Position numbers and translations under genes: made by a program | The notes under the pieces: model-generated | What the model was told of the DNA's origin: nothing | Database searches by the model: none | Seen by the model: only the letters and a program-made list of their open reading frames with translations | Shown: positions 1 through 64,000 of the stretch, piece after piece | How positions within the stretch are numbered: position 1 is the stretch's first letter | Layout: the number at the start of each line of letters is the position of its first letter | From: an uncultured Acidiferrobacteraceae bacterium | GTDB taxonomy: Bacteria; Pseudomonadota; Gammaproteobacteria; Acidiferrobacterales; SZUA-150 | Reading direction: 5' to 3' | Assembly (NCBI GenBank): GCA_913009895.1 | Contig: CAJVXY010000007.1 | Coordinates: 22,901-86,900, forward strand | DNA length: 64,000 nt

Positions 1-519
1 GGTCGCGGCACCGTGGTCACCGGTCGGATTGAGCGTGGCATTGTCAAAGTCGGGGATGATATCGAGATTATCGGCATTAAAGATACCGCCACCACCACCT
101 GTACCGGCGTGGAAATGTTCAGAAAACTGCTCGACGAAGGTCAGGCAGGGGACAATGTCGGCATTCTCCTAAGGGGCACCAAACGGGAAGAAGTCGAACG
201 TGGCCAGGTCCTGGCCAAACCGGGTTCCATTACCCCCCATACCCATTTCGAAGCCGAGGTCTATATCCTGAGCAAAGAAGAAGGGGGCCGTCATACGCCT
301 TTTTTCAGTAACTACCGACCCCAGTTTTACTTCCGTACCACGGACGTCACCGGTGCCGTTGAATTACCTTCTGGCACAGAAATGGTGATGCCCGGTGACA
401 ATATTAAAATGACGGTCAAACTCATTGCCCCCATCGCCATGGAAGATGGCCTGCGCTTCGCGATTCGTGAAGGCGGTCGTACCGTGGGTGCCGGTGTGGT
501 GGCGAAGATAATAGAGTAA
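1..519 (+). CDS. tuf: Elongation factor Tu, C-terminal part (5' truncated by window)
   Basis: Frame +1 open from base 1: [25 protein letters not shown]...[11 protein letters not shown], typical EF-Tu domains 2/3; directly upstream of rpsJ. Confidence 0.97.
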
Positions 520-542
520 GGATTGAATAGCAGGGTAAAATG

Positions 543-860
543 ATGGCAGTAACAAACCAGAAAATTCGTATTCGTTTAAAGGCTTATGATCATAGGCTGA
601 TTGATCGGTCTGCGACTGAAATTGTTGAAACGGCAAAACGTACCGGTGCAATGGTAAAGGGACCGATCCCGTTACCCACCAAGATTGAACGTTTTACCTT
701 GTTGCGGTCACCCCATGTGAATAAAGATGCGCGCGACCAGTTCGAGATTCGCACGCACAAACGCATTATGGATATTGTTGAGCCGACAGAAAAAACTGTT
801 GATGCATTGATGAAGCTGGATTTGGCAGCTGGCGTTGATGTGGAAATTAAACTGGGTTAA
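543..860 (+). CDS. rpsJ: 30S ribosomal protein S10
   Basis: [17 protein letters not shown]...; S10 operon order. ORF track starts one Met earlier (540). Confidence 0.98.
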
Positions 861-866
861 TGACAG

Positions 867-1550
867 ATGGCTTTAGCTAACACATTAGGATTAATAGGGC
901 GCAAGATCGGCATGACCCGTGTTTATGCTGATGATGGCGCTGCTGTGCCGGTAACTGTACTCGAAGTTGCCGCTAATCGTATTACACAAGTAAAAGATAT
1001 AGACAATGACGGTTACCGTGCCGTCCAGGTCACAGTTGGTGAACGACGACCGAGTCGTGTCACCAGGGCAATGGCGGGTCATTTTGCCAAGGCTAGTGTA
1101 ACCCCGGGCCATAATACCTGGGAGTTTCGACTCGGTACTGCCGATACAGAAGAATTGACTGCCGGCAGTGAGCTCAAGGTAAACAGGTTTAACGTTGGCC
1201 AGATGGTTGATGTGCAAGGAACCAGCATCGGTAAAGGTTTTGCCGGTGTCATGAAAAGACACGGGTTTAAAGGGGGTCGCAAGACTCATGGTTGTTCATT
1301 GTCCCACCGGGCACCAGGCTCTATTGGCCAGAACCAGACACCAGGCCGTGTATTTCCTGGTAAAAAAATGGCCGGCCAAATGGGCAACGTTATTCGTACC
1401 CAACAAAACCTGGAAGTTATCCGGATTGATGAAGAAAAGAATTTAATGCTGGTGAAAGGATCTATACCTGGCCCCAGGGGTGCAGATGTTTTTATTCGTC
1501 CTTCACAAAAAGCAAAACCAGTTACAGCAAATAAAAAGGCCGAAGGTTAA
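867..1550 (+). CDS. rplC: 50S ribosomal protein L3
   Basis: [14 protein letters not shown]..., [37 protein letters not shown]; operon context. Confidence 0.98.
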
Positions 1551-1553
1551 GCA

Positions 1554-2171
1554 ATGAAACTTAGCGTTATTGATAAATCAGGCAAGGCCAAATCAGAGGT
1601 CGAGGTTTCTGACGCTATTTTTGCGGCAAAATTTAATGAATCGCTGATTCACCAGTTGGTGGTAGCCAGTCATGCAGCTCGCCGCCAGGGTACACGGGCA
1701 CAGAAAAATCGTGCTGCCGTCAGTGGCGGCGGTGCCAAGCCCTTTGCCCAAAAAGGAACAGGACGGGCACGAGCTGGTACAATCCGCAGTCCAATCTGGC
1801 GTGGTGGCGGCAAGGTTTTCCCGTCACAGACAGCAAATTTTACCCAGAAGCTTAACAAGAAAATGAGACGTGCCGGTTTACGTTCGATCTTTGGCGAACT
1901 GGTACGCCAGGAACGATTAATTGCCATTGAAGATTTCAAGATTGATGCCCCAAAGACAAAAAATTTGGCCGAGAAGTTAGCTAAATTGAATGCCGGAGAT
2001 GCGCTGATTCTGGTCGATAGTCTCGACACGAATTTGTCATTATCTGCTCGCAACATACCGCATATCGGTGTTTGCACGATTGATGAGCTGGATCCGGTCA
2101 GCCTGATTGGATATGAAAAAGTCCTGATCACAAAAGAGGCAATCAAAAAATGCGAGGAGTTACTGGCATGA
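1554..2171 (+). CDS. rplD: 50S ribosomal protein L4
   Basis: KPFAQKGTGRARAGTIRSPIWRGGGKVFP; operon context. Confidence 0.98.
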   Translation: MKLSVIDKSGKAKSEVEVSDAIFAAKFNESLIHQLVVASHAARRQGTRAQKNRAAVSGGGAKPFAQKGTGRARAGTIRSPIWRGGGKVFPSQTANFTQKLNKKMRRAGLRSIFGELVRQERLIAIEDFKIDAPKTKNLAEKLAKLNAGDALILVDSLDTNLSLSARNIPHIGVCTIDELDPVSLIGYEKVLITKEAIKKCEELLA

Positions 2172-2461
2172 GAGATGATCGCCTGTATCAAGTGCTGATA
2201 GCACCGCGTATTACTGAAAAAACAACGGATATTGCCGAGAAACACGGGCAGTACGTTTTCCGTGTCCAGGAAGCTGCAACCAAGCCGATGATCAAGGCAG
2301 CGGTTGAGAAAATTTTCAGTGTCAATGTTATGTCTGTGCAGGTTTTGAACGTGCGCGGCAAAATGAAGTACGGTAAACACCCAGGAAAACGTGCGAACTG
2401 GAAAAAAGCATTTGTTCGACTCCAGTCAGGTCAGGAAATTGATTTCCTGGGTGTGAAATAA
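2168..2461 (+). CDS. rplW: 50S ribosomal protein L23
   Basis: MRDDRLYQVLIAPRITEKTT...; start overlaps rplD stop (ATGA). Confidence 0.96.
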   Translation: MRDDRLYQVLIAPRITEKTTDIAEKHGQYVFRVQEAATKPMIKAAVEKIFSVNVMSVQVLNVRGKMKYGKHPGKRANWKKAFVRLQSGQEIDFLGVK

Positions 2462-2479
2462 GCGTAGAGGATTACAGAG

Positions 2480-3307
2480 ATGCCAATCATAAAAGCCAAA
2501 CCTACTTCAGCCGGTCGTCGTGCCCTGGTTAAAGTTGTGCATCCGCATCTCCATAAGGGAAAACCTTATGAACCTTTGCTTGAGCCACAATCAAAAACAG
2601 CCGGTCGTAATAACCACGGTCGAATTACTGTTCGTCATCGTGGCGGCGGCCATAAGCAACACTATCGCGTTATTGATTTTAAACGTGACAAGGACGGTAT
2701 CCCCGGCACAGTTGAACGCATTGAATATGATCCAAACAGGAGCGCCCATATTGCACTGGTATTATATAAGGATGGCGAGCGTCGTTATATTATTGCCCCG
2801 AAGGGTTTGCAAAATGGTGATGTAGTAGTGTCTGGTGCTGACTCGGCAATCAAGACAGGCAATACCTTACCCATCAGAAAAATTCCAGTGGGCAGCACAA
2901 TTCATTGTATTGAAATGAAACCTGGTAAAGGCGCACAAATTGGTCGATCTGCTGGCGCGTCAATACAACTGGTCGCGCGTGAAGGCAGTTACGCCCAGTT
3001 ACGGTTACGATCTGGCGAGGTGAGACAAATTCATATTGACTGCCGGGCAACAATTGGTGAGGTCAGTAACTCTGAACATTCACTTCGTAAATTAGGCAAA
3101 GCCGGCGCCAAAAGATGGCGTGGCATTCGACCCACGGTTCGAGGTGTTGCAATGAACCCGGTGGACCATCCCCATGGTGGTGGTGAAGGCCGTACATCTG
3201 GTGGCCGTCATCCTGTATCACCTTGGGGTACACCAACCAAGGGATACAAAACCCGATCAAACAAACGTACAGACAAAATGATTGTCCGTCGTCGCAAGAA
3301 GAAATAG
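2480..3307 (+). CDS. rplB: 50S ribosomal protein L2
   Basis: [34 protein letters not shown]. Confidence 0.98.
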
Positions 3308-3318
3308 AGGTAATTATT

Positions 3319-3588
3319 GTGCCACGTTCAGTATACAAAGGACCTTTTATTGATCACCACTTGATGGTGAAGGTTGAAAAGGCGCAATCTGAAGGCAGTA
3401 AAAAGCCGGTCAAGACCTGGTCACGCCGGTCAATGATATTGCCAGATTTTATTGGTTTGACGATCGCAGTTCATAACGGTCGTCAACATGTGCCGATTCT
3501 GATTAACGAGAATATGGTGGGACACAAGTTGGGTGAGTTTGTACCTACTCGCACATTTAGAGGCCATACTGGCGACAAGAAGAGTTGA
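3319..3588 (+). CDS. rpsS: 30S ribosomal protein S19
   Basis: GTG start at 3319: [21 protein letters not shown]...; ORF track start at 3223 is an upstream extension. Confidence 0.96.
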
Positions 3589-3606
3589 AGGTTTTAGGAC
3601 ACTGAC

Positions 3607-3951
3607 ATGAACGCAACAGCTATTGCAAAAACAATTCGTTTATCTGCCCAAAAAGGCAGATTGGTTGCCGATCAGGTTCGTGGCCTGAATGTTGCCAAGG
3701 CGCTGGAACTCTTGCAGTTCAGTGATAAAAAAGCCGCGTTGCCAATTCGGAAAGTCCTGGAGTCAGCAATTGCAAATGCTGAACATAATGAAGGCGCAGA
3801 TGTTGATGAACTGCGTATTGAAAGCATATTTGTAGATGAAGGCCCCACACTAAAACGCTGGCGTGCACGTGCTAAAGGTCGGGGCGCAAAAATTTTGAAA
3901 CGTACCAGTCATATTAAAGTGACGGTAGGCGACAGCAAGGGAGTCAAATAA
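3607..3951 (+). CDS. rplV: 50S ribosomal protein L22
   Basis: [32 protein letters not shown]. Confidence 0.97.
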
Positions 3952-4631
3952 TGGGCCAGAAAGTACACCCAATTGGTATGCGCCTGGGAATTATCCGGGA
4001 CTGGACATCCAGGTGGTACTCCAATAGTCGTAATTTTGCGGATACGCTGACAACAGATTTAAAGGTGCGTGATTTTCTGAAAGCCAAGCTTAAACACGCT
4101 GCTGTAAGCAAAGTAATTATAGAGCGCCCGGCACAGAGTATGAATATTACAATTCACACTGCCAGACCTGGTATTGTTATTGGTAAAAAGGGCGAAGACA
4201 TTGAACGGTTACGGCAGGAAGTTAGCAAAATGGCTGGTTTGCCGGTGCATTTGTCGGTGGAAGAAATTAGAAAACCTGAGCTGGATGCGCAGTTGGTTGC
4301 AGAAAATATTGCCCAACAACTGGAAAAACGTATTATGTTCCGGCGCGCCATGAAACGTGCCGTGACCAGTGCCATGCGTTTGCGTGCCGAAGGCGTCAAG
4401 ATAATGCTGGGTGGTCGATTGAATGGCGCCGAGATTGCGCGTTCTGAATGGTACCGTGAAGGTCGCGTGCCATTGCACACATTACGTGCCGATATAGATT
4501 ATGGTTTTGCGGAAGCACTCACTACCTATGGCATCATTGGTATCAAGGTCTGGATTTTCAAGGGAGAAATCATCGACCAGGATGAATCGGTAGCAGCAAA
4601 GGCCGACGTTGCCAAAAAAGCAACGGCCTGA
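3951..4631 (+). CDS. rpsC: 30S ribosomal protein S3
   Basis: [23 protein letters not shown]... Confidence 0.98.
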
Positions 4632-4646
4632 TTGAGGAATAGTTAA

Positions 4647-5063
4647 ATGTTACAACCAAAACGTACCAAGTTTCGCAAAATGCATAAAGGCCGTAATCGC
4701 GGTCTGGCACAGCGTGGCAGTAAAGTGAGCTTTGGTGAGTTTGGCCTGAAAGCGACAACACGTGGCCGTGTTACCGCACGCCAGATTGAAGCCAGCAGGC
4801 GCGCCATTACTCGCCATATTAAGCGTGGCGGACGAGTCTGGATTCGCATGTTTCCTGACAAGCCTATTTCCAAGAAACCATTGGAAGTACGTATGGGTAA
4901 AGGAAAAGGCAATCCGGAATACTGGGTTGCGCTGGTTCAGCCAGGTTCAGTGTTATTTGAAATGGAAGGTGTGGCAGAAGATCTGGCCAGGGAAGCATTC
5001 CAGCTGGGTGCTGCAAAACTTCCTGTACGCACCACGTTTGTTAGCAGGCAGGTAGGACAATGA
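4647..5063 (+). CDS. rplP: 50S ribosomal protein L16
   Basis: [21 protein letters not shown]... Confidence 0.98.
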
Positions 5064-5272
5064 AGGTGAGTGAATTACGAAATCTGGATTCAAAGACACT
5101 CCAGCAAGAGCTGGAAGGTTTATCTAAAGAGCAGTTTAATTTGCGTATGCAGACAGCGACACAGCAGCTGGCAAACACAGCGCAATTAACCAAGGTCAGA
5201 AAAGATATTGCACGGGTTAAAACAGTTATGAATGAATTGATTACAGGATTGAAAGCAGGTAAGGCAGAATGA
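5060..5272 (+). CDS. rpmC: 50S ribosomal protein L29
   Basis: [31 protein letters not shown]. Confidence 0.96.
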
Positions 5273-5535
5273 GTGAGCAGGCAAAAACTGCACGTTCTGA
5301 GACTGGCAGAGTAGTAAGCAGTAAAGCGGAAAAGACAATCACCGTGAAGATTGATAGACGGGTGAAACATCCACTTTATGGAAAGTTTATTAGTCGCACC
5401 ACCAAACTACATGCCCATGACGACAAAAATGAGTGTGACGAAGGTGATTTGGTATTAATTGAAGAATGTCGACCTCTCTCTAAATTAAAGAGCTGGCGAC
5501 TGGTTAAAGTACTTGAAAAAGCCGTAAAGGTTTAA
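5269..5535 (+). CDS. rpsQ: 30S ribosomal protein S17
   Basis: [28 protein letters not shown]... Confidence 0.97.
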
Positions 5536-5575
5536 ATCAGGTTATTTGTTAAAGAATTTTTTGGAGTAGTAGAAA

Positions 5576-5944
5576 ATGATTCAGATGCAGAGTGTATTGT
5601 CAGTTGCTGACAATAGCGGAGCAAAGAGAATTCAGTGCATTAAAGTACTGGGTGGCTCTAAACGCCGTTATGCCGGTATTGGCGATGTCATCAAGGTCAG
5701 TATCAAGGAAGCTATTCCACGTGGACGTGTAAAAAAAGGTGATGTTTACAATGCAGTTATTGTCCGCACCGCCAAAGGCGTTCGCCGTAGTGATGGTTCT
5801 GTTATACGTTTCGACAGCAATGCCGCTGTTCTGTTAAATCCCCAGAACCAGCCCATTGGTACTCGAATATTTGGGCCTGTTACACGGGAATTGCGTACCG
5901 AAAATTTTATGAAAATTATTTCTTTGGCACCGGAAGTATTGTAA
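5576..5944 (+). CDS. rplN: 50S ribosomal protein L14
   Basis: [33 protein letters not shown]. Confidence 0.98.
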
Positions 5945-5953
5945 GGGTCTATC

Positions 5954-6271
5954 ATGCGAAAGATTAAAAAAGGTGACAAGGTTATCGTCCTTACTGGTAA
6001 GGATAAAGGTCGTGAAGGCACTGTTTTACAGGTTAAGCCTAACGAACGTGTTTTGGTTGAAGGCATCAATATGATAAAAAAACACGTCAAGCCAAATCCA
6101 AATAAGAGTGAAACCGGCGGTATTATTGATAAGGAAGCAGCATTGCATATTTCAAATATTGCACTGGTGAATCCTGCTACTGGCAAAGCAGATCGGGTTG
6201 GAATCAAAACCCTCGAGGATAACACCAGGGTTCGTTTTTTTAAGAGCGATGGCGAGTCAGTAGACGCCTAG
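5954..6271 (+). CDS. rplX: 50S ribosomal protein L24
   Basis: [27 protein letters not shown]. Confidence 0.98.
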
Positions 6272-6335
6272 AATTAATAGAACCCGGTATTTACAGTACA
6301 TATATATAGTTTAAGGATATTTCAGGATCGGCAAA

Positions 6336-6875
6336 ATGAGCAGGTTACAGGAAACATACAAAAAAGAGATCGTTCCGGCACTCCAGAAAAAGCTGGGTGT
6401 AAAGAGCGTAATGGAAGTGCCAGCAATCACCAAGATCACCATAAATATGGGTGTCGGTGAAGCCATGTCCGACAAGAAACTAATTGATCATGCGGTCAGC
6501 GATATGATTAAACTTGCCGGTCAAAAACCGGTAGTGACATTGGCCAGAAAGTCTGTAGCGGCTTTTAAGGTTAGAGAAGGCTGGCCAATTGGTTGTAAGG
6601 TTACTTTGCGCCGGGAACGTATGTACGAATTTTTTGATCGACTGGTCAGTATTGCGATTCCAAGAATTCGGGATTTTCGTGGCTTGCCAGCCAAGTCTTT
6701 TGATGGCCGCGGCAACTATACGATGGGCGTAAAAGAGCAAATCATATTTCCCGAAATCGATTATGATAAAATTGACCGAATCCGGGGCATGGATATTGTT
6801 ATTACTACCAGCGCCAAGACCGACGATGAAGGCAGGGCCTTGTTGCAGGCGTTTAATTTTCCGATCAGGAGCTAA
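6336..6875 (+). CDS. rplE: 50S ribosomal protein L5
   Basis: [21 protein letters not shown]...; [17 protein letters not shown]. Confidence 0.98.
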
Positions 6876-6881
6876 AAGAAG

Positions 6882-7187
6882 ATGGCAAAAAAATCCATGG
6901 TAGCACGTGATAAAAAACGCGAGGCAATTGTTGCCAAGTATGCGGAGAAAAGAAGCGCGCTTAAAAAATTGATATTTACAAAAACCACCTCTGATGACGA
7001 GCGTTTTGCTGCTGTGATTGCATTACAAAAAATGCCACGCAATGCCAGCCCATGCAGGGTCAGGAACCGTTGTCGAATAACCGGTCGTCCCCGTGGTTAT
7101 TATCGAAAATTTGGTTTATCACGCAACAGGTTAAGAGAAGTGATGAACCGTGGTGAAGTGCCAGGTGTCGTTAAGGCAAGCTGGTAA
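6882..7187 (+). CDS. rpsN: 30S ribosomal protein S14 (long form)
   Basis: 101 aa, [32 protein letters not shown]. Confidence 0.97.
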
Positions 7188-7234
7188 TTTAGTTAAATAC
7201 AGAGACTGTACAGGATTAAAGCGAGAAAATTGTT

Positions 7235-7627
7235 ATGATGACCGATCCAATAGCTGACCTATTAACACGCATCCGTAATGCCCAAAAGGCAGATAAGGTA
7301 AGCGTGCAAATGCCTGGTTCACGTACCAAGTCGTCAATTGCCAATGTTTTGAAAAGCGAAGGTTACATTAAAGACTTTGCAGAGAAAAATGTTGAAGGTA
7401 AGCCGGTTTTGAGTGTCGAGCTTAAGTACTATAATGGCGAACCTGTTATTACAACTTTACAAAGAGTAAGCAAACCTGGTCGTCGCCAGTATAACGGTAA
7501 AGACTCACTGCCTCGTGTAGCTGGTGGCCTGGGTGTAGCAATTATTTCTACATCAAAGGGTGTTATGTCTGATCGCGAAGCCCGTGCTGCGGGTATCGGT
7601 GGCGAAATCCTGTGTGTGGTTTCCTGA
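7235..7627 (+). CDS. rpsH: 30S ribosomal protein S8
   Basis: [19 protein letters not shown]...[26 protein letters not shown]. Confidence 0.98.
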
Positions 7628-7639
7628 TAGGGTAAAACG

Positions 7640-8173
7640 ATGTCAAGAATTGCAAATAATCCTGTCACACTCCCGTCCGGTGTTGAGTTTAACATTGCCG
7701 GGGGTATTGCCAGTGTCAAAGGTCCCAAGGGTGAAATTTCTCACAAGGTTCATGAGTTGGTCGAAGTAAAAAAAGACGATAATACCTTGAAATTTTCAGC
7801 CAAAGACGAATCTACCAGTGCCAAGGCGCTGTCAGGTACAACCCGGGCAATACTCAATAATATGGTCACCGGTGTTAATACAGGTTTCGAAAAGAAGCTG
7901 ACAATTATTGGTGTTGGTTACCGTGCGGCAGTACAGGGAAAGAGCCTGAATTTAACACTGGGTTTTTCACACCCGGTCAATTACCCGATCCCGGCTGGTA
8001 TTACTATTGAAACACCGAGCCAAACTGAGGTAGTCGTGAAAGGTATAGACAAGCAACGTGTTGGTCAGGTTGCTTCTGAAATTCGCGCTTATCGACCACC
8101 TGAGCCTTATAAAGGCAAGGGCGTGCGATACACAGACGAACACGTGGTTCGCAAAGAAGCGAAGAAAAAATAG
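7640..8173 (+). CDS. rplF: 50S ribosomal protein L6
   Basis: [19 protein letters not shown]...[13 protein letters not shown]. Confidence 0.98.
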
Positions 8174-8182
8174 GGCATAGAT

Positions 8183-8542
8183 ATGGCAATTAGTAAATTA
8201 CAACGTCGCAAGCGTCGCGCAGGATCAATCCGCCGTCGTATCAGCGAGCTGGGCGGTAATCGTTTGAGCGTATTTCGTACTCCCAGGCATATTTATGCGC
8301 AGGTGTTTGATGAAACAGGTAGTCGTGTGCTGGCTAGCGCTTCAACACTGGAAGCGGGTGTCAAACAAGGCATCAAGACTGGTGGTAATTCCGAGGCTGC
8401 TGCTGTGGTCGGCAAACTGATTGCCGAAAAAGCAAAAGCAGCTGGTGTGACAAGAGTGGCATTTGATCGCTCTGGTTTTTCTTATCATGGCAGGATCAAA
8501 GCACTGGCAGAAGCTGCCAGAGAAAGCGGACTAGAGTTCTAG
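8183..8542 (+). CDS. rplR: 50S ribosomal protein L18
   Basis: [34 protein letters not shown]. Confidence 0.97.
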
Positions 8543-8567
8543 TTCCCGATAATGAGGCATATATATA

Positions 8568-9068
8568 GTGGCAATGCAAAACGATAGTCGTTCTGACAAT
8601 TTAATGGAGAAACTGGTTAGCGTACGCCGGGTAGCCAAAGTGGTTAAAGGTGGTCGCCAATTCGGTTTCAGTGCACTGACAGTTGTTGGTGATGGTAATG
8701 GCAAGGTCGGTATTGGTCGCGGAAAAGCGCGCGAAGTACCCATTGCCGTTCAAAAAGCAATGGAAAGTGCGCGCAAGAATATGGTCACTATCGATTTGAA
8801 GGGCGTGACACTTCACCACGGCACGACCGCTCGCCATGGCGCAGCAAAAGTCATTATGCGTCCGGCCTCTGAAGGCACAGGTATTATTGCTGGTGGTGCC
8901 ATGCGGGCAGTGCTGGAAGCCGTCGGGGTCCACGATGTATTGGCCAAGTGCATTGGCTCTCGTAATCCGGTGAACGTTGTACGCGCAACATTAAACGGTT
9001 TAATGGGTATTCATAATCCTACCCAGGTATTGGCCAAGCGCGGCAAGAAACTCCAGGATATTACATAA
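8568..9068 (+). CDS. rpsE: 30S ribosomal protein S5
   Basis: [38 protein letters not shown] start. Confidence 0.98.
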
Positions 9069-9081
9069 AGCAGGCTAAAAA

Positions 9082-9267
9082 GTGGCAGCAAAAAAAATTA
9101 AAGTAACATTGGTTAAGAGCACAATTGGCGTTGGCCGCAGGCACCAGGCTTGTGTGCGTGGTCTTGGGCTCAGGCGAATACATCATACTGTTGAGGTACA
9201 GGACACGCCCGAAAATCGTGGCATGATCCATAAAGTATCTTACATGGTTAAGTGCGAGGATATTTAG
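9082..9267 (+). CDS. rpmD: 50S ribosomal protein L30
   Basis: [38 protein letters not shown] start. Confidence 0.96.
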
Positions 9268-9269
9268 TA

Positions 9270-9704
9270 ATGCGACTCAATACATTAAAACCGGCTCAAG
9301 GCAGCAAATTTACGCGTAAACGTGTTGGCCGTGGCATTGGTTCCGGATTTGGCAAAACAGCTGGTCGTGGACATAAAGGACAAAAATCCAGGTCAGGCGG
9401 TTTTCATAAAGTCGGGTTTGAAGGTGGCCAAATGCCACTCCAGCGACGACTGCCAAAGCGTGGTTTCAGTTCACGTGTCGGTATCACCACCGCAGAGGTC
9501 AGGTTACACGAATTGGCCAAGGTTGATGCTGACGTCATTGACATTGAAGCCTTGAAAAAAGCGGACATCATTGGTGAAAACATTAAACGCGCCCGGGTCT
9601 TTTTGTCTGGTAAGCTTGAAAAAGCGGTAACGCTTCGCGGTCTGGTTGTAACCAAGGGCGCAGCTGATGCCATTGGCAAAGCTGGCGGGAAAGTCGAGAG
9701 CTGA
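9270..9704 (+). CDS. rplO: 50S ribosomal protein L15
   Basis: [38 protein letters not shown]; track start 9252 is an extension overlapping rpmD. Confidence 0.97.
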
Positions 9705-11056
9705 TGGCCAGACGCGCTGCAGGAAAAGGTGGCTCTGGTGCATCGGGTAAATTTTCCGACCTAAAGCGGCGCATATTATTTTTGCTAGGCGCATTAATTG
9801 TTTATCGCATGGGCACCTACATTCCAGTGCCTGGTATCAATGCAGCAGCCTGGGCATCGATTTTTGAACAATCTCAAAATACGATTATAGGGTTGTTCAA
9901 TATGTTTTCCGGTGGCGCGCTATCGCGTATGTCGGTTTTTGCGTTGAATGTGATGCCGTATATTTCTGCATCCATCATCATGCAATTACTGACGGCAGTT
10001 ATGCCATCGATGATGCAACTTAAAAAAGAAGGCGAAGCTGGACGTCGTAAAATTACGCAGTACACTCGTTATGCCACGGTTGCGCTGGCAACCTTCCAGT
10101 CGCTTGGTATTGCAATTGCGTTAGAGAGCCAGGTAGTTGGCGGCTCAAATGTCGTGGTCGCACCAGGTATAGGTTTTAAACTGGTTACGGTTGTTACGCT
10201 GGTGACAGGCACCATGTTTTTGATGTGGCTGGGAGAACAGATAACAGAGCGTGGCATCGGTAATGGCATATCGATGATTATTTTCGCAGGTATTGTTGCA
10301 GGCCTGCCGTCAGCAATTGGTAATACGCTGGATCTGGCTAGCCGGGGCACGTACTCACCACTGTTTGTATTGTTGTTATTTGTTGTTGCCGTGTCAGTGA
10401 CGGCGTTTGTGGTTTTTGTTGAGCGGGGGCAAAGGCGTGTTACCGTGAATTATGCCAAGCGGCAACAGGGTAATCGCATGATGGGTGGTCAGACCAGTCA
10501 CTTGCCGCTCAAGCTTAATATGGCAGGTGTGATACCACCAATTTTTGCCTCAAGTATTATTTTATTTCCGGCAACAATTGGCAGCTGGTTTGCTAATGCA
10601 AGTGGCATGGGCTGGTTGAAAGATGTTGCCACGTCAATTTCGCCGGGTCAGCCGCTTTATGTAATTTTGTATGGCGGTTTGATTATATTTTTCTGCTTTT
10701 TTTATACGGCACTGGTTTTCAGCCCGAAAGATATGGCAGATAATTTGAAGAAATCAGGTGGTTTAATTCCGGGGATACGTCCCGGCGATCAAACGACACG
10801 TTATCTTGATGGTGTGACGTCGAGGTTAACATTCTGGGGTGCCATGTATATTACCGCGGTTAGTTTAATCCCGGAATTTATGCGGGTTCAGTGGAATGTG
10901 CCGTTTTATTTTGGTGGTACGTCCTTATTGATTATTGTGGTGGTGTGTATGGATTTCATGTCCCAGGTCCAGAATCATATAATGTCCAGCCAATATGAGA
11001 GTTTGTTGAAAAAAGCCAATTTGACCGGTAATACCGGTTTTGGGATGCCCCGATAG
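9704..11056 (+). CDS. secY: Preprotein translocase subunit SecY
   Basis: 450 aa, [20 protein letters not shown]...; spc operon position. Confidence 0.98.
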
Positions 11057-11107
11057 CCATCGCAGGCTATCTATAGTTGAGAACAGGGGTACGACAGGAG
11101 AAATGTT

Positions 11108-11221
11108 ATGAAAGTAAGAGCATCAGTCAAGAAATTATGCAGAAATTGCAAAATTGTGCGCCGGAAACGGGTTGTTCGAGTGATTTGCTCGGATCCGACC
11201 CATAAACAGCGACAAGGTTAG
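11108..11221 (+). CDS. rpmJ: 50S ribosomal protein L36 (zinc-ligand form)
   Basis: Hand translation: [37 protein letters not shown]; absent from ORF track because it is short. Confidence 0.96.
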
Positions 11222-11368
11222 GGTTATTTGGTTGATTTTTGCCAATCTAATCAGTATTCTTGCGCGTTTTCGCGCACCAGGCAGATCTTAAGGTAGTTTT
11301 TGGGATCAGGCAGACTTCAGGCCAGAAAAGATTTTGGCTGTATAAATGTAGGTGGAGATTTAAGGTAA

Positions 11369-11725
11369 ATGGCACGTATTGCAGGTGTAAATATCCCGAC
11401 CCATAAGCACATCGAGATCGCTTTGACCTCGGTTTATGGCATCGGCCGCGCGCGAGCACAAAAAATATGTGCTTCTACCGGCATTAAAATTGATACCAGG
11501 GTTCAGGATTTATCCGAGAGTGATCTGGAGTCATTGCGTACCGAAGTTGGCAAATACACCATTGAGGGTGATTTGCGTCGCTCGGTAACAATGAATATCA
11601 AGCGTCTTATGGATTTGGGTGCATACAGGGGCATACGCCATCGTCGTGGTTTGCCTGTCAGGGGTCAGCGTACCAAAACAAATGCGCGCACCCGCAAGGG
11701 ACCAACCCGTCCTATTCGTAAGTAA
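11369..11725 (+). CDS. rpsM: 30S ribosomal protein S13
   Basis: [31 protein letters not shown]. Confidence 0.98.
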
Positions 11726-11770
11726 GAAATCGACAACTGAATATATAATATATAGATACGGTAAATTAAT

Positions 11771-12172
11771 ATGGCAACCACTCCTCCAAAAACTCAATCT
11801 CGCAAAAAGCGTGCAAAAAAGAATGTCGCCGAAGCTGTGGCCCACATTCATGCATCTTTTAATAATACGATTATCTCTATCAGTGATCGGCAGGGAAATG
11901 TATTGACCTGGGCAACAGCGGGTGGCTCTGGCTTCAGGGGCTCACGCAAAAGCACCCCTTTTGCTGCTCAAATTGCAGCCCAGCGAGCAGGCGAAGCCGC
12001 AAAACAGGACTACGGTGTTAAATCACTGGAAATAAGGGTAAAGGGTCCGGGCCCAGGCCGTGAATCAGCAGTTCGTATGTTGAACAACCTGGGGTTTGAA
12101 ATTAATAATATTCTGGATGTGACGCCAATTCCACACAATGGTTGTCGTCCTTCCAAGAAACGTCGGGTTTAG
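11771..12172 (+). CDS. rpsK: 30S ribosomal protein S11
   Basis: [44 protein letters not shown]. Confidence 0.98.
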
Positions 12173-12184
12173 AGAGGGTTTCGC

Positions 12185-12811
12185 GTGGCAAGGTATACAG
12201 GTTCAAAGTGCCGATTATGTCGTCGTGAAGGCGGCAAGTTATTTCTTAAAGGCGAGAAATGTTTTTCATCAAAGTGTGCTGTTGATAAACGCGCTTACCC
12301 ACCGGGTATGCACGGCCAGGCACGTCGCCGGACATCAGATTACGGCCTGCAGTTGCGTGAAAAGCAAAAATTGCGACGCATTTATGGTGTCTTAGAAAAA
12401 CAATTCGCCGCTTATTATGACGAGGCAGATCGACGCAAGGGTTCAACCGGTGAAAATCTGTTAAAGCTGCTGGAATGCCGTACTGATAATGTTGTTTATC
12501 GCATGGGTTTTGGCGTATCTCGTTCAGAAGCAAGACAGTTGGTAAGACACAATGGTGTGCTGATAAACGGGACACGAACCAACATTCCGTCTTACCAGGT
12601 AAAGCCCAGTGATAAAATTGAACTTACCGCCAAGGCCCGTGAACAGTTAAGGGTTAAAGCTGCTGTTGAAGCCGCCGAACAAAGAGGTTTACCGGAATGG
12701 CTTGAAGTTGACACCAAGTCAATGTCAGGCGTATTCAAAGCCATACCTGATCGTTCTGAGTTACCTTCAGAAATTAATGAAAGCCTAGTTGTAGCGCTTT
12801 ACTCCAAGTAA
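12185..12811 (+). CDS. rpsD: 30S ribosomal protein S4 (cysteine-containing N-terminus)
   Basis: [44 protein letters not shown] start. Confidence 0.98.
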
Positions 12812-12838
12812 CAGTCAAGGATCAACCGAGGACCCAAT

Positions 12839-13840
12839 ATGCAGAATTCTGCTACCGAGTTTTTGACACCACGTCTTGTAGATGTGCAGACCATGAGCGA
12901 TACCCACGCGCGGATCACCCTTGAGCCCCTGGAGCGAGGCTTTGGCCATACGCTTGGTAACGCCCTGCGCAGAATTTTACTTTCATCAATGCCAGGCTGT
13001 GCCATTACTGAAGTCAAGATTGATGGCGTCCTGCATGAATATTCCACTATCGAGGGCGTCCAGGAAGATGTGATTCAGATTTTGCTTAACCTTAAGACGG
13101 TTGCCCTGCGTATGCATAATCGTTCTGAGGCAGTTCTCAAGTTAAGCAAGCAAGGACTTGGCGTGGTTACTGCCAGTGATATTGTACTGGATCACGATGT
13201 TGAAGTTGTCGATCCAGATCAATATATATGCACACTTACTAAAGACACTTCCATTGAAATGGAGTTAAAGGTTGAAATGGGGCGTGGTTACGTGCCTGTT
13301 ATGCCAACCAAGGACGAAGAAGGTCGCACAATAGGTGTGATGTTGCTGGACGCATCATATAGCCCGGTCCACAGAGTCTCCTATGAAGTTGAAAATGCCC
13401 GTGTTGAGCAAAGAACTGACCTGGACAAACTGGTTCTGGATATTGAAACCAATGGTGCAATTGATTCCGAAGAAGCCGTCCGACGGGCAGCCAATATCCT
13501 GCAGGGCCAGATTTCAATTTTTGTTGATCTCAAAAGTCCTGATACCGAAACAGAAGAAACAAAAGAACCTGAAATGGATCCCATCCTTCTGCGTCCGGTT
13601 GACGACCTGGAACTTACAGTTCGATCTGCAAACTGCCTGAAGGCAGAAAATATATTTTATATTGGTGATTTAATTCAACGTACCGAATTCGAATTGCTGA
13701 AAACACCGAATCTTGGCAAGAAATCATTAACCGAAATTAAAGACATTCTGGCGCAACATAGTCTTTCGCTGGGTATGAAACTGGAAAATTGGCCGCCAGC
13801 AGCATTGAAAGAAAAAGTTGGCGAAGTCGAGCCAGTTTAA
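12839..13840 (+). CDS. rpoA: DNA-directed RNA polymerase alpha subunit
   Basis: [26 protein letters not shown]...; alpha-[27 protein letters not shown]. Confidence 0.98.
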
Positions 13841-13894
13841 AAAAACCGGTTTATAAAAAGTTTATTAACAGTTTAACAAGCACGAGGAATTATC

Positions 13895-14491
13895 ATGCGT
13901 CATCAAAAGAGCGGAAGAAAGCTCAATCGGACAAGTAGCCATCGTCAGGCTATGTTCAGGAATATGACAGCATCCCTGATTCAGCATGAGCAAATCAGGA
14001 CGACATTGCCCAAGGCAAAAGAGCTGCGCCGTGTTGCCGAGCCCTTGATCACACTGGCAAAAACAGCCACTGTTGCTAATCGTCGCCTGGCATTTTCACG
14101 ATTAAGAGATCGTGCTGCTGTTACAAAGCTTTTTAATGATCTCGGTGAGCGATTCAAGTCACGCCCGGGCGGTTATTTGCGTATTCTCAAATGTGGCGTC
14201 CGGACTGGCGATAAAGCGACAATGGCGATTGTTCAGTTAGTTGATCGCAAGACTGATGATGAACCGATTAAGGAAACAAAAACTGCCAGGAAAGAAAAGA
14301 CAGTAGCAGCCAAGCCTAAAAAAGAAGCTGGCGAGAAAGAGAAAGCGCTCGCCAAAAAAGTTAGTAAAAAGACAGCGGACAGCAAGAAAACTGCCAAGAA
14401 AAAGACTACAAAAAAAGCAGCCGCTGGCAAAACAGTAGCAAAGAAAACTGCCAAGAAAAAGGTTGCCAAAAAGAAAACAACTAAAAAATAA
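13895..14491 (+). CDS. rplQ: 50S ribosomal protein L17 with long Lys-rich C-terminal extension
   Basis: L17 core [29 protein letters not shown]... followed by ~75 aa of KK(T/A)AKK repeats. Confidence 0.96.
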
Positions 14492-14532
14492 TTAATAAAT
14501 TTTATCTGATTTAAAGTCGTGTGTAGATTTAT

Positions 14533-14560
14533 AAAAAGGCCGGTTTATCCGGTCTTTTTT
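14533..14560 (+). terminator. Intrinsic terminator of alpha operon
   Basis: AAAAAGGCCGG-TTTAT-CCGGTCTTTTTT hairpin plus T-tract. Confidence 0.85.
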
Positions 14561-14696
14561 ATTGGAAATTAGTTACACATCTGGAGAGCTCTTTATATAG
14601 ATGGTTTTGGGCAATAAAAGTAGCACAAGATATTGGTGTCGGAATTGATTTCACATATGATGCATAAAGTAGTTTAAATAAAAAAAGGCCGGGGTT

Positions 14697-16244
14697 ATGG
14701 ATACTCTCGATAGTATTGTTTTGCTGCTTTACGTATTGGCGATCACGGGTTTTGGTCTGCTGTTTTATCGACGGGCGAGCAATACAGAAGGGTTCACCGT
14801 TGCCAACAGGCGCTTGCCGGGCTGGGTAATTGGCCTGTCAATTTTTGGTACTTATTTATCGTCTATTTCATTCCTGGCTTTACCCGGCAAAGCCTATAGC
14901 AGTAACTGGTCGATACTGGCATTTGCACTTTCATTACCGATCGCCGCTTATGTGGCAACACGCTGGTTTATTCCCCTTTATCGAAGTACCCGTGACATCT
15001 CAGCTTATGCCTATCTTGAACGCAGATTTGGTTTGTGGGCAAGAATGTATGCCGCACTGTTTTATTTGCTGACGCAACTGGCACGTATGGGCACCATTAT
15101 ATTTCTCGTTGCCCTGGCCCTGCAGTCACTAACAGACTGGAACATCGTTTATATTATTCTCATCACGGGTGTAATTATCACACTATATACCGTTGTTGGT
15201 GGCATCGAAGCGGTTATCTGGACTGATGCATTGCAAAGTATTGTTTTGACACTGGGCGCGATTACCTGTGTGGTCATTTTGTTCGTGGCTATGCCCGGCG
15301 GTGCTGAGCAAATTTTTATCATTGCCAACACCCAGGAGAAATTTTCTCTGGGTTCATTTCAGCTGGTTTTCACAGAACCTACTTTTTGGGTGATCCTTAT
15401 TTACGGTCTTGCCATAAATCTCCAGAACTTTGGTATTGACCAGTCCTATGTGCAGCGATACCAGGCCGCGGTTTCAACCAAAGAAGCCTGTAAGTCGGTC
15501 TGGATTGGAGCATTAATTTACATTCCAGTGGGCATGTTATTCCTGTTTGTTGGCAGTGCATTGTTTTCATTTTACCAGGCACAGCCTGAGTTATTACCAG
15601 TGGCCTTGCAGGCCGCAGAAGCTGCCGACAAGATATTTCCCTATTTCATTGCTACGGAATTGCCATCTGGTGTGCGGGGTTTATTAATTGCGGCACTATT
15701 TGCGGCCGCTATGAGCTCGGTGGATACCTCAATAAATTCTTCAGCAACCATACTAATGACAGATGGTTACCAAAGGCTTTTTAATCCAGCAGCGGATCAG
15801 CGCAAACAAATAATGTTTTTAAGGACTGCCACTTTAATATTGGGTTCGCTCGGTACCGGTACGGCGTTATTGATGATATCAATCAAGAGCGCCCTGGATG
15901 TGTGGTGGAATCTTGCCGGCATATTTTCAGGCGGCATGATTGGTCTGTTCCTGCTGGGCATTCTTTCACGTCGGGCGCGTTCTACTGAGGCAGGATTCGC
16001 CGTGGTGATTGGGCTGATTATAATTGTCTGGGCAGCCTTATCGAGTAAACTGGGCTGGCCTATAAAGAATCCCTTGCACCCGTTGATGACGACAGTCATC
16101 GGCACGCTGATTATATTTCTTGTGGGTGTATTGTTGTCACGCCATCGAAATCGTAAATCATACAAAAAACCAGCGCAGACAATTTACGACCTGCGGGAGA
16201 TTGAATTTGCTGATGAAACAACGGTGATTAATGATGACCATTAA
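14697..16244 (+). CDS. Sodium:solute symporter (SSS) family transporter
   Basis: 515 aa, multi-TM, FTVANRRLPGWVIGLSIFGTYLSSISFLALPGKAY, DALQSIVLTLGAI. Confidence 0.88.
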   Translation: MDTLDSIVLLLYVLAITGFGLLFYRRASNTEGFTVANRRLPGWVIGLSIFGTYLSSISFLALPGKAYSSNWSILAFALSLPIAAYVATRWFIPLYRSTRDISAYAYLERRFGLWARMYAALFYLLTQLARMGTIIFLVALALQSLTDWNIVYIILITGVIITLYTVVGGIEAVIWTDALQSIVLTLGAITCVVILFVAMPGGAEQIFIIANTQEKFSLGSFQLVFTEPTFWVILIYGLAINLQNFGIDQSYVQRYQAAVSTKEACKSVWIGALIYIPVGMLFLFVGSALFSFYQAQPELLPVALQAAEAADKIFPYFIATELPSGVRGLLIAALFAAAMSSVDTSINSSATILMTDGYQRLFNPAADQRKQIMFLRTATLILGSLGTGTALLMISIKSALDVWWNLAGIFSGGMIGLFLLGILSRRARSTEAGFAVVIGLIIIVWAALSSKLGWPIKNPLHPLMTTVIGTLIIFLVGVLLSRHRNRKSYKKPAQTIYDLREIEFADETTVINDDH

Positions 16245-16470
16245 TGTGCGCCCATTTAAATATAAAGTAAATTCAACCTGGTAGAGCTATAAGCACTAAC
16301 TAATGTAATGTTTTCCTGGTATTACAATTGTGATTCTGCTTCGGGTTTTTAGGGGTTGGCTGGATAAACGCTACTTTGTTTCGGAAGAATGGTCTAAAAA
16401 TTGCGGTTTTTCATTGCATAATCACCCTGTAACGCAAGACAGCATTTTTAAAATATCACAAAGGAGCGAA

Positions 16471-17235
16471 ATGACTATGTTAATTTTTGGCAAGGGTTCC
16501 AGATCTCGTTTTTTAATTACTTTTAGTTTGGCTGGCTTAGCATTAATTACATTATCGGGCTGTGTCACCCAAGGCACCTATGACAACCTTTTAAAAGACC
16601 ACAATGCCCTGATCGAACAAAACAGTAAGCTGGCCAAAAGCTATGCCGAAGAAAAAGGGATTGGCAGGGATAAGGCCGAAGAAAGTGAACGATTGAAACA
16701 GGTGCTGGACAATACTTCCCAGGAATTGTCAGCAAGCAATAAGCAACTTGAGGATATTCAGTCGAAGGCCGATGAAGACAAGGCCTTGTATGCAAAATTG
16801 GTGCAAGAACTATCCGGCGAGCTAGATACCAATAAACTTACTATAAAAAAATTAAAAAATGGTATTAATGTTAACCTCACGGAGGATATATTATTTGCCT
16901 CAGGGTCAGCTCGTATCCGTAAATCCGGTCAGGAAGTACTGGGCAAGGTTGGCAAGCAGCTGGAAAAAGTACCGTATCAAATTATTGTCTCAGGATTTAC
17001 TGATAACCTGCCGATTAAAGGAAAACTGGCAAATCGTTTTCCGACAAACTGGGACCTTGCTGCTGCCAGGGCTACCAATGTAGTAAGAATTCTGGAAGAG
17101 AATAATGTGCCCAGTGAAAAGCTTATAGCCGCTTCTTATGGCGAAAATCAGCCAATTGCCGGCAACGAAACTGCCGAAGGCCGTGAGCAGAACAGGAGAA
17201 TCGAAATTCGCTTAAGACCCGTGGCAGTTAATTAA
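16471..17235 (+). CDS. OmpA/MotB-domain lipoprotein
   Basis: AAGGAG upstream of ATG 16471; lipobox ITLSGC; C-terminal FASGSARIRKSGQEVLGKV...GFTDNLPI...AARATNVVRIL...NRRIEIRLRP. Track start 16330 is probably an extension. Confidence 0.86.
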   Translation: MTMLIFGKGSRSRFLITFSLAGLALITLSGCVTQGTYDNLLKDHNALIEQNSKLAKSYAEEKGIGRDKAEESERLKQVLDNTSQELSASNKQLEDIQSKADEDKALYAKLVQELSGELDTNKLTIKKLKNGINVNLTEDILFASGSARIRKSGQEVLGKVGKQLEKVPYQIIVSGFTDNLPIKGKLANRFPTNWDLAAARATNVVRILEENNVPSEKLIAASYGENQPIAGNETAEGREQNRRIEIRLRPVAVN

Positions 17236-17284
17236 TTTGGTATATAAAAGAATACCAGTTTAAAATTTAGATTTTAATATATTT

Positions 17285-17315
17285 AAAAGGGCCGGTGGTT
17301 CACCGGCCCTTTTTT
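17285..17315. terminator. Bidirectional intrinsic terminator between the OmpA-like gene and uvrA
   Basis: AAAAGGGCCGGTG-GTT-CACCGGCCCTTTTT between convergent genes. Confidence 0.88.
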
Positions 17316-17320
17316 ATTGC

Positions 17321-20179
17321 CTAGCTTACTTTACGTTTCATTTCTTCGTGCCGAGCCAGTACCGGCGCCAGGAACTGACCGGTATAGGAATGGGCTTGCC
17401 GGGCAACTTCTTCCGGGGTGCCGGTGGCAATTACTCTGCCACCGCCATCACCACCTTCCGGCCCCAGGTCAATAATCCAGTCAGCCGTTTTAATGACATC
17501 AAGATTGTGCTCAATAACCACGATGGTGTTGCCGTGATCCCGCAGTCGATGCAGGACTTCCAGCAAGTGTCTAATATCATGGAAGTGTAACCCGGTCGTG
17601 GGCTCATCCAGTATATATAGTGTATTGCCGGTATCGCGCTTCGATAGTTCACGGGAAAGTTTAATACGCTGGGCTTCGCCACCAGAAAGCGTCGTGGCAC
17701 TCTGGCCCAGGGTGATATAGGACAAACCCACATCCATCAGGGTGTCCAGCTTACGTTTAATGACGGGTACGGCACTAAAAAATTTTGTTGCATCCTCGAC
17801 CGTCATTTTTAATACATCGTGGATATTCTTGCCTTTAAAAGTTATATCCAGGGTTTCACGGTTGTAGCGTTTGCCATTACAGACATCGCAGGGCACATAT
17901 ATATCCGGCAGGAAATGCATTTCAACTTTTATCAGTCCATCGCCCTGGCAGGCCTCACACCTGCCGCCGCGTACGTTAAATGAAAAACGACCTGGCGAAT
18001 AACCACGGGCCCGCGCTTCCTGGGTGTTGGAAAATATTTCTCTTAAAGGCGTGAACAGGCCAGTATAAGTTGCCGGGTTGGAGCGGGGGGTGCGCCCAAT
18101 CGGGCTTTGATCAATATCAACCACCTTGTCGAAATGATCCAGGTGTTTTATTTCATCACAGGGCGCCGGTTCCAGGCTACTGTTATATAAATGCACGGCC
18201 ACCGACGAGTAGAGCGTATCGTTAATCAAGGTCGATTTACCGGAACCGGATACGCCAGTAACACAGGTCAATAAACCGACCGGGATACTGACACTTATAT
18301 TTTTTAAGTTATTGCCACGGGCATTTTCGATGATCAATTGTTTGTCAGGTTCCTGGATGGAACGGGTTCCTGGTAACGGTATGGTTTCAATGCCAGATAA
18401 ATAACGACCGGTAATAGAGTCCGGGTGGCTGATGACTTCAGCCGGTGTGCCCTGGGCAATAATCTGGCCACCATGAATACCGGCACCGGGTCCGATATCT
18501 ACAACATAATCAGCCGCCCGGATGGCGTCTTCGTCATGTTCGACCACAATTACCGTGTTACCCAGATCGCGCAGGTGTTTCAGCGTAGATAACAACCTCT
18601 CATTATCACGTTGGTGTAAACCAATAGAAGGTTCATCCAGCACGTACATGACGCCAACAAGCCCGGCGCCAATTTGTGAGGCCAGGCGAATGCGCTGGGC
18701 CTCGCCACCGGAAAGGGTGTCGGCAGAACGGGACAGGGAAAGATAATCCAGGCCAACATTAACCAGGAAACCCAGGCGACTTTTTATTTCCTTGATAATC
18801 TTGTCCGCAATTTCTGCGCGGTGTCCGACCAGGCTAAGGCCTTCAAAAAATGCCAGGGCATCACCAATCGAGTACTGGGTAACTTCGGTCAAGGATCGTT
18901 GCTGGATAAAAACATTCCTGGCCTCTGTGCGCAGGCGTGTGCCGTGACAGGCATCGCAGGGTTGTTTGCTCTGGAACTTGGCCAGCTCATCCCGGACATG
19001 ACTGGAATCTGTCTCGCGCATGCGCCTTTCCATGCTTGGGATGATGCCCTCAAAAGCGTGCTTGCGTTTGTAACTAGAGCCGCGATCGTTCTGGTAAACA
19101 AAATTAATGGCCTCATCACCGCTGCCATAAAGAATTATTTTTTGAACTTTTTTTGGAATAGCAGAAAATGGTTTCTCAATATCAAATTTATAATGTTTTG
19201 CCAGTGATTCCAGCATGCTGAAGTAAAAGCCATTACGCCGGTCCCAACCCCGTATGGCACCTGCTGGCAGGGGCAGGTCGGGTTCATGAACCACTCTTTC
19301 CAGGTCAAAAAACTGGCGCATCCCGAGCCCATCACACTCGGGGCAGGCACCGGCGGGGTTATTAAATGAGAACAGGCGGGGCTCCAGTTCTGAAAGCGAA
19401 TAGCCACAATGGGGGCAGGCAAAACGGGAGGAAAATAATATCTCTTCCTGTTTTTCACCCGCCTCGTCCAGCACAACTACCTTGACCAGGCCTTCGGCCA
19501 GCTCAATTGCGGTTTCAAATGATTCGGCCAGGCGTTGTTCCTGGCCAGGTTTAATGACGGCCCGGTCGACTACCGCTTCAATGCTATGTTTGAAATTCTT
19601 TTTCAGTTTTGGTGCCTCGTCGAGACTGGTAACAATGCCGTCTATGCGAGCCCTGATATATCCCTGTGTGCGTAAACCCTCCAGGATATGCAGGTGTTCA
19701 CCCTTGCGATCCTGTATCAGTGGGGCCACCAGCAACAACTTCGTACCGACGGGCAACTCCATGACGTGATCCACCATTTGGCTGACTGTCTGCGCCTCCA
19801 GGGATACGTCATGGTCAGGACAGCGGGGATCGCCTACCCGGGCGTATAACAACCGTAAGTAATCATATATTTCAGTAATCGTACCCACGGTGGAGCGGGG
19901 GTTGTGGGAGGTGGATTTTTGCTCAATGGAAATGGCCGGACTCAGGCCCTCGATTAAATCCACGTCCGGTTTTTCCATTAAGGACAGGAATTGGCGGGCA
20001 TAGGCCGACAATGACTCGACATAACGGCGCTGGCCCTCGGCATACAGGGTATCAAAGGCGAGTGACGATTTGCCCGAGCCAGACAGGCCTGTAATGACAA
20101 TTAACTTGTCCCGTGGCAGTTCCAGATCGATATTTTTAAGGTTGTGGGTGCGTGCGCCGCGGATTTTAATACTGTCCAT
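17321..20179 (-). CDS. uvrA: Excinuclease ABC subunit A
   Basis: [65 protein letters not shown]...; start placed at 20179 not 20410. Confidence 0.97.
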
Positions 20180-20321
20180 CAGTGTTCCTGCTTGAAAGTG
20201 AACCTGATATATTACGCCGTCCCCGGTGGTCATAGCAAAGGCCATGTGTAGCACCGATAAATATAGAGACTGGCATAGTGAGATTGGTAAGTGGTAAACA
20301 GGAATATTAAGGTTATCCCCC

Positions 20322-21695
20322 ATGGGCAGTAAAACCCGATCCGGAATCCCGTTGAATGCACTGGAAAAACGTGCCCTGTCAGGCCTGGGCACCATATTTG
20401 CCTTACGCATGGTGGGGTTGTTTATGGTACTGCCGGTGCTGGCTATTTATGCCCATGACCTGGCAGGCCAGACCCCGTTATTGATCGGGCTGGCTGTGGG
20501 GATTTACGGGCTGACCCAGGCCGGTCTCCAGATACCCATGGGCATGGCCTCAAACTATTGGGGCCGCAAACGAATCATCGCCATTGGCTTGTTAGTGTTT
20601 ATTGCCGGTAGTGTCTTAGCCGCCCTGGCTGACTCCATTTACATGCTGATCCTGGGCCGGGCAGTGCAGGGGGCCGGTGCCATTGCCGCGGCCATGGCAG
20701 CCCTGACAGCGGATATGACACGGGAAAACCAGCGCACCAAGGCCATGGCCATTATCGGCGTGACCATTGGCGGGGCCTTTATGGTGGCCTTGCTGGTGGG
20801 GCCATTATTGCAGGTTGTTACCGGCGTTAGCGGTATGTTCTGGCTGGCTGCCGCCATGGCCATATTGGCTTTGTTAGTCCTGTTTTTCTGGGTACCAAAA
20901 CCCGCTCAACTGCCAAAACCCACTGGTGATATTATTGGCCAATTACGCGCTGTTTTTTACAATGGCCAGCTCATGCGCATGAATGTGGGCATCTTTTTTC
21001 TCCATAGTGTCATGACGGCGCTTTTTGTCGTGATCCCCCTCAGTTTGCTCCATTATGCTGATATGCCTGTGGAAGTGCATTGGCAGGCTTATTTGCCCAC
21101 CATGATTGGCGGGGTGTTGATTATGATCCCCATGATCGGGCTGGCGGAACGCAAACAAAAAATGCGCTTAATGTATCTGAGTGCAATATTTTTCGTATTA
21201 ATTTCACAGGTTATTCTTGGGGCGGCCTATCAGTCACTGACCGGCCTGTTATTAGGCCTGTGGATTTTCTTTATTGGGTTTAATTTCCTGGAAGCGTCAA
21301 TTCCCTCGCTGATTTCGAAAGCGGTCGGGCCTGCCAATCGTGGTACGGCCATGGGTGTTTTTAGTACTTTTGAATTTTTTGGCGCTTTTGCCGGTGGTGC
21401 CCTGGCTGGTCTGTTTTATGGCCAGTTTGGTATTGGCAGTGTATTTATTTTGGGCGCTGTTTTAATGCTGTGCTGGATACTGCTTGCCTGGAACATGGTG
21501 GTCGTGGCGCCATTGCAAATGCAGACCGTACCGGTTGTAGATATGGCTGACGACCAGTTGGCAGAATTGATAAAAGCCCTGGACGAGATTACCGGCGTAT
21601 CCGAGGTGGTCACTGAAACAGGGGTTCTGCATTTGCGCGTCGATGAAAAAATTCTCGACCGCCAAAGCCTGGATAAACTTTTAGCCCAGACATAG
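20322..21695 (+). CDS. MFS transporter, YajR-like, with C-terminal soluble domain
   Basis: 457 aa, 12-TM MFS ([31 protein letters not shown]) plus soluble tail [31 protein letters not shown]; divergent from uvrA. Confidence 0.87.
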
Positions 21696-21916
21696 ATTTT
21701 CCTTGTTTTTAAATAACCGGGCCTGATGATTTCTCTCATTTGCCTGGAGTCTGGTAATGACACTTCCTAAGCCACGGAAATATTGAGATAAATACACAGG
21801 CATTGTTTCGCTTGTGGGACTCGGGCTAAACTAGCACCGGTTCCGCGAGGCGATCGGTTTTATCACATTAACTTAGTACCTTGCGGTTGTGTTAATACTT
21901 AAAAAGGAGAGCATCT

Positions 21917-22381
21917 ATGGCTCGCGGAGTTAATAAAGTCATTCTGGTCGGTAATCTCGGCCGCGACCCCGAAGTACGTTATTCAGCCAATGGCCAGGCC
22001 ATTGCCAATGTCACCATTGCCACCACTGAATCCTGGAAAGACAAAAACACCGGCGAAAAACAGGAAAAAACCGAATGGCATCGTATTGTCTTTTTCGGGC
22101 GTTTAGGCGAAATCGCTGGCGAATACCTGAAAAAAGGTTCCCAGATTTATGTCGAGGGTCGTCTGCAAACCCGCAAATGGCAAGATAAGGAAGGCAAAGA
22201 TCGTTATACCACTGAGATCGTGGCCAACGAGATGCAGATGCTGGGCAGTAAAGGCGGCGCGGCTTCTGGTGAGTACGCCGGTCAATCGTCATCTCAGGCA
22301 TCTGATTCGAAATCAGCACCAGCTCAGCCTGCTACACAGACAACAGGCGCCGATGATTTTGATGACGATATCCCGTTCTAG
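21917..22381 (+). CDS. ssb: Single-stranded DNA-binding protein
   Basis: [40 protein letters not shown]...[10 protein letters not shown]-terminal tip. Confidence 0.98.
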
Positions 22382-22515
22382 CAGACATCACGTCACACCG
22401 GTGTACACCTACAGGGATGTAGGTGGTACGAGCCCACGGATGGGCGAAGGTAGAACAATGCAGGAGCAATTGTCGAGAGCGACGTAGGATGCTAAAGCCG
22501 AAACCGGTGTCCAGT
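22382..22515. repeat. Dispersed intergenic repeat copy A (hairpin-rich)
   Basis: CCTACA..TGTAGG and GAGCCCACGGATGGGC hairpins; shares ACGAGCCCAyGGAwGGGCGArGGTA and GAGCAATTrTCGA with 36190-36300, and AGCGACGyAGGA..GCyAAAGCCGAArCCGG with 34200-34260. Confidence 0.6.
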
Positions 22516-22546
22516 TGTAAAGTCTAAATTACCAAATGTATTATCC

Positions 22547-22574
22547 AGGCCCCTATTGTTTAGGGGCTTTTTTT
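22547..22574 (+). terminator. Intrinsic terminator downstream of ssb
   Basis: AGGCCCCTA-TTGTT-TAGGGGCTTTTTTT. Confidence 0.85.
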
Positions 22575-22738
22575 ATATTTAAAAAATACAGCAGGTAAAG
22601 ATAGCCGACGGAGGGTACTTGACTTGCCCGTTAATTTGGGAAATAATTCCCAATATCGATGATAGCTGAAAGGAATTAGCAATCTCGCATTTTATAGAAT
22701 TTTTAAAACCTAATACGATCGATCAAGGAGAAGGGAAA

Positions 22739-23680
22739 ATGGAAAAAAATGGTATTAAACTGATATTTTCAGTATTTTTAGCGCTCATTTTGGCTGGTTG
22801 TGGCACTTCAGGCACAGATGGCGGTACAAATGGCACGAAAAGCATTTCAAAAGGTGAAATCACCACAAAAACTACAACTTCTATCACAGTCAATAAAACA
22901 CAATTCAGCTCTACCAGTGCTGATATTGTGACTGAAGATACCGGTGGTAGTGCTGAGTCTGAAATTGTGGTCGGCATGGTGGTCAAGGTGACCAGTGAAG
23001 ATGGTGTGGTTGAAGAAATTGAGTATGACGAAGAGCTGGAAGGGCCGATTGCCGATGATCCTACAGGTGTTGGCACACTAGACAGAACATTCACTGTACT
23101 AGGCACTACTGTGGTTGTTGACGGCAGTACTGTTTACGGCAGCAACGATGTCGGTGTCCCTTACGCAGCAGCTGATATCGTCAAGCATCACGTGGTCGAG
23201 GTGAGTGGTTTTTATCAAATGGACGGCAGTTTGCTCGCCACCTATATTGAAATGAACGGTACCCACCCTGCTAATAGTGAAGCAGAAATTAAAGGCGTAA
23301 TCACACTTCTGAGTCCAACTCAGTTTACAATTGGTGGTGCCACCATCAAGTATGATTCAAGCATTATAAAACCGGACGAATTCCCATCTGGTTTGGACAA
23401 TGGTATTTATGTTGAAGTTGAAGGCACACTTGATGGCGCAAGTTTCACAACCATTGTTGCCAAGGAAATCGAAAACGAAACTGAAGATGAAGGCAGCGAA
23501 GTTGAAGTTGAGGGCGTAGTCACAGGTTATGTGTCCGATGCTGATTTCATGGTCAACGGTATTAAGGTGGATGCCTCTGGCGCAGACATAAGCGTAACGA
23601 TTGCTGATGGCGTGATGGTCGATGTTGAAGGCACCATGGTCGGCGGTGTACTGGTAGCGACTCAAGTTGAGGGTACCTAA
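22739..23680 (+). CDS. DUF5666-like repeat lipoprotein
   Basis: Lipobox LILAGC; repeated small beta-domains (VGMVVKVTSEDG..., YVEVEGTLDGASF..., VMVDVEGTMVGGVLVATQVEGT). Confidence 0.75.
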   Translation: MEKNGIKLIFSVFLALILAGCGTSGTDGGTNGTKSISKGEITTKTTTSITVNKTQFSSTSADIVTEDTGGSAESEIVVGMVVKVTSEDGVVEEIEYDEELEGPIADDPTGVGTLDRTFTVLGTTVVVDGSTVYGSNDVGVPYAAADIVKHHVVEVSGFYQMDGSLLATYIEMNGTHPANSEAEIKGVITLLSPTQFTIGGATIKYDSSIIKPDEFPSGLDNGIYVEVEGTLDGASFTTIVAKEIENETEDEGSEVEVEGVVTGYVSDADFMVNGIKVDASGADISVTIADGVMVDVEGTMVGGVLVATQVEGT

Positions 23681-23729
23681 GACAAGCCTGGATTATTCAA
23701 CAGGATTCCTCCAGTAAATGGGAGGGGGA

Positions 23730-23772
23730 GAGCTGCCGGTGACAAGGATACGTTGTCGGCGGCTTGTTTTTG
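23730..23772 (+). terminator. Possible intrinsic terminator
   Basis: GCCGGTGACAA/TTGTCGGCGGC imperfect stem plus TTGTTTTTG. Confidence 0.45.
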
Positions 23773-23811
23773 TTTGGCAGATAATTGATTTTCTTATTAG
23801 CTTTTTAAAAA

Positions 23812-24645
23812 ATGACTGAATCAAAATTACATCAGTTGTTGTCAGCAGCAGTCGTCAGGCTGCTAAGGCCGTTGGTACGCCTGTTAATACGCAATGGTAT
23901 GTCTTTCGGAACTTTCTCTGACCTGGCAAAAAGAGTGTTTGTCGATATTGCCGATAAGGATTTTGCCATTGATGGCAAAAAACAAACGGTCTCCCGTGTT
24001 TCAGTGATAACTGGCCTGTCACGTAAAGAAGTTTCACGAGTGTTATCCCTGCCCGCAGTTGCCGACGATTCAGCCCAGCAAGAACAGTACAACCGTGCTG
24101 CCCGAATTATCAGTGGCTGGGTCAATGATCCGGATTTTCAGAATCAAAATGACCAGCCCGCCGAGTTATCAATTGAGGGCAATGAAAAAAGTTTTTCCAG
24201 CCTGGTGAAAAAGTACAGTGGTGATGTGCCTGTGCGTGCCTTGCTGGATGAGTTGCTTAGGGTAGGCGCAGTCATAAAGCAGAAAAATAATATGTTGTTA
24301 TTGAAGGAACGTGCATACGTGCCGCGGGCCGGTGACCTGGAAAATGTCGCCATACTCGGGGTTGATGTGGCCGGGTTACTCAACACCATTGATAATAACC
24401 TGCGGCCTGATGAACGGCAGTCATTATTTCAGCGCAAGGTTTATTATGACAATTTGCCGGAAGAGGCATTACAAGAGTTGCGGGAGATGACGCGAGAACA
24501 TGGCCAGGCCTTACTGGAAAAACTGAATAAATGGATGATGCAACAGGATCGCGATACCAGTGCAAACAGTAGTGGTACCGGTCGTATGGCCGCCGGGGTG
24601 GGTGTGTATCTTTTTGAGGAAAGGATTAACGAGGAGATAAAGTGA
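23812..24645 (+). CDS. DUF6502-like protein with probable HTH region
   Basis: VRLLRPLVRLLIRNGMSFGTFSDLAKRVFVDIA...KQTVSRVSVITGLSRKEVSRVL. Confidence 0.7.
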   Translation: MTESKLHQLLSAAVVRLLRPLVRLLIRNGMSFGTFSDLAKRVFVDIADKDFAIDGKKQTVSRVSVITGLSRKEVSRVLSLPAVADDSAQQEQYNRAARIISGWVNDPDFQNQNDQPAELSIEGNEKSFSSLVKKYSGDVPVRALLDELLRVGAVIKQKNNMLLLKERAYVPRAGDLENVAILGVDVAGLLNTIDNNLRPDERQSLFQRKVYYDNLPEEALQELREMTREHGQALLEKLNKWMMQQDRDTSANSSGTGRMAAGVGVYLFEERINEEIK

Positions 24646-26120
24646 TGAACACACAAAGAATGATCAAATATAGTTTGGTGTTGGCGATCTCCTTGCTAAC
24701 TGCCTGTAATGGCGGCATTGGTGGAACCGGTGGCAAGGGCGGCGGCGGTGGCTCAAAAAATGATATTTCAATTGGCACCGTCACAGCCACGGGTAGTGTC
24801 CAGGTAAACGGCGTTACTTTTAATACTTCCTCGGCGACAGTCACAATTGATGAGCTTGGTGCCCTTGAGACAGATCTTAAACAGGGCATGGTGGTAGAGG
24901 TCCGGGGCAGCATCAACAGCGAAACCGCTGGTAGCGCCGATACTGTGGCCGCTGAAGCGGTTGTCAAAGGACCAATCACTGCCATGCCTGTGAGCAACAC
25001 ACTGCAAATAGAGGTGTTAAAACAACTGGTCTTGCTTGATTCAGCAACCATTTTTATCGATAGCAGTGGCGTTGTTATAACGTTGGACGTTTTTATTACC
25101 AATACAACTAATGGCGAACTGGTCGAGGTCAGCGGATTTGTCAAAGATAACGGTGTAATAGCGGCAACCCGAATTGAAAAGAAAACCAGTCTCGATGATT
25201 ATAAGCTTAAGGGCATGATAACAAGAAAGTCAGCGACCACGTTTAATATCGGTACCCAGCTTGTGAATTTCTTTGGCGCGGATGTCAGTGATTTGCCTGG
25301 CGGCGCACTACCAGTTGATGATTCGTTGGTTGAAGTCAAAGCATCAATACCGTTGGGCGGTGGCGGTGAACTAGTCGCCATCCGGGTAGAGCTGGAAACA
25401 ATACGCAATTCTGAAGGCTCAAAAATCGAACTGGAAGGTTATGTCACTGATGCGACTAGAGCGCCGGGGACTTTTTTCATTGGTAGCCAGGAGATACAAA
25501 CCAATGGCGCAACAATATTTACTGGCGGTTTGCCTGCTGATATAAGATTGGGTGCTGAGGTCGAAGTGGAGGGCCAGATAACCCTTGGCATATTGATCGC
25601 CGATCAAGTCGAGTTTGAGTCCAATACCGAGGTTGAGGCGAAAACAACTGGTGTAACTATAGATGCTACAGGCGGTGGCATCATTACGCTTGATCTAGGT
25701 GGTGTGGATGATTTGGTTGTAGTAGTTACTGAGAATACAGAAATATCTACCCTTGACCTTGCAGGCAATAACCTGCTCTCGGATCTGGCAGCCAACGGTG
25801 GTAACCATATTCAGGTTAGCGGTAGTTATGATGCCGCTGCTCGAAACATTATTGCCACGAGTATTGAGGAAAAGACTGCCGACATTGATATTATTTTACA
25901 GGGTTCGGTCACCAAAATAACAAATACCGCACCACGATCAATAGAGATAATGGGTGTTACCGTCATACCTGATGGATCAGCGGTATATCGGGACGTGAAT
26001 GACTTGCTAATTACCGACTTTGCTGCATTTCAGATACGGGTCTCCGTGGGGTCAATCGTAAAAGCAAAGAGCAAACAAAATGCACCTGTCTTATGGGATA
26101 AGCTAAGACTGAAATATTAA
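24645..26120 (+). CDS. DUF5666-like multi-domain lipoprotein
   Basis: TGATG overlap with upstream stop; lipobox LLTAC followed by Gly-rich spacer NGGIGGTGGKGGGGGS; repeated VNGVTF/VVEVRGSI units. Confidence 0.75.
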   Translation: MNTQRMIKYSLVLAISLLTACNGGIGGTGGKGGGGGSKNDISIGTVTATGSVQVNGVTFNTSSATVTIDELGALETDLKQGMVVEVRGSINSETAGSADTVAAEAVVKGPITAMPVSNTLQIEVLKQLVLLDSATIFIDSSGVVITLDVFITNTTNGELVEVSGFVKDNGVIAATRIEKKTSLDDYKLKGMITRKSATTFNIGTQLVNFFGADVSDLPGGALPVDDSLVEVKASIPLGGGGELVAIRVELETIRNSEGSKIELEGYVTDATRAPGTFFIGSQEIQTNGATIFTGGLPADIRLGAEVEVEGQITLGILIADQVEFESNTEVEAKTTGVTIDATGGGIITLDLGGVDDLVVVVTENTEISTLDLAGNNLLSDLAANGGNHIQVSGSYDAAARNIIATSIEEKTADIDIILQGSVTKITNTAPRSIEIMGVTVIPDGSAVYRDVNDLLITDFAAFQIRVSVGSIVKAKSKQNAPVLWDKLRLKY

Positions 26121-26157
26121 TTTAATATTATATTTGCGATTTGATTCACACTTACAT

Positions 26158-26502
26158 TTACCCGGGCGGCCAATGCATCTGGCGGCCGGCCAGCAAGTGC
26201 AGGTGGATGTGATAAACGGATTGACCTGCTTCGGCATTACAATTGATTACTGTTCGATACCCTGAGTCTGCCACGCCTTCATCTTCAGCAATTTTTTTTG
26301 CCGCCGTAAAAAGGTGACCAATTAACAGGCTATGCTCCTGTTGCAGATCGTTAAGGGTGGCAATATGAATTTTGGGAACAATCAGGACATGCAGGGGTGC
26401 TTGTGGATTGATATCACGGAAGGCAAAGACGTGCTCATCCTGATAAACACTATCGGTCGGAATTTTGCCCGCGATCATTTTGCAAAACAGACAGTCACTC
26501 AT
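26158..26502 (-). CDS. HIT family protein (histidine triad)
   Basis: CLFCKMIAGKIPTDSVYQDEHVFAFRDINPQAPLHVLIVPK...QSVYHIHLHLLAGRQMHWPPG. Confidence 0.95.
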   Translation of the reverse strand: MSDCLFCKMIAGKIPTDSVYQDEHVFAFRDINPQAPLHVLIVPKIHIATLNDLQQEHSLLIGHLFTAAKKIAEDEGVADSGYRTVINCNAEAGQSVYHIHLHLLAGRQMHWPPG

Positions 26503-26610
26503 TGATACTTACCCGCGGTTTTAAAGATAACATAAAATCCCGATGCCAGAACGCCTCTGGATAAGTCTTACGAATAATCTGCCACAACTTTAACACAGCA
26601 CCCGCCAAAG

Positions 26611-27255
26611 ATGGTATTTTCAATGTTTAGTATTGCCAGTGAAATAAGTGCCGTGAGTCAACTACGTGTAAAAGCCCTGGGGGGTCCTGAATTTGGCCCA
26701 ATTGATCTTGATGTCGACCAGGGTCAATGTGTTTGTTTATCCGGGCCATCGGGTGCCGGCAAAACCATGTTAATGCGGTCTATTGTTGATCTCGATGATC
26801 ATCAGGGCGAGGTGTGGGTGAATGGACAAACCGCATCATCAATGAGCGGGCCTTGCTGGCGAAAACAGGTCGGTTTTTTGCCAGCCCATAGTCACTGGTG
26901 GTTTGAAACCGTGGCGGAGCACTTGTCTGAGGTTGAACCTGCTTCCCTGGGAGCACTTGGATTCGAGAATGACATTTTAGACAAGCCTGTTACCCGGCTT
27001 TCCACCGGCGAACAACAACGACTGGCTCTAATTCGGCTACTGGCAAACAAGCCGACAGTGCTTTTGCTGGATGAGCCTACCGCCAGTCTCGATCGGGAAA
27101 ATGTGGCGCGTATTGAGTCGCTGGTTAAACAATATCGGCAGCAGCACAACGTTGCTGTCCTGTGGGTCAGTCACGATCAGGACCAGATTAAAAGAGTGGC
27201 CACACGGCAGCTCACCATTGAGCAAGGACAGCTAACAGGCGAACAATCATGGTGA
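26611..27255 (+). CDS. ABC transporter ATP-binding protein, FetA/YbbL-like
   Basis: Walker A GPSGAGKT, signature LSTGEQQRLAL, Walker B LLLDEPTASLD; paired with FetB-like permease. Confidence 0.88.
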   Translation: MVFSMFSIASEISAVSQLRVKALGGPEFGPIDLDVDQGQCVCLSGPSGAGKTMLMRSIVDLDDHQGEVWVNGQTASSMSGPCWRKQVGFLPAHSHWWFETVAEHLSEVEPASLGALGFENDILDKPVTRLSTGEQQRLALIRLLANKPTVLLLDEPTASLDRENVARIESLVKQYRQQHNVAVLWVSHDQDQIKRVATRQLTIEQGQLTGEQSW

Positions 27256-28049
27256 TTACCCTGACGCCCATCGACCTGGCCGTGGCGGCCTTGCTGGTGA
27301 TTGCCCTGGCGGCGGTTTCGTGGCGGATGAAGCTGGGTGTGAGCAGTCAGCTGCTTGTTGCCGGGATCAGAACCATAATCCAGTTGCTGTTAGTCGGGTT
27401 GGTACTCAAGGTCCTGTTTGCCAATGCGGATTTGGGCTGGGTATTAATTATGGCAGTGGTGATGTTACTGGCCGCGGGCCGGGAAGTGGTTGCTCGCCAA
27501 CAACGCAAATTCAAAGGGGCCTGGGGTTTTGGTGTCGGCGTCAGCTCCATGTTTGTCTCCACTTTTGTTATCACGTTATTTTCCCTGGTGGTCATTATTG
27601 GTGTAAAGCCCTGGTATGACCCGCAATATTCCATTCCGTTATTAGGCATGATGCTGGGCAATACCATGAACGGTATTGCATTAAGCATGGATAGATTGCT
27701 GTACAGCTGCTGGCAACAAAGAGACGTTATTGAGGCCCGTTTATTAATGGGCCATTCAAGAGATGATGCCATTGGCAGTATACGCAAAGAAAGTATGCGC
27801 ACAGGTATGATGCCAATGATTAATGCCATGGCTGCGGCCGGGATCGTTAGCTTGCCTGGCTTGATGACCGGCCAGATTCTCAGCGGTACAGAACCCCTTG
27901 AAGCGGTGAAGTATCAAATCCTGATTATGTTTATGATAACTGCCGGTGCCGGTTTTGGTACCCTGGTTGCGGTCCAGTTAACAAGCCGTAGATTGTTTGA
28001 TGAACGACACCGGTTACGACTCGACCACCTGGAGACTGTCAAGTCCTGA
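27249..28049 (+). CDS. ABC transporter permease, FetB/YbbM-like (UPF0014)
   Basis: 266 aa multi-TM, PLLGMMLGNTMNGIALSMDRL, ARLLMGHSRDDAI, GIVSLPGLMTGQILSGTEPLEAVKYQ. Confidence 0.9.
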   Translation: MVITLTPIDLAVAALLVIALAAVSWRMKLGVSSQLLVAGIRTIIQLLLVGLVLKVLFANADLGWVLIMAVVMLLAAGREVVARQQRKFKGAWGFGVGVSSMFVSTFVITLFSLVVIIGVKPWYDPQYSIPLLGMMLGNTMNGIALSMDRLLYSCWQQRDVIEARLLMGHSRDDAIGSIRKESMRTGMMPMINAMAAAGIVSLPGLMTGQILSGTEPLEAVKYQILIMFMITAGAGFGTLVAVQLTSRRLFDERHRLRLDHLETVKS

Positions 28050-28257
28050 CCAGGACTGGAAATTACTTTTTTTGTTCAGGAACTTGCCACAGGTGCCAAA
28101 GTCGAAGTTAATGTCGGTTTTTTGGCGATGGTCATGGGCACAAATAAGTTGGAATAAATGCCCGTACTTGTGAATCTTATCTCAATAAACAAAAGTCTCG
28201 TATTATTTTATTGGTTATAACCTATTGATTATTAACATTATTAAAAAAGATAACAAG

Positions 28258-28917
28258 ATGGAGAAAAGAATGAATAGTAGATATTTTATGGTTTTGCTCT
28301 TTAGCATGGTCGTGACCATGCCGGTATCGGCAGCAGATACAGTACGGCCCCTCGATCCCAACGTCGACCATGTTACGCGCTGGATCTGGTTCGTGGATGC
28401 GGTTCACGCACTCCATGAAAAGCAAATCAAGGGCAAAGACATTAAAATCGAAACCACTAAGGGCGGTTATGCCCGCTTACCTGATTTTTACCAGGAAAAA
28501 AAATATACTGATAAAAAAACCGGCCGTCTGTTAAGTAAAGTTTTGTGGGAGACAAAGAATGATGATTTGCTGCATTCAATAGAAGTTTATGTCTACGATA
28601 AAAAAGGTCGTGTGATCCGTGACTTTGGTGGATCGTACCTGACCCATAGCCGCGCCGCCCCGCAGCAGACGTTGATTAGTTTGCACGTTTATAATCAGGG
28701 TTTGCATGCCATTCGACAATTTGATGCCACCGATGCCCGTATTTTTGAACTCTGTGAGGGGACATTTCGTGGCAAAAAAATTGCAATGAGACTGGGTGAT
28801 ATGGAAATTCTTGAGTATGAGGATGAGCCCGTATCGCCAATGACAACCCCGCTTTACAAGGCGTGTTTTAAGGGCTTGCCGGTTAAAAGTGCCGGTAAGT
28901 ATCTGACACCCCAATAA
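28258..28917 (+). CDS. Secreted protein of unknown function
   Basis: Signal peptide MNSRYFMVLLFSMVVTMPVSAAD; no family recognised. Start 28258 or 28270. Confidence 0.65.
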   Translation: MEKRMNSRYFMVLLFSMVVTMPVSAADTVRPLDPNVDHVTRWIWFVDAVHALHEKQIKGKDIKIETTKGGYARLPDFYQEKKYTDKKTGRLLSKVLWETKNDDLLHSIEVYVYDKKGRVIRDFGGSYLTHSRAAPQQTLISLHVYNQGLHAIRQFDATDARIFELCEGTFRGKKIAMRLGDMEILEYEDEPVSPMTTPLYKACFKGLPVKSAGKYLTPQ

Positions 28918-28975
28918 TGCTGGAAGGCCTGACTGCGCCGGGCTAGTTAACAAGGTTTGGCCGAATAACCCGGGC

Positions 28976-29010
28976 AAAAAAAAGCGTCTGAAAAATTCAG
29001 ACGCTTTTTT
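28976..29010. terminator. Bidirectional intrinsic terminator
   Basis: AAAAAAAGCGTCTGAA-AAA-TTCAGACGCTTTTTT between convergent genes. Confidence 0.9.
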
Positions 29011-29055
29011 ATTTCAGGGATAAGGCCGGCGAGAGCTGGCCTGATCCGGTCTTGC

Positions 29056-29085
29056 CCAGATGTTGGTCTACCAGATGTTGGTCTA
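29056..29085. repeat. Perfect 15-bp tandem duplication
   Basis: CCAGATGTTGGTCTA x2 (29056-29070, 29071-29085), overlapping the stop codon of the HU-like gene. Confidence 0.9.
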
Positions 29086-29400
29086 TAAGACCATATCTTT
29101 CAGGCCTTTCAAAGGCGTGACCTTAACCACATTGCGGGCAGGTTTTGCCTTAAACATCATTTCTTCACCTGTGAATGGGTTGACACCTTTACGTGCCGCC
29201 ACTGCAGGTTTTTTTACAACCTTGATTTTCATCATACCCGGGATACTGAAAATGCCTGGGCCTTTTTTAAGGTCGCTGCCAATCATGCTTGATAGGGCGT
29301 CAAATACGGCACCAACCTGTTTTTTTGTAAGCTCGGTTTCTTCAGAGATATAAGACATTATCTCGGACTTTGTGCTGGGTTTTCCTGTTTTAGTTGCCAT
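29083..29400 (-). CDS. HU/IHF-family DNA-binding protein
   Basis: SEIMSYISEETELTKKQVGAVFDALSSMIGSDLKKGPGIFSIPGMMKIKVVKKPAVAARKGVNPFTGEEMMFKAKPARNVVKVTPLKGLK. Confidence 0.88.
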   Translation of the reverse strand: MATKTGKPSTKSEIMSYISEETELTKKQVGAVFDALSSMIGSDLKKGPGIFSIPGMMKIKVVKKPAVAARKGVNPFTGEEMMFKAKPARNVVKVTPLKGLKDMVL

Positions 29401-29902
29401 TCATCACTCCTGCATCTTTGTTTTATTTAAGTGAGTAAATTCCCCTGAGGGTGGTAAATTCCTAGTGGGCATTACTAGTGGTATCAGTTTGTTTATGTTT
29501 TTAGTAATTCGATTATATAAAGACTTGTGTATATCAAAGAATTAAGATTCTAAAAAATTTAAATTTTATATATAAAGTAAATTTATAATTTACATTACAA
29601 ATAAAATCGGTGTTTCAAGATCCTTTGTCAACGCCGGCGCCTAAAGTAGCACAACTTTATACTGAAATGGTAGGGTCAAATGCACTTTTCGTCGGTTATA
29701 TTTCACTTTTTTTCAAAAAAAAGTCTTTACAGAGTTTAGAATCGAGGTGTAGGCAGGTTTCGGTCAGAAATATTAACGAGTAATGTACAAAATTTAATGT
29801 AAATTCATGAAGTGGGTTGCCTGGATTATTTGGAAACTGTCTATATTATAATTAGTCCAGATTAGCTCAGAAATCATTTTGGGGAAATAAGAAGATAGTG
29901 AT

Positions 29903-31681
29903 ATGGCTGTGACATGGTTTAAGTGGATGGTTCGTCAAATCTTCAGGGTACTGTATCGCGTTGAAATCAAGGGAATGGCACATTATCGTGCTGCCGGTGA
30001 TCGTGTACTCATTATAGCGAATCATACTTCCTTCCTTGATGGTCTTTTTATGACCCTGTTTTTGCCTGACCGACTGGGTTTTGTGATTAATACCTATATT
30101 GCCCGGCTCTGGTGGGTGAAGCCTTTTTTGCGGTTCGTGGATATATTTGTACTTGACCATACCCGCCCCATGGCGATACGAACCGTGATCGATTATGTGC
30201 GTAGCGGTAAACGAGCGGTCATTTTTCCAGAAGGCCGAATCACGTTAACCGGTTCATTGATGAAGGTTTACCAGGGCAGTGGTCTGGCCGCCGATCGATG
30301 CCAGGCGGTCATCCTGCCAATTCGAATCGATGGGGCACAATATACGCCGCTCTCGCGACTGGAAGACCAGGTTCGGATTCGCTGGTTCCCCAGGATACGC
30401 ATGACAATTATGCCGCCGCAGTCCCTGCAGTTGCCTGACGATATGAAAGGTCGCGCCAGGCGCGCCCGTGCCACATTATTTTTATCCGATTTAATGTCCG
30501 ATATGGTATTCAGGACATCCCTCACCATCCGGTCCCTCAATGAGGCCATGCTGGTAGCCCGTGAAGTCCATGGCAAGAACCATATTATTCTGGATGATAT
30601 TCATCGTCGCACCCTGGATTACGATACTTTTCTCGGCATAGTCTGGTCCTGGTCAGGAACAGTAAAAGCCCAGAAATTAGCACGTGCCGGGCTACTCACA
30701 GGCAACAGTATCTCAGCTGCTATCATTTTTTATGGATTGCAATGGACAAACACAACACCCGTACTAATCGATATTAATCTGGATGCGAGAAAAATAAAAA
30801 AAATGTTAATCAGTTCGGGGGTGACAACCGTTTACACATCCCTGAGCATAATGAAGACACTCCGTCGCGAACACCTTATCGAACAACTGGCTGATACATT
30901 GAAGGTTATTGATGTTGACCAGGAAATTCAAAAACTGATCCAGGATCCACCGTCAAAATTATCAACCCGACTGAAGGTTTTCAGCGCCCGAATTAAATTG
31001 AACGAAAAAACTCCAAATTCACCTGCGGCAATTTTATATGCCAGGGACGAGGCAGGTGAATTTCATGAACGAATTTACAGCCACGAAAACTTGTTGGTAG
31101 CACGGCAACAATTTGTAACCAGGTTCGATTTTAATTCTACAGATGTCATGTTTTGTGCCTGGCAGCCATATCACATTAATGGATTATTGATGGGCCTGGT
31201 TTTGCCTGTCCTCTCTGGCATTAAATCCTATTGTTACCCGGTGCCGGAACGATATCGTATTGCATCAGAGCTGATTTATGATGCTGGCACCACATTGCTG
31301 GCAGCACCAGAATCCTGTTTTGCCGGTTATGAAAAATATGCCCATGCCTACGATATGTATCACGTGCGTTATGCGTTTTTATTTGACGCGAGTTCAGTTG
31401 AGTTATTAAAAAAAATCTACCGGCGATTCGGCGTCAGGATTTTGCAGGGTCATGCCGATGCATTCAATGGCCTGATAGTTTCAATTAACACACCAATCGA
31501 AAACAAGTGGGGCTCGCTGGGCAAACCACTTCCAGGTATAACCTTGTCCAGTACCGGGCAGGGCAGTAATAATGACTATCTTTTAAGCAGTGACTCTGTG
31601 CCAGTCAATATCAGGGAGGACCCGGGTATTCCTGTTAAAAATATTTCGATAGATGACGATGGTTACCTGGTCCCGCGTTAA
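29903..31681 (+). CDS. PlsC-type acyltransferase fused to a truncated, degenerate AMP-binding (Aas-like) domain
   Basis: PlsC motifs NHTSFLDG, FPEGRITLTG; C-terminal half aligns by eye with the Aas acyl-ACP synthetase region but lacks its catalytic motifs. Confidence 0.82.
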   Translation: MAVTWFKWMVRQIFRVLYRVEIKGMAHYRAAGDRVLIIANHTSFLDGLFMTLFLPDRLGFVINTYIARLWWVKPFLRFVDIFVLDHTRPMAIRTVIDYVRSGKRAVIFPEGRITLTGSLMKVYQGSGLAADRCQAVILPIRIDGAQYTPLSRLEDQVRIRWFPRIRMTIMPPQSLQLPDDMKGRARRARATLFLSDLMSDMVFRTSLTIRSLNEAMLVAREVHGKNHIILDDIHRRTLDYDTFLGIVWSWSGTVKAQKLARAGLLTGNSISAAIIFYGLQWTNTTPVLIDINLDARKIKKMLISSGVTTVYTSLSIMKTLRREHLIEQLADTLKVIDVDQEIQKLIQDPPSKLSTRLKVFSARIKLNEKTPNSPAAILYARDEAGEFHERIYSHENLLVARQQFVTRFDFNSTDVMFCAWQPYHINGLLMGLVLPVLSGIKSYCYPVPERYRIASELIYDAGTTLLAAPESCFAGYEKYAHAYDMYHVRYAFLFDASSVELLKKIYRRFGVRILQGHADAFNGLIVSINTPIENKWGSLGKPLPGITLSSTGQGSNNDYLLSSDSVPVNIREDPGIPVKNISIDDDGYLVPR

Positions 31682-31724
31682 GATAATTTTTATTGCAATG
31701 TTAATAGTCGTTTAAAATTAAATC

Positions 31725-33011
31725 ATGAACAGAAGATCGTTTGTCGCGCTACTGGCCGGTGCCGGTGTATTAGCCGGTGCCTATGCCCTGATCCGACCCC
31801 GGGGCGGGTTTATTAACCCCTGTCTGCAGACACCCATGCCAGACGCCCTTGGCCAACATGAAATCGTACAGGCCGCCTGGCAAGGCATCGATATAAAACA
31901 GTTCTGGGATGTCCATGTCCACCTTGTTGGTCTCGGTCACGGCAATACCGGTGCCCGGGTCAACCCGGATATGCAAAGTCCTGATCATCCATTGCAATAT
32001 GTGCAATATCAATTTTATTTGAACGCATCCTGCGCGCAAAACGCAAAAAATATTGATGCCGAGTATGTGCGACAGCTAAGACGATTACACGAAGGCCTCC
32101 TTAAATCTTTTGAAAATTCCTCTGCTAATACGATGGCCAAATTACCTGGTAAACCAGGCGCGGCCAAGTTGATGTTGTTGGCCTTTGACCAGGTATACGA
32201 TGAGGCAGGGTACAAACAGCCTGACGCCAGCGCCTTTTACATACCAAACGAGTATGCTCAATCCGTGACCAGGTCTTACCCAGATCAATTCGAATGGATT
32301 GCATCGGTTCATCCCTATCGCAAAGATGCCCTGGAACAATTACAGTGGTCAGTCAGTCGTGGTGCCCGGGCAATCAAATGGTTGCCCTCGGCCATGGGGA
32401 TTAATCCTGGTTCACCATTGTGTGATGCTTTTTACGAGGCATTGGCCAGGTTCAATTTACCATTATTAGTCCATGCCGGTAGTGAGATAGCTGTGTCCGG
32501 TCCTGGCGGCCAGGATTTAGGTAATCCGCTGCTCCTGAGAAGACCCCTGGAACGAGGTGTGAGAGTCATTGTTGCCCACAGCGCGTCATCCGGTGAAGGT
32601 GTTGATCTTGACCGGGGTAGCAACGGGGAGATGAAAACGAATTTTGAGTTATTTGCCCGGTTGATGGACGACAGTAATTACCAAAAGAATTTATTTGGTG
32701 AAATATCTGCCATCACCCAGGTAAATCGGGTTGGCCTGCCCCTGGAAACTATACTCAAAAAAGAAAGTTGGCGGGGTCGAATTCTTAACGGCAGTGATTA
32801 CCCCTTGCCTGCCATTTTGCCTTTATTTTCTCTCGAATGGTTACAGCTTAAAGACTACATATCTGCCAGCGAAGCCAGTGTCCTGGCAGATATTCGACTT
32901 TATAACCCGTTATTATTTGATTTTGTGTTGAAAAGGACCATACGTTTCCAGGGGCTCAGGCTGGCCACTGAAATCTTTCACACCAGGCGTTTTTTTATTG
33001 CCGCAAGTTGA
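31725..33011 (+). CDS. Amidohydrolase-family protein (amidohydrolase_2-like) with N-terminal signal sequence
   Basis: MNRRSFVALLAGAGVLAGAYA; FWDVHVHLVG, LPLLVHAGSE, VIVAHSASSGE, ILNGSDYPLP. Confidence 0.78.
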   Translation: MNRRSFVALLAGAGVLAGAYALIRPRGGFINPCLQTPMPDALGQHEIVQAAWQGIDIKQFWDVHVHLVGLGHGNTGARVNPDMQSPDHPLQYVQYQFYLNASCAQNAKNIDAEYVRQLRRLHEGLLKSFENSSANTMAKLPGKPGAAKLMLLAFDQVYDEAGYKQPDASAFYIPNEYAQSVTRSYPDQFEWIASVHPYRKDALEQLQWSVSRGARAIKWLPSAMGINPGSPLCDAFYEALARFNLPLLVHAGSEIAVSGPGGQDLGNPLLLRRPLERGVRVIVAHSASSGEGVDLDRGSNGEMKTNFELFARLMDDSNYQKNLFGEISAITQVNRVGLPLETILKKESWRGRILNGSDYPLPAILPLFSLEWLQLKDYISASEASVLADIRLYNPLLFDFVLKRTIRFQGLRLATEIFHTRRFFIAAS

Positions 33012-33212
33012 ATAATTGTGAATCGTCATGTCACGCTGCATGGTTATTGGGTTGTAGATCGTCTATTTGCCCACAATAATTCCGATTTAATACTGTTTCC
33101 TGTTGCCAGCAAGGCTATAATCCGGTCAAATTTTTAGACCTGTTTTTAGACTTGGCGCTGGTTATGAGCCCTTGGTTTTTACCGGAATCTTAACCAGTTG
33201 GAGATTTTTTAT

Positions 33213-33479
33213 ATGCCGATTTACGAATACCGTTGTCAAAGTTGTGGCCATGAATTTGAGTCTATGCAAAAAATGAGTGAGCCACGGCTCACCGATTGTC
33301 CTGAGTGTGGCAAGGCCGAACTCAAAAAAATGGTATCGGCAGCTGGCTTCAAACTTAAAGGGACTGGCTGGTATGAGACCGATTTTAAAAATTCTGGCAA
33401 AGCCGGTAAAAAAGAAACCAGCGCCAAACCTGCTGAAAAAAAGGCAGCGCCAAAAAAATCCAGCGGCGATGCCCATTAA
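33213..33479 (+). CDS. FmdB-family zinc ribbon protein
   Basis: MPIYEYRCQSCGHEFESMQKMSEPRLTDCPECGKAELKKMVSAAGFKLKGTGWYETDFK; typically precedes DUF502/aspS. Confidence 0.93.
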   Translation: MPIYEYRCQSCGHEFESMQKMSEPRLTDCPECGKAELKKMVSAAGFKLKGTGWYETDFKNSGKAGKKETSAKPAEKKAAPKKSSGDAH

Positions 33480-33512
33480 TATTTTAACTATTTCGAGTCA
33501 GGGAGCCTGCCC

Positions 33513-34145
33513 ATGCGTCGATATTTGATCGCAGGACTGCTTGTCTGGGTGCCGTTGGGAGTAACCTTTTTCATCATTAAGTACCTGGTGGATTTGCTGG
33601 ATCAGACCCTGTTATTGTTACCCCTTGCCTATCGACCAGAAACCCTCACGGGTTTTCATATCCCTGGTCTGGGCGTAATCCTGACCGTGATCGTGCTGCT
33701 GGTCACAGGCATGGTGGCTGCCAATTTATTTGGCCGCACACTAGTGAATATCTGGGAAAGCCTGCTGGCACGGATTCCCCTGGTGCGATCAATTTATTCC
33801 GGGGTCAAACAAATAATGGCCACCTTGTTTTCAGATTCCAGCAAATCTTTCAAGGAAGTGGTGATGGTCGAGTACCCGCGTCGTGGCGCCTGGACTCTGG
33901 CTTTTGTCACGGGGGCAGGCTGGCAGCCAGCCAAAGCGCTGGTAAATGAAGATTTAGTGAATATTTATGTGCCAACCACGCCGAATCCTACCTCGGGATT
34001 CTTTCTTATGGTGCCCCGTAAGGATATTATGGCGCTCGACTTATCGATTGATGATGGTCTAAAGATGATATTATCTTTGGGGTTGATCGAGCCACCCGTT
34101 GCAATGGGTCAAGTGGTAACAACTGACAATAAGCCAGCCGATTAA
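33513..34145 (+). CDS. DUF502-family membrane protein
   Basis: LIAGLLVWVPLGVTFFIIKYLVDLLDQTL...PLVRSIYSGVKQIMATLF...VYVPTTPNPTSGFFLMVPRKDI-type sequence. Confidence 0.92.
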   Translation: MRRYLIAGLLVWVPLGVTFFIIKYLVDLLDQTLLLLPLAYRPETLTGFHIPGLGVILTVIVLLVTGMVAANLFGRTLVNIWESLLARIPLVRSIYSGVKQIMATLFSDSSKSFKEVVMVEYPRRGAWTLAFVTGAGWQPAKALVNEDLVNIYVPTTPNPTSGFFLMVPRKDIMALDLSIDDGLKMILSLGLIEPPVAMGQVVTTDNKPAD

Positions 34146-34184
34146 TATTAGATGGGTTTTCCCTCGCAGATTACTTCAAATACT

Positions 34185-34330
34185 GTCATTCCGGCAAACG
34201 ACTGCAGGGACGCAGGAGGTAGAGCGACGCAGGAAGCCAAAGCCGAAGCCGGAATCCATGTTGGAGCGGAGTGTCGTAATAAAGGTGGATGCAATTTTTT
34301 GAAATGGATACCGGCATACGCCGGTATGAC
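34185..34330. repeat. Dispersed intergenic inverted-repeat element copy B (GTCATtCCGGc ... gCCGGtATGAC)
   Basis: Opposed GTCATTCCGGC/GCCGGTATGAC termini and internal GCCGGAATCCA/TGGATACCGGC; fills the DUF502-aspS gap. Confidence 0.75.
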
Positions 34331-34398
34331 AAACAAAGTAAGTGTCCTGTCGGATTGTTACCGAGCAATTTAATTTTTAGAGAGTGAATCATAGAATG

Positions 34399-36186
34399 AC
34401 GGAAATAACCGGCATGCGTAGCCATTTTTGTGGCCAGGTTAACGAAGACCTGGTGGATGAGACGATTACAGTCTGTGGTTGGGTGGATACCCGGCGCGAT
34501 CATGGTGGTGTGATTTTTATTGACATGCGTGACCGTGAAGGTTTGTTGCAGGTTGTTTTTGATCCCGATAGCCCTGAAACATTTAAAATCGCTGAACAGG
34601 TGCGCAATGAATTTGTCCTGCAGGTTGAAGGCAAGGTCAGGCGCCGACCGGAAGGCACGACCAATAGCCAGCTAAAAACCGGCATGGTGGAAGTCCTTGC
34701 CAAAAAAGTAGAGGTGTTAAACCGGTCAGAGCCTATTCCATTCCAGCTTGATGATACCGAGATCAGTGAGTCCGTACGTTTGAATTATCGATTTCTGGAT
34801 TTACGTCGCCAGTTTATGCATAACAATATTCGCCTGCGCCACAAGGTGACACGTTGCATGCGACATTTCCTCGATGATCATGGTTTCATTGATATTGAAA
34901 CACCCATGCTGACGCGCTCAACCCCGGAGGGCGCCCGTGATTACCTGGTGCCAAGCCGGGTTTACGGTGGTCAATTTTTTGCCTTGCCGCAATCACCCCA
35001 GATTTTTAAGCAATTACTCATGATTGCGGGCTTTGAGCGTTATTACCAGATCGCCCGTTGTTTTCGCGATGAAGATTTACGTGCTGACCGGCAACCGGAA
35101 TTTACCCAGCTGGATATCGAACTGGCATTTGTAGATGAAGAAACCATTATGGGTCTCATGGAAAACATGATGCGGACACTCTTTGAGTCGGTCATAGACG
35201 TCAAACTAGTCGATCCTTTTCCGCGCCTGACCTGGCACGATGCCATGTCCCGTTACGGTTCTGACCGGCCTGATTTGCGCAACCCACTGGAATTGGTCGA
35301 GCTTGGCGATGTCATGCAGGACGTGGAATTTAAAGTTTTTGCCGGACCGGCAAAAGACGAAAACGGCCGCGTAGCCGCCTTGCGAGTACCTGGTGGTAAC
35401 GAGCTGTCACGCAAACAGATTGATGAGTATACAAACTATGTAGCGGAATACGGCGCCAGGGGTTTGGCATACATCAAGGTAAATAAAATTGATCAGGGGC
35501 GGGAAGGCCTGCAATCACCGATTCTGAAATTTCTGCCCGATGAAGTCGTGACCACTATTCTTGAACGAACGTTGGCCGCTGACGGTGATTTGATTTTCTT
35601 CGGCGCCGATAAAACCAGCATCGTCAATGATGCCCTGGGTGCGTTACGCGACCAGTTGGGCGCGGACCTGGGCCTGATTGCAGATGGCTGGAAACCCCTG
35701 TGGGTGGTCGATTTCCCCATGTTCGAATATGACGCAACTAACAAACGCTTCAAGGCCCTGCATCATCCTTTTACGGCACCCCAGGAACAAAGCAGTGTTG
35801 ATAAAGAACCGGCCGCGGCCTTGTCCCGTGCCTATGATTTGGTGCTTAATGGTTCAGAATTGGGCGGTGGTTCAATTCGTATTCATCAACCCGACGTACA
35901 GCAAAAAGTATTTGCGGCGTTGGGCATTGAAGATGAGGAAGCCAACGAAAAATTTGGTTTTTTGCTTAAGGCCCTGAAATTTGGCGCACCCCCCCATGGC
36001 GGTATTGCCTTTGGCCTGGATCGCATCGTCGCCATGATGGTGGGCGCGGAATCGATCCGTGATGTAATTGCGTTTCCGAAAACACAAAAAGCATCTTGTT
36101 TGCTCACCAACGCGCCGAGTGTGGTAGATGACAAGCAACTGCGTGAACTCAATATCAAATTGCGCCGCATCCCAACTAACGAATAA
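34399..36186 (+). CDS. aspS: Aspartyl-tRNA synthetase
   Basis: [49 protein letters not shown]...[25 protein letters not shown]. Confidence 0.97.
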
Positions 36187-36189
36187 GGA

Positions 36190-36300
36190 TCAATGCAGCC
36201 CGTATGCAGCGCACGAGCCCATGGAAGGGCGAGGGTACAATTCCAGGAAAGGAATCGGTAGAGTCGAGTCAGGAACAGAGACCGAGCAATTATCGAACGT
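36190..36300. repeat. Dispersed intergenic repeat copy C, related to 22382-22515
   Basis: ACGAGCCCATGGAAGGGCGAGGGTA..., GAGCAATTATCGA shared with copy A. Confidence 0.5.
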
Positions 36301-36334
36301 AATCCGGGGCTTATATAAGATCTTTTCCGGATTC

Positions 36335-36362
36335 CATTTTATTTCATCCAGGCTACGTTTAC
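36335..36362. repeat. 28-bp direct repeat flanking the repeat lipoprotein gene (left)
   Basis: CATTTTATTTCATCCAGGCTACGTTTAC; 27/28 identical to 38017-38044. Confidence 0.9.
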
Positions 36363-36447
36363 CGGAGTAATCGCGCCATGATTAAACGTGTGCAGATTTT
36401 AATGTAAACACCTGCCAGACTATTCCCGCAGCCCGGTGCCCCTTGCG

Positions 36448-37902
36448 TTATTGCAATAACCCATCCATGCCTATGGCCGCCAGGCGATTGCGGGCAGTGC
36501 CGCCAATAGTGGTGAAGGCCCCGCCGGCATAGACCGTGCTGCCGTCAATGGCCAGGACCCAAACTGCATTATTGGCATCGGGATTCCAGGCGGTGCTCAA
36601 CACGCCATCCGTTCCTATGGCCGCCAGGCGACTGCGGGCAGTACCGCCAATAGCGTTGAAGAACCCGCCGGCATAGACCGTGCTGCCGTCAATGGCCAGG
36701 GCCGAAACCCTACTATTGGCATTGGGATTCCAGGCGGTGCTTAACACGCCATCGGTACCTATGGCCGCTAACCGATTGCGGACAGTGCCGCCAATAGTGG
36801 TGAAGTCCCCCCCGGCATAGACCGTGCTGCCGTCAATGGCCAGGGCAAAAACCTCATTATTGGCATTGGGATTCCAGGCGGTGCTCAACACGCCATCCGT
36901 TCCTATGGCCGCCAGATTATTGCGGGCAGTGCCGCCAATAGCGGTGAAGGCCCCCCCGGCATAGACCGTGCTGCCGTCAATGGCCAGGGCCGAAACCGTA
37001 CTATTGGCATCGGGATTCCAAACGGTGCTCAACACGCCATCGGTACCTATGGCCGCTAACCGATTGCGGACAGTGCCGCCAATCGTGGTGAATGCCCCGC
37101 CGGCATAGACCGTGCTGCCGTCAATGGCCAGGGCCCAAACCCCATCATTGGCATCGGGATTCCAGGTGGTGCTTAACACGCCATCGGCGCCTATGGCCGC
37201 CAGATTATTGCGGACAGTGCCGCCAATAGTGGTGAAGTCCCCCCCGGCATAGACCGTGCTGCCGTCAATGGCCAGGGCCCAAACCGCATTATTGGCATCG
37301 GGATTCCAGGCGGTGCTTAACACGCCATCCGTGCCGATGGCCGCTAACCGATTGCGGACAGTGCCGCCAATAGCGGTGAAGAGCCCGCTGGCATAGACCG
37401 TGCTGCCGTCAATGGCCAGGGCCCAAACCGCATTATTGGCATTGGGATTCCAGGCGCCCAGGGTGCCATCGGCCTGAATGTGGGCCAGCCGATTGCGGGT
37501 TTGGCCAGCCACGATGGTAAAATTGCCACCGATATACCAGCCGCCATTGCCATCGGCAACGGTGGCACGGATGGCGTCATTGACCTCGGGAAAACCGGTG
37601 GCGGTGATGCCGGTGGTCGCATCCAGGGACGCCCCCCGGCCGGTCACATAATGGACGCTGGTGAAACTGCCGCCAATATATGTGGTGCCAGCGCCGTCCC
37701 GGGCGATAGCATTCACGGTTCCATTGGTGCCAATGCGTAGGGCCGAGGGCAGGACGAGTCCGCCACCGCCACCACCATCACCGCCACTACTGCCACCACC
37801 ACCGCAGGCAGCCAGAATAAAGATGAAAAAGAAGAGAAACCAGGCCTGACAGCGCCGGCGGCCTGGGCTTGTAGCATCGAGACAGGTGCGTATGAACATC
37901 AT
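36448..37902 (-). CDS. Beta-propeller-like repeat lipoprotein (seven 48-aa repeats)
   Basis: MMFIRTCLDATSPGRRRCQAWFLFFFIFILAACGGGGSSGGDGGGGGG, then 7x WNPDANNAVWALAIDGSTVYAGGDFTTIGGTVRNRLAAIGTDGVLSTA; track start 38019 is an extension. Confidence 0.82.
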   Translation of the reverse strand: MMFIRTCLDATSPGRRRCQAWFLFFFIFILAACGGGGSSGGDGGGGGGLVLPSALRIGTNGTVNAIARDGAGTTYIGGSFTSVHYVTGRGASLDATTGITATGFPEVNDAIRATVADGNGGWYIGGNFTIVAGQTRNRLAHIQADGTLGAWNPNANNAVWALAIDGSTVYASGLFTAIGGTVRNRLAAIGTDGVLSTAWNPDANNAVWALAIDGSTVYAGGDFTTIGGTVRNNLAAIGADGVLSTTWNPDANDGVWALAIDGSTVYAGGAFTTIGGTVRNRLAAIGTDGVLSTVWNPDANSTVSALAIDGSTVYAGGAFTAIGGTARNNLAAIGTDGVLSTAWNPNANNEVFALAIDGSTVYAGGDFTTIGGTVRNRLAAIGTDGVLSTAWNPNANSRVSALAIDGSTVYAGGFFNAIGGTARSRLAAIGTDGVLSTAWNPDANNAVWVLAIDGSTVYAGGAFTTIGGTARNRLAAIGMDGLLQ

Positions 37903-38016
37903 TTCATAATCCTTCGCGGGATAAATGGGGTTAGTCGTATTTGCAAAGACAAAGACTAGGAAATGATTGAGGTTATTGCAATAGAGCGCTGGTGAAATCA
38001 GGTGAATTACACCGCA

Positions 38017-38044
38017 CATTTTATTTCATCCAGTCTACGTTTAC
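38017..38044. repeat. 28-bp direct repeat flanking the repeat lipoprotein gene (right)
   Basis: CATTTTATTTCATCCAGTCTACGTTTAC. Confidence 0.9.
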
Positions 38045-38302
38045 TGTGATGACCGCATAAAAAAAAGAATATTGTGGTTGCCAATGCGTATAAAGTGCTG
38101 CCCCAGCGGCAATACTATTACAAACTTGGCGTGAATTTGAACAAAGAGCATGCTTTTGTCCTTGAAATGACAGTCGAAACAGGGGTAACGTTAAATCTAC
38201 AGGAACATGAAACGGTGCAGTCAATGCAGGGTGAGCAGCCGCTTCCGGCGTCCCTGCCTGACTGAGAGCGAGATTACTAAATTAGGGGTTATATAGACCG
38301 AG

Positions 38303-39406
38303 ATGGCAGCACACGCACTTATTTACGATGATTATGACTGCATTCCTGATGCGGAATGTGAGCAGCGTATTATTGATGCCAAGGCAGCGTTGGGGGAACG
38401 GCTCGTTATCCTCGGTCATCACTACCAGCGCGATGAGGTTTTTCGACACGCCGATTATACCGGTGACTCTTTAAAACTGTCTCGAATAGCGGCCGCATCA
38501 AAGGCCGATTATATTGTTTTTTGTGGCGTGCACTTCATGGCCGAAGTGGCCGATATCCTGTCCCGGGATAATCAAATGGCCATTTTGCCGGATTTGTCTG
38601 CCGGCTGCTCTATGGCTGATATGGCCAACCTGGCCAATGTCAACCGCGCCTGGCGGGAACTGAACACGGTGCTTGATGTTGAGTCCCAGGTCACCCCAAT
38701 TACTTATATCAACTCGGCTGCAGACCTGAAGGCTTTCTGTGGCAAGCACGACGGTATTGTCTGCACCTCTACCAATGCCGGTGAGGTGATGCAATGGGCA
38801 TTTGAGCAACGGGAAAAGATATTGTTTTTCCCCGATCAGCATTTGGGCAGGAATACCGGTTACTCAAAACTGGATATTCCCCTGGCGGATATGGTGGTGT
38901 GGGACTTCGATCTGCCACTGGGCGGGCTTACCAAGGACCAAATTTTGAATGCCAGGCTGATTCTTTGGAAAGGTTTTTGCTCAGTACACCAGGTATTCAA
39001 ACCCGAACATATTACTGCTTTTCGTGCGCGCCACCCCCAGGGAAAAGTGATCTCCCATCCCGAGGCAAGTTTTGAGGTTTGCCAGTCCTCAGATTTTGTT
39101 GGCTCAACGGAATTTATTATTAGAACGGTTGCTGATTCGGCGCCGGGCAGCCATTGGCTGGTAGGGACTGAGCTCAACCTGGTGAATCGATTACAGGCCA
39201 ACCACGCCCATGAAAATAAACATATCGAATTTATGTCGCCCACGGTCTGCATGTGTTCCACCATGTTTCGTATCGATCCCCAACGCCTTGTCTGGACCCT
39301 GGAAAACCTGGTCGAAGGCAATGTGGTTAATCGTATTCATGTCAGCCAACAGGAAGCTGAGTTGGCCCGCCTGGCGCTGGATCGCATGTTGACGGTTTCT
39401 CACTGA
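38303..39406 (+). CDS. nadA: Quinolinate synthase
   Basis: LVILGHHYQRDEVFRHADYTGDSLKLSR, VCTSTNAGEVMQWA, FFPDQHLGRNTGY, Cys ligands. Confidence 0.97.
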   Translation: MAAHALIYDDYDCIPDAECEQRIIDAKAALGERLVILGHHYQRDEVFRHADYTGDSLKLSRIAAASKADYIVFCGVHFMAEVADILSRDNQMAILPDLSAGCSMADMANLANVNRAWRELNTVLDVESQVTPITYINSAADLKAFCGKHDGIVCTSTNAGEVMQWAFEQREKILFFPDQHLGRNTGYSKLDIPLADMVVWDFDLPLGGLTKDQILNARLILWKGFCSVHQVFKPEHITAFRARHPQGKVISHPEASFEVCQSSDFVGSTEFIIRTVADSAPGSHWLVGTELNLVNRLQANHAHENKHIEFMSPTVCMCSTMFRIDPQRLVWTLENLVEGNVVNRIHVSQQEAELARLALDRMLTVSH

Positions 39407-39616
39407 AATTTTCACTGCCCCAATTTTCACACACCTTTTCTGGATCACTTTCCCGGGGCATGGTTCAAATCCAGCCAGTTCCAAAATGCCTCGTTACTCG
39501 ATTTTGTTTGGTCGTGCCGTCTGGTGCAATATTCGAGCTATGGTAAACTGCCAGCCATACCTAAATGAGGTATGCACGATAAACGAAATTAACTATTTTG
39601 AATTACGGGAGTAGTC

Positions 39617-40360
39617 ATGGCCGGTCACAGTAAATGGGCCAATATCCGGTTCCGCAAAGGCGCACAAGACGCCAAGCGCGGTAAAATATTTACCAAGCTT
39701 ATACGAGAAATTACGGTCGCTACCCGTATGGGTGGTGGCGATTCCAGTGCCAATCCGCGCCTGCGCACGGCCATTGACAAGGCCCTTGGTCAAAATATGA
39801 ACAAGGACAGGATCGAAAAAGCAATCCAAAGGGGCACAGGTGAAATTGAAGGCGCCCATTACGAAGAAGCACGTTACGAAGGTTATGGCCCCAGCGGCGT
39901 CGCGGTCTTGGTAGAGTGCACCACTGATAACAAAAACCGGACCGTGAGCGAAGTGCGACATGCCTTTTCCAAACATGGGGGCAATCTGGGCACCGATGGT
40001 TCGGTGGCATATTTGTTTAATCGATTGGGCATCCTGACTTATCCTGCTGGCAGTGATGAGGACGCGATTATGGAGGCAGCCCTTGAGGCCGGGGCCGAAG
40101 ATATTGTGACTGAAGATGACGGCACCATTGAGGTCACTATGCCGGCCGATCATTACCATGCCGTGCTGGCAGCGATGGGCACAGCAGGCCATGTACCCGA
40201 ACATTCAGAAATAACAGAACGGGCAACCACTGAAACCAAACTGGACGCAGAAGGTGCCGAGAAAATGCTGCGCATGCTCGATGCCCTGGAGGAACTGGAT
40301 GACGTACAGAACGTATTCAGTAATGCCGACATCCCTGAAGAGTTGCTGGAACCACAATAA
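39617..40360 (+). CDS. yebC: YebC/PmpR family transcriptional regulator
   Basis: MAGHSKWANIRFRKGAQDAKRGKIFTKLIREITVA. Confidence 0.97.
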   Translation: MAGHSKWANIRFRKGAQDAKRGKIFTKLIREITVATRMGGGDSSANPRLRTAIDKALGQNMNKDRIEKAIQRGTGEIEGAHYEEARYEGYGPSGVAVLVECTTDNKNRTVSEVRHAFSKHGGNLGTDGSVAYLFNRLGILTYPAGSDEDAIMEAALEAGAEDIVTEDDGTIEVTMPADHYHAVLAAMGTAGHVPEHSEITERATTETKLDAEGAEKMLRMLDALEELDDVQNVFSNADIPEELLEPQ

Positions 40361-40363
40361 CCC

Positions 40364-40882
40364 ATGCGCATCCTTGGCATTGATCCCGGTTCCAGAGTGA
40401 CAGGATTTGGTGTCATTAATACTGATGCTCGCGGCAAACCTGGCTACCATGCCAGTGGTTGTATTCGTATCCCCGCAACTGAATTACCAGCAAGGTTAAA
40501 AGTCATTTTTGACGGCATCACAGAATTAATCCAGTTACATGAACCTGATGTGGTGGCAATCGAGAAGGTGTTTATGGCCCGCAATGCTGATTCTGCCTTG
40601 AAGCTGGGGCAGGCCCGGGGGGCCGCGATTTGTGCGGCCACCCAACACGATTTGCCCGTGACTGAATATACTGCCCTGCAGATTAAACAGGCCACCGTCG
40701 GTCGTGGTCACGCGGGCAAGGACCAGGTCACGCACATGGTGGTGGCGTTGCTTGGTCTATCTGCTGCGCCCCAGGTGGACGCGGCCGACGCACTGGCGTG
40801 CGCCATTTGCCATGCCCATCATCAGAAAGGCCAGGCGATGCTGGAGCAGGCATTACCACTGAATGCCGGACAGCATTCATGA
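40364..40882 (+). CDS. ruvC: Holliday junction endonuclease RuvC
   Basis: [18 protein letters not shown]...[25 protein letters not shown]. Confidence 0.98.
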
Positions 40883-41481
40883 TTGGCCGCTTGCAAGGTG
40901 TGTTGCTGGTTAAAGAACCACCGTTGCTGCTGGTGGAGGTTGGCGGTGTGGGCTATGAGCTGGAGGCGCCCATGACCACGTTTTATGACTTGCCGGCAGT
41001 GGGCGAGAAAATCATTTTGCATACCCATATGGTGGTGCGGGAAGATGCCCAATTATTGTATGGCTTCTCAAAATTATCCCAAAGGCGATTATTCAGGGAT
41101 TTGCTTAAGGTCAATGGCGTGGGTCCGCGCATGGCATTGGCGGTTTTATCCGGTATGTCTGACCAGGAATTTGCCGACTGTATCATTCGTGAAGATGTCA
41201 CTCACTTAACCAAAATCCCGGGTGTTGGCCGAAAAACTGCGGAAAGATTAATTGTCGAAATGCGGGACAAGATGACAGCGCTCAAGGCAACGGTGGCCTC
41301 CGCGACGGGTACCGTGACCCCTGCCGTTCAGGATCCAGTGAGTGAGGCTGTCAGCGCCCTGGTTTCACTAGGTTATAAATCCCAGGAGGCCAGTCGCCTG
41401 GTGCGGGCAGTGGACGCCAATGAGAAAACAACCGAACAAATTATTCGTGAAGCCTTAAAGAGCATGACAGGCGTCGCATGA
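40879..41481 (+). CDS. ruvA: Holliday junction helicase subunit RuvA
   Basis: [35 protein letters not shown] overlap with ruvC; track start 40798 is an extension. Confidence 0.97.
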
Positions 41482-41516
41482 GTATTAAAACGCAGCATGA
41501 ATATTAATTCGATAAT

Positions 41517-42578
41517 ATGATTGAAAACGACAGATTAGTGTCAGCCCATGTGTTGGCTCACGATGAAGAAGTGATGCAGGATCCAGGTCTGCGTCCTTTG
41601 AAGTTAACTGACTACATTGGTCAGCCCCATATCCACGAGCAGTTTGAGGTGTTTATCCCTGCTGCCCGGGCCCGTAAGGAAGCCCTGGATCACGTGCTGT
41701 TATTTGGTCCGCCCGGACTGGGTAAAACCACCCTGGCCCATATCATTGCCCACGAGATGGGATCAAACCTGCGTTCGACTTCGGGTCCGGTACTGGAGCG
41801 GGCGGGGGATCTGGCTGCATTGTTGACCAATCTCGAGGCCCACGATGTTTTGTTCATTGACGAAATTCACCGCCTGAGCCCCGTTGTCGAGGAAATACTC
41901 TACCCGGCCCTGGAAGACTACCAGCTGGATATCATAATCGGCGAAGGGCCGGCTGCCCGTTCCATTAAACTGGATCTGCCACCATTTACCCTGATTGGCG
42001 CCACAACCCGCGCCGGTTTACTGACCTCACCCCTGCGGGATCGTTTTGGTATTGTCCAGCGCCTGGAGTTTTACTCGCAACCGGATTTAGCCCATATCGT
42101 CAATCGCTCCGCGAGTATTCTCGGTATCAAGTCAGAACAAGCTGGTGTCGAGGCGATTGCCTCACGTTCCCGCGGTACACCCCGTATCGCCAATCGTTTA
42201 TTAAGGCGGGCGCGAGATTATGCGGAGATTAAAGGAGACGGGGTACTGACCGGTGACATTGCCGCTGCGGCTTTAGACATGTTAGATGTAGACCCCAATG
42301 GCCTGGATACGCTGGACCGGAAATTCATGCTGACTTTACTGGAAAAATTTGATGGCGGGCCAGTGGGCATTGATAACCTGGCGGCGGCCATTGGGGAAGA
42401 AAAAGGCACGTTGGAGGATGTCATCGAACCTTACTTGATTCAACAGGGCTTGATCATGCGTACCGCCCGTGGCCGACAGGCAACCCGCCATGCCTGGCAG
42501 TATTTTGGATTAAACATGACGAGTGATGCCAAGGGACAAAATGAATTGTTTGACAATGAAAATGAAAGTATTAAATAA
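41517..42578 (+). CDS. ruvB: Holliday junction helicase subunit RuvB
   Basis: [25 protein letters not shown]...[21 protein letters not shown]. Confidence 0.98.
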
Positions 42579-42661
42579 ATTATCTTGTAACCATTTTATT
42601 TTGACCCTTTTTATTAAACCTGACGTTTACCTGTTATCAACCACAATACAGTCTGGCATAC

Positions 42662-43087
42662 GTGAAGTTCGTGAGTAATAGTGTTTTTTCCATTCCGGTG
42701 CGCATTTATTATGAAGACACTGATACTGGTGGCGTGGTTTATTACGCCAATTATTTGCGTTTTATGGAGCGTGCCCGCACTGACTGGTTGCGGCATCAGG
42801 GTTTTGAGCAAACAGCATTGGCAGATGAGCATCAAATCGTGCTGGCTGTGAAACAAGCCAACATCAAATATATCAAACCGGCAAGACTGGATGATTCATT
42901 AGAAGTGAGCGCAAAAATAACCCGCATCGGCAGTGCCAGTATTACTTTTAACCAGCAGGTGAGCCGGGCCCGGGAATTGTTATGTGATGGCGAAGTCAGA
43001 ATTGTTTGTCTGGACACAATAACATTCAGACCAAAAGCGATCCCGGATTTTTTCCTGGATAAAATACAGGTAGACCAGAATTCATAA
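42662..43087 (+). CDS. ybgC: YbgC-type acyl-CoA thioesterase (Tol-Pal associated)
   Basis: IPVRIYYEDTDTGGVVYYANYLRFMERARTDWLR; upstream of tolQ. Confidence 0.95.
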   Translation: MKFVSNSVFSIPVRIYYEDTDTGGVVYYANYLRFMERARTDWLRHQGFEQTALADEHQIVLAVKQANIKYIKPARLDDSLEVSAKITRIGSASITFNQQVSRARELLCDGEVRIVCLDTITFRPKAIPDFFLDKIQVDQNS

Positions 43088-43141
43088 TGAAAAAATTTAA
43101 ACAAAAATTAGATTAATACAATTTAGTGATGGGAGTTAAGT

Positions 43142-43834
43142 ATGGTATCGGCCACTGAGGGCATCGAATTTTTTACACTGATCACGGAAGCCAGCCTGTT
43201 GGTGCAGTTGGTGATGTTATTACTATTAATAGCTTCACTCATGTCATGGACCATGATTTTCAGAAAATGGTTTGCCATCAAATGGGCTACACGGCAGGCC
43301 ACACGTTTTGAAGATAAATTCTGGTCAGGCGGTAACTTGTCACAAATGTTCAGTGAACTTACAGAGAAGGATTCACAGCCCACTGGCATGGCCAGTTTGT
43401 TCGTGGATGGGTTCAGGGAGTATCGACGACTGCAACAAGCCAATGCCCCGGCGGGTGATATCCTCAGCGGTGTCCAACGCGCCATGCGGGTGGCCTTGAT
43501 GCGCGAAGCCGATTACATGGAAACCAACCTTGCGTTTCTGGCGACCGTCGGCTCTACCAGCCCCTACGTGGGTTTATTTGGGACGGTTTGGGGTATTATG
43601 AACTCATTTCGATCATTGAGTCTTTCCCAGCAGGCTACAATCGCCCAGGTGGCGCCGGGCATCGCCGAAGCACTGGTGGCCACGGCCATGGGTCTGTTTG
43701 CCGCAATCCCGGCAGTGATTGCTTATAATCGATATTCCAACCAGGTGGAACGGTTATTGACCCGCTACGAGGTCTTTAGCGAGGAGTTTTCCAGTATCGT
43801 CCATCGTCAGGCCAGGAGTGAAAACAAGCCATGA
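43142..43834 (+). CDS. tolQ: Tol-Pal system protein TolQ
   Basis: LATVGSTSPYVGLFGTVWGIMNSFRSLSLSQQATIAQVAPGIAEALVATAMGLFAAIPAVIAYNR. Confidence 0.97.
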   Translation: MVSATEGIEFFTLITEASLLVQLVMLLLLIASLMSWTMIFRKWFAIKWATRQATRFEDKFWSGGNLSQMFSELTEKDSQPTGMASLFVDGFREYRRLQQANAPAGDILSGVQRAMRVALMREADYMETNLAFLATVGSTSPYVGLFGTVWGIMNSFRSLSLSQQATIAQVAPGIAEALVATAMGLFAAIPAVIAYNRYSNQVERLLTRYEVFSEEFSSIVHRQARSENKP

Positions 43835-44274
43835 CTGTGAGTTTGCGGCCTAAAAAACGCCTGATGAGCGAGATTAATGTCGTGCCCTACATTGATGTCA
43901 TGCTGGTACTATTGGTAATTTTCATGATAACTGCGCCCCTGCTCACCCAGGGCATAAAAGTAGAGTTACCCCAGGCCTCGGCAAAACCGGTTGATACCCA
44001 GGACCAGGAAATCCTCGTGGTCACTGTCAATCGTAAGGGCAGGCTTTATCTTGATGACAGGAAAATTAGCAAAAAAAACTTAAAGAAAAAAGTGGCCAAA
44101 ATATTAAAATTACGACCCAAAACACCGGTTGTCGTCCGCGGCGACAAACGTGTGGCCTATGGCAAAGTGATAGAGACTATGGTTTTGTTACAGGAGGCCG
44201 GGGTGCCGAATGTCGGTTTGGTTACCGAGAACCCACCAAACAATAGTTCAACAAACAGAAAAAAGCGTAAATGA
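43831..44274 (+). CDS. tolR: Tol-Pal system protein TolR
   Basis: LMSEINVVPYIDVMLVLLVIFMITAPLLTQGIKVELPQA. Confidence 0.97.
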   Translation: MTVSLRPKKRLMSEINVVPYIDVMLVLLVIFMITAPLLTQGIKVELPQASAKPVDTQDQEILVVTVNRKGRLYLDDRKISKKNLKKKVAKILKLRPKTPVVVRGDKRVAYGKVIETMVLLQEAGVPNVGLVTENPPNNSSTNRKKRK

Positions 44275-44359
44275 TTTGTTTAAATTCAGTCAGGTTTGAT
44301 TTAGCTGATTTGTTTCAATAAAGTCTGATTTAGGTTGTTTGATTCGGAACGGGCCGTAA

Positions 44360-45094
44360 ATGATTGCAAGTAGAGAAAGGGTTACCAAAAAGGGGGGGTC
44401 ACGCACCGGTGGACGCAAACCTATTTACTATTCAGTGGCAATCCATGTGGCCTTGCTGGTTTTATTGGCGATTAGTGTTCACTGGAGCTGGAAGGATGAC
44501 AGCCCCGGGGTGATGAAGGCCAGGGTGATCGATATTAAACCTGCCAAACAAAAGACGATCGTAAAAACTGAAAAGAAAAAACAGGCCAATACCGAAAAAG
44601 AAAACAGGAAAAAACTGGAGAAAAAAAAGAAACAACAGGCGGCGCTGAAACTAAAAAAAGAAGCTGATCGTAAACGCACGGCCAAAAAAAAACGCAAACA
44701 GGAAGCTGAAGCGCGCAAACGTGTGGCTGAGCAGTCTCTGCAAGAAAGCCTGGTTGCAGAAGAAGCAGAACGTGTGGAAGCAGAGCGCCGGGCGCGGGCC
44801 AATGAATTTGCCGATAAGTACCGGGCCATTATTCGACAAAAGGTTAGTCGCAACTGGGTGCGGCCGGGCGGGTCAAGAAAAGGGCTCCAGGTCATAGTTC
44901 GGGTCAGGTTGCTCGCCAGCGGTGATGTGCTTGAAGTATCAATTATTCAATCAAGTGGGGATGCATTATTTGATCGATCAGTAGAGAATGCAGTGCGCAA
45001 GGCATCACCATTACCAATACCGCAAGATAAGGATTTATTTGATTACTTCCGTGAAATTAAATTTTTGTTTAATCCCGAGGACAATAGCCGTTAA
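44360..45094 (+). CDS. tolA: Cell envelope protein TolA
   Basis: Single TM, Lys/Ala/Glu-rich helical domain, C-terminal NWVRPGG...VRLLASGDVLEVSIIQSSGDALFDRSVENAVRKASPLPIP. Confidence 0.95.
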   Translation: MIASRERVTKKGGSRTGGRKPIYYSVAIHVALLVLLAISVHWSWKDDSPGVMKARVIDIKPAKQKTIVKTEKKKQANTEKENRKKLEKKKKQQAALKLKKEADRKRTAKKKRKQEAEARKRVAEQSLQESLVAEEAERVEAERRARANEFADKYRAIIRQKVSRNWVRPGGSRKGLQVIVRVRLLASGDVLEVSIIQSSGDALFDRSVENAVRKASPLPIPQDKDLFDYFREIKFLFNPEDNSR

Positions 45095-46425
45095 TGCGTA
45101 AAACACTTTCTATTATTTTTGTTTGTTTAATTAGTTGGCCCGCCCTGTCTCAGGCAATTTTAACGATAGAAATTACCCAGGGCGAAGCAACAGGACTGCC
45201 CATTGCCGTGGTTGAATTTGGCTGGAACAGTAAAGGCAAAGTGCCGCACCAGGTACCGCAAAATATTGGCCAGATAATTGAGTCTGATCTAAGGCGTAGC
45301 GGTAAATTTAACCCGGTTGCCCAAAAGGATTTTGTCTCCCAGCCCCATACCAATAGCGATGTGGTTTTCAAGGACTGGCGAATTGCCAGGGCCGAGGCAT
45401 TGCTGATAGGCAATGTCACCGAAGTCTCAGGCAAACGTTACCAGGTTGAGTTCCGTTTATACGACGTATTCAAACAAACCCAGTTGGCGGGTTTTCGCTA
45501 TACCGTCTCGGCGGACATGTTGCGCCTGGTGGCCCACCAGATTAGCGACCTGGTCTACGAGAAATTGACTGGCGAGCCGGGCGCATTTACTGCCCAGATT
45601 GCTTATGTGACCAAGGAAACCCGTCGGCAACAGGGGCGTAACCGCGTTGTCTACAAGCTCCAGGTTGCGGATTCTGACGGATATGGCCCACGCACGGTGG
45701 TGACCTCAAAAGAGCCCCTGTTATCACCAAGCTGGTCTGTTGACGCCAGGCAGGTTGCTTATGTTTCTTTTGAGCGCAAACGGCCGATTGTTTATATCCA
45801 AAATCTGGCATCGGGCAAACGACAAAAATTGTCCGGATTTAAGGGTATCAATAGCGCACCTGCATTCTCACCGGACGGTAAAAATATTGCATTAACATTA
45901 TCAAAAGATGGCAATCCGGAGATATATGTCATGAATCTGGCCACTCGGCGCCTGCAACGGTTAACGAGAAACAGGGCCATTGACACCGAACCAGCCTGGT
46001 CTCCTGACGGCCAGCGTCTTGTTTTTACGTCTGATCGGGCAGGTAAACCCCAAATTTATATGATGGATAGTGATGGCGGTAATGTCGAAAGAATGACCTT
46101 CGAGGGCGGTTATAATGCCCGCGCGTCATTTTCACCCGATGGCAAGAGATTAACACTGGTGACGAGGGAAAATGGCAAGTATCATATCGGCGTGCTATAT
46201 CTGAACGATCGATCATTGCATATGGTCACGGATACCCAATTGGATGAGTCGCCCAGTTTTTCACCCAATGGTGCCATAATCATTTATGCTACTGAAGTCA
46301 GGGGACGTGGCGTACTTGCCTCTGTATCATCAGATGGGCGAACGCGACAGTTATACCGATTCGAGACAGGTGATGTGAGAGAACCTGCTTGGTCACCAAT
46401 TAACCAACAATTAAGATACCAATGA
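45094..46425 (+). CDS. tolB: Tol-Pal system protein TolB
   Basis: LTIEITQGEATGLPIAVVEF; beta-propeller SPDGKNIALTLSKDGNPEIYVMNLATRRLQRLT. Confidence 0.97.
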   Translation: MRKTLSIIFVCLISWPALSQAILTIEITQGEATGLPIAVVEFGWNSKGKVPHQVPQNIGQIIESDLRRSGKFNPVAQKDFVSQPHTNSDVVFKDWRIARAEALLIGNVTEVSGKRYQVEFRLYDVFKQTQLAGFRYTVSADMLRLVAHQISDLVYEKLTGEPGAFTAQIAYVTKETRRQQGRNRVVYKLQVADSDGYGPRTVVTSKEPLLSPSWSVDARQVAYVSFERKRPIVYIQNLASGKRQKLSGFKGINSAPAFSPDGKNIALTLSKDGNPEIYVMNLATRRLQRLTRNRAIDTEPAWSPDGQRLVFTSDRAGKPQIYMMDSDGGNVERMTFEGGYNARASFSPDGKRLTLVTRENGKYHIGVLYLNDRSLHMVTDTQLDESPSFSPNGAIIIYATEVRGRGVLASVSSDGRTRQLYRFETGDVREPAWSPINQQLRYQ

Positions 46426-46437
46426 GAGGAGTAGGAG

Positions 46438-46917
46438 ATGAAAAAAGCAATTTGGATGATCCCTTTAACAATACTGGCACTTGGCCTGAGTAGTTGTGGC
46501 GGTGACGAGGCGGTAAAACCGGCAGTGGATGACCAATCTGGCGCCCAGACAACACCTGCAGATACCGGCTCTTCAGCTGGTGCAGATTTATTGTCAGAAC
46601 GCCGTGTTTACTTCGAATATGACAGCAGCGCTATCGATGGTGAATACGCAGCTATCGTTGAAGCCCATGCCAAACATTTATCCAGTAACACGAGCCTGAA
46701 TGTAACGCTGGAAGGACATGCCGATGAGCGTGGTACCCGCGAATATAACCTGGCTCTAGGTGAAAGACGTGCCAAAGCGGTAGCCCGGATGATGAAAGCA
46801 CTGGGTGTATCAGGCAGTCGTATCAATGTTGTTTCTTATGGTGAAGAAAAACCATTGGCACTTGAGCATAATGAATCAGCATGGCGCCAGAATCGTCGTG
46901 TGGAAATAATTTATTAA
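46438..46917 (+). CDS. pal: Peptidoglycan-associated lipoprotein Pal
   Basis: Lipobox LSSC; RVYFEYDSSAIDGEY...LEGHADERGTREYNLALGERRAKAV. Confidence 0.97.
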   Translation: MKKAIWMIPLTILALGLSSCGGDEAVKPAVDDQSGAQTTPADTGSSAGADLLSERRVYFEYDSSAIDGEYAAIVEAHAKHLSSNTSLNVTLEGHADERGTREYNLALGERRAKAVARMMKALGVSGSRINVVSYGEEKPLALEHNESAWRQNRRVEIIY

Positions 46918-46970
46918 GCACCAGTTTGCTTGATATTATTCTCAAACGTTTTTACTGTGGTACTGACACT

Positions 46971-47891
46971 GTGATATCAAACAAGACACCGCGCAATTTT
47001 GCGCGGTGTTTTTTTTTGGTGATAGTTCTATTGGCTTGGCAGGGTGCAGTGTTTGCGATTGATCGTTTGCCAGATCGCCGTAGCTCTAAACATTCTACTT
47101 CCAAGTCTGCCGCCTCATCTGCTTCTGGCCAGCTCTCGGCCTCATCCGAATCCCTGATTGAATTGTTGGGCCAGGTGGACAGTCTCCAGAATGAACTTCA
47201 GGAATTGCGCAATCAATCCGAAGTGCAGGCCTACGAGATTGAACGGCTCAAGAAACAGCAGAAGGATGTGTTGCGGGATCTGGATCAAAGATTGGGGCGC
47301 CTGGAACGAGGCGAGAAAGGCACTGCCGGTGCCGGGATACCAGGTCCAACCGGGACCATAAGTATACTTGAACGGCCGTCAGGAAAGACAGGTACCGGTA
47401 GTGCCATCAGCAGCGGTACTAAATCGGCAAGTAAACCCGGGACAACAGGCAAGCGACCGGCAGCAAAACCACCTGGCACAAAAACCAAGCCAGCTTCACA
47501 GGCACAAAAAGAATACGATGCCGCTTTTGCATTATTAAAGCAGGGCTTGTATGAAAAGGCGGCCAAGTCTTTTCGATCATTCGTGAAACGCAATCCAAAT
47601 CATAAGTTGGCTGGAAATGCCCAGTACTGGATCGGGGAAGCAAATTACGTCATGCGTAATTTTAAAGTTGCCCTGAAAGAATTTAAAAAAGTACCGGCCA
47701 ATTATCCGAAAAGTAACAAAGTAGCTGATGCCGAATTAAAAATTGGTTATGTTTATTTTGAGATGGAAGACTGGAGCAAAGCGAGCAAGACATTAAAGAA
47801 TGTAATCAAGTCTTACCCAAATACCCGGGTAGCAAAATATGCTGAAAACAGGCTTGCTAAAATCAAAAAGAGCAAAAAAAAGAAAAAGTAA
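46971..47891 (+). CDS. cpoB: Cell division coordinator CpoB/YbgF-type TPR protein (start uncertain)
   Basis: Follows pal; signal-peptide-like VISNKTPRNFARCFFLVIVLLAWQGAVFA; coiled coil plus TPR AKSFRSFVKRNPNHKLAGNAQYWIGEANYV. Confidence 0.88.
   Translation: MISNKTPRNFARCFFLVIVLLAWQGAVFAIDRLPDRRSSKHSTSKSAASSASGQLSASSESLIELLGQVDSLQNELQELRNQSEVQAYEIERLKKQQKDVLRDLDQRLGRLERGEKGTAGAGIPGPTGTISILERPSGKTGTGSAISSGTKSASKPGTTGKRPAAKPPGTKTKPASQAQKEYDAAFALLKQGLYEKAAKSFRSFVKRNPNHKLAGNAQYWIGEANYVMRNFKVALKEFKKVPANYPKSNKVADAELKIGYVYFEMEDWSKASKTLKNVIKSYPNTRVAKYAENRLAKIKKSKKKKK
46986..47017 (+). terminator. Intrinsic terminator downstream of pal, inside the 5' end of the cpoB ORF
   Basis: ACACCGCGCAA-TT-TTGCGCGGTGT perfect 11-bp stem followed by a T-tract. 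Confidence 0.85.
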
Positions 47892-47908
47892 TATTGTCTC
47901 CGCAATAA

Positions 47909-48544
47909 ATGCAATTACGTATCACTGAAATATTTTATTCCTTGCAAGGTGAATCCAGGACAGCGGGATTTCCGACGGTATTCATCCGACTGACCGGTTG
48001 TCCGTTACGTTGTAAGTATTGCGATACCAGTTATGCCTTCAAGGGTGGTGACAAACAAACAATTACAAGCATCATAGAGAAAGTCACATCTTACGAGACA
48101 TCATTTGTAACTGTGACGGGGGGTGAACCATTGGCCCAGTCGGGCTGCCACCATTTACTCACCAAACTTTGTGACCAGGGATTTCAGGTCTCCCTGGAAA
48201 CCAGCGGTGCGCTTGACATATCGGGGGTAGATCAAAGAGTGTGTATTGTAATGGATCTGAAAACGCCTGATTCCGGTGAATCAGGTAAAAACCTGTATTC
48301 AAATATTGAATTCCTCAAAAAAGATGACCAGGTAAAATTCGTTATCGGCAGTCGTGATGATTATCTCTGGAGTCGTGATTGTCTGGCACAATACAATCTT
48401 TCTCGATTTGAGGTTTTATTTTCGCCTGTACATGAAAACTTGCCAGCAGCTGATCTGGCCGACTGGATATTGGCAGATCAGCTAAAAGTTCGTATGCAGG
48501 TACAGTTACATAAAATCCTTTGGGGAGACGAGCGTGGCCGCTGA
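47909..48544 (+). CDS. queE: 7-carboxy-7-deazaguanine synthase
   Basis: Radical [48 protein letters not shown]. Confidence 0.95.
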
Positions 48545-49253
48545 AAAAAGATCAAAAGGCGGTTCAGGTAATTTGCCACGGGCGGTGGTACTTGTATCCG
48601 GCGGCCTGGATTCGGCCACGGTACTGGCGATCGCAAAAGCAGATAATTTTGATTGTTATGCATTGAGTTTTGATTACGGTCAGCGACATCGGGCAGAGCT
48701 GGTAGCAGCAAAAAACATCACGCAGGCACAGACTGTTAGCCAGCACCATATTATGTCACTGGATCTGACCTGGATGGGTGGTTCGGCCCTCACAGATAAT
48801 GCGATTCCTGTACCTGCACACACACAGGCAGATACAGCACAAATACCGATTACTTATGTACCAGCCAGAAATACCATTTTCCTGTCGGTGGCATTGGGAT
48901 GGGCCGAGGTATTGGGCGCCAACCGTATCTATCTTGGCGTCAATGCGGTGGATTACTCGGGTTATCCTGATTGCAGACCCGAGTTTCTCAGCCAGTTTCA
49001 GGCAACAGCCAGTCTCGGGACTCGTGCCGGCGTCGAGGGACAGCAAATTCAAATTCTTGCGCCATTGATTACCCTGAGTAAAAAAGAAATTATTATCCGT
49101 GGCCTGTCCATGGGTGTTGATTATAGCCTGACCTTGTCTTGTTATGATCCGGATGCGCAAGGGCGGGCCTGTGGTCGATGTGATTCATGTGGGCTGCGCA
49201 GGCAGGGTTTTGAACAAGCAGGTGAGGATGACCCCACCCAATATCAGGTATAA
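48534..49253 (+). CDS. queC: 7-cyano-7-deazaguanine synthase
   Basis: [36 protein letters not shown]...[24 protein letters not shown]. Confidence 0.96.
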
Positions 49254-49393
49254 CCCTATTAGTAGTACCGAAAAAGTCCGACAGTTAGCATTTCCGTATG
49301 GCAGTCTCTCCAGAAAATCAGTAGAATCCGGCCCCATTGACAATTTCACAATAATAACAGGCCCATCAGGCCGGATTTGAGAGAGGCAGTATT

Positions 49394-50602
49394 ATGGAAT
49401 TTACCATCCACAACCAGGTTCTACTCATCATTTTTCTTACTGCTGCTGTTATGGGCGCAGTGGTGAACAAGACCAATTTCTGCACCATGGGTGCCGTGTC
49501 TGACTGGGTGAACATGGAAGACCTGGGCCGTATGCGGGCCTGGTTACTGGCAATAGCAGTCGCCATGCTGGGTGTTGTGATACTCGAGGCCACGAGCACA
49601 ATTACATTGCCGACTAACACATTTCCTCCCTACCGAACGGCAAATTTCGCCTGGTTACGTTATGTGCTCGGCGGCCTCATGTTTGGTATCGGCATGACAC
49701 TGGGAAGTGGTTGCGGCAATAAAACCCTGATTCGTGTCGGTACAGGTAATTTAAAATCTGTATTTGTGCTAATTATTATCGCTTTTATGGCTTACTTGAT
49801 GTTGTGGGGCGAAGATCCTTTTTCACCCGGAGAAGGTATTTTCACTAATTATTTTTTGCCCTGGATTAGCCCCACCACGATCGACCTGGGGAGCAGAGGA
49901 TTTGATAGCCAGGAATTGGGTGCGCTGGTTGGCGGGGCCATGGGCCAGGAGGACACCAGTGGTTACCATACCGGGATTGGCCTGTTGATTGGCATCAGTA
50001 TTCTGTTTTTTGTATTCAAGTCAGGTGATTTTCGCAGCAGTTTCGATAAAGTTCTCGGTGGTGTCGTGGTTGGTCTGGCTGTACTCATTGGCTGGTATGT
50101 CACTGGCGGCAGTATGGGCGTCGAATGGAAAGAGTATGCCGATTTTGCCCCTGAGATTCCGAGTCGGGTTGCTGTCCAGTCCTTTACTTTTATCAGTCCC
50201 ACGGGCGATTCCTTTCGCTATGCATTATCGCCGAGCAAATTGTCGTTCATTAACTTCGGTGTCATGGCGCTCGCGGGCGTCATTGTCGGTTCGTTTGTGT
50301 ATTCTCTGTTCAGCCGTACTTTTCGCATTGAATGGTTCGCCAATAAATCAGATGTCATTAATCATGCCGCAGGTGGCGCGTTAATGGGTGTCGGTGGCGT
50401 CTTGTCCATGGGTTGCACCATTGGCCAGGGAATTACCGGGGTCTCAACCCTGGCGCTGGGTTCTTTTCTGGTGTTTGTATCCATTGTTTTCGGCTCGGCA
50501 CTGACCATGAAGGTGCAATTCGCCCTGATGGATGACATCGGCTTTTTTGCGGCCTTGCGGCAATCCCTGGCCGAAATGAAATTGTTGCCGAAAAAGGGGT
50601 AG
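49394..50602 (+). CDS. YeeE/YedE family (TsuA-like sulfur-compound transport) membrane protein
   Basis: 402 aa multi-TM with NFCTMGA, GSGCGNKTLIRVGTGNLKS, SMGCTIGQGITGVSTLALGS. Confidence 0.88.
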   Translation: MEFTIHNQVLLIIFLTAAVMGAVVNKTNFCTMGAVSDWVNMEDLGRMRAWLLAIAVAMLGVVILEATSTITLPTNTFPPYRTANFAWLRYVLGGLMFGIGMTLGSGCGNKTLIRVGTGNLKSVFVLIIIAFMAYLMLWGEDPFSPGEGIFTNYFLPWISPTTIDLGSRGFDSQELGALVGGAMGQEDTSGYHTGIGLLIGISILFFVFKSGDFRSSFDKVLGGVVVGLAVLIGWYVTGGSMGVEWKEYADFAPEIPSRVAVQSFTFISPTGDSFRYALSPSKLSFINFGVMALAGVIVGSFVYSLFSRTFRIEWFANKSDVINHAAGGALMGVGGVLSMGCTIGQGITGVSTLALGSFLVFVSIVFGSALTMKVQFALMDDIGFFAALRQSLAEMKLLPKKG

Positions 50603-50816
50603 TTAATCAGGTTCTGGCGAATTGGGCTTATCTGATTGACAGTTCGCCACTGGCCTTGGATAATGCCGCCGCTTTTAGTCGTTCCTTTCCCTTATGGTGC
50701 TTAATGATGCCGGGAACTAATTCCAGGGAATATTTTCAAGTGTTCTATCCTGACCAGTCAAAGAGTTGCTGGTCAGGCGATTTACCCCAAAGTTAACCAT
50801 CAAAGTTAATTCTACG

Positions 50817-50892
50817 GGGGCGTTAGCTCAGTTGGTAGAGCACCGGACTTTTAATCCGATGGTCGCAGGTTCGATTCCTGCACGCCCCACCA
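50817..50892 (+). tRNA. tRNA-Lys (anticodon UUU)
   Basis: GGGGCGTTAGCTCAGTTGGTAGAGCACCGGACTTTTAATCCGATGGTCGCAGGTTCGATTCCTGCACGCCCCACCA; acceptor GGGGCGT/ACGCCCC, CTTTTAA loop, encoded CCA. Confidence 0.97.
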
Positions 50893-50902
50893 TTTTCTAT
50901 TT

Positions 50903-50931
50903 AAAAAAGCGCGTCAGTGACGGGCTTTTTT
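50903..50931 (+). terminator. Intrinsic terminator after tRNA-Lys
   Basis: AAAAAAGCGCGTCA-GTGACGGGCTTTTTT. Confidence 0.75.
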
Positions 50932-50989
50932 CTTGCCTGTTACCTAAGAATCAATCAGGGTGTATTATATTCATTGTGGGTTTTGAGCC

Positions 50990-51154
50990 TAATGGCGCTG
51001 ACTTAAGCCTAATATCAGGTTTAAACATGGTTCCCCGTAGGTTGGACTGAGGAACGAAGTCCAACAGTGGCGCTTTATTTAACACTTGTGTTGGACTTCG
51101 TTCCTCAGTCCAACCTACAAAAAAAGACTTATTGGGCTTAAGTCAGCGCCATTA
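50990..51154. mobile_element. MITE-like element, 165 bp, 24-bp TIRs (23/24), 11-bp TSD
   Basis: TSD GGTTTTGAGCC at 50979-50989 and 51155-51165; TIR TAATGGCGCTGACTTAAGCCTAAT (50990-51013) vs ATTGGGCTTAAGTCAGCGCCATTA (51131-51154); nested 29-bp perfect inverted repeat 51037-51065/51090-51118. Confidence 0.92.
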
Positions 51155-51443
51155 GGTTTTGAGCCGGGTTTCGAGCTCTAGTCAGAGAGGGTAACCATCG
51201 CAGCGTCGGGTTCAGAAAACAGCAGGGCTGGATTGCCAGTGGTTTTAATCGAGTCTGGAATACTTCCATTTTCCCTTTTATTAGCAGAGCAAGAAAAGAA
51301 TTCTATGTCTGTGTTTTTACTGGAATTACGGCAAAGTTTTAAAAATCCCCGGATCCGTCAGCCAGGGACAAGAAATATTTTTAGTCTTTCGCGCCCAAAT
51401 TTGATATAAATTTACAAGTCATTAACAACAAAGAAGAAAACAG

Positions 51444-52457
51444 ATGTCAATTACAGCCAGAGAGATCCAGGAAAAATTTGGCGGAGAACTTATAGGTGAT
51501 CGCGATGTAAGTTTGTCCGGTGTTAATAACCTGGAAAATGTTAAAGAGGGCGAGATTACTTTTGCGGAGAAGAGTAAATACCAGGAGCAAGTAGCGGCAT
51601 CAGCTGCGGGGCTGGTTATCGTTACAGAAGACTTCCCGGAAACAAAAAACAAAAATTTATTAAAAGTAAAGAAACCGAAAGTGGTTTTTGCCCAGATTAT
51701 GCACTTGTATCAGGAAGACGATGGCCCCGTGAACGGCATACACCCAACGGCTGTAATCGATTCTGATGCCGAGGTCGCCAATAATGTCGCCATTGCTGAA
51801 TATGTCGTAATACGCGCGGGTGCAAAAGTAGGCAAGGGGTGCCGTATTGATTCCGGCTGTCATATTGGCGTCAATGTAACCCTGGGTGAGGATTGCTGGA
51901 TTGGGTCGAATGTAACCTTGCAGGCCAGGTGTACAATTGGTGACCGTGTCATTATTCATGCTGGCACTGTCGTTGGTGCTGATGGTTTTGGTTATGCCTG
52001 GGACGGGGAGAGGCACAACAAGATTCCACAGCTTGGTAGTGTTGTGGTTGAAGATGACGTAGAAATGGGCAGCAATGTTTGTATCGACCGGGCAACGTTT
52101 GGCCTCACCCGTATTGGCCGTGGCACCAAGCTCGATAACCTGGTGCAGATTGCCCATAACGTGGATATGGGCGAACACATAGCTGTGTCAGCACAATCTG
52201 GCGTAGCGGGCAGTGCGACTATCAAAAATGGCGTGTTTGTGGGTGGTAACGTTGCAATATCCGATCACGTTACTGTCGGTGAAGGTGCCATGATTGGCGG
52301 TGCTTCGGGAGTGGCGCAAGATGTGGAAGCCGGTGATTTCGTCTGGGGTACACCTGCCCATAACATAAAAAAGGTAATGAAAGAACAAGCTTGTGTTAGC
52401 AAGCTGCCCGGGATGATGAAAGATTTACGTTCTTTGATAAAAAAGAATAAAGAATAA
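51444..52457 (+). CDS. lpxD: UDP-3-O-acylglucosamine N-acyltransferase (LpxD-like)
   Basis: HPTAVIDSDAEVANNVAIAEYVVIRAGAKVGKGCRIDSGCHIG hexapeptide repeats; GADGFGYAWDGERHNKIPQLGSVVVEDDVEMGSNVCIDRATFG. Confidence 0.92.
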   Translation: MSITAREIQEKFGGELIGDRDVSLSGVNNLENVKEGEITFAEKSKYQEQVAASAAGLVIVTEDFPETKNKNLLKVKKPKVVFAQIMHLYQEDDGPVNGIHPTAVIDSDAEVANNVAIAEYVVIRAGAKVGKGCRIDSGCHIGVNVTLGEDCWIGSNVTLQARCTIGDRVIIHAGTVVGADGFGYAWDGERHNKIPQLGSVVVEDDVEMGSNVCIDRATFGLTRIGRGTKLDNLVQIAHNVDMGEHIAVSAQSGVAGSATIKNGVFVGGNVAISDHVTVGEGAMIGGASGVAQDVEAGDFVWGTPAHNIKKVMKEQACVSKLPGMMKDLRSLIKKNKE

Positions 52458-52546
52458 TGAACGGGCTGGTTTCCGCTCAAGACCACGCTGGTATCAAAAG
52501 AACTTTTTGTGTGGTCAGCCGGATTGTAAAAAATTCATGTTGCGCC

Positions 52547-52588
52547 CAAAACCTTCGATCCAAAACCTTCGATCTAGAACCTTCGATA
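52547..52588. repeat. Three 14-bp tandem repeats
   Basis: CAAAACCTTCGATC / CAAAACCTTCGATC / TAGAACCTTCGATA; third copy overlaps the 3' end of the OMP gene. Confidence 0.9.
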
Positions 52589-53233
52589 TAAACTGGGAAA
52601 TTCAAACCAGTGAACAATGCCAAAGCTGATGGCATCGTGGTTCAGGCCATTGGGGTCAAACATGTAACGGGTCCAGTTAATATTAAATGCGGTATATTCG
52701 CCACCATAAATCTCAACACCACCACCAAATGCTGGCGCGAATGATGTTTCCCTGATTTGGATTGTGCCACCAGCCAGAATCGGTTTTTCGTAACGCCAGT
52801 TCATGTAACTGCCACCCGCGAGCACATAAGGCACAACACTTCGAAATGGGAGATCAAATCGAAAAAAGGCAGAACTCAGAAAATCAATATCAAAAGTGGT
52901 GCCATCATCAAGTTCCACTCCCTGTACTTTGACATATTGCACTTCTGCTGCAAAAAAATTGGTGAAGTGATAACCAAACTTTAACGCGAGCCCACTAACT
53001 TCACCATCACTTGGAAACGATTTATCAATAGTAATGGGGATGGTAACGCCCAATGGGTCGTCATATTCGGTTTCATATTTACTGAAATCCGAGCTGGTGC
53101 TTTGCAGGTCAATGCCAAAATAAAACCTTGGTGTTTCTCTGCTGAAGTCGCCCCGCGCGTATAGGGAAGGCGCAACAAGCCACATCAGCAAAGCGCTAAA
53201 TGTGATGATTGCCCGCATAATTATCTCCTTCAA
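52574..53233 (-). CDS. Outer-membrane beta-barrel protein (OmpA/opacity-like barrel)
   Basis: Signal peptide IITFSALLMWLVAPSLYARGDF; alternating strands FYFGIDLQSTSSDF, FGYHFTNFFAAEVQYVKVQG, terminal aromatic residues. Confidence 0.7.
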   Translation of the reverse strand: MKEIIMRAIITFSALLMWLVAPSLYARGDFSRETPRFYFGIDLQSTSSDFSKYETEYDDPLGVTIPITIDKSFPSDGEVSGLALKFGYHFTNFFAAEVQYVKVQGVELDDGTTFDIDFLSSAFFRFDLPFRSVVPYVLAGGSYMNWRYEKPILAGGTIQIRETSFAPAFGGGVEIYGGEYTAFNINWTRYMFDPNGLNHDAISFGIVHWFEFPSLYRRF

Positions 53234-53511
53234 CAGTTAAAAATTGTCTATAAACGTCATAAAAACAACGAATATCTAATTTGAGAATAAGCTAGGGATT
53301 TGTCTTTGTAAAGAAAAAATATAAGAAAATTCGTTATATAGCGCGGATACTTCATTTACTTGCTCAAGTTAATTTACGGAACTGATCTATAAACACTAAA
53401 ATAGTAATGAATATATCAATTCTTTATGCCTTTTATTTTATCTGGCATTTATCTGGTTTTTTGTCAGGGCAGGGCAGGCTCAATTTCATGAGACTTAATG
53501 AGTCAGCTATC

Positions 53512-54822
53512 TTAGCTGGATTTGAACAAGTCCTCCCGGATAGGCAGAAAATCGGTAGGATTGATGTCGTGGGTCCCGGAGGGTAATACGGCCTTGATGG
53601 CCAATGGTTTGCCCTCCACACCAGGCAGGTTCGCCATTAAATCAATGACTTTAGGAGGTTTCATAGGTATCTTGCTTTCGGTCAGAATCATGACCACCTT
53701 GGGCTTCAGGCGCCGCTCGCGGTTAATAGTGGCCACGACACCAATACTGCCCGTAGTCATCTCAACCAAGCTGCCAATGGGGTAAATGCCCATACATTGA
53801 ATAAATTGTTCAATTAGTTTGGGATCGAAATCCTTGTGTCGCCATTCATACATTTTTTTCAAGGCACCGTGGGAGGACATACCCTCGTGATAGGCGCGAT
53901 CACTGGTGATGGCGTCATAACAATCCACGATACCGCCTATTTTGCCAAAGTGTGATATCTGCCCTTCTTTCAGGCCCTTGGCGTAACCCTCACCTGATGA
54001 TCGTTCATGGTGGTAACGGGCAACGTCAATAGCAACCGTGTGGACGCCAGAGGTTGCCTCCAGGATTTTAACGCCTTCAGGTACGTGGCTACGCATAATA
54101 TCGAACTCTTGTTCTGTCAGGCGCCCAGGCTTGTTGATTATGTCGTTAGGCACCTTCATTTTGCCGACATCATGCAGGAGCGCACCCAAGCCCAGTAGAT
54201 TTAGCTGTTCTTCATCAAATCCCAAATGGCGACCAAATGCCAGGGCCAGTATTGAGACCCTGAGACTGTGGAGCGCGGTATATTCATCTTTTACTTTTAG
54301 CTGGCTCAGGCAGACCATGGCGTCCGGGTTGCGAATAATACTTTGTACCATGCTACCCACGGCTTTTTTGGCGCCCTCGGTATCGATACTTTTGCCAAGT
54401 CTGACATCATCAAGAATGCTGCGAATAACATTCCTGGTTTTAACAGTTGTTTCTGAAGCAACCTCCAGCTCATCTTCCAGGGAGGATTTATCCTGATACC
54501 TGGGAGGTCGTGAGGCTGAAGATGACACGGTGGCTTTCATTTCCTGTTCCAGGCGCCGTGAAGTGTCGGCTTCAGACTCCTGTGAAGTTAAATCAATATG
54601 CCAATTCCCTAATTTATCGCCATCGCCATTGCTGTGATCAATATCCAGGCCTTGTTCAGTGTCTATAAATACGTATTCACAGTGTTTATTTAACTTGGCT
54701 ATGTCTTCATCATCCAGTACTGCAAAGCCCTGGAAGAGAAAGGAGGTTTCGATCCAGGGTCGATCCAGCTCAAGGATATACATACCTATCTTGATTGCAG
54801 AAACAGGGATTTTTTTTCTCAT
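53512..54822 (-). CDS. DUF3391 plus HD-GYP domain protein (candidate c-di-GMP phosphodiesterase)
   Basis: N-terminal KIPVSAIKIGMYILELDRPWIETSFLFQGF; LGALLHDVGKMKVP, YHHERSSGEGYAKGL, DCYDAITSDRAY. Confidence 0.9.
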   Translation of the reverse strand: MRKKIPVSAIKIGMYILELDRPWIETSFLFQGFAVLDDEDIAKLNKHCEYVFIDTEQGLDIDHSNGDGDKLGNWHIDLTSQESEADTSRRLEQEMKATVSSSASRPPRYQDKSSLEDELEVASETTVKTRNVIRSILDDVRLGKSIDTEGAKKAVGSMVQSIIRNPDAMVCLSQLKVKDEYTALHSLRVSILALAFGRHLGFDEEQLNLLGLGALLHDVGKMKVPNDIINKPGRLTEQEFDIMRSHVPEGVKILEATSGVHTVAIDVARYHHERSSGEGYAKGLKEGQISHFGKIGGIVDCYDAITSDRAYHEGMSSHGALKKMYEWRHKDFDPKLIEQFIQCMGIYPIGSLVEMTTGSIGVVATINRERRLKPKVVMILTESKIPMKPPKVIDLMANLPGVEGKPLAIKAVLPSGTHDINPTDFLPIREDLFKSS

Positions 54823-54980
54823 AGATCTTTTGAACGCACATTCCCGGGTGGTTTGGATAACGACCAGTAAACTTTAGCACATGCAGGGATCGTGCCGGTG
54901 ATTTGTGCTTGTAAAGCAATGAGATAAGCGGGGGAAGCTCAGAATAGCAAGCGTTTCCCCCGTATTTTGGGAAAGATTCG

Positions 54981-55844
54981 TTATCCGCGCTTGTTTTTCA
55001 TGAGATCATGAATCATGGGTGTCAGGATGATTTCCATGGCAAAACCCATTTTCCCGCCTGGTACGACCAAAATATTGGGTCGCGACATAAAGGAATCACT
55101 AATCATATTCAATAAATATGGAAAATCCTGTTTTTCCCCATCTCTGAAACGGATGACCACAAAACTTTCATCCGGGGTAGGAATATCCCTGGCAATAAAA
55201 GGGTTTGATGTATCAACTGTGGGCACGCGCTGGAAATTAATATGGGTGCGGGAAAATTGTGGCGTAATGTAAGTCACATAATCAGGCATACGACGCAGGA
55301 TGGTATCGGCGACTGCCTCTGGTGAATAACCTCGTTCAGCGGTGTCACGATGGATTTTCTGGATCCATTCCAGGTTGACGATCGGCACGACACCAACCAG
55401 TAAATCCACCCATTGGGCAACATTTGATTTGTCGGTTGCGACACCGCCATGCAAACCTTCGTAAAATAATAAATCTGTGTTGTCAGGCAGTGGTTCCCAG
55501 GGGGTAAACGTGCCAGGGTCCTGTTTATAGGGCTCTGCCTCCTCATCGCTATGTAAATAGTAACGGCGTTCACCGGTACCATCTTTGCCATATTGATGAA
55601 ATACGTCCTCTAGTTTGTCAAACAGGTTGGCATCTTCACCAAAGTGACTAAAGGGTTTTACGCCTTCTGATTCAGTCACCTTTTGTTTCATTTCATTGCG
55701 GTCATAGCGGTGAAAACTGTCACCTTCAATGATGACCGGGTGTATTTTTTCACGCCAGAAAATGTGTTCGAATGCCCTTTTTACTGTTGTTGTACCGGCG
55801 CCTGAAGAGCCTGTGATAGCAACAATTGGATGTTTAGCTGACAT
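54981..55844 (-). CDS. prkB: Phosphoribulokinase (proteobacterial type)
   Basis: HPIVAITGSSGAGTTTVKRAFEHIFWREKIHPVIIEGDSFHRYDRNEMK; 287 aa. Confidence 0.93.
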   Translation of the reverse strand: MSAKHPIVAITGSSGAGTTTVKRAFEHIFWREKIHPVIIEGDSFHRYDRNEMKQKVTESEGVKPFSHFGEDANLFDKLEDVFHQYGKDGTGERRYYLHSDEEAEPYKQDPGTFTPWEPLPDNTDLLFYEGLHGGVATDKSNVAQWVDLLVGVVPIVNLEWIQKIHRDTAERGYSPEAVADTILRRMPDYVTYITPQFSRTHINFQRVPTVDTSNPFIARDIPTPDESFVVIRFRDGEKQDFPYLLNMISDSFMSRPNILVVPGGKMGFAMEIILTPMIHDLMKNKRG

Positions 55845-56062
55845 GAATAGTCTCCAATAACCTTAAATTCGCGAACGCGCATTCTACAACAAGGTGTGAA
55901 ACAGATGCCATGATCAGGGGCTAATAATTGCATTTTTTTTTACTTAAATATTTGATAAAAAACAATAGCTTACGTTTTTTGCCCTACTTTGATTAAATGC
56001 GGCTTGAGTGTAAGCCGGGATTATCGCCATAATCGACCACAATCAATAATAACCAAACAATC

Positions 56063-56488
56063 ATGGGGAACAGGATGTTATTTAAATCTAAACTAGCGAT
56101 AAAAACCTTAATATTTTTAGTTTTTTCTGGTTTTATTGGCAGCCAACTGCTGGCGGGCGAGGTCACGATAAAAAGGGTCGTTTTTGAAAAACATGCAAAT
56201 GGTTGGACGGTTGATACCACCCTGTTGCACCAGGACACCGGCTGGCAGCATTATGCCGATGCCTGGCGCGTGGTTGATGGCAAAGGCAATATCCTTGGCA
56301 CCAGGACCCTGGTGCACCCACACGTGGATGAACAGCCTTTTACCCGGAGCCTGAGCAATATCAAGATTCCAGCAGCCCTGGACATTGTTTACGTGGAGGC
56401 CCATGACAAGGTACATGGCTGGTCTGCCGACAAGGTCAAGGTTCAACTCGGCAAAAAGCAGGGTGACCGGTTTAAAGTAATAAGATGA
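56063..56488 (+). CDS. Conserved secreted protein of unknown function
   Basis: Signal peptide; TLLHQDTGWQHYADAWRVVDGKGNILGTRTLVHPHVDEQPFTRSLSNIKIP, a motif set I recognise as recurrent in proteobacteria but without known function. Confidence 0.72.
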   Translation: MGNRMLFKSKLAIKTLIFLVFSGFIGSQLLAGEVTIKRVVFEKHANGWTVDTTLLHQDTGWQHYADAWRVVDGKGNILGTRTLVHPHVDEQPFTRSLSNIKIPAALDIVYVEAHDKVHGWSADKVKVQLGKKQGDRFKVIR

Positions 56489-56511
56489 TTTTTGATCAGG
56501 AATCATAAGCC

Positions 56512-56542
56512 AAAAAAAACCCGGCACGAGGCCGGGTTTTTT
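56512..56542. terminator. Bidirectional intrinsic terminator
   Basis: AAAAAAAACCCGGC-ACGAG-GCCGGGTTTTTT between convergent genes. Confidence 0.88.
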
Positions 56543-56563
56543 AAAAGTTTTTACTGAGTACTA

Positions 56564-58300
56564 CTAAAGCTTTTTATAACCCGGGTTTGCTCCCAGCCCT
56601 TTTAATTTTGGCGTATTGAGCTCCTTAATAGAGACAGTTTTCTGGTCCCGTAAGTACTCGGAGACCACGTCCCATATTTTTTTACCTTCTGGTTGTTCCC
56701 TGACACTGGCCCAACCGGCAACGGAATATTTTTTGTTGGCATCCAGCGGTTTGCCATTTAATTCCATATCCGAGATGCGGCTGCCAATCTTGTTATTAGG
56801 TGCGATTGAGTATTTTAACCCGCCAATCCTGACCATATCCCCACCCATTTGATAATAGGGGTCCGGATGGAACAGGTTATCGGCCACATCCTCGAGTATA
56901 ATCTTGATTGTTTCACCGCTAAGTTTGTTTAGCGTTGACTCACCATAAGTAATCGCTGTTTGATCCATGAGTCTTTCAGTTGTAATCGCATCTCCGGGCA
57001 ATAAGGATGTGCCCCAGCGGAAGCCCGGCGAGAAGGCAATTTCAGCCCCTTGGACCGCCATCATGGCGTCACAAATCATTTGATCAAATGTGCCATTGAA
57101 GTTACCGCGTCGATATAGCAGGCTGTCTGTGATTGCCAGGCTCTCTGACAGCTTTTCTTTAAATGGTGCACGGACCTTGTCGATATAAGCCGACATTTCC
57201 GGGTCTGCGGGCAACAAGTTTGAGAATACTGGTAACAGGTTGTAGCGGAAGTCCTTCATTTTGCCGTCACGGACATCAAAATCCACCACAGACAGGAATT
57301 TACCGTTCGAGCCGGAATTAATGACCACGGTTGTACCGCCGGCATTTTTAACATGGGTCGGACCAGGAATAGCATCATGGGTATGACCACCGAGAATGGC
57401 ATCTATACCGGTAACCCGACTGGCCATTTTAATATCGACGTCAGCGCCATTGTGTGAGAGCACAACCACCAGTGATGCCCCTTTGCCTCTCGCCTCATTG
57501 ACCGTTTCCTGCATGCGTTCATCACGAATACCAAAACTCCAGTCAGGAATCTTGTACCTGGGGTTGGCAATCGGCGTGTAGGGGAAGGCCTGACCAATGA
57601 TTGCAACCTGCACGCCGTTAATTTCGCGTAATGAATAAGCTTTGAAAATCGGGTCTTCAAATGTGTTATCGACAACGTTTTGAGCAAGAAACTCGATACT
57701 GCCTTTGAGCTCTTTGTTAATAATCTCAAGCACGCGTTCAGCACCATAGGTAAATTCCCAGTGACCGGTCATGATGTCAACGCCAAGTAGTTTGGTGGCA
57801 TCGACCATGTCCTGGCCATTGGTCCACAATGCTGTTGCCGAGCCTTGCCAGGTATCGCCACCATCGAGCAGGAGATTACGACCTTGTCGTGACCCCTGGA
57901 TTTGTTTGATCAGCGTTGACAGGTGGGCAAAACCACCGACTTTGCCATATTTGCGGGCTGCTTCTTCAAAATTGAGATAGGTAAAGGCATGGGCCTTGAG
58001 CGAGTCAGGTGCAATCCCGAATTCTTTGAGCAAGGCCTCGCCCACAACATGGGGGGGTTTACCAAAGGCATCACCAACGCCAATATTGATGTTGGGCTCA
58101 CGATAATAAACAGGCATGAGCTGTGCGTGACAATCAGTGAAATGGAGCAGGGAAACATTGCCAAATGTGGGTATGTCATAGATATTGTCGACACCATTGG
58201 AACTTTGCGTGCTGGATTTCTTGCTACAGCCTGTTAAATTAATGCCTGCAGCACCGGCCACAGCCAGCATTTGCAGAAATTCGCGTCGTGAAAAACTCAT
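56564..58300 (-). CDS. soxB: Thiosulfohydrolase SoxB
   Basis: LLHFTDCHAQLMPVYYREP, LLLDGGDTWQGSATALWTNGQDMVDATKLLGVDIMTGHWEFTYG, LSHNGADVDIKMA, ILGGHTHDA; twin-Arg SRREFLQ. Confidence 0.96.
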   Translation of the reverse strand: MSFSRREFLQMLAVAGAAGINLTGCSKKSSTQSSNGVDNIYDIPTFGNVSLLHFTDCHAQLMPVYYREPNINIGVGDAFGKPPHVVGEALLKEFGIAPDSLKAHAFTYLNFEEAARKYGKVGGFAHLSTLIKQIQGSRQGRNLLLDGGDTWQGSATALWTNGQDMVDATKLLGVDIMTGHWEFTYGAERVLEIINKELKGSIEFLAQNVVDNTFEDPIFKAYSLREINGVQVAIIGQAFPYTPIANPRYKIPDWSFGIRDERMQETVNEARGKGASLVVVLSHNGADVDIKMASRVTGIDAILGGHTHDAIPGPTHVKNAGGTTVVINSGSNGKFLSVVDFDVRDGKMKDFRYNLLPVFSNLLPADPEMSAYIDKVRAPFKEKLSESLAITDSLLYRRGNFNGTFDQMICDAMMAVQGAEIAFSPGFRWGTSLLPGDAITTERLMDQTAITYGESTLNKLSGETIKIILEDVADNLFHPDPYYQMGGDMVRIGGLKYSIAPNNKIGSRISDMELNGKPLDANKKYSVAGWASVREQPEGKKIWDVVSEYLRDQKTVSIKELNTPKLKGLGANPGYKKL

Positions 58301-58464
58301 GTTATCTCCTCGGGGATTCCTGAATTGTAATTTTCTTAGTCTAGGTTTGTCTAATCTGGTGGCGCAGAAATACTACTAATATCTCGCTCCCTATCATACG
58401 ATGTTTTGTTGCCTGTTTTCATTCCAAATTGCACCTAGTGCGATATTTTTTTAAATAATCTGAC

Positions 58465-58494
58465 AAAAAAAACCCGGCTCAAATGAGCCGGGTT
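58465..58494 (-). terminator. Intrinsic terminator between soxA and soxB (minus strand)
   Basis: Minus strand AACCCGGCTCA-TTT-GAGCCGGGTTTTTTTTG. Confidence 0.85.
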
Positions 58495-58516
58495 AGATTC
58501 TTATTCCTGGTTGTGT

Positions 58517-59350
58517 CTAGAAGCGCTGAGACGGCGCTGCCAGCGGGATACCAGTGCTCATGTAAGTCTCATACAGCTCAAGCGCGATATATGCATCACT
58601 CTGTGCCTTGAGAGGTTTGGCGCGAACCTGTTTGTTGCAACCACCATAACGACGGTGCAGGGTGCCCAGGCCGCCCCATTTGGAGCGATATACCGGGAAA
58701 CCAGCCGTATGTCCCAGGCCGGCGCTGAGGATATTACCACCCACTCTTTTGCCTGCATTGGCGACATGGCAGCTAGCGCAAGAAAAGTTCAGCTGGCCAC
58801 GACGTGCCCAGTAAAACTGTTTGCCCTTCTCGTACACTGCCAGTGCTTTTTTGTTACTGAAGTCAACGTCAGGTTTGATGCGTTTGCCTCTGGCCATGGA
58901 ACGGACATAGGCCTCGACCTGCGCCATTTTACCCTTTTTAAGGTTTTTAATGGGTTTTTTACCCTTTTTAACCAGGCAGGAATTTATATCGGCAATTAAC
59001 GTGCGAATTTCGCCACTTTTCTTGTCCCAGCGGGGGTATTTATGGGCAATACCTTTACCACCGTTTTTGAAGCAGGTGGCAAGTTTATTTTTATCCCAGA
59101 ATCTTTTACCCTTTTCGAGAGACAATTCATAAGGGGGAAAATCCATAATGGCTTCCCATTCTGCGCGACGGTCAGCAGCAACCGGCAATGCGTACATGCC
59201 GTTTTGATACTCGTCAAACTTGATGCTTGGGAACTTCTTCTTAAAATAGCTCCTGAATTCCTTCAAGTCAGACTGTGGGCTGGCTTGCGCCATGACAGTT
59301 AACCCACTGATCAAACTGAAGGCGGTCAGTGCCAGTATAATTTTTTTCAT
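58517..59350 (-). CDS. soxA: L-cysteine S-thiosulfotransferase subunit SoxA (single-heme form)
   Basis: One CASCH heme motif; FPVYRSKWGGLGTLHRRYGGCNKQVRAKPLKAQSDAYIALELYE. Confidence 0.95.
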   Translation of the reverse strand: MKKIILALTAFSLISGLTVMAQASPQSDLKEFRSYFKKKFPSIKFDEYQNGMYALPVAADRRAEWEAIMDFPPYELSLEKGKRFWDKNKLATCFKNGGKGIAHKYPRWDKKSGEIRTLIADINSCLVKKGKKPIKNLKKGKMAQVEAYVRSMARGKRIKPDVDFSNKKALAVYEKGKQFYWARRGQLNFSCASCHVANAGKRVGGNILSAGLGHTAGFPVYRSKWGGLGTLHRRYGGCNKQVRAKPLKAQSDAYIALELYETYMSTGIPLAAPSQRF

Positions 59351-59425
59351 TGATGACTCCTCCTGTGTTTGCCACCTTTTCCCCGATTAGCAATCAGGGT
59401 AAGGGGCATTATTCTGTTTTTAGGA

Positions 59426-59737
59426 TTAAACGGTTGTTTGTGCTTTGCCGCTCTCACCTTTGTTATCGCTCCAGGTGATTTTCACGCTTGCACCTTTTTT
59501 GACGCCAGCGACCCGAATGCCAACCAGCGGGTTTTTGGAGACTGCGGGGCCAAGATTCGCGTCTGCGACCTCTTTGCCATCAATTTTGAAGACCATTTTC
59601 TGGATGTAATGGGCTGGAATCTTTTTCTTGGTCTTCTTGTTTTTACGCTGGCCGGTTTCCATTGGATGGTTAACCAGCACCAGAATTTCGGTCGCACCGC
59701 CTTTTTTACGGGTTTTGATTTTGGTTAGTCTTGCCAT
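59426..59737 (-). CDS. soxZ: Thiosulfate oxidation carrier complex protein SoxZ
   Basis: EILVLVNHPMETGQRKNKKTKKKIPAHYIQKMVFKIDGKEV...VKITWSDNKGESG. Confidence 0.96.
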   Translation of the reverse strand: MARLTKIKTRKKGGATEILVLVNHPMETGQRKNKKTKKKIPAHYIQKMVFKIDGKEVADANLGPAVSKNPLVGIRVAGVKKGASVKITWSDNKGESGKAQTTV

Positions 59738-59779
59738 TGTTTATTCCTCTATAAATTCTGTTCTATGATGAAAAACTGC

Positions 59780-60253
59780 TTAACCGCCGCAGCCGCCAAC
59801 AGTGACTTTGATTGTTTTCTTGGCAACATGAAGCTTACCGCCGGATTTGACAATCACGTGGATAGCTGAAGTTTTACCCATTTTGATGCGGGCGCTATAA
59901 AAAGCCGTGGCGCCTGTCAAATCGATCGATGTTGCAAGGGGAGATGGGTTTTTTTCAACAAAAACACCAATTGCTTCAACGTTTGACATGGTGGTTGATA
60001 CTGTTAACGGGACTACTGCACCATTTTCAGCCTGGATGGGCGCCTTGATTTTAATGGCCTTGCTCGCAGTTACTTTGCTGCTGCCAAAAAGGTTTTTTAT
60101 GCTTTTGTCCAGCTTTTTGGACTTAAATGCACTTTTTGGCCAGGCAGCCGCCATGACTTCTGTGGGTCGAAGCAGACCGCTTGTTGCTGCTACGGCAGCG
60201 AAACCGCTGGCCACAGTGCCTTTGAGAAATGTTCTACGTCTTATGGTATTCAC
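59780..60253 (-). CDS. soxY: Thiosulfate oxidation carrier protein SoxY
   Basis: C-terminal GGCGG carrier motif; Tat-like NTIRRRTFLKG; GAGGAG 7 nt before GTG start at 60253. Confidence 0.95.
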   Translation of the reverse strand: MNTIRRRTFLKGTVASGFAAVAATSGLLRPTEVMAAAWPKSAFKSKKLDKSIKNLFGSSKVTASKAIKIKAPIQAENGAVVPLTVSTTMSNVEAIGVFVEKNPSPLATSIDLTGATAFYSARIKMGKTSAIHVIVKSGGKLHVAKKTIKVTVGGCGG

Positions 60254-60337
60254 AACTGTTCTCCTCAAAATCGGATGAGTAATAAAAAAATAAGTTTTTA
60301 GCAATCAGTCTCTTACAAGATTAAATGCCGTAAAAAA

Positions 60338-60751
60338 CTAGAGTGTGTATAAAAATTCGACAATGTTATCGATTTCTTCACCAGACAAAATCTTGTGTCT
60401 GCCAAAAGGCGGCATCATAGAATTTTTGTTGGCTACTGTTGCGTCGTAAATTTGAGTTCTTAGTTTTGCTTTATCAGGAAAGCGCTGTTTTATGGCAACA
60501 AGCGGTGGTGCAATATTACCAGCCTGGAGACGTGTTTTTTCCAGTCCCTTAAACGTGTGGCACGCCGCACAATTACCTTTTTTACGATCTGTTGCTACGC
60601 AACCACCTTTAACAGCGGCATCAGTGGCTGATTTGCAGACTTTCTTGCTTGGCAACTCGCCACCCGCAAAGGTAACTGTAGGAAAAAAAGTGCTGCCAAG
60701 GATGATAGCGAGGGCGCTTGCCCCTGCAATTATTTGAGCGGTATACCGCAT
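60338..60751 (-). CDS. soxX: Thiosulfotransferase subunit SoxX (c-type cytochrome)
   Basis: Signal peptide; GNCAACHTFKGLEKTRLQAGNIAPPL; MMPPFGRHKILSGEEIDNIVEFLYTL. Confidence 0.94.
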   Translation of the reverse strand: MRYTAQIIAGASALAIILGSTFFPTVTFAGGELPSKKVCKSATDAAVKGGCVATDRKKGNCAACHTFKGLEKTRLQAGNIAPPLVAIKQRFPDKAKLRTQIYDATVANKNSMMPPFGRHKILSGEEIDNIVEFLYTL

Positions 60752-60967
60752 TTCTCCTCCTAAACTATATACTAGTAAGTCTTTTTATAGGGTAATCCGT
60801 TTAACACGGATTTTGTTTCTGGCAGCTCCCACCGTTGCAAGAACAAGTGAGGGCAGACAGGTCGGCTAGCATACATGACTCAGCCGTCAGGGCAAACCCT
60901 GAGTGGCAGGATCTAGTGACATTCCTCATGTAAGTGGGGTGGATGCACCAAAAAGAGCTTGGTGAGA

Positions 60968-62482
60968 CTAGTGGGATTTATTGGCTTCTTTTGTGTTCCC
61001 CGGACCGTGGATTTCCAGGATACGGGCCTCAAGTCCTGCCTTTAAGTACTTGTTATCACCAGCAAATTTAATGGCAAGCTGTAACTGTTTGATCGCCTTA
61101 AAGGGCGAGCCTCTTAGATAGTGATACTCGGCAAGGGCCTGATGACTGGCTAACTTGTCACCAATGCTGCCTGCTGCCTGGGACAACATTTTGTATAAAG
61201 CCGGGTCGGTGGGACGCTGCTTAATGGTAGTTTTCAGGATTTTAATGGCTTTTTTTGGTTTTTCTGCCTTGACCAGGGTATTAATGTAACTATTTTGCAA
61301 GGCCGTGTTCGTGGGCGCTTTTTTATAAGCGGACCGGATTAATTTTATTGCTAATTTTGGTTTTCCAGCCTGTAACTCGTTTTCGGCCTCTATGATTTGA
61401 TAGTTAATTTGCCCTGGTTTACGGGCACGAAGTTGATTGATAACGGTTCGTGCCCTGCCGTACTGCCGGTCACGAGTCAGGGCGATGGCAAAACCATATT
61501 CCTCGGCATTTCTATTGGAATAACGTTTCTGTTTCAGGTTACTGTCAAATCTTGCCACAGCCGTGCGCGGTGACTCTTCGCTTTGGGCACGAATTTTTGC
61601 CCGGATATGATGAAAAGCGCTGCTAGGGGGTGATTTTTGGGTATTGTATCTATCGGCACGGTCTTGTGTTTCGGCAATTCGCCGGATTGTAAGTGGATGG
61701 GTGCGCAGGAATTCAGGTAAATTTGTGTCATACAAGCGACTCCAGTTCATCATTTTTTTGAAAAAACGGGGCATGGCCTGGGCGTCGTAGCCTGCTTTTA
61801 CCAGCAGATCTATGCCTAGCCGATCCGCTTCTTCTTCAAAGGCCCGGGTGAAGTTAATTTGATTTTGCGCGCTGCCTGCAGTCGACAGGGCAATGGCAGC
61901 TGTTCCAGCCTGGGTTTCGCCGGCCTGGAACAATAGTAATGCCGCGAGTATCCCGAGCATGGTGGCACTTACTCCTTTTTCCTGGGCCACCATCATGCGC
62001 GGAATATGACGCTGGTTGATATGGGCGACTTCATGGGCCAGTACCGATGCCAGCTCGTCCTCAGATTCAGTTGTCAGAATCAGTCCGGTATTCACCACAA
62101 TGAAACCCCCCGGCACTGCAAAGGCATTTAGTGCTGGATTATCAACAATGTAGAAAGAAAAAGGGTGCCGGATACGGTCGCTTTGCGCGACAATTCGGTT
62201 ACCAATCCCCCTGATATACTGAATTAGCTCAGGGTCCTGACTAAATTTTAACTGGTGTATTGCCTGGCGCATGAAATTTTGACCAAGTGCCAGTTCTTGC
62301 GCCGGTGAAATTAAGGCGCCAGAGGAATCTCCCAGGTCAGGTAGTGCGGTTTCTTCATGGGCATATAACTTTGCGTTGCCGGAAATAAACACAAGCACGG
62401 CCAGAAACAGGAAAATCAGGCCCATTTTTGAGTTGTATGCTATTGGTTTATGCATCGAAAATATTTTGAGAAAACACGTCAT
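60968..62482 (-). CDS. M48-family metalloprotease with TPR region (BepA-like)
   Basis: VLAHEVAHINQRHIPRMM; EEEADRLGIDLLVKAGYDAQAMPRFFKKM; C-terminal TPRs. Confidence 0.92.
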   Translation of the reverse strand: MTCFLKIFSMHKPIAYNSKMGLIFLFLAVLVFISGNAKLYAHEETALPDLGDSSGALISPAQELALGQNFMRQAIHQLKFSQDPELIQYIRGIGNRIVAQSDRIRHPFSFYIVDNPALNAFAVPGGFIVVNTGLILTTESEDELASVLAHEVAHINQRHIPRMMVAQEKGVSATMLGILAALLLFQAGETQAGTAAIALSTAGSAQNQINFTRAFEEEADRLGIDLLVKAGYDAQAMPRFFKKMMNWSRLYDTNLPEFLRTHPLTIRRIAETQDRADRYNTQKSPPSSAFHHIRAKIRAQSEESPRTAVARFDSNLKQKRYSNRNAEEYGFAIALTRDRQYGRARTVINQLRARKPGQINYQIIEAENELQAGKPKLAIKLIRSAYKKAPTNTALQNSYINTLVKAEKPKKAIKILKTTIKQRPTDPALYKMLSQAAGSIGDKLASHQALAEYHYLRGSPFKAIKQLQLAIKFAGDNKYLKAGLEARILEIHGPGNTKEANKSH

Positions 62483-62649
62483 TAGGGTACTAGATTGCGG
62501 TTTATTTTCTTGTATTTCAAGATGTTATTTCGAAGCTCGATTCTTGTAAAAAATGGGGGTATGCTGCGACCATCCGAATCTTATAATATTATTATTTTAT
62601 TATGTATGTCGGCAGAAAGTGGTAACAAGAAATTCCCCGAGGAGAAATA

Positions 62650-62883
62650 ATGTCCAATTTTGATCAAGAGCTCGACGCGCGTGGGCTCAATTGCCCGCTA
62701 CCGATACTAAGAGCCAAAAAGGCCTTAAACGATCTCACCGGTGGCCAGGTACTGCGGATTATTGCCACGGATCCGGGCTCAGTGAAAGATTTCCAGGCCT
62801 TTGCCAAACAAACCGGCAATGAGTTACTGGAGTCAGGTGAAACAGACGGCGAATTTACATTTTTAATCAAAAAAGCGGGCTAA
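62650..62883 (+). CDS. tusA: Sulfurtransferase TusA family protein
   Basis: ELDARGLNCPLPILRAKKALNDLTGGQVLRIIATDPGSVKDFQAFAKQTGNELLES. Confidence 0.95.
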   Translation: MSNFDQELDARGLNCPLPILRAKKALNDLTGGQVLRIIATDPGSVKDFQAFAKQTGNELLESGETDGEFTFLIKKAG

Positions 62884-62904
62884 TTTGTTAGCTCGCTTTT
62901 TTTT
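62869..62904 (+). terminator. Intrinsic terminator overlapping the tusA stop codon
   Basis: AAAAAAGCGGGCTAA-TTTG-TTAGCTCGCTTTTTTTT. Confidence 0.85.
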
Positions 62905-62956
62905 GTCCCGGGTTTATTAAATAGCAACTTGCACAGTAAGGTATCAGGAGAGAAAT

Positions 62957-63436
62957 ATGGCAGATAAAAAAATGGCTTTAATCGCAACCAAGGGCACGCT
63001 GGATTGGGCCTATCCCCCGTTTATCCTGGCTTCCACAGCCGCTGCATTGGGTTATGACGTCGAGATCTTTTTCACTTTTTACGGTCTCCAGCTTTTGAAA
63101 AAAAACCTGAATCTCAAGGTTAGCCCCCTGGGTAATCCTGGTATGCCCATGCCCATGGCTATGGACAAGTGGTTTCCGGTATTAGGGACGGCACTGCCTG
63201 GTATGGAAAGTGTCATGACCATGATGATGAAGCAAAAAATGAAATCAAAAGGTGTTGCCAGTGTTGAAGAGTTGCGCAGCCTGAGTCTTGAAGCCGGGGT
63301 TAGAATGATTGGCTGTCAAATGACGGTTGACCTGTTTGATTTCAAACCAAACGATTTTATTGACGGTGTAACATTTGGCGGGGCCTCGACGTTTATGGGT
63401 TTTGCCGGCGATTCGGACGTATCACTGTTTGTCTAA
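62957..63436 (+). CDS. DsrE2-like DsrE/DsrF/DrsH family sulfur-trafficking protein
   Basis: KKMALIATKGTLDWAYPPFILASTAAALGYDVEIFFTFYGLQLLKK...LGNPGMPMPMAMDKWFP...AGVRMIGCQMTVDLF; follows tusA. Confidence 0.92.
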   Translation: MADKKMALIATKGTLDWAYPPFILASTAAALGYDVEIFFTFYGLQLLKKNLNLKVSPLGNPGMPMPMAMDKWFPVLGTALPGMESVMTMMMKQKMKSKGVASVEELRSLSLEAGVRMIGCQMTVDLFDFKPNDFIDGVTFGGASTFMGFAGDSDVSLFV

Positions 63437-63471
63437 TTACCGAGTCGAGACATGTTAAACATCAAGAAACT

Positions 63472-63500
63472 AAAAAAGGGACAGCAAATGTCCCTTTTTT
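63472..63500 (+). terminator. Intrinsic terminator after dsrE2
   Basis: AAAAAAGGGACA-GCAAA-TGTCCCTTTTTT. Confidence 0.92.
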
Positions 63501-63845
63501 ATTGGTTAAATTTTAAAAATCTTGACCAAATTTTCAAAAAAATACGTTAATAACATTTTTTGATATTGTATATTGTGATTAATATCAAGAAAACTTTTTA
63601 TTAAAGTTAAGTAACAATAAGCACAGATACATCAAAACACAGGAGGTAAGCTTTCGTAAGAAATTGTTAACTATCACTGATATCACATACTAAATAAAAT
63701 AAATAAAATGTATCGGTTTGTTGTTTTTTCGCACGGGCTTCTATAAGAAATTGATATAGAAATTCGCGAATACGAATTACCAAACAATTGCAGACAGTTT
63801 AAGTCAAAAAACATTAATTGTGATCGGACTTCTGAGGAGGAGAAA

Positions 63846-64000
63846 ATGCCAAATAAGCAAGATATGCCAAATATATTTAGTCCAAAAAGTTTCAGACTGG
63901 CTAAACCAGTATTGAAATCCGTACTGGTGCTAACGACGGCCAGCCTGATGATTATCCCGCAAATCAGCTCGGCCACCAACGGTATGAATATGGAAGGTTA
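63846..64000 (+). CDS. Outer-membrane transport protein, FadL/TodX-like, N-terminus (3' truncated by window)
   Basis: GAGGAG before ATG; signal peptide then mature start ATNGMNMEGY, typical of the OMPP1/FadL family. Confidence 0.65.
   Translation, partial: MPNKQDMPNIFSPKSFRLAKPVLKSVLVLTTASLMIIPQISSATNGMNMEG

Follow-up and report, generated by a model that had tools for sequence, protein, structure and literature searches.

An Aas-like acyltransferase fusion whose adenylation half has lost its catalytic motifs and lid and is kept by purifying selection

In this study, an Aas-like protein, referred to here as pseudo-Aas, was found to join an active-looking PlsC acyltransferase domain to an adenylation core from which the catalytic motifs and the lid subdomain are missing. 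The gene lies in the window, that is, the whole stretch of 64,000 nucleotides that was analyzed. Based on the alignments, gene orders, evolutionary rates and predicted structures described below, pseudo-Aas is very probably a pseudoenzyme under selection.

RESULTS

Domain architecture and loss of catalytic motifs

The 592 codons of the pseudo-aas frame are uninterrupted, and Pfam recognizes two domains in the product (Table 1): PlsC, with 66 bits, and AMP-binding, with 54.5 bits against a cut-off of 29.9 and with profile positions 44–352 of 384 covered. No Pfam match to the AMP-binding_C lid domain (PF13193) was obtained in the protein. The nearest curated models are those of Aas, namely PRK06814 (483 bits, cut-off 1349) and PRK08043 (341 bits, cut-off 886). 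Both matches stop at residue 547, and the NCBIfam equivalog cut-offs are missed.

The PlsC half contains NHTSFLDG and FPEGRITLTGSLMK, so that both the HX4D and the FPEGR motifs are present. With approximately 35 intact Aas proteins from the class as the reference for near-invariant positions, the window protein retains 29 of 30 such positions in PlsC, but its adenylation core retains only 32 of 74. Within the window protein, 5 of 28 catalytic-motif positions are kept versus 36 of 62 elsewhere (Fisher p = 5e-4), and the ortholog of genome G004 keeps 3 of 28 versus 43 of 62 (p = 2e-7). For the ortholog of G002, the corresponding counts are 15 of 28 and 40 of 62, a difference that is not significant. 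The A3 motif, usually TSGSEGxPKGVVLSH, reads ARDEAGEFHERIYSH in the window protein; the A5 motif, usually EGYGATET, reads QGHADAFN; and the A7 aspartate is absent in the alignment to intact Aas. The C terminus, ...ISIDDDGYLVPR, ends where intact relatives run on (...DEDGFxxIxGRAKRFAKIGGEMVSL...), and A8, the lysine in LGxGKxDY (A10) and the lid of these relatives lie beyond the end of the window protein. Between the stop codon and the next gene, tblastn revealed no convincing lid remnant; a lid encoded separately just downstream was also considered and was rejected, as none was found. Without a P-loop, without the residues of A5 and A7 and without any lid to supply the catalytic lysine, the adenylation half should be unable to make acyl-AMP or acyl-ACP. 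All five degenerate proteins of the order share an Asp at position 290, which is found in 0 of 36 intact Aas proteins.

The original prediction, which was made from the DNA letters and their open reading frames, had described an intact-looking PlsC domain, the loss of A3 and A5, a stop at the hinge before the lid and a 592-codon frame without interruption. The profile searches for the two domains, the alignment and the tblastn search agree with this description in each respect.

Table 1. Coordinates of pseudo-aas features in the window and of Aas-like fusions with the opposite pattern on other loci
Feature	Coordinates	Strand	Evidence or remark
Pseudo-Aas: PlsC acyltransferase fused to lid-less, motif-less adenylation core	29903..31681	+	592 aa; ORF, Pfam, NCBIfam, alignment, dN/dS
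PlsC domain (PF01553), residues 22-142	29966..30328	+	Pfam; 29/30 near-invariant positions kept
HX4D acyltransferase motif, intact (HTSFLD), residues 41-46	30023..30040	+	Sequence, alignment
FPEGR motif, intact, residues 108-112	30224..30238	+	Sequence, alignment
Adenylation core (PF00501), residues 257-547, catalytic motifs lost, purifying selection	30671..31543	+	Pfam, dN/dS, structure model
Asp290, in all five degenerate proteins; Asn in 35/36 intact Aas	30770..30772	+	Alignment
Former A3 P-loop, now ARDEAGEFHERIYSH, residues 380-394	31040..31084	+	Alignment
Former A5 motif, now QGHADAFN, residues 515-522	31445..31468	+	Alignment
Hinge ISIDDDGYLVPR and stop codon, lid subdomain absent	31643..31681	+	ORF, Pfam, alignment
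Amidohydro_2 gene, next gene where lplT is missing; in G005 after lplT	31725..33011	+	Gene order
Mirror-image fusion, L105	192-2390	+	
Mirror-image fusion, L107	308-2533	+	
Mirror-image fusion, L108	470-2674	-	
Mirror-image fusion, L109	150-2318	-	
Mirror-image fusion, L110	1-2262	+	

Distribution in the family, class and phylum

The congener G001 (QIGL01000102.1, Acidiferrobacteraceae MAG, isolate SZUA-150) encodes a 596-aa protein of the same form that is 91% identical to the window protein, and the gene order around it is as in the window. In two further genera of the family, represented by G002 and G004, the orthologs stop at the same hinge (...RIDEDGFLWLL... and ...RMDEDGYLWPA, respectively). 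Their A3 motifs differ from that of the window protein and are equally unworkable, and the A4 stretch also varies by lineage, with YHINGL in the window, SSVYGL in G002 and HNPYSL in G004. A local pseudogene or frameshift is ruled out by the same form in the congener and the two further genera. The fifth family genome, which is 71% complete, gave no match, and pseudo-aas is known from four draft genomes in three genera. No intact aas was found in any of these four (G000, the window's genome, and G001, G002 and G004). The other AMP-binding genes in the window's genome are Acs-like, long-chain acyl-CoA-synthetase-like, a stand-alone Aas-like synthetase and a 458-aa ligase-like ORF.

The wider sample drew 369 genomes from the class and 399 from the phylum and contained approximately 200 Aas-like frames. 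Nearly all full-length Aas frames in it measure ~690 aa or more; those below this length are fragments, are close to a contig end or are individually unassigned. Besides the window's own gene, no hinge truncation was evident among the full-length Aas frames of these ~750 genomes. A truncated gene in G048 (L021) was rejected as a further case, since it is a damaged intact aas whose motifs continue in another frame. At the sequence level, the hinge-truncated, motif-less aas is a clade trait of the family.

The phylum also contains a mirror image of this arrangement, in which the adenylation motifs of Aas-like fusions are intact but the PlsC half has diverged or decayed (Table 1). Altered FPEGR motifs are seen in L105, L107, L108 and L110. 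The HX4D histidine of L108 is lost, and this protein has no Pfam PlsC match; L109 falls under the PlsC cut-off.

Origin of the locus

The pseudo-aas loci of the family share the order HIT, ABC ATPase, UPF0014, a 230-aa unknown protein, HU-like, pseudo-aas, FmdB-like zinc ribbon, DUF502 and aspS. Where aas is intact in the order, lplT is next in line. HIT and HU-like genes stand upstream of aas-lplT in G034, and G005 has aas-lplT-amidohydrolase. In the window, the HU-like gene and pseudo-aas are followed ~44 bases on by an amidohydrolase homolog and then by FmdB, DUF502 and aspS. These three arrangements together suggest the ancestral order HU-like - aas - lplT - amidohydrolase - FmdB - DUF502 - aspS, and the ancestor can be read as an ordinary aas-lplT operon that has since been stripped of lplT and of the lid. 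At the same locus in another family, the G029 protein keeps the lid, has lost A3 (VNGADGKPRGVV), the A7 aspartate, A8 and the A10 lysine, and has no lplT; its PlsC half is lost at the contig boundary. G029 is in an intermediate state of loss.

In the full-length tree, the four degenerate proteins of family f1 lie on one side of a branch with support of 97/90, and they are also grouped in the PlsC-only tree (support 88). They do not form one group in the adenylation-only tree, which has long-branch problems.

Several neighboring genes were also noted. The Amidohydro_2 protein of the window has an apparent signal sequence; its homologs occur after or near aas in several genomes of the order and are missing in G002 and G004. 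A link between this protein and lipid turnover is possible. An ORF of ~1207 aa lies near UPF0014 and the 230-aa unknown in G002 and G004 (L067 11709-15338, minus strand; L068 3796-7416, plus strand) and is absent from that place in the window's genus. Elsewhere in the window, positions 36448-38019 on the minus strand encode a 523-aa DUF5122 beta-propeller protein with near-identical tandem repeats (IDGSTVYAGGAFTTIGGTVRNRLAAIGTDGVLSTAWNPDANN).

Selection and predicted structure

The dN/dS ratios were calculated by the Nei-Gojobori method for one pair only, the window and its congener. The whole gene has a ratio of 0.092, PlsC one of 0.071 and the adenylation core one of 0.076 (95% bootstrap interval 0.045-0.115). 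Both halves fall inside the range of the neighboring genes (0.02-0.18), and the 591 aligned codons contain no gap at a dS of ~0.56. The two halves of pseudo-aas are thus under equal purifying selection. Looser stretches are the last 44 codons (0.33) and A3 (0.34, the weakest constraint in the gene), both with wide intervals. The mean identity to intact Aas is 29% for the adenylation core and 51% for PlsC, and the degenerate proteins have very long branches in the core-only tree. As the core diverged faster than PlsC over the long term and has a low dN/dS now, constraint has followed a phase of fast change.

AlphaFold2 modeled the window protein with a pLDDT of 85 and a pTM of 0.87 and the G004 protein with 87 and 0.88, respectively. 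In a Foldseek search with the window model, the best PDB matches were ANL enzymes, and the adenylation half is predicted to keep the ANL core fold.

Neutral decay of the adenylation half, with the PlsC half alone being important, would fit the fast change of the core and its stepwise loss, as seen in G029, in which the lid is present and the A3, A7, A8 and A10 residues are gone, and in G002, which is less eroded than the window or G004. However, a core dN/dS of 0.076, the lack of any indel or stop between congeners at this dS and a frame that is open in three genera largely refute such decay in the window's genus, and we regard it as very improbable. An assembly or sequencing artefact, such as a chimera or a truncated contig, might be suspected because the window's genome is a draft of 73 contigs with signs of mixed strains (one gene block occurs twice), but it is refuted by the agreement of four assemblies, the congener contig and those of the two other genera included, and its probability is negligible. 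The original prediction had proposed a pseudoenzyme rather than a decayed gene and had named orthologs with intact motifs and a full C terminus, or a C-terminal half unlike AMP-binding folds, as evidence that would speak against it. The same-family orthologs are likewise degenerate and truncated, the C-terminal half matches AMP-binding folds both by HMM and by predicted structure, no separate full aas was found in the genome, and purifying selection acts on the core as on PlsC; the proposal therefore stands.

LplT, PldA and a stand-alone synthetase

Of the 57 order genomes, exactly the five with intact aas gave a clear LplT match, compared with 0 of the 52 others. Four of the five exceed the NF008397 cut-off, and G034 has 293 bits plus a second contig piece; G048 is counted with intact aas although its copy is damaged in the assembly. 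None of the order genomes with a degenerate aas has a clear LplT match, and a search of the five family genomes with this single HMM at E<=0.001 detected no LplT. All five encode PldA, which is a source of lysophospholipids.

A stand-alone acyl-ACP-synthetase-like gene with intact motifs occupies a conserved locus in G000, G001, G002 and G004. The one in the window's genome is matched best in NCBIfam by the synthetase portions of Aas proteins. Relatives that are at least 56% identical also occur in families f4 and f6, both without intact aas. The stand-alone synthetase and intact aas never occur together (0 overlaps versus ~0.9 expected, which is not significant by itself). Neither this gene nor the absence of lplT figured in the original prediction. 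In the window's genome, the synthetase exists in two syntenic copies, 91% identical, on L091 and L092 (contigs C6 and C3 of G000); the whole gene block is found twice in this assembly in the same order, probably because two strains were binned together.

Frames of 632-644 aa that match LplT were observed in G009 (C125), G014 (C195), G040 (C132) and G022 (C32). In the first three, the same frame also matches PlsC, giving an apparent MFS-PlsC fusion without an adenylation domain. In the two f6 genomes with such double-matching frames, the transporter and the acyltransferase look as if they worked with a separate synthetase.

DISCUSSION

As reported, Aas of E. coli loads ACP with a free fatty acid and then passes the acyl chain to a lysophospholipid; it has a high-affinity ACP site and can take acyl-ACP from fatty acid synthesis in vitro, although less well (PMC13170283). 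LplT contacts only the transferase domain of Aas (PMC11416262). Since adenylation by pseudo-Aas is implausible from its sequence, the simplest reading is that its PlsC half takes ready-made acyl-ACP, and since the dead half is preserved by selection despite the loss of its chemistry and lid, it probably performs a non-chemical job for the active-looking half. We therefore favor, with a probability of about 50%, a lysophospholipid acyltransferase that uses ready-made acyl-ACP and keeps the dead adenylation domain as a scaffold and/or ACP-docking module. In such a protein, the PlsC half would re-acylate lysophospholipid, made for example by PldA. The acyl-ACP donor might come from fatty acid synthesis or from the stand-alone synthetase-like enzyme of the same genomes, and the dead half would hold the PlsC half in shape and/or dock acyl-ACP beside the PlsC active site. 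A difficulty for this reading is the access of lysophospholipid to the cytoplasmic leaflet without LplT. Moreover, because the core changed fast before settling, the ancestral ACP site may not survive. The lack of any preference for Aas-specific over generic residues among those retained also weighs against it. Net charge was uninformative as a sign of ACP binding. A more specific version, in which the dead domain became a dedicated acyl-ACP receptor for the fused acyltransferase as LplT disappeared and a separate protein took over acyl-ACP synthesis, is put forward tentatively.

The dead half might instead be a structural brace that maintains the fold of PlsC, its place at the membrane or its oligomeric state, without binding ACP or any ligand. 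The fold is predicted with confidence, the former active-site residues differ between lineages, and the positions kept in all three degenerate lineages include generic fold ones (G439, G510, G537, G540, N529 and others), all of which suit a brace. However, A219, D232, R235, Q403, R452, E456, Y459, A480, F509 and R512 are also kept in all lineages. These ten residues are typical of fused Aas and rare in stand-alone ANL proteins and thus hint at an Aas-specific contact; preferential retention of Aas-specific over generic residues, as a sign of contact with PlsC, was tested and was not significant. We consider the purely structural role somewhat doubtful. The original prediction had given acyl-chain or ACP sensing as an example. 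A sensor that controls the PlsC half upon binding of an acyl chain, acyl-ACP or a nucleotide would agree with purifying selection on the domain, and allosteric and scaffold roles are common in pseudoenzymes (PMC10211241). However, the former ATP- and acyl-site positions are not conserved across the three lineages, as the A4 stretch illustrates, and A3 is the least constrained stretch of the gene, albeit with a wide interval. Because the A4 and A5 residues near the acyl/adenylate pocket of the superfamily differ by lineage, they argue weakly against one shared small-molecule sensor; ACP docking would still be possible. We regard a sensor role as unlikely. Finally, a remodeled core with a new catalytic or other ligand-converting activity could account for strong present constraint after a burst of change and for the replacement of Asn by Asp at position 290. 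Among the near-invariant positions, however, no other new residue common to all lineages was seen, and the lid is lacking; we regard a new activity as highly unlikely.

The family amounts to a natural experiment in which the two halves of Aas are uncoupled. If PlsC works only with the dead half attached, a non-catalytic role of the Aas synthetase half, for example in docking or positioning ACP, can be tested directly. If the acyl-ACP-receptor reading is true, lysophospholipid repair in the family would have been rewired around an ANL module without catalytic function. That LplT is absent in parallel suggests that recycling based on it may be given up or built anew without the loss of PldA. There appear to be few descriptions of dead ANL domains that selection has preserved, and the one reported here is fused to an active-looking acyltransferase; the LplT-Aas system is under current study for outer-membrane homeostasis.

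Compared with Aas (E. coli; PRK08043, PRK06814), pseudo-Aas has the same domain order and spacing, PlsC and then AMP-binding, with intact PlsC motifs, and its gene occupies the locus that holds aas-lplT in relatives from the order. Unlike Aas, it lacks the A3, A5 and A7 catalytic residues, the lid and the catalytic lysine, scores far below the family cut-offs and comes from a genome in which no LplT gene was detected. With LplT-Aas recycling (PMC11416262, PMC13170283), it shares the transferase half, which is the LplT contact in E. coli, and a genome with PldA; in contrast, LplT is undetected in the family, and activation of free fatty acids would not be expected of pseudo-Aas. The MFS-PlsC frames of a sister family (G009, G014) resemble it in having an acyltransferase without an active adenylation half together with the same type of stand-alone synthetase, whereas in those frames the adenylation domain is wholly absent and PlsC is encoded together with an MFS transporter domain. 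The open-access literature searched yielded no description of an Aas-type protein with a pseudo-adenylation domain, although this does not prove that none exists, and a review of pseudoenzymes (PMC10211241) contains none of the terms adenylat*, acyl-CoA, acyltransferase and AMP-forming. With pseudoenzymes in general, as treated in that review, pseudo-Aas has in common a catalytic fold without catalytic residues that is kept by selection and joined to an active-looking domain.

Follow-up and report, generated by a model that had tools for sequence, protein, structure and literature searches.

Structure and setting of the 165-bp element

The window analyzed here is a stretch of 64,000 nucleotides from the genome of an uncultured Acidiferrobacteraceae bacterium. 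Between the genes for tRNA-Lys(TTT) and lpxD, we found a 165-bp element flanked on both sides by the 11-bp sequence GGTTTTGAGCC (Table 1). The tRNA gene ends 97 bp upstream of the element, and the lpxD start lies 278 bp downstream of the right duplication. A sequence-only reading of the window had described a MITE-like element with terminal inverted repeats (TIRs), an 11-bp duplication and an inner perfect 29-bp repeat, and all of these features were confirmed, coordinates included. When the flanking CC/GG is counted in, the TIRs form a 27-nt inverted pair with 96% complementarity, and the inner arms, of 29 bp each, are 100% complementary with a 24-nt loop between them. DNA folding of the element gave a z of -14.2, with 0 of 200 dinucleotide shuffles as good, and 0.00 chance occurrences of the inner-arm pattern are expected per window; together with the control searches described below, these values exclude a chance origin of the palindromes. 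An Rfam search returned the tRNA as its sole match and none for the element.

Table 1. Coordinates of the element, its parts and its neighbors in the window.
Feature	Position	Strand	Basis or remark
tRNA-Lys(TTT)	50817..50892	+	neighbor, context only
Left target-site duplication GGTTTTGAGCC	50979..50989	+	11-bp register common to most genomic copies
Whole element	50990..51154		165 bp
Left TIR TAATGGCGCTGACTTAAGCCTAAT	50990..51013	+	about 20 bp match IS4-family IS ends
Left spacer ATCAGGTTTAAACATGGTTCCCC	51014..51036	+	common to all copies; without homology to ISs
REP arm 1, GTAG + imperfect palindrome (GTAGGTTGGACTGAGGAACGAAGTCCAAC)	51037..51065	+	inner-arm matches
REPIN loop	51066..51089	.	orientation A in the window copy; the opposite orientation in 21 others
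REP arm 2, perfect inverted copy of arm 1	51090..51118	-	inner-arm matches
Right spacer	51119..51130	+	comparison of copies
Right TIR ATTGGGCTTAAGTCAGCGCCATTA	51131..51154	+	TIR matches
Right target-site duplication GGTTTTGAGCC	51155..51165	+	11-bp register of genomic copies
lpxD	51444..52457	+	neighbor, context only; PF04613, 63 bits

The element is short and non-coding, has TIRs and a target duplication and is present in multiple copies, as is typical of a MITE. Its interior shows a GTAG tag, an imperfect palindrome in the 20-40-bp range and an inverted, hairpin-forming doublet, which are the hallmarks of GTAG REPs and REPINs. The REP-like repeat that had been suspected inside another repeat is a GTAG-type REP doublet (REPIN). 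Elsewhere in the window, a 523-aa ORF (36448-38019, minus strand) contains about seven near-identical 144-bp (48-aa) tandem repeats with 88% matches (...NNAVWALAIDGSTVYAGGDFTTIGGTVRNRLAAIGTDGVLSTAWNPDA...); it carries LAAC followed by a glycine-rich linker and perhaps encodes a beta-propeller-like surface lipoprotein.

Copies in the host genome

The host assembly (G000) comprises 2.85 Mb in 73 contigs and is 90.5% complete. The TIR pattern matched 43 times in this genome compared with 0 for the reversed control, and the inner 29-bp arm matched 75 times compared with 0 for its control. Further genomic copies had been anticipated, and BLASTN of the assembly revealed approximately 39, namely about 35 with two REPs, most of them 161-167 bp between the AATGG ends, and four with one REP, of 113 bp. 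Because the one-REP forms show both possible centers (GAGGAACGA and TCGTCCCTC), they look like deletions that presumably occurred between short direct repeats created by the two palindromes. One additional host shell (C21:52198, 121 bp) contains other cargo, a CGTC-type REP.

As 74 of the 75 REP arms sit within shells keeping at least one TIR, shell and REPIN were amplified as a single unit; the sole arm outside a shell belongs to a free REPIN with a differing loop (C19:1610-1696). No REPIN-free shell of this family was found among the host copies, all of which hold the REPIN or its one-REP deletion form. Since nearly all copies hold the REPIN at the same place, it is not a later independent insertion in the window copy. 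The nesting put forward in the sequence-only reading therefore stands as the origin of the element and falls as a separate event at this site, and the adjacency to tRNA-Lys is correct as a position but carries no special role, as this site is one of approximately 39. In viral contigs, the exact inner arm gave no match and the TIR search gave one.

Two copies had unusual ends. In L028 (G000:C39:5136), the right TIR breaks off early, and the sequence that follows it, GTCTGTCCCTGTT, is but for one G the left flank AACAGGGGACAGAC in reverse complement, possibly as the product of a template switch or of aberrant transposition. In L006 (G000:C5:26592), two extra partial ends are present at one end (CCATTAGGGTCTGCCATTAGGGTCAGTGCCATTAGGGTCAGAGAA), the outermost of which is bracketed by the duplication GGGTCAGAGAA, as would result from a second copying of the end along with target sequence.

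Target duplications and comparison with a genus-mate

In the 11-bp register placed one base outside AATGG..CCATT, the flanks of 34 copies had a mean identity of 0.78, compared with a mean of 0.41 and a maximum of 0.50 in 2000 permutations of the flanks. Perfect 11-bp duplications were present in 8 of the 34 copies, and several low-scoring copies suit a 10-bp register instead. The target consensus is palindromic, approximately GGNCWGACCC, with an A-rich left arm and a T-rich right arm. This GG...CC-type target resembles that of IS231, GGG(N)5CCC.

The genus-mate G001 is syntenic with the host and roughly 80-88% identical to it, and a search of G001 with the shell gave no match. The element is absent at seven syntenic loci (L010, L012, L018, L027, L029, L094 and L097); we do not claim these as exact empty sites, since intergenic divergence blurs the junctions. 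The orthologous tRNA-Lys/lpxD spacer (L220; G001:C5, ~64.8-67.1 kb) lacks the outer arms, as expected if they had arrived by insertion in the host. The empty site with a single GGTTTTGAGCC that had been proposed for this locus was not found in clean form, as the G001 spacer carries an unrelated insertion of ~2.3 kb; because of this other DNA, the spacer seems to be insertion-prone. Within the G001 insertion lie an ORF of nucleotidyltransferase-like sequence and what may be a toxin-antitoxin pair.

Four host copies (L023, L024, L025 and L028) were inserted in a GGGACAGACCACG-type repeat (GGGGACAGACCACG-type), which is thus a recurrent target of the MITE, and an unoccupied relative of this repeat is located at G001 locus L113, beside a free REPIN. 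Free REPINs of the window type were found in the host's own C19 and in G001, G054 and G108. A G001 free REPIN near the locus orthologous to L029 was considered as a candidate for the site of capture, but the alignment there is too blurred by intergenic divergence to be informative. The simplest reading of these data is that a REPIN already present was enclosed once and that the resulting unit then multiplied in a burst confined to this lineage.

Complete ISs with the same ends

An exact search of other genomes with the TIR pattern found 68 stretches, some of which are the ends of complete ISs in Paraburkholderia (1525 and 1530 bp) and Rhodoferax (1527 bp). A protein search revealed complete same-TIR ISs in G017, G020, G022, G040, G046 (same order) and G094 (same class), and the copy in G017 shares the GACTTAAG variant with the window element. 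These ISs are 1503-1548 bp long, end in (N)AATGGCACTTACTTAAGCC and make duplications of about 10-12 bp. The three transposases scanned (458-474 aa) matched the NF033592 IS4 family with 219-224 bits (cut-off 115); the IS4-family transposases also matched PF01609, and the Y(2)R(3)E(6)K motif was intact (YARRWNVELDLRNIK in L125/L181 and YARRWNVELDLRNLK in L142).

De Palmenaer et al. 2008 (PMC2266710) described the IS4 subgroup as having ends of -AATR--------WTW---- with a relaxed first base, autonomous forms of 1400-1650 bp, duplications of 10-13 bp and a YREK transposase. The same-TIR ISs fit this description in end consensus, length, duplication length and YREK motif, whereas the window element is only 165 bp long, non-coding and REPIN-carrying. 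The IS231 subgroup was rejected, as it needs CAT ends and the ends found here are (N)AATGG. The IS4 group had been offered as a guess, which proved well founded, as the ends match those of ~1.5-kb IS4-family (IS4 subgroup) ISs in relatives and other Proteobacteria. The homology between MITE and ISs stops after ~20 bp at each end.

These ends and the target duplications also support the earlier proposal that a TIR-bounded element was moved in trans. No relative of the IS4-group transposase was found at E<=1e-20 in the host assembly, which is incomplete, and none of the same type was found in G001, so that the mobilizing enzyme of the host lineage is one that we infer. The parent transposase may have been lost from this lineage or left unassembled; a MITE usually shares its genome with an autonomous partner, although this is not a requirement. 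The sole DDE_Tnp_1 gene of the host (C8:2323) was rejected as the parent, as its ends (GAGGCTGTAGAAAAAG) are unrelated to the TIRs.

Shells with other cargo

We surveyed 22 short same-TIR elements from the host and other genomes, including the window element. A GTAG- or CGTC-type REP motif was present in 16 of the 22. In 13, the length of the inner inverted repeat exceeded that found in 95% of control windows of matching length from the same locus. These counts rest on elements gathered with a single TIR pattern, on a loose motif test and on controls drawn without regard to whether the DNA was intergenic. The Sedimenticola genome had 146 TIR matches and 86 CGTC-REP matches. Among its copies were a shell family of 140-141 bp enclosing a CGTC REPIN, forms of 84-90 bp reduced to one REP by deletion, and a distinct shell whose cargo is a GTAG REPIN. 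In particular, inserts of ~42 bp and ~60 bp were present inside one REP arm in Sedimenticola (L284-L299; AGGAGTGGTGCAGGGATGCACCG...), the ~42-bp insert occupying one arm in some copies and the opposite arm in others, and one copy had an unrelated loop. Additionally, a Sulfuricaulis MAG had shells with a GTAGGGCGGGTTA REPIN. That shells of a single kind enclose different palindromes in unrelated bacteria points to cargo exchange or to enclosure on repeated occasions.

Conservation of the arms and orientation of the loop

The REP stems deviated from the consensus at 5 of 1024 positions, compared with 184 of 2784 in the shell, spacers and loop, which is ~13-fold less, and a Fisher value for this comparison is only indicative as the sites are not independent. 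Three copies had an identical substitution in both arms. The loop was in orientation A in 11 copies, including the window copy, and in orientation B in 21. On a tree built solely from the outer parts, seven changes of orientation are required, and the orientations cluster no more than shuffled labels do. A single clade for orientation A was rejected by the AU test (p = 0.003), as it was with only the 23 duplication-verified copies (p = 0.013). The loop was thus probably flipped more than once, although the tree, with 81 columns and weak support, does not settle the count. The Sedimenticola copies showed no inverted loops.

Template switching between the arms of an inverted repeat is known to homogenize the arms and to invert the spacer, and proteobacterial short inverted repeats were reported to be more conserved than the sequence around them (PMC8604942). 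Of the mechanisms considered, such switching fits best as the explanation of both arm identity and loop flips. Selection or biased correction is also likely to contribute, because unbiased correction alone would not lower divergence.

Selection for an RNA or DNA element (a terminator, an mRNA stabilizer or a protein-binding site) might instead of template switching have conserved the arms, a proposal that covers arm conservation only and may act alongside our preferred explanation. It agrees with the low variability of the stems, with the location of the element downstream of a tRNA, with the need for bias or selection if arm divergence is to be lowered and with the REPINs of Bertels and Rainey (PMC3116915), in which REPs are likewise more conserved than loops. 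However, selection alone predicts neither the same substitution in both arms nor repeated loop inversion, and we consider it somewhat unlikely as a replacement for template switching.

An ORF on contig C8 of G000 (L107 76-696) contains FFLMIRRPPRSTLFPYTTLFRS, which we take to be a typical Illumina adapter sequence left in the assembly. This stretch suggests a short-read assembly, and several contigs (C67, C55, C3 and C45) end in or near copies of the element. Loop orientation and arm identity were read from an assembly that resembles a short-read MAG, in which both signals could be inflated by graph or read-correction effects on high-copy repeats of 29 bp. That the inversions and the near-perfect arms are altogether artefacts of metagenome assembly is less probable still than selection acting in place of template switching. 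The 23 duplication-matched copies still reject a single A clade, the closely related L008 (A) and L023 (B) are each flanked by perfect duplications, and the loop orientation lies at most ~120 bp from unique flanking sequence, presumably within one 150-base read. With ~35 parallel copies of one long palindrome, arm correction and loop inversion become traceable.

Origin and spread of the element

Taken together, the unit at 50990-51154 is, with high probability, a non-autonomous miniature transposon of the IS4 family (IS4 subgroup) that encloses a GTAG-type REPIN, was mobilized in trans and carried its passenger to ~39 loci. Under this model, the ~20 bp of IS end per side would be all that the element shares with its parent IS. 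A DDE transposase of the IS4 type, supplied in trans, would cut at the TIRs and paste the whole unit, and insertion into palindromic GGNCWGACCC-like targets would duplicate 11 bp. The REPIN would have been enclosed once in the host lineage and then carried as a passenger, and template switching between the perfect arms during replication would keep the arms alike and flip the loop. A short DNA parasite on a borrowed transposase would thereby have spread an enclosed palindrome to ~39 places in the host genome.

It is very improbable that the dispersed outer palindrome was instead a target into which a RAYT-moved REPIN was inserted copy by copy (Di Nocera et al. 2013, PMC3733652). RAYTs classically act on GTAG REPs (PMC3733652), the host genome has six Y1_Tnp (RAYT-type) genes, two IS200-like Y1_Tnp genes flank copy C5:26592 (L108, G000:C5:24730-27551), and the exchanged loops and extra arm inserts of the Sedimenticola copies would suit such insertion. 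Against this, empty shells are missing among the ~39 copies, the target duplications sit outside the TIRs, and loop and spacers are similarly diverged (5-8%) and therefore share one history. Moreover, the six Y1_Tnp genes lack flanking GTAG hairpins apart from the MITE copy at C5:26592, whereas a RAYT gene between cognate REPs is a common, if not universal, companion of GTAG REPs. We rejected this copy as a special case, as a chance neighbor is plausible with six genes and ~39 copies. That the element is an ordinary internally deleted IS with an IS remnant as its interior is hardly credible, even though its ends match ISs exactly and a 558-bp derivative in Lamprocystis (L153) retains a transposase-like fragment, since the homology ends ~20 bp in and a REPIN makes up the interior, which refutes this origin of the interior unless an unseen parent IS contains this REPIN.

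The mode of spread of REP sequences has long been in question. CGTC REPs have been reported without a dedicated transposase, and GTAG REPs have been ascribed to RAYTs (PMC3733652). The CGTC REPINs in IS4-type shells of Sedimenticola and others, together with the GTAG REPIN described here, provide a concrete and testable route of spread, and the shells suggest such a route for repeats with no known transposase of their own. We tentatively raise the possibility that IS4-group ends are a general and recurrent means of REP dispersal, CGTC REPs included, in which the shell stays constant and the cargo is replaced, and that the palindrome favors transposition, for example by drawing the two ends close to each other.

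Comparison with known systems

ERIC, with a 127-bp conserved imperfect palindrome as its consensus, differs from the window element in length and architecture and was set apart by description. The inner part of the element resembles the REPINs and GTAG REPs described previously (Bertels and Rainey 2011, PMC3116915; PMC3733652), as it consists of two REPs in inverted orientation, each with a GTAG tag, around a variable loop and folds into a hairpin; for REPINs, too, the loop was reported to be less conserved than the arms (PMC3116915). In contrast, the classical REPIN is a free unit beside a RAYT gene, whereas the REPIN in the window is the cargo of a DDE-transposon shell. REP dimers within long palindromes were reported from Anabaena variabilis and Halothiobacillus neapolitanus, where empty palindromes were not found (PMC3733652). 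These are similar to the window element in that a REP pair is centered in a longer palindrome, but their sequences are different, and the palindromes were left unexplained in that report; by analogy, a MITE shell is a natural candidate explanation for them.

In the open-access PMC literature, the closest precedent is QMITE2 of Coxiella burnetii, a MITE containing a GTAG REP (Wachter et al. 2018, PMC5896051). According to the portions of that report consulted, QMITE2 is 150-190 bp long with 17-29-bp TIRs and 7-13-bp duplications, mostly of 7-9 bp, and it resembles the present element in holding a GTAG REP, in having small REP-only versions and in occurring in dozens of copies. The same portions give neither a parent IS nor a shared target motif, and the likeness is one of description. 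Beyond QMITE2, the element described here adds a parent family with complete ISs, a target motif, the boundaries between IS-derived and captured DNA, and the recurrence of the shell with other cargo.
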